Shown in pieces: positions 1-32,226 of a stretch of 32,226 bases of DNA (positions within the stretch are counted from its first letter, which is position 1; each line of letters begins with the position of its first letter). Made by a program: the position numbers and the translations under genes. Source of the DNA: Phycisphaerales bacterium (GTDB taxonomy: Bacteria; Planctomycetota; Phycisphaerae; UBA1845; G020352895); assembly GCA_020352895.1 (NCBI GenBank), contig CP070685.1:2999433-3031658 (forward strand). Reading direction: 5' to 3'. The notes under the pieces were generated by a model. That model saw only the letters and a program-made list of their open reading frames with translations, did no database searches and was not told where the DNA came from.

Positions 1-103
1 CATTCATCTCTTCCCAGGTCAGGTAGCCGCGCTTCTTGCCCTTCTCCAGAAGTTCGTCGAACGAGGCTTCCACCGGATCCAGGCTGTCCAGAATCTCCAC
101 CAT
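1..103 (-). CDS. rpoD: RNA polymerase primary sigma factor RpoD, N-terminal fragment (runs off left edge)
   Basis: Reading down from an ATG at 103-101, 34 codons are visible before the window ends. The residues LLEKGKKRGYLTWEEMN match the start of sigma-70 region 1.1, where E. coli RpoD has LVTRGKEQGYLTYAEVN. Region 1.1 keeps the free primary sigma factor from binding promoter DNA. A GGGAGA stretch lies about 6 nt before the ATG. The gene follows dnaG on the same strand after 118 nt, which reproduces the dnaG-rpoD part of the classic macromolecular synthesis operon, here without rpsU. The family call rests on a short piece plus this context. The sigma 2, 3 and 4 regions lie outside the window, so a different group 1/2 sigma factor cannot be fully excluded. 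Confidence 0.85.
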   Translation of the reverse strand, partial: MVEILDSLDPVEASFDELLEKGKKRGYLTWEEMN

Positions 104-221
104 TCCTGAGTCTCCCTGTCGGGGCGGCTCCCCCCGGCCGTTCCATGCCACGCCGCCCAGTTTGTCTGCGTGAACGCCGGTCTTGTTCCTGGACCCGGCT
201 CCTGAGCCGGCCCAAGAGCTG

Positions 222-2084
222 CTACCGGGCTCCCTCTGCAAAGGTTCCCGCGGCGTCCCCCATCGGCTCCATGTCGGGCGGGACCGGGAGCCGCCGGCCC
301 ACGCCGGCAAAGCGATGACGCTCCTGGCTGGCCGTTTGTACACGGGCAAGGCGAGCTTCGGCCGGTTCGCTTCCTGCCCGGCCGGCCGCGGCCATGTCCT
401 CGCGGCCCCGTTCCTGCCTTAGTGTTTCCACGGCACCCTGTAGGGTGGCTTCGTAGTTCCCCCTGCGCTCGCCGGCAAGCTGCATGTCCGTAATCAGAGC
501 AGCATGCGCCGGCTCCTCAAAGCCGGATATGAAACCTGCCAAATCGTATTCCCGCTCCGGTCGACAAGCCGAGCAGAATTTGGAAACAATTCCCGCCAAA
601 GCTTGGTCCGAAATTTCCTCCGGTTTCAGGTAAGGGCGCGCCGCCTCCAAATGTTCCGGGGCGTTGAGCAACACTTCCATGATTTCCCGGACAGCGGCGT
701 CTTTCGCACCTGTCGCAGGTCGCACCCCTGAAGGGATTCTGGTTGCTTCGGTTGTCAGGCCTCGGCGGCTCTCCTGACGCTTGAGTTCGTTCAGGTGCCG
801 ATAAACCTCTTCAGCCGGAAGCGCGACAAGCTTGCTGATGCGGTTTACGATGAACCCCAGATGGACGGGATCGATATTCCGCCGGACCATCGACCGGGCG
901 ACAAGGTCCAGAAAGCTGCGAGCGGCTCGGTAACTCTCCGAAGCTCCCGCCGAACCGGCCGCAGCATTCCGCAGCTGTTGCCACTTGAATTCTAGCGCCT
1001 CGGGGGCCGAGTTCAACAGTGCTTCAAAGCTCTCCGGCCCGGCCGTAAGGAGATAGTCACAGGGGTCTTTCGCTTCCGGGACTCGGGTCAGCCGTACGGT
1101 CATGGCCTCGGCCAGGGCTGCCTCCAGGGCCCGCTCGGCGGCGCGTTGCCCGGCCTCGTCCGAATCGAAAACCAGAATCGCTTCGTCGCAAAAGCGGTGC
1201 AGGAGCTTGGCCTGATCGGCCGTAAAACTCGTGCCCAGGGCTGCGACCACGTTGTCAAACCCGAACTGACGGACCATCAGACAGTCCATATACCCCTCGG
1301 TGACCACGGCTCGCCCTGTGCGGCCGATCGACTCCCGGGCCAGATCCAGTCCGAACAACTCGCGTCCTTTGTTGAACAGCGGAGTCTCCGGCGTGTTCAG
1401 GTACTTGGCCGGATCGTCACCGAGCGCCCGCCCTCCAAAGCCGATAATCCGCTTCGATGAGTCGCGGATTGGAAACATGAGGCGGTTTCTGAACACGGCG
1501 TACGGCTTGCCGGACTCCGACGTGCGCGCCAGACCGGCGGCCGAGAGCAGCCCGGGCGAGTACCCTGCGGCCTTACCCTGAGCCACGATCAGGTCGTAGC
1601 TGTCCGCAGCAAAGCCCAGTCCGAACCGGGTGACCGTCTCGTCTGTGACTTGACGGTTGGCCACATAAGCGCGGGCTTCCCTTCCGCGCGTCTCATGCCT
1701 CAACTGTTCCTGGAACCACCTCGCTGCCCATTCGTTCACGCGGGCCAGCATGGAGCGGCCGGGCCCCCTCTGTCCGGCGCCGTCCGAGCGTGGGGCCAGC
1801 GCAATCCCCGCCCTGGCCGCCAGGATCCTCAGCGCCTCGCCGAAGTCCACGTTCTCGCGGAGCTGGACGAACTTGAAGACGTCGCCGCCGACTCCGCAGC
1901 CGAAGCACTTGAATATCTGCTTGGATGGGTGAACGTGGAAGGACGGCGTTTTCTCGTCCTTGTGGAATGGGCACAGGCCTTTGAACCCGCTGCCTGCGCG
2001 CCTCAACTGCAGGTGCTCGCTGATCACGTCAACGATGTCGCTGGCCTGACGTACTCGTTCAATGTCCGATTGCTGTCGCGCCAT
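222..2084 (-). CDS. dnaG: DNA primase DnaG
   Basis: DnaG makes the RNA primers for chromosome replication. Numbered from the chosen ATG at 2084 (620 residues), the CHC2 zinc-binding motif has ligands C38, H41, C60 and C63. The primase core contains KYLN near 228, the TOPRIM glutamate in VVTEGYMD (E263), and the TOPRIM aspartates in DSDEAG (D307, D309). The rest is a helical C-terminal region expected to bind the DnaB helicase. An upstream GTG at 2108 would add 8 residues (MHIVGRGL). I prefer the ATG because the protein then starts [12 protein letters not shown] as in the family, and a GAGG stretch sits 5 nt upstream. A strong promoter lies about 130 nt upstream, and rpoD follows downstream. 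The last roughly 60 residues are Ala/Arg/Pro-rich and poorly conserved in appearance. DSDEAG replaces the more usual DGDxAG, but the metal-binding aspartates are kept. Confidence 0.96.
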
Positions 2085-2161
2085 CAGCCCTCGGCCCACA
2101 ATATGCACGTGAGAGCACTGCCCTGATTGTGTTCAGTGACACATTAAATTGGCTTTCTAGG

Positions 2162-2178
2162 TCTTCTCAAAAAGAAGA
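2162..2178 (-). other. Stem-loop in the dnaG leader
   Basis: TCTTCT and AGAAGA form a perfect 6-bp inverted repeat around a 5-nt loop. It lies about 35-50 nt downstream of the predicted start site and 78 nt upstream of the dnaG ATG. The stem is A/T-rich with no clear U-tract, so it is a weak terminator candidate. A role in leader folding is possible but unproven. Confidence 0.3.
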
Positions 2179-2216
2179 GAATGTGCTCAGATGGTCTCCC
2201 CAAGCCGCAATGGGGA

Positions 2217-2245
2217 AATATACACCTGATTCCCGGACGGGTCAA
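2217..2245 (-). promoter_or_regulatory. Sigma-70 type promoter for dnaG-rpoD
   Basis: On the minus strand TTGACC (2245-2240) is followed after 17 nt by TATATT (2222-2217). This predicts a transcript start near 2210 and a leader of about 125 nt before dnaG. It lies in an otherwise empty 315-nt gap between the NifU-like gene and dnaG. Confidence 0.6.
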
Positions 2246-2269
2246 ATCTGTATGGGACCTTTTCGGGGT

Positions 2270-2283
2270 TTTCAGGCCTGAAA
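2270..2283. other. 14-bp perfect palindrome upstream of the dnaG promoter
   Basis: TTTCAGGCCTGAAA is a perfect palindrome centred about 34 bp upstream of the -35 box of the dnaG promoter. The position would suit a regulator site, but no matching copy was found elsewhere in the window. Confidence 0.3.
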
Positions 2284-2399
2284 CGGCCCTTCGTGAGCGG
2301 CCGGGGCCGTTGAACCTGCCCGCTCCGCTTCCGAGCGCCGGCCCTGGCCGCACCTGCGGACCGGCGTCCCCGGCGTGGCCCCACCCCACGAATCTGCGG

Positions 2400-2663
2400 T
2401 CAGGCCAGCACCACCTTCGTGACTTGGGGCACTTTCTCTTTAAGTATCCTCTCGACGCCCTGGCTCAGCGTCATAGAGGCCGACGGGCAGCCCACGCACG
2501 CCCCGTGGAAGCGGACCTGCACAACGCCTTCCTCGCTCACGCTGACTAGCTCCAGATCGCCGCCGTCCCCCTGGATGGCCGGCCGGATCGCGTTGATGAC
2601 CTGGGCCACCTGCTCTCTCAGGGACTGACTCTCGGGTGCCGGGGAATCGGGTGGTATGGACAT
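2400..2663 (-). CDS. NifU C-terminal domain-like iron-sulfur scaffold protein (Nfu type)
   Basis: This small protein (87 residues from the chosen start) carries GACVGCPSASMTL, the C-x-x-C signature of the NifU C-terminal/Nfu domain, which binds a [4Fe-4S] cluster between subunits and passes it to client proteins. The flanking IRPAIQGDGGDLELV segment is also typical. Two starts are possible. An ATG at 2711 gives 103 residues with an AGGA 9 nt upstream. The ATG at 2663 has GGAGGT 8 nt upstream and begins right before the conserved domain (MSIPPDSPAPESQSLREQV), so I prefer it. The gene reads toward dnaG on the same strand, but a promoter lies between them, so co-transcription is optional. No other Fe-S assembly genes are near. 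The family is clear; the specific client proteins are unknown. Confidence 0.92.
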   Translation of the reverse strand: MSIPPDSPAPESQSLREQVAQVINAIRPAIQGDGGDLELVSVSEEGVVQVRFHGACVGCPSASMTLSQGVERILKEKVPQVTKVVLA

Positions 2664-2671
2664 CAGGCCGG

Positions 2672-2677
2672 ACCTCC
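2672..2677 (-). promoter_or_regulatory. Shine-Dalgarno site that decides the NifU-like start
   Basis: On the minus strand GGAGGT lies 8 nt before the ATG at 2663, inside the longer reading frame that begins at 2711. It is stronger than the AGGA before the 2711 ATG. Both starts may be used, but the internal one looks better. Confidence 0.55.
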
Positions 2678-2711
2678 GTCGTAGGACTTCAAGGGTTTGC
2701 GGTTGTGACAT

Positions 2712-3244
2712 TGGTCATCCTAGGTCCAGATGAAGCTGGGGGCAACCGCAGCCCGACCGGAGGATGACTTGGCCGCGGGGCCTGGGACTCGTGTGAAGCC
2801 GGAACCTCGCCCTCTTTCGGAGCCGTTGCCGCTGATCAGGGCTCCCCCTCCGGGGCATCGCCGACGCCTGCGGCAGGCTCCCTAACCTCCTGTGGCCGCT
2901 CTAATTCCTCCAGTCCGCGACGTCTGAGAGGGTCTCGAAAGGTCTAGCTGGCTCACTGGTCTGGTGATTGCTCGAGCCTCCAGAAAGGGTCTTCCTCCCG
3001 GCCCGGGATTATCGCCCCGCCCCCTCGGGGCTCCCCGGCCTTGCGGGCTGGAGGGTCCTTTTTGCTCCAAAAACTAGCGCCTTTGACCTTGACCACAGGG
3101 GGGCCAGGACTAAACTTTTCGCGCCGCGGGGCGACGACTCTGTGGCTCCGCAGGCAAAAGCCTTGAGAAAATCGGTTTCTCGGCGATTGTGTCCTGCGGT
3201 CTGGCCGCTAGATCCCGCAGCCCAAGCGGGAGACGGGCGCATGT
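2712..3244. other. Non-coding stretch between the NifU-like gene and the acidic protein gene
   Basis: No convincing gene is visible on either strand in about 530 nt, and I recognise no known structural RNA (no RNase P, SRP RNA or tmRNA signatures). It holds a GCCTG-CGG-CAGGC hairpin (2866-2878), a CCCCG/CGGGG hairpin near 3015-3029, a GAGAAA-ATCGG-TTTCTC stem-loop (3165-3181) and a candidate promoter at 3089-3116. Confidence 0.5.
3089..3116 (+). promoter_or_regulatory. Candidate promoter for the acidic/basic protein pair
   Basis: TTGACC (3089-3094) and TAAACT (3111-3116) are separated by 16 nt, predicting a start near 3123 and a leader of about 140 nt. The leader would contain the 6-bp stem-loop at 3165-3181. 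The sequence match is moderate only. Confidence 0.35.
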
Positions 3245-3262
3245 GTGGATGAGGGATGCATG

Positions 3263-3565
3263 ATGGCTAGCGGGTATGATGGTTTGGGTTCAGAGGATTT
3301 CAATCCCACCCTGAGCAACCTGGATGTGTTTTCGCTGGATGAGTCCATTCTTTGCGTGGTCGGCGAGGACGGCCGGGCCCGCCCCTGGGTCGATCCCCTG
3401 TTGTCGCCCACGGACGACGATGACGACGACGATCTGTACGACGACGAGGATGACGAGGACCTGGACGATTTCGACGACTTCGATGAAGATGACGAGGACT
3501 TCTTTGACGACGATGAGGACCTCGACGAAGATGAGGATGACCAGGATGATGAGGAAGGGTTCTGA
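3263..3565 (+). CDS. Small protein with an extremely acidic C-terminal half
   Basis: I do not recognise a family. From the ATG at 3263 the protein has 100 residues. The first half (MASGYDGLGSEDFNPTLS and following) is ordinary and includes VVGEDGRARPWVDPLLSP. The last roughly 50 residues are almost entirely Asp/Glu (about 39 of 50), with Leu, Phe and Tyr spaced between. GAGGGA lies 6 nt before this ATG. A GTG at 3245 or an ATG at 3260 would add 6 or 1 residues. The coding DNA of the tail is a GAC/GAT/GAG run that could slip in replication. The RNA polymerase delta subunit also has an acidic tail, but its winged-helix domain is absent here. The next gene, 36 nt downstream, encodes a strongly basic protein, so the two may pair by charge. 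That is inference. Confidence 0.7.
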   Translation: MASGYDGLGSEDFNPTLSNLDVFSLDESILCVVGEDGRARPWVDPLLSPTDDDDDDDLYDDEDDEDLDDFDDFDEDDEDFFDDDEDLDEDEDDQDDEEGF

Positions 3566-3601
3566 TCGTCCCATTCGCTAAGGGAAGGCTCCCCGCATCG
3601 C

Positions 3602-3943
3602 ATGAGTTCAGCCGAAAACAATGACCAGGGCGTCCAGCCCAGGGCTGGCGAACCCACCGGGCCGGATCGCCGCAAAGGTGATCGGCGCGCTCCCGTCGAT
3701 CGGCGCAGCGGTCTGGAGCGGCGGCGGGGACCCGGCCGACGTCGCGGGGACATCAGACGAGCGGCGGAAGAGGGTGAAATCACCGACGACCTTCTCGAGT
3801 TCGTCATGGCCGTTGACGAGTACAAGCGCGTCAACAAGAAACCCTTCCCCTCCTGGTCCGAAGTGTTTGAGGTGATTAAATATCTCGGCTATCGCAAGGT
3901 GGCCGAACGGGGCACCCACATCGACAGGCCCGCCCCCGAGTAA
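3602..3943 (+). CDS. Small protein with Arg-rich head and conserved helical tail, function unknown
   Basis: The protein has 113 residues. Residues 22-53 are a basic repeat of DRR/ERR/GRR units (PDRRKGDRR, VDRRSGLERRRGPGRRRG). Residues from about 58 onward (EGEITDDLLEFVMAVDEYK, PSWSEVFEVIKYLGYRKVA) look like a folded, mostly helical domain. I recall similar proteins with this two-part layout as hypothetical proteins in planctomycetes, but no function is known to me. The tail resembles a small winged-helix-like fold in its PSWSEVFEVIKYLGYRK segment, which is only an impression. The start ATG at 3602 has AGGGAAGG about 15 nt upstream. The gene lies 36 nt after the acidic protein gene, and the two are probably co-transcribed. 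A nucleic-acid or acidic-protein binding role for the head is plausible. Confidence 0.8.
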   Translation: MSSAENNDQGVQPRAGEPTGPDRRKGDRRAPVDRRSGLERRRGPGRRRGDIRRAAEEGEITDDLLEFVMAVDEYKRVNKKPFPSWSEVFEVIKYLGYRKVAERGTHIDRPAPE

Positions 3944-4009
3944 TCCCCGCCTCCGTTCGCCCATTGTGTCGTTCACGCCGCTTGAAAGGCCGGAGACGAT
4001 GTTTCGGCC

Positions 4010-4039
4010 TTGGGCCTTCCGGTGGCATCAGCGTACAAT
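4010..4039 (+). promoter_or_regulatory. Candidate promoter for the tilS operon
   Basis: TTGGGC (4010-4015) and TACAAT (4034-4039) are 18 nt apart, giving a start near 4046. The element sits inside the longest open frame of tilS (which can be read from a TTG at 4010), so it argues for a later translation start. Confidence 0.45.
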
Positions 4040-4102
4040 CTTTCGGCCCGGCAAGTGTGCCGCGGCTCTGATCCGCGCGACCAACTTGCCCTCACCGGGA
4101 GC

Positions 4103-5551
4103 GTGTCCTTGGGTGAGCCCGACTTGCCAGCTCGACTCGCAGCCTATATCCGGGCGCAGAATCTCGTCCTCCCCGGCGCCGAGGTGGTCGTCGGTGTCTC
4201 AGGCGGGCCGGATTCAACAGCCCTGCTGCACGCTCTGGCGGAATTGGCCCCGCGGGAGGACATGGGTTGGAAGCTGCACGTGGCTCATCTGAACCACCAG
4301 CTTCGCGGAGAACACTCCGACGCCGACGCCGAGTTCGTACGCCAAGCGGCGCGTCGCTTGGCTCTGCCCTGCACCATCGGCAAAGCTGCCTTCCACAACG
4401 CCGGCGGCCCGTCCGCGGCGCCAGGTCTTGAGGAAACCGCTCGCCTTCGCCGCTACGAGTTTCTGGAGCGCGTCTGCCTGCAATGCGATGCTGACGTCCT
4501 GGCCGTCGGCCATCATGCCGACGATAACGCCGAGACCATCCTGCACCATATCGCTCGGGGCACGGGACTGCGCGGCTTGCGCGGCATGATGCCCATGCGC
4601 CCACTCGGCCCCGGTAGTCGCGTGCGACTGGTCCGCCCAATGCTGGGCTGTCGCCGCACCGAGATCATGGACTTTCTGGATCGCCGGCGCATCGCGTATC
4701 GAGTGGACGCGAGTAACCAGAGCCTGACTCATACGCGTAACCGCATCCGCCACGAAGTGCTTCCTTTGTTAGGCGAGTCCATCAATCCCCAGGCCACCGA
4801 GGCCTTGCTCCGTCTCGGCGAGCAGGCCCGATGGGCCGAGGATTTCGTCCATGAGGTTGCCAGTCGATCGCTCGAGGCGGCGACCGTTCGCCGCACCGAG
4901 GAGGAACTGATTCTGGCTCGGCATGCCCTGGCTGAGCGGCCGCGCATCATACAGTTCGAGGTCATTCGCCAGGCTGTGGCCGGCTTCGGCCTGGGAGAAC
5001 GGAGCGTGGGTTTCGTCCACCTGGCGTCCGTGAGCGATCTGCTGGCAGGGGCGCGCCGTAGCGCCACCGTGGAGTTGCCCGGGGGAATGCGGGTGCGACG
5101 TGACGCCGACCATTTGACATTCACCGCAACCACCCCGGAGGATGACGGACCGCCCCTGCCCGAGCTGCCCGTGGCCATTCCGGGGGCCACGGTCATTCCG
5201 GGAACCGCCTGGGTAATCGAGACGCAAGTTGCTCCAACAAGCCCCGATACCGCCCACGTGCCGTGGCCAACCGGCCCAGGGCAAGAACGCCTGGACTTCG
5301 ACCGCTTGACCTTGCCGCTGGTGGTCCGTGGTGCTCGGGCGGGTGACCGCTTCGTCCCGCTGGGTGCGCCCGGCCACAAGAAGGTCGCCGACTTTTTTGT
5401 CGATCAGAAGATACCGCCACAGCAGCGGCGTCGGACCCCGATCCTGTGTGACCGCAGCGGCCCTTTGTGGGTCATTCCCTATCGAATCGACGAGCGCGTG
5501 AAGGTGACGGATCGGACCACCCGGCTGTTGATGGTGGCGGCGCGGAGTTGA
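4103..5551 (+). CDS. tilS: tRNA(Ile)-lysidine synthase TilS
   Basis: TilS uses ATP and lysine to change the wobble cytidine of the CAU anticodon tRNA-Ile to lysidine, so that it reads AUA. From the GTG at 4103 (482 residues) the N-type PP-loop SGGPDS is at 33-38. It is followed by LNHQLRG and by HHADDNAETILHHIARGTG, typical of the family. The C-terminal TilS domain ends in ARAGDRFVPLG, KKVADFFVDQKIP and WVIPYRIDERVKVT. The frame is open from a TTG at 4010, but that region holds a promoter-like element. Starting at 4103 places the PP-loop at the usual distance from the N-terminus. A TTG at 4109 has a better-spaced GGGAG, so the exact start is uncertain. The next gene begins 3 nt after the stop, pointing to an operon. 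Confidence 0.95.
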   Translation: MSLGEPDLPARLAAYIRAQNLVLPGAEVVVGVSGGPDSTALLHALAELAPREDMGWKLHVAHLNHQLRGEHSDADAEFVRQAARRLALPCTIGKAAFHNAGGPSAAPGLEETARLRRYEFLERVCLQCDADVLAVGHHADDNAETILHHIARGTGLRGLRGMMPMRPLGPGSRVRLVRPMLGCRRTEIMDFLDRRRIAYRVDASNQSLTHTRNRIRHEVLPLLGESINPQATEALLRLGEQARWAEDFVHEVASRSLEAATVRRTEEELILARHALAERPRIIQFEVIRQAVAGFGLGERSVGFVHLASVSDLLAGARRSATVELPGGMRVRRDADHLTFTATTPEDDGPPLPELPVAIPGATVIPGTAWVIETQVAPTSPDTAHVPWPTGPGQERLDFDRLTLPLVVRGARAGDRFVPLGAPGHKKVADFFVDQKIPPQQRRRTPILCDRSGPLWVIPYRIDERVKVTDRTTRLLMVAARS

Positions 5552-5554
5552 GCC

Positions 5555-6883
5555 GTGGCCACGCCAATGCAAACAAGCGACCGAGAGGTGGACCTGAAGG
5601 CCACGGGTTCCGCCGCGTGCGCAAAGCGCAGAGCCCTGAGCTGGTCGCCCTTGCTTTTGGTCTTTCTCCTGGGCGCCGGGCTTCGGTGTGGGTGGGTGGC
5701 CGGCCAAACAGGCTGGCGAGACGGTCCTGAATCGCTGGCTTTTGCGGACGAGCGCGATTACTGGAGCATGGCCGCCTCATTCGCGGCGGGTCAGACCATG
5801 GTCGATCAGGACGGTCTGGCCGCCGCGCGCATGCCGGGCTACCCCCTGTTCCTCAGCGTGTGGCTGCACTCCGCCTCCCCGGTTCTGTTCGCCAAACTTG
5901 CCCAGGCCGTGCTCGGCGGAGTCGGTTGTGTCGTCTGTGCGCTCATCGCTTCGCGTGTGGGCGGACCTGTGTTGGCTTGGATTGCCGGATTGCTCGCCGC
6001 GTTGGATCCGTTCGCCATCCTCTTTGCCAACCTTCTGCTCAGCGAGACGCTCTTTACGACGGTCCTCGCCTTGTTCATGTTCGCTACAATCACCCTGTGG
6101 GAACGTGCCGATACTCCGCCGGCCCACCGAGCGGCTGGACCCAAGAAGTCGTCCCTATGGCGATGGGCCCTCTGGGGTGCGAGCTTCCTGGTATGCACCT
6201 ATCTGCACCCTTCGGTGGTGCTGCTACTTCCTCTCGCCGGTTTGCTGCTTGTTCTTCGTCACCGCACGTGGTCTCATCTGGGAGGGTTCGCCGTTGCCCT
6301 GATCATCGTTGTGATCGGTCTGGCTCCATGGTCCCTGCGAAACCACCGAGTCCTCGGCGGCCGCTGCCTGCTGAGCAGCCGGCTGGGAATTTCGTTGTAC
6401 GACGGCGTCGGCCCGAAGGCTGACGGTCGCAGCGACCTGGCCTATACGCGGCAGATTGCCGACGTGAGGGGATTGGACGAGCTGGGTAAGAACAGATGGT
6501 TCCTGCAGCGCAGTCTGGAGCATATCCGCGCCGAACCGGGGCGAATCCTGAGGCTGGCGGGTCGCAAGCTGCTGCTCACGTGGAACGTCGTCCCCAATCT
6601 GGAAGCACACCGCTCCGCGGCCGAAATGCTGGTCAGTGCCGCCTGGATGGTCCCCGCGCTGATCCTGGGGGTGGCCGGCTTGCTGGCGCCGGGGCCGAGC
6701 CGCAGCACCTGCGCGCTTTTGCTTCTGCCCGTGGCCTACTTTACCCTCCTGCACATGTTGTTCGTGGGCAGCGTTCGCTACCGGACGCCCGTAATGCCCT
6801 ATGTGGAGGTGCTGGCCGCCGTCGGCCTTCTGCTGGTCGCCCGCAGCATACGCCCCAGGACGGGCCGGCCTTCTGTGTGGTAG
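5555..6883 (+). CDS. GT-C type membrane glycosyltransferase (ArnT/PMT-like)
   Basis: This is a 442-residue integral membrane protein with about ten hydrophobic segments, the first at about residues 30-48. After it comes a loop with FADERDYW (D65, E66), matching the Asp-Glu motif in the first outer loop of GT-C transferases such as ArnT, Pmt and the 'dolichyl-phosphate-mannose' family. ARMPGYPLF follows near 91-98, as in that family. Such enzymes move a sugar from a polyprenyl-phosphate carrier to lipid or protein on the outer face of the membrane. The donor and acceptor cannot be read from the sequence. The start is a GTG at 5555, 3 nt after tilS; an ATG at 5567 is an alternative. The following AsmA-like gene starts 6 nt after the stop, so envelope biogenesis is a fitting context. 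Confidence 0.85.
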   Translation: MATPMQTSDREVDLKATGSAACAKRRALSWSPLLLVFLLGAGLRCGWVAGQTGWRDGPESLAFADERDYWSMAASFAAGQTMVDQDGLAAARMPGYPLFLSVWLHSASPVLFAKLAQAVLGGVGCVVCALIASRVGGPVLAWIAGLLAALDPFAILFANLLLSETLFTTVLALFMFATITLWERADTPPAHRAAGPKKSSLWRWALWGASFLVCTYLHPSVVLLLPLAGLLLVLRHRTWSHLGGFAVALIIVVIGLAPWSLRNHRVLGGRCLLSSRLGISLYDGVGPKADGRSDLAYTRQIADVRGLDELGKNRWFLQRSLEHIRAEPGRILRLAGRKLLLTWNVVPNLEAHRSAAEMLVSAAWMVPALILGVAGLLAPGPSRSTCALLLLPVAYFTLLHMLFVGSVRYRTPVMPYVEVLAAVGLLLVARSIRPRTGRPSVW

Positions 6884-6889
6884 CTGGGT

Positions 6890-9800
6890 ATGGTTGTCGT
6901 TGGTAAACCGAAGGGCTCCTTCGCCGCGGGCAAGGTGCGCAGCCGGCATCGTGTCGGCCCAAGCCGCCGCATCAGCGCCACGGTTCTGCTTGTTCTGATT
7001 GTGGCCGTGGCGTTGCTATACCACTATCAGACCCAGCCCGAGCAAGTCTGCGCGCGGGCACGCGACTACCTGACACGCCTCACCGGCGGCGACGTCATCA
7101 TAGGCCGCGCCACGTTCTCTCTGTTTGAAGGAATCCGTCTCAGCCAGGTATGCGTGTCATTCGCCCCCGACTCCGGCTTTCTTCCTGAACAGACCCGAGC
7201 CCGCGACCGCGAAGTCTTCCGAGTGGACGAACTCCACCTGCACACCAGCATCCCCAGGGCGCTCCTGGGGCGTCCCATCATCGACCAGATCATCGCTTCC
7301 AACGCTGTCTTCACTCTGGTCCGCAGAACGCACGACGGAAGATACAATTGGCAGGAGTTGCTAACGGGTCGCCCAGCGCAAACACCGGCCCGAGACATGC
7401 CCCTGCCCGAGCTCCGCCTGCGCGATGTCCGTATCCGACTCTGCAAGCTCGGCGAGGATGGCCTTACCGACCTGGACAACATTGCGCTCAATGTACTGGC
7501 CTGCCCGGTTGCTAGGGCGACCGCTACCTATGCGGTGCGGTGGCGTCAGAGAGGCACGGAGGACAAGCGGGGGGTCGCCCACGTGCGGCTGGATCGTCCC
7601 GGCTTTGATGCGGGGACGGGCGGTCTTCCCACCCTGAAGGTCGAATCCGTGTTGGCGGCCATGCCGGGCAATGTCGCGGCGTTCAGCCGGTGGCTGTCTT
7701 TGCTGAATCTGCGCGGGCGCCTGGGCGTGGACGCCTTGACCATCAGCGATACCGAACCCGATAGGGCCTTTGTCCGCTTGGATGGTTTGTCCTTCTCCAT
7801 ACCCCTGGATGAGAGTGAGCACGACCTGCCCGCAGACGAGCGCCTCGTCCGCCTGGACAACGTGAACGGCGGGATCCTCTGGACTGAGGGGCAGCTCAAG
7901 GCCGACATCGAGGGCGACCTGAACGGGCAGCTTAGTCGAATGGCCGCCACACTCCGCGTGCCCCCCGGTGGCGAGATCACTTGGGATCAGGTCGGCTTCG
8001 ACGTGCAGCTCAACGTGGACAGGTTCGAGATGCCGCCATTGACCGACGATCCCTCCGACCGTGCCAGCGCGCTCATCCGCCGCTTTGCGCCGCTGCACGC
8101 CCTGTACCGGCGATTCAATCCCAGCGGTTGCGTCGGCGTAGAACTCTCCCTGCGCCGAGAGTCGGGCGCCGAAGCCGAGGTTCAGTTGGACCGTTGCACC
8201 GTGACCGCCAAGGGCGCCAACGCCATGTACGCCAAGTTCCCCGTTCCCGTGACGGACCTGCACGGCCGAGTGATCTTCACCGGAGATGGGATCACCATAG
8301 ACGACCTTACTGGGAAGTATCGATCCGGAACGGCCACACTCAGTGGTACCGCTGTCAGCACTCTGCCCACCACCGGCATCGATGTCCTTGTCCAAGGTCG
8401 GAATGTCCCGCTCGATGAGACGATCCGCCGATCCCTCGCCCCGAAGTACCAGGAACTCTGGGAGCAGTTCGCGCCCGACGGAAACGTCGACGTGAACGTA
8501 CGCCTGTTCCGCGATCATAGCTACACCGAGCCATCGGCCCTGTTCCAGAACGAAGTGGACATCGAGTTCCTTGGCGTCAACGGGCGATTCGCTCGACTCC
8601 CATACCCGTTGGAGAACGTACGCGGGCGCGTCTTGGTGAGTTCCGGTCGCACACAGATTGAAGAATTGACCTCACAGCGCGGCCCGACTCGAATGCGCGC
8701 CGACGGTACGGTCACGCCTGGTGACGACGGCCGCGCCGTGCTCGATCTGAAACTCGACGTCGAGGGTCTGCCCGTCGACGAGACGCTCATCCAGAGCCTG
8801 CCGCCCGACGCCCAGGAATCACTGCGACGCTTGGAACTGACCGGACGATTGAATTTCGATGGGCCTATCGGCACCGACCCGGTCACCGGACGCATCCGTT
8901 TCGACATGAAGGGCGACCTGGTAGATGGCACGGCGCGCCCCTCCTACATTCCTCTTCTCCTAAAGGATGTGGAGGGCGGCTTCCGCGTCCTGCCCGATCG
9001 CGTCGACCTGGTTCGTTGGGCCGGTCACTACGGTCCAACTGAGGTGGAGGCCGACGGCACCTTCTGGCTCGGCGGCGCGCCTGGCAAGGATGGTCGTCCC
9101 TGGCGCGTACGCTGTGATGCCGTCCAACTCGACGATGAACTGCGCGACGTTCTTCCGGAGGATTTTCTCCGTGTCTGGGACGAGGTGGGTGCCACGGGGC
9201 GCATTGATGTCGAGTTCGTATACGACAAGGGCCGCCCCGATCCGGGCCAAGCCTACCGTGCGGTCATCACGGCTCATCAGATCGGCCTGTGCCTGAAGCG
9301 GTTCCCCTGGACTCTGGAGGATGTGACCGGCCAGGTGATCGTCACTCCGTCGCTAGTGGAGCTGCTCGATGTTCGCGCACACCATGAGGACGCGGAGATC
9401 TGGATTCGCGGCCTCTACGATCGGCCTACCGGGGCGGCCCAGGGCTCTCTGCGTGCCGAGAATGTGCTACTGAACGAGCAATTGCGGCAGGCAGTGCCGT
9501 GGCGCGTTCGCCGGAGTTGGAATGTGATGGAGCCGTCGGGCCGCATCGGCCTCCAGTTGGACCGCCTGTTGCGGCGGGTCGATGCCGAGGGACACGTCGC
9601 ATGGTCTTGCGAAGGGGGTATAGACCTCACGGGTGTCAGCCTGGAAAGCGCTATCACCGTGAAGGATGCCTTCGGCCACCTGGAAGGAGGCGGCCGTTTC
9701 GGTCCTGAAGCAGACTGGTCACTCGATGGCGAACTCTCTATCACTCACGCCGCGGTCAAAGACCACCGCCTGAGTGATCTGCGCTGCAAGGTGATCAAAT

Positions 9801-10483
9801 CAAAGGACCCGGCCACCCTGGATTTTGTCGACGTCACCGCGACGCTCCACCACGGGCGCGCCATGGGGGAGGTCCACGTCGACCTTGAGCCAGGCGGCGG
9901 TTATGACTTCTCTCTTGTTGCGCAGGATATGTCCCTGCAACCTTTCCTCGCTGCGCTGGCAGGGGCCGATCAGGTACCCAAGGCGATGCACGGCCTGGTC
10001 CGGGGCAAGTTGTTTTACACGGCGTGGTTCGATGAGCCGGACCGTGGGCGGGGCGGTGGCGAGCTCTCTGTCAGCGGCGGCAACGTCTTCAGCACACCGC
10101 TGATGCTCTCGGTTCTGGGTGCTCTCAACCCCGTCCCGCCGGTCGGCGATTACCAGGACGCCGCCCTGCGCTTCTACCTCTCCCGGCGCCAACTCGACCT
10201 GCATTCCATTGAGATTCGCGATCGAAGCCTGGTCATGACCGGCAGCGGTGTCATGAACCTGCCCGCGAACAGCCTCAATGTCGTATTGCTGGTTGGCGAA
10301 CCGACGGAGGAGGATTCACCATTCACTGCCTTGCCGGAGTTCATTCAGGGTGCTCTTCGGGAGTTGGTCGAGATTCGCATCGTTGGCGAGCCGGCCCAAC
10401 CCGACATCCAGGCGCGACCGCTTCGTGGCCTCGATGAGGCTGTGCGCATCCTCACCGAGTCGCGCAAGGGATTCCAGCGGTAG
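6890..10483 (+). CDS. Large AsmA/TamB/YhdP-like envelope protein with repeats
   Basis: The 1197-residue protein has a basic N-terminus (1-28), one membrane anchor (about 29-46, ISATVLLVLIVAVALLYHY) and a long periplasmic part. The region after the anchor (ARDYLTRLTGGDVIIGRATFSLFEGIRLSQV) is typical of AsmA-family N-termini. The C-terminus (about 1100-1197, MTGSGVMNLPANSLNVVLL, then EIRIVGEPAQPDIQARPL) resembles the AsmA/YhdP C-terminal domain. Between them a motif of the form P-x-x-L-x-D-V-x-G-x-V recurs near residues 319, 450, 570, 688, 805 and 919. Relatives such as TamB and YhdP form long beta-sheet grooves thought to carry phospholipids between inner and outer membrane; I infer a similar role. 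The gene starts 6 nt after the glycosyltransferase and probably ends the tilS operon. It converges with nrdR, with 46 nt between the stops. Confidence 0.85.
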   Translation: MVVVGKPKGSFAAGKVRSRHRVGPSRRISATVLLVLIVAVALLYHYQTQPEQVCARARDYLTRLTGGDVIIGRATFSLFEGIRLSQVCVSFAPDSGFLPEQTRARDREVFRVDELHLHTSIPRALLGRPIIDQIIASNAVFTLVRRTHDGRYNWQELLTGRPAQTPARDMPLPELRLRDVRIRLCKLGEDGLTDLDNIALNVLACPVARATATYAVRWRQRGTEDKRGVAHVRLDRPGFDAGTGGLPTLKVESVLAAMPGNVAAFSRWLSLLNLRGRLGVDALTISDTEPDRAFVRLDGLSFSIPLDESEHDLPADERLVRLDNVNGGILWTEGQLKADIEGDLNGQLSRMAATLRVPPGGEITWDQVGFDVQLNVDRFEMPPLTDDPSDRASALIRRFAPLHALYRRFNPSGCVGVELSLRRESGAEAEVQLDRCTVTAKGANAMYAKFPVPVTDLHGRVIFTGDGITIDDLTGKYRSGTATLSGTAVSTLPTTGIDVLVQGRNVPLDETIRRSLAPKYQELWEQFAPDGNVDVNVRLFRDHSYTEPSALFQNEVDIEFLGVNGRFARLPYPLENVRGRVLVSSGRTQIEELTSQRGPTRMRADGTVTPGDDGRAVLDLKLDVEGLPVDETLIQSLPPDAQESLRRLELTGRLNFDGPIGTDPVTGRIRFDMKGDLVDGTARPSYIPLLLKDVEGGFRVLPDRVDLVRWAGHYGPTEVEADGTFWLGGAPGKDGRPWRVRCDAVQLDDELRDVLPEDFLRVWDEVGATGRIDVEFVYDKGRPDPGQAYRAVITAHQIGLCLKRFPWTLEDVTGQVIVTPSLVELLDVRAHHEDAEIWIRGLYDRPTGAAQGSLRAENVLLNEQLRQAVPWRVRRSWNVMEPSGRIGLQLDRLLRRVDAEGHVAWSCEGGIDLTGVSLESAITVKDAFGHLEGGGRFGPEADWSLDGELSITHAAVKDHRLSDLRCKVIKSKDPATLDFVDVTATLHHGRAMGEVHVDLEPGGGYDFSLVAQDMSLQPFLAALAGADQVPKAMHGLVRGKLFYTAWFDEPDRGRGGGELSVSGGNVFSTPLMLSVLGALNPVPPVGDYQDAALRFYLSRRQLDLHSIEIRDRSLVMTGSGVMNLPANSLNVVLLVGEPTEEDSPFTALPEFIQGALRELVEIRIVGEPAQPDIQARPLRGLDEAVRILTESRKGFQR

Positions 10484-10529
10484 GATTGTTGACGGCTACT
10501 GGAACGGTTGGGCGGAGACTGAGGCTGCG

Positions 10530-11027
10530 TCAACCGAACAGTTGCTGCTGCCCGTCGGTGTCGCGCTCGCTAACCTCTTTCAGCTCGATGACCTCTTCAA
10601 TGAACTCGTCGGGCTCCTGGAAGTCGCGGTATACGCTCGCGTAGCGGACATAGGCAACCTTGTCGAGTTCGCGCAGACGCCGGGCCACGTAGGCGCCGAT
10701 CAGTTGGCTCGGCACCTCCCGATCGAATTCGGCGAGTATCTCTTCCTCGACGTGCGCCGCCAGGGCATTGAGTTCGTCGACTGTGACCCGCCGCTTGTAG
10801 CAGGCCTTCTCCAGGCCCGCCAGGATCTTGCCCCGGTCGAACGGCACGCGCGAACCGTCTTTCTTGGCCACGAAGATGCGGGCCTCTTCATCCACCCGCT
10901 CCTTCGTGGTGAATCGCCTCCCACACGCCTGACACTCGCGGCGACGCCGAATGGCCGCTCCGCTTTCGGTCAATCGCGAGTCGATTACTTTGTCTTTATC
11001 CGTAACTTTGCAGAAGGGACACCGCAT
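10530..11027 (-). CDS. nrdR: Transcriptional repressor NrdR
   Basis: NrdR senses ATP/dATP and represses ribonucleotide reductase genes. The protein (165 residues from the ATG at 11027) begins MRCPFCKVTDKDKVIDSR, as family members do. The zinc ribbon cysteines are C3, C6, C32 and C35 (ECQACGRRFTTKERV). The ATP-cone domain covers about 49-139 (FVAKKDGSRVPFDRGKILAG, then ELDKVAYVRYASVYRDF). An ATG at 11057 would add ten residues that do not match the family. No clear Shine-Dalgarno site precedes either start. No nrd gene is in the window, so its targets lie elsewhere. The last roughly 25 residues (EEVIELKEVSERDTDGQQQLFG) are a charged tail. The gene is divergent from the RNase Z-like gene, with 225 nt between the two starts. 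Confidence 0.96.
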   Translation of the reverse strand: MRCPFCKVTDKDKVIDSRLTESGAAIRRRRECQACGRRFTTKERVDEEARIFVAKKDGSRVPFDRGKILAGLEKACYKRRVTVDELNALAAHVEEEILAEFDREVPSQLIGAYVARRLRELDKVAYVRYASVYRDFQEPDEFIEEVIELKEVSERDTDGQQQLFG

Positions 11028-11219
11028 GGAGGTACCCACTGTGCTGCACAAAAGCATCTCTCTGTGTGCCGCCGTGCTAGCCTGCTGCCGTCTGCGCGGT
11101 TGCCCACAGGCCCCCGGTCCCTTACAGTCTCTCGGCTTGGCGTTCGGACCGGTTGGGGGGTGGCCAGGTCCACGCCACTAAGGGTAGGGTTCTCGGCTGG
11201 CAGGTCAAGGGCCAGTATC

Positions 11220-11239
11220 CGGTCGCCGGTAAGCGACCG
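11220..11239 (+). other. Stem-loop just upstream of the RNase Z-like gene
   Basis: CGGTCGC and GCGACCG form a perfect 7-bp GC-rich stem around CGGTAA. It ends 13 nt before the ATG at 11253, where the ribosome binds. It could limit translation initiation or be an operator; no second copy was seen. Confidence 0.35.
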
Positions 11240-11252
11240 TAGCTCGGACCGT

Positions 11253-12152
11253 ATGATGGCCTCTCGACTTCTCGACAAGCGGATAGGCGGACATCGCATC
11301 CAGGGCTACACCCGGGCGGGCGAGGAAAGCGTCATCGTCTTGCCTGAAATGAACTTAGCGTTCGACGTGGGGCGAGGCCCCTCCGAGGCGGTCTCCATCG
11401 ACTACATCTGCCTGACGCACGGGCACATGGACCACGCCGCCGGGGTGGCCTACTACTTCTCCCAACGCTGTTTCATAGGGATCTCCCCCGGTTGCGTCGT
11501 GGCCCACCCCCGCCTGATCGAGCCCCTGCGTCGCTTGATGGATGTCTGGGCCCTGATCGAGGGGCATCCCTCCCCGCATCGCCTCGTAGCCCTGGCGCCG
11601 GGCGAGGAGTTCGAAACCCGCCGCGGCCTCTTCGTCCGCGGCTTCGAGGTCAATCACGGCGGCCCCTGCCTGGGCTTCTCCGTAATCGAGCGACGTCGCA
11701 AGCTCAAGTCCGAGTACGCCGACTACAGCGGTCCGCAACTGGTGGAACTCAAGAGCAAAGGCGTTCAAATCACCCGCGACCTGGACCTGCCCCTCATCGC
11801 CTATTGCGGCGACACCGCCGCCGGGGAGTTTCTGGACCTCGACTATGTACGCAACGCACAAGTGCTGCTTCTTGAATGCACCTTCTACGACCCCGATCAC
11901 GTCAAGCGGGCGCGGGTCGGCAAACACATCCACGTCAACGACCTGCCCGCGATCATGGGCCGGCTGCGCAACCCACACGTGGTCATTACCCACGTCACGC
12001 GACGAACTGCTCTGGCTCAGGCCAAACGCATGTTGAAGGCCAAGCTGGGTCCCGAGGATTGGCAGCGCATGACTCTGATGATGGATCGTCCGCGCGGGAG
12101 CAAGGCACGCCCGGAGGAGGTTGTGCCCGGCGAGTCAGGCGCTCCCGGCTGA
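11253..12152 (+). CDS. Metallo-beta-lactamase fold protein, RNase Z-like
   Basis: The protein is 299 residues from the ATG at 11253 (a second ATG follows directly at 11256). The zinc-binding motif THGHMDH has H56, H58, D60 and H61. A later aspartate sits in YCGDTA and a histidine in VITHVTRR, as expected for motifs of the beta-CASP/RNase Z-like branch. The segment RRKLKSEYADYSG, then LVELKSKGVQIT, closely resembles RNase Z proteins, which cut the 3' trailer from tRNA precursors. The C-terminal HVNDLPAIMGRLRNPHVVITH also fits. The frame stays open far upstream, to about 10278, but that part lies antisense to nrdR and is not coding. The Shine-Dalgarno site is weak. A tRNA 3'-processing role is likely but not certain, because several MBL subfamilies share these motifs. 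Confidence 0.85.
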   Translation: MMASRLLDKRIGGHRIQGYTRAGEESVIVLPEMNLAFDVGRGPSEAVSIDYICLTHGHMDHAAGVAYYFSQRCFIGISPGCVVAHPRLIEPLRRLMDVWALIEGHPSPHRLVALAPGEEFETRRGLFVRGFEVNHGGPCLGFSVIERRRKLKSEYADYSGPQLVELKSKGVQITRDLDLPLIAYCGDTAAGEFLDLDYVRNAQVLLLECTFYDPDHVKRARVGKHIHVNDLPAIMGRLRNPHVVITHVTRRTALAQAKRMLKAKLGPEDWQRMTLMMDRPRGSKARPEEVVPGESGAPG

Positions 12153-12202
12153 GGACGCGCACCGCCTACGTGCCCTCATGCTCCGCACCGAAGCCCATTC
12201 CG

Positions 12203-13219
12203 CTAGTGTCCTGGAGCCCAAAGGTACATGAAACGCGGCGCCGGGCTGGTCATCCAGCTTGGAAGAGCCAGGACCAGCTTGTGATCGCGTTGCGCGCCGG
12301 GGTAAGGGCTCTGCGCGTAGATATTCGGCTTCCAGGCCAACGGCCGGTGATAGACCACCACTTGCGGGCTCTCCAGCCCCGTTCGTTCTGCGCAAACCGC
12401 CAACGCATCGCGCAGCGTCCCAATCCGGTCCACCAGGCCTGCTTCCAACGCCTGCTCAGCAGTGAATACCCGGCCGTCCGCCAACTCCCGGATACGTTCC
12501 GGCGTCAGTTGCGGGCGCCCCTTCGTCACGATCCGCAGGAACTGCTCGTAGAACTCATTGACCATCTCCTGGAACAGTTCGCGTTCGGCCGCCTCCATCG
12601 ATCGGAAGGGAGAACCGGCGTCCTTGTTCGGCCCGCTCTTGATCGCGTCGGCCGTCATGCCGATCTTTTCCATGGTTCCGTACACGGTGAACATCTGCAT
12701 CACGACGCCGATGCTGCCGGTTACCGATGTCCGGTGGGCGATGATTTCGTCGCACGCACAGGCTACGTAGTAACCCCCGCTGGCCGCTACGTCCATGAAC
12801 ACCGCCACGATCGGCTTGCCCGTGCGGGCCTTCAGTCCCTGGATCTCCTGGTACATCAGGTCGCTGGCCGTCACCGAGCCGCCGGGTGAATTGATGCGCA
12901 GCACCACCCCCTTGACCCGCTCGTCCGCCTCGGCTTTGTGCAGTTTTTCCAGAAGCAGCGACACCGGGTGCTCCCCCTCTTCCAGCAGTCCCCCCGTATC
13001 CGCGTTCATCAAGACGCCTTCGACATCGATCAGGGCGATCTTCGGAGGGCTGAAACCCTCGCCACGCATCAGCACGCGTTCTTTCAACGTGCGGTCCACC
13101 GGCACCGGGGTGATCTTGAGGCCCCGCGGTCCACAACCGGCCGATGCCAGCACCAGCCCCGAGAGAGTACAGCAAATCTGCGCCCGGACTATCCGACTGC
13201 TCCGGCCAAACCCTCGCAT
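12203..13219 (-). CDS. sppA: Signal peptide peptidase SppA-like serine protease (family S49), probable lipoprotein
   Basis: SppA-type proteases degrade leftover signal peptides and other membrane-held peptides. The chosen ATG at 13219 gives 338 residues, with GGAGG 8 nt upstream; a TTG at 13237 is the alternative. Residues 10-29 (IVRAQICCTLSGLVLASAGC) look like a lipoprotein signal with Cys29 as the lipid site, although Ser at -3 is not ideal. The S49 core has VKGVVLRINSPGGSV, the nucleophile in DVAASGGYYVA (S147) and the general-base lysine in KSGPNKDAGSP (K199). These are the same numbers I recall for B. subtilis SppA. SIGVVMQMFTVYGTMEKIG follows as usual. The single S49 domain fits the short bacterial form. 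The gene converges with the RNase Z-like gene (50 nt between stops). Confidence 0.93.
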   Translation of the reverse strand: MRGFGRSSRIVRAQICCTLSGLVLASAGCGPRGLKITPVPVDRTLKERVLMRGEGFSPPKIALIDVEGVLMNADTGGLLEEGEHPVSLLLEKLHKAEADERVKGVVLRINSPGGSVTASDLMYQEIQGLKARTGKPIVAVFMDVAASGGYYVACACDEIIAHRTSVTGSIGVVMQMFTVYGTMEKIGMTADAIKSGPNKDAGSPFRSMEAAERELFQEMVNEFYEQFLRIVTKGRPQLTPERIRELADGRVFTAEQALEAGLVDRIGTLRDALAVCAERTGLESPQVVVYHRPLAWKPNIYAQSPYPGAQRDHKLVLALPSWMTSPAPRFMYLWAPGH

Positions 13220-13227
13220 ACTCACGG

Positions 13228-13232
13228 CCTCC
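13228..13232 (-). promoter_or_regulatory. Shine-Dalgarno site that decides the sppA start
   Basis: GGAGG on the minus strand lies 8 nt before the ATG at 13219. It falls inside the codons of the longer frame that begins with TTG at 13237, so the ATG is favoured. Confidence 0.6.
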
Positions 13233-13311
13233 AACAAGTCACTTGGTTCCGCTGATGATGACGCAGCATAATCTCGCTCTGCAGATCAGGCGAGCGCTGC
13301 CCGACCGCATC

Positions 13312-14052
13312 CTAATTCGCTCTGCCGCGACCCTGCCACTGGCCTCTTCCCTGGCCGCGCATGCCGCGGCCTCGGCCCTGTCCGCGGCCCCAGCCGCGAC
13401 CCGCGCCGAAATCCGCGCTGGGGAAGTGCCCCGACAAAAGCCGGAACACTTCGCCGGGGGTCATGCCATGAGCCTCCGCCAGCGTTGCCACGGTAGCAGT
13501 CGGGTCCTCAACAGCCAGACCCTCGGCCCTCAGCGCGCCGAGCACCGCGTTGATGTTCAAACCGAGTCTGGACGCGAGTCGCTCCAGGCTGGAGTTCTCG
13601 GCGTCGGGATAGGGTCTGCCTTCGTATCGCTGCGCCCAGTAGGCTTTGATATCGGCGTTCCATGCCATGATGGTGGCGAAAGGCTGCCATTCGCTAAGCG
13701 TGCCGACCACGAAGATTGCCGCGACCACGACGGCCAGGCCGGCTTCCCACTTCATATTGAACACGCGCGCTCCACTCTTGCTTCGGATGTATCCCCAGAA
13801 TACCAGCCAGTTCAGATACAGGTGCACCAACGCCGCAATGACAAACAGCAGGGCGCTGGTCATATGTACCGCCTCCCACTGGTACTTGCTCAGGCCCCCC
13901 ATGGTCCAGCCGGTCCAGTTGGCCACACGGCCCTGCGGTGTGAAATACAGCACCACCCCGGACACCGCCAGGACAGTAAGACTGGTCCCCAGGAGAAACG
14001 ACGTGAAGCCTTTGGCATGAATCCGTCTTTCCGGTCCGCTGTTGCCCATCAT
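13312..14052 (-). CDS. DUF4405-like heme-binding-type membrane protein with RG/RGQ-rich tail
   Basis: The 246-residue protein has three hydrophobic segments, at about 17-38, 63-86 and 103-119. Histidines at 63 and 77, in YQWEAVHMTSALLFVIAALVHLYLNW, could bind heme, as proposed for DUF4405 and cytochrome b-like proteins. A soluble part with two short repeat-like helices follows (SSLERLASRLGLNINAVLGA, then VATLAEAHGMTPGEVFRLL). I recall such helices at the C-terminus of some DUF4405 proteins. Residues 217-246 are low complexity, made of GRG, GQG and GRGQW units. The start is one of two adjacent ATGs (14052 or 14049). A role in membrane electron transfer is inference. No redox partner gene is adjacent. 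Confidence 0.8.
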   Translation of the reverse strand: MMGNSGPERRIHAKGFTSFLLGTSLTVLAVSGVVLYFTPQGRVANWTGWTMGGLSKYQWEAVHMTSALLFVIAALVHLYLNWLVFWGYIRSKSGARVFNMKWEAGLAVVVAAIFVVGTLSEWQPFATIMAWNADIKAYWAQRYEGRPYPDAENSSLERLASRLGLNINAVLGALRAEGLAVEDPTATVATLAEAHGMTPGEVFRLLSGHFPSADFGAGRGWGRGQGRGRGMRGQGRGQWQGRGRAN

Positions 14053-14321
14053 TTCATCACTTTCTCAGGTGCTGGCTACGTTCCACTCATGGCTGTCGGG
14101 TCCGTTGGCGAAGCATACCGTCGTCCAGTGACCGAAGCGAACCGTGGCGAACTACCAGATGAACGACGCCATCTACCGACCCCATGCGGCCGTGGCGTTC
14201 GGCCTGCGCTATGCAATGACGGTTGAGATCGGAGGCAGCGAGAGGGCAGCAAGAGGCTCTGCGATGCAACTCGCGCCGCCTGAGTTCATAAAACGAGGCT
14301 TTCGCCGCGGCGGGTTTTGCC

Positions 14322-14480
14322 ATGTCCGATGCCCGCATCACCGTTCGTCCGGAGCCTTCCGCCGATCACGACGCAACAGGCGAAGTTCATCGGGTCGCTT
14401 TCGGGCAGGATTGCGAGGCTCGGCTGGTGGCTAGGTCGCGTAAGGCCCAGGGCTTTGTGCCGAAGCTTCCCTGGTGGCCG
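14322..14480 (+). pseudogene. N-terminal remnant of a YhbS-like GNAT acetyltransferase, frameshifted
   Basis: From the ATG at 14322 the frame reads MSDARITVRPEPSADHDATG, then VHRVAFGQDCEARLV and GFVPKL. This matches the N-terminus of YhbS-like GNAT proteins (E. coli YhbS: ...RSFESDAEAKLVHDL...GFLTLGLVA). After KL the frame goes off, but shifting one base at about 14467 gives SLVAGRA, the expected next residues (LSLVA). A one-base deletion is therefore likely. The middle of the domain, including the acetyl-CoA motif, is missing. The downstream sequence soon becomes the shared upstream region of the duplicated GNAT unit. A C-terminal piece of the same kind of protein is found at 15251-15430. 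Confidence 0.65.
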
Positions 14481-14570
14481 GGCGAGCCCTCTATGCTTCA
14501 GCGATTTGTCGTTCTGGCCCTCCCCAATCTATCCGCCCGGCCGCCCCGATCGCGGACACGTCACACGGCC

Positions 14571-14599
14571 TTGACAGCCGCGTCTTCTTCGGCGAATAA
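14571..14599 (+). promoter_or_regulatory. Candidate promoter of GNAT copy 1
   Basis: A consensus TTGACA (14571-14576) is conserved in both copies. At 17 nt spacing lies GAATAA, a poor -10. The same layout occurs before copy 2, so a promoter here is plausible, perhaps needing an activator. Confidence 0.35.
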
Positions 14600-14643
14600 G
14601 GCCCTGCCGGAGTTCCCATGGCTACAGTTCGGACCGCATTTCC

Positions 14644-14653
14644 AAGGAGGTGA
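14644..14653 (+). promoter_or_regulatory. Full-length Shine-Dalgarno site of GNAT copy 1
   Basis: AAGGAGGTGA is a complete match to the 16S rRNA anti-SD and ends 3 nt before the ATG at 14657. The same 10 bases precede copy 2. It is the strongest ribosome binding site in the window. Confidence 0.8.
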
Positions 14654-14656
14654 CCC

Positions 14657-15241
14657 ATGGATAAGACCGTCACTTTGAAGGATGGGACCGAGGTTCGCAT
14701 CCGACCGCTGACCAGGAGCGACCTTGATCAATCGCTGGCGTTCTTTCAGGGACTGCCCGAGGAGGACCGCCACTACCTGCGGGGGGACGTGACCCAGCGC
14801 GACGTCGTCGAACGCCGTATCCAGGACATGGAGGCTGGCCGGGTCATCCGCCTGGCGGCCTGGGACGACGACCACATCGTCGCCGACGGTGCTCTGGAAC
14901 TCGCCGGGCACCAATGGACCGCCCACGTCGGCGAGCTGCGTCTCATCGTGGCTCGGCCTTATCAGCGCCGCGGCTTGGGCATGTTGATGGCTCGCGAACT
15001 CTATGACCAAGCCGCCAAACACAAGGTCGAACAGATTATGGTCGCCATGATGCGGCCGCAGGTCGGCGCCCGCAACATCTTCCGCAAGCTTGGCTTCCGC
15101 GAAGAGATCGTCGTGCCTCAGCACGTGAAGGACCGCGCCGGCCATGCGCAGGACCTCATCGTTATGCGCTGCGACCTGGAGGCCCTGTGGCGCGAGATCG
15201 AAAGCGCCTTCACCCTGTCCGATTGGCAACGCGCCCGATAG
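14657..15241 (+). CDS. GNAT family N-acetyltransferase, copy 1
   Basis: This 194-residue protein is a single GNAT domain. DGTEVRIRPLTRSDLDQSL opens the fold. The acetyl-CoA pyrophosphate loop is in RPYQRRGLGMLM (Q-R-R-G-L-G at about 103-108), and ARNIFRKLGFREE is the usual motif B. Its N-terminal pattern resembles the GNAT domain of protein lysine acetyltransferases of the Pat/PatZ group, but the substrate cannot be read from the sequence. The C-terminus (DLEALWREIESAFTLSDWQ) is identical in style to copy 2. The two proteins differ at about 30 of 194 positions by eye (about 85% identity) with no gaps. Pieces of another GNAT gene flank it. Unusually strong translation signals suggest that it is well expressed when transcribed. 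Confidence 0.93.
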   Translation: MDKTVTLKDGTEVRIRPLTRSDLDQSLAFFQGLPEEDRHYLRGDVTQRDVVERRIQDMEAGRVIRLAAWDDDHIVADGALELAGHQWTAHVGELRLIVARPYQRRGLGMLMARELYDQAAKHKVEQIMVAMMRPQVGARNIFRKLGFREEIVVPQHVKDRAGHAQDLIVMRCDLEALWREIESAFTLSDWQRAR

Positions 15242-15250
15242 CCGAGGGAT

Positions 15251-15430
15251 AGGGGCGGCACATTCTCCGTGCCGGATGAGGCCTGCACCGTGCTGGCTCT
15301 GGTTCCGGGCGGTCTCGACGGCGTCCTCGGAATGGTCCGCTTCCTGCCGTCCTTCCGCGATTCAAGCTTCGGTCCTCCCACGCCCTCCGCCGAGGCCGCG
15401 CTGGATCGGGCACGCGCTGCGCGGCCTTGA
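15251..15430 (+). pseudogene. C-terminal remnant of a YhbS-like GNAT acetyltransferase
   Basis: This open stretch between the two intact GNAT genes reads FSVPDEACTVLALVPGGLDG followed by VLGMVRFLPSFRD. It matches the end of YhbS-like proteins, where E. coli YhbS has AFQVHRLADDALNGVTGLVEYHEHF. No start codon or N-terminal part is present. The stop, in CCTTGA at 15428-15430, overlaps the TTGACA of the copy 2 promoter. The N-terminal counterpart is at 14322-14480. Its short length keeps it below ordinary gene-calling limits. Confidence 0.6.
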
Positions 15431-15455
15431 CAGCCGCGGCGTCTTCGGCGATTAG
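15427..15455 (+). promoter_or_regulatory. Candidate promoter of GNAT copy 2
   Basis: TTGACA (15427-15432) with GATTAG at 17 nt spacing. It corresponds base for base to the copy 1 element. The -10 is weak in both. Confidence 0.35.
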
Positions 15456-15499
15456 AACACCGCCGGGTCTCCCGTGGCCCCAGTTCTCGCTGCATTTCC

Positions 15500-15509
15500 A
15501 AGGAGGTGA
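15500..15509 (+). promoter_or_regulatory. Full-length Shine-Dalgarno site of GNAT copy 2
   Basis: AAGGAGGTGA ends 3 nt before the ATG at 15513, exactly as in copy 1. Confidence 0.8.
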
Positions 15510-15512
15510 CCC

Positions 15513-16097
15513 ATGGACAAGACCGTTTCGCTGAAGGACGGGACCGAGCTTCGCATCCGATTTGTGACCAGGGACGACCTTGATCGCCTGCTGGCGTTCT
15601 TCCGAGCATTGCCCGAAGAGGACCGCCAGTACCTCCGGGGCGACTCGACCAAGCGCGAGGTCGTTGAACGCCGTATCCAAGACATGGAGGCCGGCCGGGT
15701 CATCCGCCTGGCCGCCTTGGACGGAGACCAAATCGTCGCGGAAGGGGCCCTGGAACTGGCCGGGCACGAGTGGACCGCCCACGTCGGCGAGCTGCGCCTC
15801 ATCGTGGCTCGAGCTTATCAGCGCCGCGGCCTAGGCACGTTGATGGCCCGCGAACTCTATGACCAGGCCGCCAAACACAAGGTCGAACAGATCGTGACCG
15901 CCATGATGCGGCCGCAAGTCGGCGCTCGCAACATCGCGCTCAAGCTTGGCTTCCGCGAAGAAATCATCGTACCCCAGCACGTGAAGGACCGCGCCGGCCG
16001 GATTCAGGACCTCATCCTGATGCGCTGCGACCTGGAGGCTCTGTGGCGCGAAATCGAGACCGCCTTCACCCTGTCCGATTGGCAACGAACCCGATAG
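15513..16097 (+). CDS. GNAT family N-acetyltransferase, copy 2
   Basis: A paralogue of the gene at 14657, also 194 residues, with the same acetyl-CoA loop (YQRRGLGTLM) and motif B (ARNIALKLGFREE). Most differences from copy 1 are conservative and are concentrated in the first 50 residues (P17F, L18V, S21D, Q25R, S26L) and in small changes around the binding cleft (P100A, M108T, FR to AL before KLGF). The acetyl-CoA site is intact in both, so both are probably active. The changes near the N-terminus, which often shapes the acceptor pocket in GNATs, could mean a different substrate. The gene lies 75 nt before the end of the convergent DUF1573 gene. The substrate is unknown. Confidence 0.93.
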   Translation: MDKTVSLKDGTELRIRFVTRDDLDRLLAFFRALPEEDRQYLRGDSTKREVVERRIQDMEAGRVIRLAALDGDQIVAEGALELAGHEWTAHVGELRLIVARAYQRRGLGTLMARELYDQAAKHKVEQIVTAMMRPQVGARNIALKLGFREEIIVPQHVKDRAGRIQDLILMRCDLEALWREIETAFTLSDWQRTR

Positions 16098-16172
16098 CCC
16101 GGCCCGCCGGCCTGTGCGACATCCAGCCCCTCGCTGCTGAACCTCTCCTTCCCACGTTCACAGCCCGCCTCT

Positions 16173-17546
16173 TCATCGGGCGCGCACGAACACGGGCACT
16201 TCGACGGCGGAGTGTCTGTCCCAGTCCGTCAGCAGCCGGATTCTGGTATCCAAACCGGAGATGGACGGCCCCGCTTCAGAGGCCGTGAAGATGCGGAGTG
16301 TTGCGGTGGCCAGTTCCATGCCGTCCCTGATCTCGGGCTCGCCGGGGACAACCTCGACTCGCAACCGCTTGTCATCGATCTGCGGTTCGCCCAGCTTCAC
16401 CGGCGCATCCACCGGCCACAGCAGGCGCACCTCGGCCTTGGCCTCGTGCGGCGCGGCCGGGTCCACCGTCATCAGGACGGCCTCCGGAGCGACCCAGATG
16501 TACGGATTCACGTTGCCATACACCGGCACGTGCAGGACCGATTCGGCCGGAAGGTCGGTCACAATGGTCACCATGGCTCCGAACGGCCCGGGCGGGGCGT
16601 CGGCCGACACCCGCACCGGCACCTCATACTTGCGGTTCGGCTCGACCGGCTCTACCGACACGTCGATCGGCCCGACGGCCGTCGCGCTGAGCACCTGCAT
16701 CGGCTTACCCAAAGTGGACTCCACCGTGATCTTCCCGATCATCCGCCCTCGCCACGTCGGGTTCACGCTGACCAGAACCTTCGGGTCGAACGCCAACTCG
16801 CCCAGTAATGGCAGTTGCACCGGAATCCGCACCCGCTTCTGCTCGTCTCCGACACGAAACGCCAGAATCATCGCATCGCGCAACGCCCCGCGGCGCTGAG
16901 CCCCCTTACCCACGAGGGTCAGCTCCTCGCCGACGCGACCGTCGCGCTCGTACGGCTCGCGCCGCACCTCGAACTGATCGGCCTGCATCTGCACGCCGAG
17001 CACCTCCAACGGCTCGCCCTGCTTCGCCGGCAGCAGCTTGAGCGTCGGCTCACACGGCAGCCCCGGCCGCTGCGGCTGCAGGCGCAACTGCCCCAGCGGC
17101 TCCATCTCATACGCCGCGTCGATGTCCACGGTGATGACCAGTTGCGTCCGCGGCGACTGCGGATCGTTCGTGGTCAGCGTGATCGCCCCGGACTCCTGCC
17201 CCGCGTGCCCCGTGGTTACGTACCTGGCCGAGATAAACAGCCGCTCGCCCGGCGGCAGGACCCGCTGCGGGACCTCGAACCGGATGCACGTGCAGGTCGT
17301 CGTCGCGTCCAGGATCTCCAACGGCGCGTCGCCGCGGTTCTGGATCGCGAAGACCACCTCGCCGGTGCGTCCCTCCTCGATCCTGCCCAGATCGATCAGG
17401 GGCTGATCCACGTGAATCCGGGGCTGATCGGACGATTGCGCCTGTGCCGTGGATAACGCGAGCAGCACCAAGGCGGCCGCGCAGCAGGGTCGAAGCCGAA
17501 CACTGGTGGGGGGCCTCATCCTCTGACGCTTATGTCGCATATCCAT
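16173..17546 (-). CDS. DUF1573 protein, secreted, 457 residues
   Basis: An N-terminal signal peptide (about 17-36, with AAALVLLALSTAQAQ) is followed by a DUF1573 Ig-like domain: IDLGRIEEGRTGEVVFAIQN, then TTTCTCIRF with C85 and C87. The Cys-x-Cys in this place is characteristic of DUF1573 proteins, which are frequent in planctomycetes and Bacteroidota. Further Ig-like segments follow up to the C-terminus (VLHVPVYGNVNPYIWVAPEA and others). The start ATG at 17546 has AGGAA 4 nt upstream. It lies 54 nt after another DUF1573 gene on the same strand, and both are likely transcribed together. The function of the family is not established; surface or periplasmic binding is a guess. Confidence 0.88.
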   Translation of the reverse strand: MDMRHKRQRMRPPTSVRLRPCCAAALVLLALSTAQAQSSDQPRIHVDQPLIDLGRIEEGRTGEVVFAIQNRGDAPLEILDATTTCTCIRFEVPQRVLPPGERLFISARYVTTGHAGQESGAITLTTNDPQSPRTQLVITVDIDAAYEMEPLGQLRLQPQRPGLPCEPTLKLLPAKQGEPLEVLGVQMQADQFEVRREPYERDGRVGEELTLVGKGAQRRGALRDAMILAFRVGDEQKRVRIPVQLPLLGELAFDPKVLVSVNPTWRGRMIGKITVESTLGKPMQVLSATAVGPIDVSVEPVEPNRKYEVPVRVSADAPPGPFGAMVTIVTDLPAESVLHVPVYGNVNPYIWVAPEAVLMTVDPAAPHEAKAEVRLLWPVDAPVKLGEPQIDDKRLRVEVVPGEPEIRDGMELATATLRIFTASEAGPSISGLDTRIRLLTDWDRHSAVEVPVFVRAR

Positions 17547-17600
17547 GAGATTCCTCGGTACGGTAGGGGGGCTACGTTCCTCAATCCGGGTGGCCGAGGT

Positions 17601-18659
17601 CTACGGGTTCGCTTCGCTTGGAGGCAGATACACAAACACCGTGAGCCGCGCCAGCGGCTCTTTCTCCTCGCTGCCGTACAGGGCCAGCTTGCCGTTGATC
17701 GTGTTGCCGGAAACATCCTCGGGTATGGTCAACCGCAGCACCACGCCGTTGCCGCTGACTTCCGCCTGAACGAGTTCCGGCTTCAGCGCCGACATCGTGT
17801 CACTCTCGGCACGGATCCGCAGGTCGCTCACGTCGCCCGGCCAGCCTTCGAGCTTCAGCGCTTCGGTGACCACCTCACCGCGCTTGGCCTTGCCGCGATA
17901 GATGGTCGTCGGCTCGACCGTCACCTTGCCGATCACCTCGGCGAATACCGGCACCTCCAGCTCAGTGTCCGACCAGTGCTGCGTGTGCAGCACGACCGTG
18001 CCGCTGAATCGCCCGGGTTCGGTGAATGGCCCGACCGTCACGTCGATCTGGTGCTGCGGGCTCATCCGGGCGTGCTCCTTGCGGCTGTAGTCGGTGCTGA
18101 TCATGTCGTCCGACGTCTCCGCCTTGGCAACAGCAAAGTCCACCTCGTCCGGCGTCTCCAGCAAGAGTGGCATCGTCCGAGCCTCGCCGACCCGCAACCG
18201 CCCGAAGCTCAGGAACGCCGGTTCGAACGCCACGCCCGGAACGATGTCGATCGAGACATCGAACTCGAAACGTTTCTCTCCACCGTCCTCGTATTCGAAG
18301 ATCAGCTTCTTCGTCGTCTCGCCGGCAGGCTCGCGCATGGTTGCGTAGTTCAGATCGACCTCCAGCACGCCGCCTGGCTGCATCTCCGTCGGCCCATCCA
18401 GAGCCAGCCCGATGCACTCGCACTCGGTCTTCACGCGCCGCACCGTCACCGTGCGTTCGCTGACGTTGATCAGGCGGATGCGGCTTTGCGGCGTCTGCCC
18501 GCGCACCACCTGCCCGAAGTCAATCGCCTTGGGGTCGATGCGGAACGGAGAGTCGTTGCCGACACCGGTCTGCGGGCTTTCGGCGTGACAGAGCGCCGCA
18601 CCTGCCAGCAGCACGGCGCACACCGCCACAGCACGATACAACTTCAACGCGCGTTTCAT
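17601..18659 (-). CDS. DUF1573 protein, secreted, 352 residues
   Basis: The signal peptide (MKRALKLYRAVAVCAVLLAG, ending near ALCHA) precedes a DUF1573 domain with IDFGQVVRGQTPQSRIRLIN and the Cys-x-Cys in KTECECIGL (C80, C82). A second Ig-like segment begins at about residue 145 (FEPAFLSFGRLRVGEARTMP) and a third at about 240 (VIGKVTVEPTTIYRGKAKRG). It is shorter than, and only distantly similar to, its neighbour at 16173. An exact TTGACA lies at 18696-18691 on the minus strand, but its -10 partner (CGACAA) is weak and would leave almost no leader. Transcription from the upstream hydrolase gene (72 nt away) is an alternative. Function unknown. Confidence 0.88.
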   Translation of the reverse strand: MKRALKLYRAVAVCAVLLAGAALCHAESPQTGVGNDSPFRIDPKAIDFGQVVRGQTPQSRIRLINVSERTVTVRRVKTECECIGLALDGPTEMQPGGVLEVDLNYATMREPAGETTKKLIFEYEDGGEKRFEFDVSIDIVPGVAFEPAFLSFGRLRVGEARTMPLLLETPDEVDFAVAKAETSDDMISTDYSRKEHARMSPQHQIDVTVGPFTEPGRFSGTVVLHTQHWSDTELEVPVFAEVIGKVTVEPTTIYRGKAKRGEVVTEALKLEGWPGDVSDLRIRAESDTMSALKPELVQAEVSGNGVVLRLTIPEDVSGNTINGKLALYGSEEKEPLARLTVFVYLPPSEANP

Positions 18660-18731
18660 GATGCATGTTGTCGCAGGCCGGCAGGGGGGCTGTCAAGCCG
18701 CGATGTGGTATCTGGCGCCCGCGAAAGAATG

Positions 18732-19511
18732 CTATCCTGGTCGCCGTGCTCGTTCCTCGAGCCAGTCCGCCACAGCCTTCACACAGCGTCCGATGCTCTG
18801 CTCTGTGGTTTCGGGCGAGTCCGTCTCGATGGTGTGGTTGCCCGGCACGATAAACGAGTCCGGCTTGGGCCCACATTCGCTCAGCAGCCTGTCCAGCGCA
18901 TCTGTGTTGCACAGCGGATCGTTGTCTCCACCCACCACGAAGATCGGCAGCTTCAGTTGCACGATCTTGAGGGCGACGGGACGCACCGCCTCCGGCTTGC
19001 CCTGATCGTGCATCGCGAAAGTCAGGATGACCAGCCCTGCAAGCTCGGTGTCCGCGCTCGCCACCTCGATCGCGGTCAGCGAGCCCAGCGACTTGCCCAC
19101 CAGGAAGATGCGCTTGCGGTCAACCCGCCGATCCTCGCGCAGGTAGGCCAGCGCGGCCTGCAGGTCTTCGATCTCGTTGCGCAGCGCCGGGGCTCGCTGC
19201 GTCCTGTTCGAATAGAAATCCCAGTTGAAGCGCAGCGCCAGGAAACCTCGCTCCGCCAGCCGCTCGGCCGTGCGCTGCATCAACGGCTTGTCCATGTCGT
19301 AACCCACGCCGGGCGCCAACACGACGGCCGGTAGGGGGGCTTCCACCGTCGACGGGTGCGACAGCCGCGCCTCCAGCTTCGCCCCGCGCGGCGTGGTGAT
19401 CTCCACGTTTTTGGTCTCGATGTCCACAGCCATCACCTCGTCTCGTCGCTCGCATGCCGCTCCCAGCCCCAGACAGACCGGCAACGCCAATGTCAACAGC
19501 CTCGTTCGCAT
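18732..19511 (-). CDS. Alpha/beta hydrolase, probable lipoprotein
   Basis: The 259-residue protein begins with a lipoprotein-like signal (MRTRLLTLALPVCLGLGAAC, Cys20 as lipid site). The mature part has the alpha/beta hydrolase pattern. An oxyanion-side loop is in VVLAPGVGYDMDKP, the nucleophile elbow is GKSLGS (S141), the acid is in GGDNDPLC (D198) and the base is in VPGNHTIE (H226). The short-lid layout and GKSLGS resemble the dienelactone hydrolase / TEX30-like group. The substrate is unknown. It lies 53 nt after the glycyl radical enzyme gene on the same strand, so it may belong to that transcription unit, although a secreted lipoprotein does not obviously fit a cytoplasmic pathway. Confidence 0.85.
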   Translation of the reverse strand: MRTRLLTLALPVCLGLGAACERRDEVMAVDIETKNVEITTPRGAKLEARLSHPSTVEAPLPAVVLAPGVGYDMDKPLMQRTAERLAERGFLALRFNWDFYSNRTQRAPALRNEIEDLQAALAYLREDRRVDRKRIFLVGKSLGSLTAIEVASADTELAGLVILTFAMHDQGKPEAVRPVALKIVQLKLPIFVVGGDNDPLCNTDALDRLLSECGPKPDSFIVPGNHTIETDSPETTEQSIGRCVKAVADWLEERARRPG

Positions 19512-19564
19512 GGCTCTTTGTCAACGCACAGACGCAGCAAGACCTGGGCCGCGCCGCCACTCTG

Positions 19565-21925
19565 CTAGATCGAACTGTGCTCCGTACGGGAGATGATCTC
19601 TTCCTGCAGCTCCCGATTCAGATCCACGAAGTAATCGCTGTAACCGGCCACGCGCACGATCAGGTTCCGGTATTCCTCCGGCTTTTGCTGCGCCTCGCGC
19701 AGCGTCTCGGCATCCACCACGTTGAATTGCACATGGTGCCCGCCCAGCCGGAAGTACGATCGAACCAGGTGACAGAGTTTGTCAAGACCTTCCTCCCCTT
19801 CCAGCACATGTCGGGCGAACTTCTGATTCAGCAGCGTCCCGCCCGTCTTGGCGTGGTCCATCTTGCTCGCGGATTTGAACACGGCCGTCGGGCCCTTACG
19901 ATCGGCACCCTGAACCGGCGAGATGCCTTCGCTCAGAGGCGTCCACGCCTTCCGTCCGTCCGGCGTCGCCCCGGTCACCGATCCGAAATACACGTGACAC
20001 GTGGTCGGCAACATGTCGATATGGTACGTACCGCCCTTCGTGTTGGGGCGTCCGTCCACAGCCTGGAAGAATGCATTGAAGCCTGCCCGCATCAGCTCGT
20101 CTGCCTCGTCATCATCGTTGCCGTACTTGGGTGAGTGGTTCAGCAGGATTTGCCGCAGCCGATCGCGGTCCTCGAAATCATCCTTCATTGCTTCCAGCAA
20201 CTCGCCCATCGTGAATGTCTTCGCCTCGAACACGTGCTTCTCGAGCGCCGCGAAGCAATCCGTCAGGCTGCCGATGCCGACGCCCTGGATGTACGTCGTG
20301 TTGTACCGTGCGCCGCCTTCGTTGTAGTCCAACCCCTTCTGGATGCAGTCATCGATCAGAAGCGACAGGAAGGGTGCCTGGGCGTGGGCCGCGTACATCT
20401 GCTCAATGATCTGGTTCCCGCGAATCTTCAGGTCCACAAAGTGTCCGACCTGCCTCCGCCACGCCGCGAACAGATCGCCGAAGTCCTCGAACTCGCACGG
20501 GTCGCCTGTCTTCGGCCCGAGCTGCTTGCCCGTTCGCGGGTCGAGTCCGTTGTGCAACGTCAGCTCCAGGAGCTTCACCAGGTTGAAGTATCCCGTCAGG
20601 ATGTAGGCCTCCTTGCCGAACGCGCCCGTCTCGACGCAGCCGCTCGTGCCTCCCTCGCGAGCGTCCTCGACGCTCTTGCCCTGCCGCAGAAGCTCCTGCA
20701 CGACCATGTCCGCGCTGAACACCGAAGGAAAGCCGTAGCCCTTGCGAATCACGCGCCCGGCCGCCTTGAGAAAGCGGTCCGGCGTCTTCGCCGAGATCTG
20801 CACGTTCGTGCTCGGCTGCAGGATGTGCATCTCGTCGATGATCTCCAGCAGCAGATACGACACCTCGTTCACCGCGTCCGTCCCGTCGCGCCACAATCCC
20901 CCGATGTTGATGTTGGCGAAGTCAGTGTACGTGCCGCTCTCGGCCGCGGTCACGCCCACTTTCGGCGGTGCCGGGTGGTTGTTGAATTTGACCCACCAGC
21001 ACTCCAGCAATTCCTTGGCGCCCTCCCGCGTCAGCGTGCCGTCCTTGAGTCCCTGCGTATAGAACGGGTACAGGTGCTGATCCAGGTGCCCGGGGTTGAA
21101 CGAGTCCCATCCGTTCAGTTCCGTGATCACCCCCAGATGACAGAACCAGTACATCTGCAACGCTTCCCAGAAGGTGCGCGGTGCCTGTGTCGGCACCCGC
21201 CGGCAGACGGACGCAATGTGCAGCAGCTCCTTCCTGCGCTGCGGATCGAGTTCCTCCGCCGCCATGCGCGCGGCCAGGCCGGCGTGCCGTTCCGCGAAGC
21301 GAATGGCCGCATCAGCGGTGATGTCCATGGCCTTGAGCTGTTGAAGCCTATGATACGCGAGTGGATCGCCGCAGAAGTCCAGGCGCTTCATGCTCGCGGC
21401 GATATCCCGCTTGAAGTCCAACATGCCCTTGCGATAGATCTTGCCGTCGGCCACGGTGTGCCCCGGCGCCCGCTGCTCCATGAACTCCGTGAAGATGCCC
21501 GCCTCGTACGCGTCGCGCCACTCGCCCGGCAACTCCTCGAAGATGCGGTCCCTCATGGAGCGCCCGCGCCAGTACGGGATGATCCGCTCCTCATAGACCT
21601 TCATGCTCTCCGGGCTCATCGAGTAATTCGTCTTTTCGCGATCGTTGAGGACGCGCAGATCCTCCATGCTGTGGCAGGTCAGCTCCGGGTAGGTCGGGGT
21701 CGCCTTCGGCGCGGGACCCCGCTCGCCGACGATCAACTCGTCTTCACCGATGGTGATCGTCTTGTATTCGCACAAATGCCGGAAAGCCATGGCCCGCATG
21801 ACCGGCGGCGAATACTTGCCCTCGTTCTCGCCATAGAACCCAGTCAGCAACTCCGCCCGCTCGGTGGAGATGGATGGTCGCGCCTCGGTCGTCCGCTCAC
21901 GCAGTCTGGCCACTCTCTCGTTCAT
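19565..21925 (-). CDS. hypD: Glycyl radical enzyme, probable trans-4-hydroxy-L-proline dehydratase
   Basis: The 786-residue protein has the catalytic cysteine in GTSGCVETGAFGKEAYILTG (C430, E432) and the glycyl radical site in RVAGYSDYF (G761). From memory, the C. difficile HypD active site uses F152, H160, D278, S334, D339, F340, C434, E436, Y450, T645 and G765. Every one of these is present here exactly four positions earlier (F148, H156, D274, S330, D335, F336, C430, E432, Y446, T641, G761). This argues strongly for a dehydratase that converts trans-4-hydroxy-L-proline to pyrroline-5-carboxylate, rather than pyruvate formate-lyase, choline lyase or diol dehydratase. The activase gene lies 2 nt upstream. 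A pyrroline-5-carboxylate reductase, often nearby in other genomes, is absent from the window. The enzyme is oxygen-sensitive. The symbol is that of the GRE, not of hydrogenase maturation HypD. Confidence 0.9.
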   Translation of the reverse strand: MNERVARLRERTTEARPSISTERAELLTGFYGENEGKYSPPVMRAMAFRHLCEYKTITIGEDELIVGERGPAPKATPTYPELTCHSMEDLRVLNDREKTNYSMSPESMKVYEERIIPYWRGRSMRDRIFEELPGEWRDAYEAGIFTEFMEQRAPGHTVADGKIYRKGMLDFKRDIAASMKRLDFCGDPLAYHRLQQLKAMDITADAAIRFAERHAGLAARMAAEELDPQRRKELLHIASVCRRVPTQAPRTFWEALQMYWFCHLGVITELNGWDSFNPGHLDQHLYPFYTQGLKDGTLTREGAKELLECWWVKFNNHPAPPKVGVTAAESGTYTDFANINIGGLWRDGTDAVNEVSYLLLEIIDEMHILQPSTNVQISAKTPDRFLKAAGRVIRKGYGFPSVFSADMVVQELLRQGKSVEDAREGGTSGCVETGAFGKEAYILTGYFNLVKLLELTLHNGLDPRTGKQLGPKTGDPCEFEDFGDLFAAWRRQVGHFVDLKIRGNQIIEQMYAAHAQAPFLSLLIDDCIQKGLDYNEGGARYNTTYIQGVGIGSLTDCFAALEKHVFEAKTFTMGELLEAMKDDFEDRDRLRQILLNHSPKYGNDDDEADELMRAGFNAFFQAVDGRPNTKGGTYHIDMLPTTCHVYFGSVTGATPDGRKAWTPLSEGISPVQGADRKGPTAVFKSASKMDHAKTGGTLLNQKFARHVLEGEEGLDKLCHLVRSYFRLGGHHVQFNVVDAETLREAQQKPEEYRNLIVRVAGYSDYFVDLNRELQEEIISRTEHSSI

Positions 21926-21927
21926 GA

Positions 21928-22923
21928 TCAGCCGCCTATCCGTACGCTCAGCCCGAAGGTACGCAGTTCCTCAGCCACAGCCTCGATCCGTTTTCTCCAC
22001 GGAGCCGCCTCCTCCATCAGCCCGCGGTCCCCGATCAGCCGGGCCGCCTTCTCGCGCCCGCCACGATTGTACGGCAGCAAGTCGACGTTTCGTATCGTTA
22101 CCAGGGAGGCGATGTACTGCCCCGTGGCCTCCACGTTGCGAACGTCATCGTTGAATCCGGGGATGATCGGCATCCGGATCGTAATGTTCTCGCCCGCCGA
22201 CGCCAGCCGGCGGAGATTGTCCAGTATCAATCCGTTACCGACCCCCGTGAATCGCTCGTGCACTTCGCTGTCCATGTGCTTGACGTCGCACAGAAATAGA
22301 TCCACGTGCTCCCGGATGCGGTCGAGCACCTCGCGCTCTGTGTGACAGGTCGTGTCTACGACCGTATGGATGTCTCGTTCGTGACACTGACGAAGCAGCT
22401 CGACCAGAAAGGCCGCTTGCATGAGCGGTTCGCCTCCCGAAAAGGTCACGCCGCCGCCGGACTGATCATAGAAGACCACGTCCTTCTCGATCTCCGCGAT
22501 GATTTCTCCCACGCTGACCTCCTGCCCGAGCATCTCGCGGGCCCCGGCCTCGCATGCCTCGACACACTGGCCGCACAGCGTGCACCGGGCCGCGTCCGTC
22601 ACCGACCGGCCGTCCGACATCGAGATCGCGTCGCACTCACAGGCCTGCACACATCGCCCGCAGCCCACGCAGCGATCCGCTCGCAGACCCGGTTCCGGTC
22701 GTCCATCCCAGCTCTCCGGGTTGTGGCACCACCGACATCGCAACGGGCAGCCCTTCAGAAACACCGTGGTCCTGATCCCCGGCCCGTCATGAATCGCGTA
22801 CCGCTGAATGTCGAAAATGACGCCCGTCGGTCGGTCGTCGCCGCTGACACCCGCACCCTCAGCGCTGACCTTGGGCTTGTGCGTGACATCGTCCTGACTG
22901 CCGAGCCGGTGGTCTGATTCCAT
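21928..22923 (-). CDS. hypE: Glycyl radical enzyme activase (radical SAM), HypE-like
   Basis: The activase generates the glycine radical on its partner enzyme by SAM cleavage. From the ATG at 22923 (331 residues) the radical SAM cluster motif is C59-P-L-R-C63-R-W-C66. Two ferredoxin-like [4Fe-4S] motifs follow (C85-C88-C91-C95 and C114-C117-C120-C124), the usual insert of GRE activases. GGVTFSGGEPLMQ is the SAM-binding GGE region. GGGAGA lies 6 nt upstream of this ATG. A frame opening at 22989 is less likely, because it crosses the promoter. A 30-residue variable lead precedes the conserved VIFDIQRYAIHDGPGIRT. The gene ends 2 nt before the GRE gene, so the pair is translationally linked and partner choice is clear. 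Confidence 0.94.
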   Translation of the reverse strand: MESDHRLGSQDDVTHKPKVSAEGAGVSGDDRPTGVIFDIQRYAIHDGPGIRTTVFLKGCPLRCRWCHNPESWDGRPEPGLRADRCVGCGRCVQACECDAISMSDGRSVTDAARCTLCGQCVEACEAGAREMLGQEVSVGEIIAEIEKDVVFYDQSGGGVTFSGGEPLMQAAFLVELLRQCHERDIHTVVDTTCHTEREVLDRIREHVDLFLCDVKHMDSEVHERFTGVGNGLILDNLRRLASAGENITIRMPIIPGFNDDVRNVEATGQYIASLVTIRNVDLLPYNRGGREKAARLIGDRGLMEEAAPWRKRIEAVAEELRTFGLSVRIGG

Positions 22924-22941
22924 GAGAATCTCCCGACTGAC

Positions 22942-22947
22942 ATTATA
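22942..22947 (-). promoter_or_regulatory. -10 box of the hypE-hypD promoter
   Basis: A perfect TATAAT on the minus strand lies 18 nt before the activase ATG, predicting a leader of about 12 nt. No good -35 is present at 16-18 nt, so an activator (for example an oxygen- or substrate-responsive one) may be needed. I found no FNR-like site. Confidence 0.5.
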
Positions 22948-23033
22948 TCGCGCTGCCTTGGCGGCCTCGAACGCCTCGCCTCCGCCCACATCGCTGCAAG
23001 ACTTTTGCCGCTCCGTAGAGTATCCTGGCGCCG

Positions 23034-25205
23034 ATGAACCGCGACGAAATCGCCGGCAAGTTCCTCGACGCCATCGAGTTCGACCTCTATCCCTACCAGG
23101 AAGAGGCCATCCTCGCCTGGTTCGAGACCGACGACGGCCTGCTCATCACCGTACCCACCGGCATGGGCAAGACCCTCCTGGCCGAGGCGGCCGTCTTTGA
23201 GGCTCTTCACAGCCGCCGCCTCTATTACACCACCCCCCTCATCGCCCTGACCGACCAGAAGTTTCGCGAGATGCAGGACAAGGCCGAATCCTGGGGCTTC
23301 GCCCGCGAGGACGTCGGCCTGATCACCGGCAACCGCCGCGAGAACCCCGATGCCCCTGTCCTCATCGTCGTAGCCGAGATCCTGCTCAATCACCTTCTGG
23401 CCACCGACGACCGGCTACAGGACGTCGGCGCCGTGGTCATGGATGAGTTCCACTACTTCAACGACCGCGAGCGCGGCATCGTCTGGGAACTGTCGCTCGG
23501 GCTTCTCCCGCAGCACGTCCGCCTCATGCTGCTCTCGGCCACCGTCGGCAACGCCTACGAGTTCACCCGCTGGCTGGCCACGCAGCACGGCCGCGACCTG
23601 CGCCTCATCTCCAGCGACGAACGCCGCGTGCCCCTCGAATATCACTGGGTCGGCGACAAGCTGCTCACCGAACACCTGCCCACCATGCTCTCCGACGATG
23701 ACGACGCCAGCCGCGCCCCCGCCCTCGTTTTCTGCTTCAACCGCAACGAATGTTGGGAGATCGCCGAGCGCCTCAAAGGCGTCAAGCTGATCCCCGCGGC
23801 GACGCGCGACCAGATCGAGCAGAGCTTCGACAGGGAGGAGTTCTCACAGGGCATCGGGCCAAAGCTCCGCCAGATGCTCATCCGCGGCGTCGGCGTGCAC
23901 CACGCCGGCATCCTGCCCAAGCACAAAGTCGTCATCGAAGACCTCTTCGGTCAGAAGCTCGTACCCTTCGTCATCTGCACCGAGACGCTCGCCGCCGGCA
24001 TCAACCTGCCCGCCCGCTCCGTCGTGATCGGCAGCCTTATGAAGGGCAAACCGGGCGAGAAGAAGCTCGTTGCCCCCTCCTCCGCGCATCAGATGTTCGG
24101 CCGTGCCGGCCGGCCCCAGTTCGACACGCACGGATATGTCTACGCCGTGGCCCACGAAGACGACGCCAAGATCGCCAAGTGGCGGGCCAAGTACGACCAG
24201 CTCGATCCCAGAAGCAAAGACCCCGGCATCATGCGGGCCCGTAAACAGCTCGAACGAAAGAAGCCCACCCGCCGCAAGACCGTCCAGTACTGGACCGAGG
24301 GCCAGTTCCAGACGCTCATCCGGTCCGGCCCGGCCAACCTCTACAGCCAGTCCATGATTCCCTATCAGTTCCTTATCTTCATGCTGACCAAAACCGGCAC
24401 GCTCGATGAAGTGCGCGAGTTCCTCTCCAGAAGATTCAACTCACCGGAGCGCATCGCCAAGTGGCAGGATCAGTTCGCCTTAATGATCGACAACCTCGCC
24501 GCCCTCGGCTATCTCGCCAAGCAGGAAGACGCCGACCACATTACCCTCAACGACTCCATCTTCGACCTCGTCATCTTCCGCAGCGTCGACCCGCTCTACG
24601 GCGCCTTCCTCTGCGAGCAGCTCGCCCAAAGCAACCTCGACGAGAAGATCCAGGCCCTTGAATCGGTGCTCGACGTCTCCCCGTCCATCCTTCGCCAGGT
24701 TCGCCTGCCCGACGACCTGCCGCCCGGCCCTCTTTTCGAAAACGTCATCAAGCCGCAGATGATCGCGATGGGTGTGACCGTCGCCCGCCCCGAGAAGACG
24801 CAGGACGAGCTTCAGCACGAACGCATGTGGGGCTGGAGCGACGATGAGAACGAGCGCCCGCCCACCTTCCCCGAGATGCTCAAGATCGCCTTCGACGCGA
24901 AGCTGCCCGCCCCCGAGGATATCCGGGTCCAGTCCAAGTGGGTCCTCGGTGCCCTGCGCGACCTGGACTGCGACTTCTTCAAATTCGTCACCTCCCACGA
25001 CCTGACCAAGCACGAGGGCATCATCCTGCGACACCTGCTCCGCCTGGTCATCCTCGCCGGCGAGTTCTTCGTCCGCACCGAGGACCCCGACTACCAGCAG
25101 ATCGGCGAGCTGGCCACGCGCACCTGCCAGCGCGTCGATCCGCGCTACACCGACCGCTTCCTCGCCGAACAGCAGGACAAGGCCGCCCTCATCTCCTCTT
25201 CCTAG
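23034..25205 (+). CDS. Superfamily 2 DNA/RNA helicase, Ski2-like
   Basis: The 723-residue protein has motif I PTGMGKT (41-47), motif II DEFH (137-140), motif III SAT (168-170) and motif VI QMFGRAGRPQFD (353-364). HHAGILPKHKVVIEDLF and TETLAAGINLPARSVVIG are also present, the pattern of the Ski2/Mtr4/Hel308/HelY group. Residues beyond about 440 form a winged-helix and helical region of unknown specificity. Such enzymes unwind RNA or DNA in decay and repair. The acidic DDDD patch near 221 is a small oddity. The ATG at 23034 was chosen because the conserved region starts soon after it. The gene is divergent from hypE (110 nt between starts). It uses C-ending codons almost exclusively, like the genes of the 16-25 kb region and unlike those at 27-30.7 kb. 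Confidence 0.92.
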   Translation: MNRDEIAGKFLDAIEFDLYPYQEEAILAWFETDDGLLITVPTGMGKTLLAEAAVFEALHSRRLYYTTPLIALTDQKFREMQDKAESWGFAREDVGLITGNRRENPDAPVLIVVAEILLNHLLATDDRLQDVGAVVMDEFHYFNDRERGIVWELSLGLLPQHVRLMLLSATVGNAYEFTRWLATQHGRDLRLISSDERRVPLEYHWVGDKLLTEHLPTMLSDDDDASRAPALVFCFNRNECWEIAERLKGVKLIPAATRDQIEQSFDREEFSQGIGPKLRQMLIRGVGVHHAGILPKHKVVIEDLFGQKLVPFVICTETLAAGINLPARSVVIGSLMKGKPGEKKLVAPSSAHQMFGRAGRPQFDTHGYVYAVAHEDDAKIAKWRAKYDQLDPRSKDPGIMRARKQLERKKPTRRKTVQYWTEGQFQTLIRSGPANLYSQSMIPYQFLIFMLTKTGTLDEVREFLSRRFNSPERIAKWQDQFALMIDNLAALGYLAKQEDADHITLNDSIFDLVIFRSVDPLYGAFLCEQLAQSNLDEKIQALESVLDVSPSILRQVRLPDDLPPGPLFENVIKPQMIAMGVTVARPEKTQDELQHERMWGWSDDENERPPTFPEMLKIAFDAKLPAPEDIRVQSKWVLGALRDLDCDFFKFVTSHDLTKHEGIILRHLLRLVILAGEFFVRTEDPDYQQIGELATRTCQRVDPRYTDRFLAEQQDKAALISSS

Positions 25206-25335
25206 GAGAGGCTCTCCCCCTTCTCTATGCTGTCGACGGCCATTGGTTTGATCGCGTCGATGTGAGTCCCGGCACTATTGGCGCCGCCTTGCCGGTAACG
25301 GACACGTGCCCCGGCCCGGCGTTTGCGATCCGTAA

Positions 25336-25953
25336 TCACTCGACCCGGTGCAGCGATTCCGACCAGTGGATCAGGCCTTCCTCCCGGTCAAAATACGCCC
25401 CCTCTTTCTCCACCGTGCCGCCTCGAAAACGCAGCGCGTCGCAGAAGTTCTCCTGGTATTGAAGCCGCAGCACCGTCGTCTCGCCGGTCCGCAGGCAACT
25501 CGCCGTGATCTCGTCGCCATCTTCCGGAGGTCTCAGAGTTAACGACTCATCCTCTTCCGGGTTGAACTCGGCGTCGATGCCGTAGAACAACACCGCCGAC
25601 TCGGACACGGTCTTGGCCTTGGTCAAAGCCAGCACGATGTGTGTTGCCTCGCCCATGTCCGGTGCCGGCCCCGGAATCCGCCCCCGCTCCGACAGGATCT
25701 CGATCAGAATGAACTCGATTCCCCCGTTGTCGACTCGCTCGATCTTGAGGTGCGTCGGGTAGCTGCGATGGATCGTTCCCAGCGCCTCTTCCTGACTGTT
25801 GTTCGAAGCGCCCGCGTCCCATTCGTTGTACGTGAACACGCCCCGGCCGGTCCACGTCCCCAATGGCACCAGGTCGACTCGCTCGACACCGACGCAACCA
25901 CTGAGCATCACCGGCACCAACACAATTATCATGAGCAACGGACGAGCACACAT
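25336..25953 (-). CDS. Small lipoprotein of unknown function
   Basis: The ATG at 25953 (205 residues) has AGGAGG 7 nt upstream, and the protein begins with a clear lipoprotein signal: MCARPLLMIIVLVPVMLSGC (lipid Cys at 20). The frame extends to 26112, but that upstream part has no such signal and would bury it. The mature part (GTWTGRGVFTYNEWD, IHRSYPTHLKIER, ALRFRGGTVEKEGAYFDREE) looks like a beta-rich lipocalin-sized domain, but I recognise no family. It converges with the helicase (130 nt between stops, no clear terminator). The tRNA gene follows on the opposite strand upstream. Location in the cell envelope is the only safe inference. Confidence 0.82.
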   Translation of the reverse strand: MCARPLLMIIVLVPVMLSGCVGVERVDLVPLGTWTGRGVFTYNEWDAGASNNSQEEALGTIHRSYPTHLKIERVDNGGIEFILIEILSERGRIPGPAPDMGEATHIVLALTKAKTVSESAVLFYGIDAEFNPEEDESLTLRPPEDGDEITASCLRTGETTVLRLQYQENFCDALRFRGGTVEKEGAYFDREEGLIHWSESLHRVE

Positions 25954-25960
25954 GGCCTGT

Positions 25961-25966
25961 CCTCCT
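25961..25966 (-). promoter_or_regulatory. Shine-Dalgarno site that decides the lipoprotein start
   Basis: AGGAGG on the minus strand lies 7 nt before the ATG at 25953, inside the longer frame that begins at 26112. Together with the signal peptide it fixes the start. Confidence 0.7.
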
Positions 25967-26124
25967 TCGTCCCGACTCTGGCCGCGACCCGCGGCATGAC
26001 CGGCCGTATACCCGATCCTGCGCTTCTCGTCCAAGCTCACCTCCGAGCGCTCCCGGCTCGCTCGTGACGCTACCGTGCCATGCATCCGACCGCTTGGCCA
26101 TACGATAGGCATAGGTCTCGGGAC

Positions 26125-26153
26125 TTGATCGGCCGTCCCGATTGCACTACAAA
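26125..26153 (+). promoter_or_regulatory. Promoter of tRNA-Arg
   Basis: TTGATC (26125-26130) and TACAAA (26148-26153) are 17 nt apart. The predicted start near 26160 lies 9 nt before the mature tRNA 5' end. A 7-bp inverted repeat, TCGGGAC (26118-26124) and GTCCCGA (26135-26141), brackets the -35 box and could be an operator. Confidence 0.6.
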
Positions 26154-26168
26154 ATCATCACAGGCCCC

Positions 26169-26242
26169 GCGCCGGTAGCTCAGGCGGACAGAGCATCGGA
26201 TTTCTAATCCGACGGTCGGGGGTTCGAGTCCCTCCCGGCGCG
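26169..26242 (+). tRNA. tRNA-Arg, anticodon TCT
   Basis: The 7-bp acceptor stem GCGCCGG/CCGGCGC is perfect. The D-arm begins TAGCTCAG. The anticodon stem TCGGA/TCCGA holds the loop TTTCTAA with anticodon TCT at 26203-26205, and the T-arm is GGGGG/CCCTC around TTCGAGT (one G-T pair). The discriminator is G at 26242. CCA is not encoded (CTA follows). It reads AGA/AGG codons. Confidence 0.95.
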
Positions 26243-26369
26243 CTACTCCTCTCGGGCCTGAATCCACAGAAATGTGTTCTTTGGGCCGTTTGCCAGAATG
26301 CTCCTTTTGGGCGCTTTCAGCTCCGTGCCAGAGGTGGCCGGAGGACTCTGCGGCACTTCTCCCAGCTTC

Positions 26370-26510
26370 GCGCCGTGCTTCAAACGACAAGGGATGACAG
26401 GGCCACTGCCCGGGTGCAGCGACGCCGAGTTCAATGCTTCGGACGCGGACGGCGATGGTGACGTGGATTCGTCTGACTTCGCCACCCTCGCGCCGGCTTT
26501 CACCGGCTGA
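26370..26510 (+). pseudogene. Dockerin-like C-terminal fragment of a secreted protein
   Basis: In the frame that opens at 26274 the final part reads FAPCFKRQGMTG, then GCSDAEFNASDADGDGDVDS and SDFATLAPAFTG, with a stop at 26508-26510. A calcium-binding D-x-D-x-D-G-D-V-D loop followed by DFATLAPAFTG is the tail found on many secreted planctomycete proteins (dockerin type I-like). The front half (about 26274-26369) does not look like a signal peptide or a domain. The piece is probably the end of a deleted gene rather than a complete small gene. Confidence 0.55.
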
Positions 26511-26970
26511 CCTGGCCTCACATAGAAAGCAAGCGCGCTGCAACGGATCAATCCTCTCACGGTCATCGTTGCCCTAGCGTCTACGCGCGCTTGCGCCCTG
26601 GCGTTTGTCTCTTACCCTGCTGGCATCCCGTCGTTCGGCCCTTCCCGCAGCGCCTCCGCTTCCGACAGGTGGCACCGACGAGCCTGGCCTGCCCGTACGT
26701 CGGGCACCCAGACGGCGCAGCCAAAAAACTGCCGAACGGTGGCATCGCCTGCCTGGTTTCGCTCGAGCTCCACGACCGGCCTGCGATTGTCGTTCCTATG
26801 TTTGGCTGGCAAGTCACGGTGGCCAACCTCGCCGAGCTTGCATGAGGGGCCGAACGAGAAGGACCAGTTCCGGAACCCGAGCGCCAGCCGGTTGAAGCGG
26901 GCATCATCCGACAACGGCCCCAGATGCGGGGCTGATTAGCCCTGCGCATCGAATGCACCGCAGCGCTCTC

Positions 26971-26999
26971 TTGACACAAGAGCCCGCATGATGTACACT
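26971..26999 (+). promoter_or_regulatory. Strong promoter of the MocR-type regulator gene
   Basis: A perfect TTGACA (26971-26976) and TACACT (26994-26999) are 17 nt apart, predicting a start at 27006-27007. The ATG is at 27008, so the mRNA would be leaderless or nearly so. Confidence 0.75.
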
Positions 27000-27014
27000 T
27001 TGTCACTATGACAA
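27000..27014. promoter_or_regulatory. Candidate operator overlapping start site and start codon of the regulator gene
   Basis: TTGTCACTATGACAA is an inverted repeat with 6-bp arms (TTGTCA/TGACAA) around CTA. It covers the predicted transcript start and the ATG, a position suited to autorepression. A matching site is at 28547-28561. Confidence 0.6.
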
Positions 27015-28393
27015 CTTGGCTCCCCAACATCAGCAGCAGTAGCGACCCGATATACTTGGCCATCGCCAAGGCCATCGTGTCGGACGTTTCCGCGGGGCGG
27101 CTCAAGCCCGGCGACCGTCTCCCTCCACAACGTGAGTTAGCCCAGGCCCTAAACGTGGCCATCGGAACGGTGACGCGAGGCTACGTTGAGGCATCCCGTC
27201 GGGGGGTAACACGCGGCAAGTCAGGGCGAGGAACGGTTGTTCGTGACCTTGCGGCGGAGCAACCCGACAGTCGCCTGCGGGTCGGTCCGGGTGGTGGGCT
27301 GGTCGACCTCGGTACGAACGTGCCGATCCATGCGGAAGCCCCCGATCTATCCAAGGCGCTTGCCACGCTGGCACAGGCCCAGGATGCGTCGCGACTTCTG
27401 CATTACCAGGCACCACAGCAGGATCCGAGATACTTGGCCGCTGGCGCGAAGTGGATAGGGGAGTGCGGCCTCAATGTGGGTCCGGAGTCGGTCGTCGTCA
27501 CGGCCGGTGCCCAACACGCGATCATGACTATTCTGGGGGCCCTAACCAAGCCAGGGGACTTGGTATATGCGGATGAGCTGACGTGCCCGGCGCTCTTCGA
27601 AGTTGCCCAGTTGCTGCACCTGCGCGTCCAGGGTATCGGCATGGATGAAATCGGTCTCCGGCCCGACGCGCTGCGCTCTGCCTGCCGCCAGCGCAACGGA
27701 CAAGCCCTCTACTGCATGCCCACGGTTCACAACCCCACGTCGACGATCCTGACTGCGGAGCGTCGCCAAGAGCTGGCTCAGGTCGCTCGTGAGTATGACC
27801 TGCTGGTGATCGAGGATGAGGTGCACCGACACTTGGCGCCCGGCGCGGCTGCACCGATTTCGCAGACGGTGCCGGAGCGAGGGTTCTTCATCGCGGGGTT
27901 GTCCAAGGCGGTAGCCCCCGGCCTGCGCGTGGCCTATGTCGCGGCGCCGCCTTTCGCCAAAGAACAGCTTAACGACGCCGTGGCCGCATCGCTGGTGATG
28001 GTCTCACCGCTGACCGTCGAACTCGCGACGATGTGGGTCGAAGATGGCACCGCACGGTTGACGGCGGACCGAAAACGCGTTGAAGCCAAAGCCCGGCAGG
28101 CCCTCGCACGAGAAGCTTTGGGAGACTACTCCTATCGCAGTTACGCGAGCGCCTACAACATCCTTCTCGACCTGCCGGAGGAATGGAAGGCGGGCGAGTT
28201 CGCCAATGAGGCCAGAAGGCGCGGGGTCGCCCTCGCAACCGCCTCTGCGTTCTCCGTCCCCGGCTGCCAGCCTCCCGAGGCAGTCCGGGTCTCTCTGGGG
28301 GGAGCCAGGGACAGATCCGAGCTTCGTGAGGCACTCGCCGTCATCGCCAAGATTCTGAGCGACGGCTTTCCGGGCCGCGGCACCCGCATGTAA
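27008..28393 (+). CDS. MocR-type regulator (GntR winged helix fused to a class I aminotransferase fold)
   Basis: The 461-residue protein has a GntR winged-helix domain at about 14-78 (PIYLAIAKAIVSDVSAGRLK, GDRLPPQRELAQALNVAIGT). A PLP-binding aminotransferase-like domain runs from about 95 to 455, with N242 (HNPTS), D270 (VIEDEVH), the PLP lysine K300 (GLSKAVAPGLRVAYV) and R307. MocR proteins (PdxR, GabR, TauR types) bind DNA and use PLP or its adducts as a signal; most no longer act as aminotransferases. The key PLP residues are intact here, so PLP binding is likely. The ATG at 27008 almost coincides with the predicted transcript start, and no Shine-Dalgarno site is present. The genes downstream (tandem CMD, RarD-like) share its probable binding site. 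Codon use is less C-ending than in the preceding 16-25 kb. Confidence 0.93.
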   Translation: MTTWLPNISSSSDPIYLAIAKAIVSDVSAGRLKPGDRLPPQRELAQALNVAIGTVTRGYVEASRRGVTRGKSGRGTVVRDLAAEQPDSRLRVGPGGGLVDLGTNVPIHAEAPDLSKALATLAQAQDASRLLHYQAPQQDPRYLAAGAKWIGECGLNVGPESVVVTAGAQHAIMTILGALTKPGDLVYADELTCPALFEVAQLLHLRVQGIGMDEIGLRPDALRSACRQRNGQALYCMPTVHNPTSTILTAERRQELAQVAREYDLLVIEDEVHRHLAPGAAAPISQTVPERGFFIAGLSKAVAPGLRVAYVAAPPFAKEQLNDAVAASLVMVSPLTVELATMWVEDGTARLTADRKRVEAKARQALAREALGDYSYRSYASAYNILLDLPEEWKAGEFANEARRRGVALATASAFSVPGCQPPEAVRVSLGGARDRSELREALAVIAKILSDGFPGRGTRM

Positions 28394-28546
28394 ATGCCTT
28401 ACCTGCCCGCCATCGAATCCCGCGGCACATTCACCTTCCCCCCGATTGCACACGATGGCAAGCGTCACGCCGACAGGGTGAGCCCTACGAAAGCCGATCC
28501 GCACGCGGACCAGCGCAGCGGCGCGTCATCCCGACCGCCAACCATT

Positions 28547-28561
28547 TTGTAATAGTGACAA
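28547..28561. promoter_or_regulatory. Second candidate operator of the MocR-type regulator
   Basis: TTGTAATAGTGACAA has the same TTGT-N7-ACAA layout as the site at 27000-27014. It also contains TAGTGACAA, the exact reverse complement of TTGTCACTA at 27000-27008. It lies 20 bp upstream of the candidate -35, with its centre about 63 bp before the predicted start, where activators bind. Confidence 0.55.
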
Positions 28562-28578
28562 ATATCGGAACAAATATC
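28558..28578. repeat. 9-bp direct repeat overlapping the second operator
   Basis: ACAAATATC occurs at 28558-28566 and 28570-28578, 12 bp apart. Direct repeats are common binding sites of MocR dimers. The first copy overlaps the end of the TTGT-N7-ACAA site. Confidence 0.5.
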
Positions 28579-28581
28579 CAC

Positions 28582-28610
28582 TTGTATCGCTACATGACTC
28601 CTGCTAGTTT
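28582..28610 (+). promoter_or_regulatory. Candidate promoter of the tandem CMD gene
   Basis: TTGTAT (28582-28587) and TAGTTT (28605-28610) are 17 nt apart. The -10 is imperfect, which suits a promoter needing activation. The leader would be about 124 nt. Confidence 0.45.
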
Positions 28611-28740
28611 GTCTGGCGTGGGGAGCCGACCGCAGGCAGGAACCGCCGCCAGAGCGGTCGCCGCGGCATCCCCCGACTGTGCTGTTCAGCAGGATCGGCC
28701 TGCCGGCGCAACGAGAAACCGCCACTGAGGAGAACGGACG

Positions 28741-29382
28741 ATGATCTCGCATCAGCTCAAAGAACGTAATGCCCTTCACCAGCACTTCGGGTCCGTGATG
28801 CCAAACCTGGCCGACAATTTCGACGATCTGATCCGGTTGAGCTTTGCGGACGGTGCCCTGTCCGCGCAGATCAAGGAGTTGATTGCCCTCGGCATCTCCG
28901 TGTCCGTCCGGTGTGAACCGTGCATGCATTACCACATCGTCAAGGCGCGCCAGAAGGGAGCTTCTGATGCCGAGTTGCTGGAGGCGATGACCGTCGGATT
29001 CGAGATGGGTGCCGGTGTGTTGAAGCCCCCTCTCGGCAAGGCCTTGTCGGCGATATTCCCGACCGGGGATAAGCGAGCGTCGCACCTCCGCTCCATGATG
29101 CCCGACTTGGCCGACAATTTCGATGATCTCATGCAGTTGACCTTTGCGGCCGGTGCACTTCCCGCCCAGGTCAAAGAGTTGATCGCCCTCGCCATCTCCG
29201 TGTCCCTTCGGTGCGAACCGTGCATGAACTACCACGCCGAACAGGCTCGCCAGACGGGAGCCTCCGATGCCGAGTTGCTGGAGACGATGACCGTTGGATT
29301 CGAGATGGGAGTCGGCGCGTTGATCCCTCCTCTCCGCACCATCCTGAAGGCATGTTTTCCGGCCGGGGGCGATCAGGCGTGA
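28741..29382 (+). CDS. Tandem carboxymuconolactone decarboxylase/AhpD-like protein
   Basis: The 213-residue protein consists of two CMD/AhpD-like domains in a row, exactly 100 residues apart: MPNLADNFDDL (20-30) matches MPDLADNFDDL (120-130), and RCEPCMHYH (57-65) matches RCEPCMNYH (157-165). Each half keeps the redox Cys pair (C58/C61 and C158/C161) and the following histidine (H65, H165), as in AhpD, which reduces peroxide-detoxifying enzymes through its C-x-x-C. Single-domain relatives are about 100-110 residues and form oligomers; this gene links two. DNA identity between the halves is high by eye, so the duplication is fairly recent. AGGAG lies 8 nt before the ATG. A MocR-type site precedes the gene, and a RarD-like transporter follows after 174 nt. 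The substrate is unknown. Confidence 0.92.
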   Translation: MISHQLKERNALHQHFGSVMPNLADNFDDLIRLSFADGALSAQIKELIALGISVSVRCEPCMHYHIVKARQKGASDAELLEAMTVGFEMGAGVLKPPLGKALSAIFPTGDKRASHLRSMMPDLADNFDDLMQLTFAAGALPAQVKELIALAISVSLRCEPCMNYHAEQARQTGASDAELLETMTVGFEMGVGALIPPLRTILKACFPAGGDQA

Positions 29383-29556
29383 CCAGAGCTTGGTTGAGCA
29401 GTTGGGCGGGGCCAACGATCGTCGGCAGACATCGCAGAAGCCGCTTCGTGTTCTGCGCGTTGGGGTGCCGCCCCGACCTGCGTGGATAGGCCGTGACTGG
29501 AATGAGTGGGGAGAGGTGATTTCGACAGATGGGGAGATGCCGGAAAGGTGACGAGC

Positions 29557-30690
29557 GTGCAGAAACTTGACCACGCGCGTACTGGATGCCGCCTGCCCGA
29601 GCAGGAAATCGTGAATCTGCCCGAGAGGTTACGGTGCACAGGCGATCCGCTCAGTAAGGCTGGCGTTGACGTCCTCTCCAGCGCCACGCCGACCAGGAAC
29701 CTTGCGGGCCTCTCCCGTGCGCTGGCGGCCTATATCACATGGGGATGCGCCCCTATCTATTACAAGGCCGTGGCCGTTGTGCCGGTCCCAGAGTTGCTTG
29801 CCCACCGCGCCGTGTGGTCTGCCTTCCTGTTGGTATTCCTGACGTGTGTGTGCGGTCGTTGGCGTGAGGCGTTGACAGCCGTGTCGATTCGCCGGAACCT
29901 CGGTGTGCTTGCCGTCACGGCCACTTTGCTCGGCACAACGTGGGCCGCGTTCCTGTGGGCCGTTGCGCACGATCAAGTGCTCCAGGCCAGCATGGCCTAC
30001 TTCGTCAGTCCTCTGGTGAGTGTAGCGCTCGGATACCTTTTCCTCGGAGAACGGCTGCGTACGTGGCAGTGGATCAGCGTGCTCCTGGCGACATCGGCGG
30101 TTGTGTATCTGTGGGTCGCTGGCGATCAGCCGCCAGCGGTGGTGATTGTGATGGCTACGGCGCGCGGCCTCTACGCGCTGTTGCGGAAGATGGCCCCGGT
30201 TGATCCACTTGCTGGTGTCGCGGTAGAGACGATCTTGTTCGTACCGTTCGCCGTGGCCTATCTCGCTTATCTCGGAGCCCACGAAGCCTCGATTTTTACA
30301 GGGGGATCTTGGTGGATCATCGCGCTTCTGCCCATGAGCGGCTTGGTCACGGGCGTCCCGTTGGTATGGTACGTTCAAGCTGCCCGCAGGCTCCGCCTGT
30401 CGACGCTCGGATTCCTGCTCTATGTCACCCCCTCAATCACGTTCCTTCTTTCGATCACCGCCTTCGGCGAAACCTTGAGTCGGCCCTATTTGAGCAGCTT
30501 CGTCTGCATCTGGACGGCCCTGCTGATCTACTCGCTCAACACAGTCCGCACATCGCGGCGGCGGCTGGGGAAAACACCAGGTGCAAATGGAATGCCCGCG
30601 GGTCGGAGGGTTTTCTTGGATTCGGTCCCGCAGCCGATGCGTAGCGCAGAAGCGGAGCCGGAAAAACCGGATACCCAATCGAACACCTAA
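29557..30690 (+). CDS. rarD: RarD-like EamA family membrane transporter
   Basis: The protein is 377 residues from the GTG at 29557, which has AAGG 8 nt upstream. A GTG at 29506 would give 394. About ten membrane segments begin at LSRALAAYITWGCAPIYYKA, which parallels LLALAAYFIWGIAPAYFK of E. coli RarD. Further matches are LLAHRAVWSAFL, MAYFVSPLVSVALGYLFLGE and LRLSTLGFLLYVTPSITFLL. It belongs to the drug/metabolite transporter superfamily and probably exports or imports a small metabolite; the substrate is not known even for E. coli RarD. It has about 40 extra residues before the first membrane segment and a long charged tail (RRRLGKTPGANG and following). MocR-type regulators often control neighbouring EamA transporters, which fits this context. 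Confidence 0.88.
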   Translation: MQKLDHARTGCRLPEQEIVNLPERLRCTGDPLSKAGVDVLSSATPTRNLAGLSRALAAYITWGCAPIYYKAVAVVPVPELLAHRAVWSAFLLVFLTCVCGRWREALTAVSIRRNLGVLAVTATLLGTTWAAFLWAVAHDQVLQASMAYFVSPLVSVALGYLFLGERLRTWQWISVLLATSAVVYLWVAGDQPPAVVIVMATARGLYALLRKMAPVDPLAGVAVETILFVPFAVAYLAYLGAHEASIFTGGSWWIIALLPMSGLVTGVPLVWYVQAARRLRLSTLGFLLYVTPSITFLLSITAFGETLSRPYLSSFVCIWTALLIYSLNTVRTSRRRLGKTPGANGMPAGRRVFLDSVPQPMRSAEAEPEKPDTQSNT

Positions 30691-30755
30691 TAATTGGCGC
30701 GCGGAATGATGTCGAGGGCCGTCTCCTGAGAGCTTCAGGTCTTCCTCGAGCCCGA

Positions 30756-31646
30756 TTACTCAGGTCGGTCGTTCTCCACTGCGGCCAGCTCCCCGACGAA
30801 ATCCCTGAGCACCCGTATCGAGTCTTCCAGCGCCGCCAGCCCGCCGTGCGGCAGGAAGTACTCCGGCGGGACCTCCAGAATGACCGTCCCCTCAAAGCCC
30901 TCGGCCGCCAACTCCGTAAGGTGCCGCCTCCATGGCACCCTGTCGAACACCAGCGGCTGATGATCCTCGTCATCCGCGTCATGACAATGCACGTGGGCCA
31001 CGCGCCCCAGCAGCACCCGCGGCGCCTCTCCCGGCAGCCCGAATCGCACCGTGTTCATATACGCGTGCCCGAAATCCCAGCATGCCCCGCACCCGCTCCG
31101 CTCGACCACCTCCAGCAGCTCGGCGAAGTTGTCCCCGATCCGCTGAATGGGCTCGTACGGGTACGGCCTGATCTGCAACTCCGCCACCGGCCGAGCCAGC
31201 GGCCCGTGCCGCTCGCACCACCGCCTGGCCCACGCGAAGAACCGCACCGACTGATCGACCAGCGTTCTCCTGCTCATCTCCAGAGGTCCGGCCGCCGAGT
31301 GGATATTCACCACTGATTCGCCCTGCTGAAGTCCGGCCGCCTCCGCCGCCAGCCGAAAAAAACGCTCATGAAGCGCCCGGCACGCGTTGTCCCGCTCGTC
31401 GGCAAAGTACGCCGGGTTGGCGGGCGTCCCCTCGGTGTACGGGTGCATGGACAGCCGCAGCCCCGCGGCCGCGCATTGCCTCGCGTGCGCCTTGATCGCT
31501 TCCACATCGGTCCTCGCTCCGACCGGCGCTTCGGCCGCCCGCACGCCGAGACCGCGCAAATACGCCAACACGTCCCGCCGGCCGTACAAATGCTGATACG
31601 GCTCCCGGTCCGCGAAGCCCACGTTCAACTTGATTCCGATCAGCAT
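30756..31646 (-). CDS. Xylose isomerase-like TIM-barrel protein (sugar phosphate isomerase/epimerase family)
   Basis: The 296-residue protein fits the AP-endonuclease 2 / sugar isomerase TIM-barrel family. Likely metal ligands are E156 (AELQIRPY), D191 and H194 (CWDFGHAY), H220/H222 with D223 (HVHCHD) and E258 (VILEVP). H68 (SMHPY) and H116 (NIHSAAG) lie at strand ends as in the family. Members isomerise or epimerise sugars or related polyols, or cut DNA at abasic sites; the pattern is closer to the sugar enzymes. The substrate cannot be told. The gene lies 81 nt after the radical SAM gene at the right edge, on the same strand, and probably shares its transcript. It converges with the RarD-like gene (65 nt between stops). 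Confidence 0.88.
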   Translation of the reverse strand: MLIGIKLNVGFADREPYQHLYGRRDVLAYLRGLGVRAAEAPVGARTDVEAIKAHARQCAAAGLRLSMHPYTEGTPANPAYFADERDNACRALHERFFRLAAEAAGLQQGESVVNIHSAAGPLEMSRRTLVDQSVRFFAWARRWCERHGPLARPVAELQIRPYPYEPIQRIGDNFAELLEVVERSGCGACWDFGHAYMNTVRFGLPGEAPRVLLGRVAHVHCHDADDEDHQPLVFDRVPWRRHLTELAAEGFEGTVILEVPPEYFLPHGGLAALEDSIRVLRDFVGELAAVENDRPE

Positions 31647-31727
31647 CCTGCCAGATCCCTCAACGTCGCCCGCTCACCCGAATCAGGCGGCGACACTCGA
31701 CTCGCTTGAATCACACGGACCACGCCT

Positions 31728-32226
31728 CTACGCCAGCAGATGCGTGTTTCCCAGCCGCACGCGCCTCAGCCCTGCCGCCCGAGCCGCCTCCAGACACTCG
31801 GCCGCCTGCCGCCGCGATGTCGTCGGCAGATCGTGCATCTCAAACGCGGGGTAAAACGCCAGCAGCGCCCACGGGATGTCCGCGTCGAGGCCCGCTATGA
31901 ATCGCGCGATACGCCCGACCTCGTCCGCTTCGGCATACCCCGGCACGAGCAGCGTCGACGCCACCACCAACGGCGGGTCCGGACGGCGGCCGATCCACCC
32001 GCTCAGATACTCGAAGTTCCTCAGCGTGATTCTGTTCGACGCGCCGCACAACGCCCGGTGCAGACTCTCATCCCACGCCTTCAGGTCGAACTTGACGCAG
32101 CCCCCGCTTTCCAGCGACACCTCCGCCATCCGCTTCAGCACGGCCCGCGACATGCCCCCGTTCGTCTCCCAGCACACGCGCAGGTGACGCCCGTCGCGGC
32201 GCTCCCGCGCCAGCCGCGCCGCCGCC
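31728..32226 (-). CDS. Radical SAM protein, C-terminal part (runs off right edge)
   Basis: The frame is open from the right edge to the stop at 31728 and gives 166 residues. RVCWETNGGMSRAVLKRM is the segment after the radical SAM cluster where the ETNG/KTNG motif of PflA-like proteins lies. SGGCVKFDLKAWDESLHRALCG, ASTLLVPGYAEADEVGRIAR and IPWALLAFYPAFEMHDLPTT then follow, like AmmeMemoRadiSam or PflA-related proteins. The C-x-x-x-C-x-x-C cluster itself must lie beyond the edge. An internal GTG at 32177 is not the true start. It reads into the TIM-barrel gene on the same strand. The reaction is unknown. Confidence 0.85.
   Translation of the reverse strand, partial: AAARLARERRDGRHLRVCWETNGGMSRAVLKRMAEVSLESGGCVKFDLKAWDESLHRALCGASNRITLRNFEYLSGWIGRRPDPPLVVASTLLVPGYAEADEVGRIARFIAGLDADIPWALLAFYPAFEMHDLPTTSRRQAAECLEAARAAGLRRVRLGNTHLLA

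Follow-up and report, generated by a model that had tools for sequence, protein, structure and literature searches.

Across much of its class, the planctomycete gene B is preceded by a second small gene, A, whose product ends in a long stretch made mostly of Asp and Glu. An A-type gene lies directly upstream of B, on the same strand, at 98 of the 126 assessable distinct loci of the class, and this linkage is well supported. B itself carries an arginine-rich stretch ahead of a small core. We tentatively propose that the acidic tail of A acts as a nucleic-acid-mimicking chaperone or antagonist for the arginine tail of B, A and B forming one functional unit; we give this just short of an even chance. 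The binding of A to B, the affinity of B for nucleic acid and the direction of regulation are what we infer. The features of the locus, with positions counted in the window (the whole stretch analysed, 32,226 nucleotides), are given in Table 1.

Table 1. Features of the A-B locus and neighbouring genes in the window
Feature	Position	Strand	Basis or remark
DnaG primase	222-2108	-	Window neighbour
NifU-domain protein	2400-2711	-	Window neighbour
Sigma-70-like promoter match upstream of A, weak	3089-3116	+	Consensus match only (9/12)
Gene A, small acidic protein, 100 aa	3263-3565	+	ATG 3263, stop 3563-3565
A acidic tail, residues 51-98	3413-3556	+	Composition count
A acidic tip with terminal Phe (DEEGF-COOH; A ends DDEEGF)	3548-3562	+	Sequence
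A-B spacer with purine-rich RBS-like stretch	3566-3601	+	Sequence, by eye
Gene B, small protein, 113 aa, ATG 3602	3602-3943	+	ORF; one match in own genome
B arginine-rich stretch, residues 21-53	3662-3760	+	DRR/ERR units, GLERRRGPGRRR element
B core, residues 62-99, two predicted helices, PFPS loop, LGYRKV end	3785-3898	+	Model and comparison
TilS	4010-5551	+	Window neighbour

The earlier note had described A as ending in about 50 mostly Asp/Glu residues and had placed the two genes 36 nt apart on one strand. Both statements are accurate: 39 of the 48 tail residues are Asp or Glu, and A ends at 3565 while B starts at 3602. The densest 30-residue stretch of A holds 24 Asp/Glu residues, against at most 18 (with 4 ORFs reaching 15) in a comparison set of 404 non-nested ORFs of at least 60 aa, drawn from the window and from 400 kb of its genome; A itself is absent from this set, a longer antisense ORF having been taken in its place. 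Halophilic acidity was rejected as the cause of the tail, since the sampled ORFs of the genome are not acidic in the same way. An antisense ORF (3208-3837) overlaps the A frame, and the differences between tails of related A genes, of which 244 out of 320 fall at codon position 3, favour the A frame over it. Other possible starts of A are ATG 3260 and GTG 3245. With the E limit set to 1, Pfam gave no match to the window A, and its single NCBIfam match was composition-like (E 0.029) and far under the cut-off of that family. The + strand of the spacer gave no terminator match. Together with the promoter-like match ahead of A, this is consistent with one transcript, which proves little.

B was said in the earlier note to be very basic and to begin with Arg-rich DRR/ERR units. 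The Arg-rich stretch is real (14 of 33 residues are Arg), although it begins at about residue 21 and not at the very start, and the strong basicity applies to the first 60 residues (pI 11.4) and not to the whole protein, which is moderately basic (pI 9.7, 25 Lys and Arg versus 21 Asp and Glu). The remainder of B has a pI of 5.8, and the tail itself is mixed in charge, with Asp and Glu interspersed among the arginines. The AlphaFold2 model has two confident helices (residues 62-78 and 85-94, pLDDT 93-97), whereas the first 60 residues, including the Arg stretch, are of low confidence (pLDDT 53-67). What the B family shares most widely is its core, some 40-45 residues long, in which LGYRK stands close to the end; this core is also present in other classes of the phylum. 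Different tails sit on this same core: within the class they show DRR/ERR units together with the common GLERRRGPGRRR-like element, and elsewhere other Arg units. Three relatives from other classes (L157, L160 and L166) have Lys/Ala-rich tails resembling bacterial H1-like proteins, the core remaining constant.

For B, neither Pfam (E limit 1) nor NCBIfam gave a match. Its sequence found nothing closer than E 0.84 among solved structures, and Foldseek with the model returned nothing at E of 0.001 or below and no nucleic-acid-binding fold; its best match, to histone H4 chains (E 0.76), is not significant and was not used. Matches of PPL5 to B were weak (13 of 102, best 4e-4) and absent from ten members that were rescanned.

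The reference count of 98/126 comes from 130 distinct class loci chosen by B alone, 4 of which were not assessable. An A-type ORF was defined by at least 15 Asp/Glu in 30 residues, or by a match to a profile of the DUF2007-like domain described below, and had to lie on the same strand and end within the 900 bp that precede the B core. The 130 loci comprise 43 with domain and acidic tail, 50 with the acidic tail alone, 5 with the domain and a weaker tail and 28 with neither. Among the first 103 loci the count was 84/100. No acidic ORF was found in the control zone downstream of B (0/94) or on the opposite strand upstream of it (0/149). An earlier, narrower count gave an A-type ORF in 71 of 85 loci with room for one versus 2 of 549 non-nested background ORFs, the filter on the background being stricter than that on the zones. 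Adding 20 loci chosen for having A, which the reference count leaves out, gives 117/145 (54 with domain and acidic tail, 50 with tail only and 13 with domain and weak tail).

The linkage also holds when read from A. DUF2007-type A was called strong in 85 of the 198 class genomes, and adjoins B (upstream, same strand) in 74 of the 77 of them with a listed B; in the remaining three, A and B lie on separate contigs, and the stretch beside B in one of these three (G049) could not be judged. B is present in 84 of the 85 genomes with strong A and in 87 of the 113 others (Fisher test, P = 3e-6, the genomes being related). The other neighbours are mostly not shared. Clustering of neighbours at 100 B loci returned B itself at 100, its antisense shadow at 77 and the next cluster at 27, and apart from A no neighbour recurs at more than 27 of the 100; the A domain was recovered by BLAST at 26. 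DnaG, the NifU-domain protein, TilS and the ORF at 5555-6883, all detected in the window as positive control, were each found beside B at 0/100 loci. The pair therefore holds amid mostly changing surroundings.

Relatives of A were located by their position next to B; with an E limit of 1, a search with the N-terminal half of A matched 15 of 61 genomes, its own genome ranking first and the rest having E values of at least 0.07. A is missing in part of some families (3 of 9 loci in f4, 6 of 10 in f8, and 7 of 7, one of them short, in f18), and families f15 and f18 have no A at any locus read.

B is much more widespread than the pair. It was found in 171 of the 198 genomes of the window's class, that is, in most sampled genomes of a large class, yet it belongs to no Pfam or NCBIfam family. 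In the order sample it was matched in 59/61 genomes, and in 48/48 of those of good quality; the window genome, a single contig of 3.6 Mb, is rated 67% complete, and most genomes of this sample exceed 90%. An earlier, narrower profile detected B in 221 of 391 genomes of the phylum. Numerous genomes of other classes (e.g., G082, G103 and G152) have two B matches each, and there may be a B paralogue in these classes, judging from the matches. One further genome has two B-like matches at G041:C62:38268-38864, each lying in an open frame of 253 aa; the two may represent a tandem fusion.

A scan across all phyla, queried with two patterns closely resembling the B of the window, yielded 268 relatives, the best 80 of which were all titled planctomycete except two. 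Clear B genes are present in two records titled Candidatus Binatota and Alphaproteobacteria (L065 and L092), which are probably mislabelled planctomycete assemblies. The phage search gave no B match and the plasmid search a single one, from a planctomycete: a B-core-like protein (L196:1541-1924) on plasmid pOJF2_2 of Aquisphaera giovannonii, annotated as hypothetical protein. B-core-like proteins also occur at 5 loci on contigs of a viral collection (L173:2881-3156, L174:2887-3129, L175:2869-3201 and L171 and L172, both 3001-3198), the last two of which appear identical. One B-bearing contig of this collection measures 436 kb, and a PHROGs scan beside the loci gave 1 match among 7 neighbours.

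Outside the class, A was seen at none of 40 loci chosen for B, so that only one partner is conserved there. The expectation that the genes stand side by side in planctomycetes consequently applies to much of the class and not to the other classes. B would be the older protein, to which A was apparently added at the level of the class. The tail of B is as positive without A as with it: its median net charge in the class is +7 at loci with A (n = 106, not deduplicated) and +8 where A was not seen (n = 16), with no difference between the two (Mann-Whitney, P = 0.58), and +6 in other classes (n = 34). This indicates that the Arg tail was not made for A. The interpretation that had been offered for the pair, a physical partnership suggested by opposite charge and likely co-expression or an acidic partner holding a nucleic-acid binding protein in check, is half confirmed: the linkage stands in much of the class, and the tail charges speak against charge matching.

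To assess selection on the tail of A, related A genes were compared in 12 pairs; one pair lacked tail codons, and two genes entered more than one pair. Differences at codon positions 1, 2 and 3 numbered 43, 33 and 244, respectively, and 219 of the 275 changed codons were silent or exchanged Asp and Glu. Judged from these alignments, the tail is under selection for acidity and not for sequence. Strong negative charge maintained by selection, as in DNA-mimic proteins, is thus what the A tails display. Their end behaves differently. An acidic end capped by a hydrophobic residue is present in 56 of the 116 A proteins, the window A included; the sole correction for relatedness was the removal of near-identical tails. 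Shuffled tails gave a mean of 16.5 and a maximum of 32 (2000 shuffles), and background ORFs 4/287. Such a tip is also frequent in A proteins with a weak tail (14/21). Unlike the rest of the tail, the tip is not free to vary.

Many relatives of A have a folded domain ahead of the tail. Of 35 A domains from relatives, 27 matched DUF2007 (PF09413) at E of 0.1 or below (best 1.8e-7). Two full-length DUF2007 matches were genuine, and the higher-scoring one stayed under the curated cut-off (21.8 versus 25.7 bits). The DUF2007-like domain was detected in 101 of the 198 class genomes at E of 0.001 or below, and neither in the window A nor elsewhere in its genome. The single relative modelled (L040) has a beta-alpha-beta-beta-alpha domain, a candidate for the ferredoxin-like half fold of DUF2007, with blocks at pLDDT 92-95 and one loop block at 68, and reached E 0.075 against 2hfv, a structure that we take to be a DUF2007 member. 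The best Foldseek match of this domain, to secretion-ring domains (E 0.0015), was set aside as merely a common small fold. Families f14, f17, f102 and f104 have the domain with a short tail, f99, f100 and f6 the domain with a long tail, and f3, f4, f9, f11, f12 and f16 the tail only. On the B tree, which is weak (about 100 columns), the distribution of the domain takes at least 11 changes. As far as this tree can tell, A probably began as a folded domain followed by a short acidic end and finished as the tail alone.

We suggest the following mechanism. B would be a flexible basic tail gripping nucleic acid or another polyanion, its two-helix core serving as an anchor to itself or to a partner, and A would be its dedicated acidic partner. 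The disordered Asp/Glu tail of A would imitate the nucleic-acid backbone and fill the arginine stretch of B, so that B stays in solution, or away from nucleic acid, until it is required; the terminal hydrophobic residue of A could set the register in which the tail docks. In the ancestral A, a short acidic end would have followed a DUF2007-like domain, the tail lengthening and the domain being lost in several lineages; loss of the domain while the tail grew would make the tail the working part of A. Several points stand against this mechanism: B has its Arg tail also without A, 28/126 loci have no nearby A (as have all loci read in families f15 and f18), the B tail is mixed in charge, Foldseek found no nucleic-acid-binding fold for B, and the tree behind the order of events is weak. 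In a bolder version, a folded DUF2007-like adaptor was repeatedly lost across the class, and what was kept is a free acidic ligand of degenerate sequence with a fixed hydrophobic tip. This ligand would be dedicated to B, a two-helix protein found throughout the phylum whose basic tails are interchangeable, and would be comparable in bacteria to the acidic histone chaperones; we consider this version possible but doubtful.

A and B could instead be cotranscribed and serve the same process without touching each other, the tip of A docking, for instance, on a third protein and B binding RNA, DNA or the ribosome. The frequency of the acidic-hydrophobic end, including its presence in weak-tailed A, and a B tail charge that is independent of A agree with this, whereas the fixed adjacency amid mostly changing surroundings and the near absence of strong A without B suggest that A depends directly on B; we regard separate action as unlikely. 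A freely varying sequence that only has to stay acidic, together with very variable tail lengths, would also suit a charge effect on metal ions or a solubility tag unrelated to the tail of B, the adjacency reflecting shared regulation. The constrained end of the tail, and the fact that the tail still adjoins B where the folded domain is not seen, speak against such a role, which we hold to be quite improbable. The tail is, finally, a low-complexity run of Asp/Glu codons, and might be a non-functional codon-repeat expansion paired with B by accident. The strong bias of changes toward the third codon position (43, 33 and 244) and the recurrence of the tail in many families of the class, against controls of 0/94 and 0/149, already largely refute this, and its probability is minimal.

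If A does tame B, the pair would offer a compact model of a disordered, purely acidic tail selected as the partner of a basic protein, and a way into the question of how planctomycetes organise their nucleic acids. What interests us most is the probable change of A from a domain plus short acidic end to a bare tail. The A-B pair was not found in the open-licence papers searched, which is weak evidence of absence because only such papers were covered.

Among described proteins, a candidate identity for B, compared by description only, is the PVC signature protein CT421.2, a small protein of unknown role that is reported to be restricted to PVC bacteria and longer in planctomycetes (PMC3444138, PMC7203096, PMC2474590). 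One of these sources describes it as an L30-like small RNA-binding protein (PMC7203096), a poor fit, when description is set against model, to a B core modelled as two helices. In addition, 27 of the 198 class genomes gave no B match. The window B, being Arg-rich, also lacks the Lys/Ala-rich tail of histone H1-like nucleoid proteins. FYDLN_acid (PF09538) is a family with an acidic region; the A of one relative matched it at chance level (E 0.26), and the window A gave no match. DUF2007 itself, named a putative prokaryotic signal transducing protein, resembles the domains of the relatives of A, which here come with an acidic tail and stand beside B. The bacterial single-stranded DNA binding protein (SSB) has a disordered acidic tip with a terminal hydrophobic residue, which docks on other proteins. 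A likewise ends in acidic residues and a hydrophobic one, in a sequence that differs from the SSB tip; only about 50 residues precede its tail, and the window A has no Pfam match, to an OB-fold or any other DNA-binding domain. Neisseria DMP19 is a folded protein, whereas in A the active part would be a disordered tail, and the gene for A adjoins that of its proposed target. DMP19 is reported to be a DNA mimic that can disturb DNA binding by HU (PMC5722371), and we propose that A works in the same mode, by competing with DNA for a protein that binds it.
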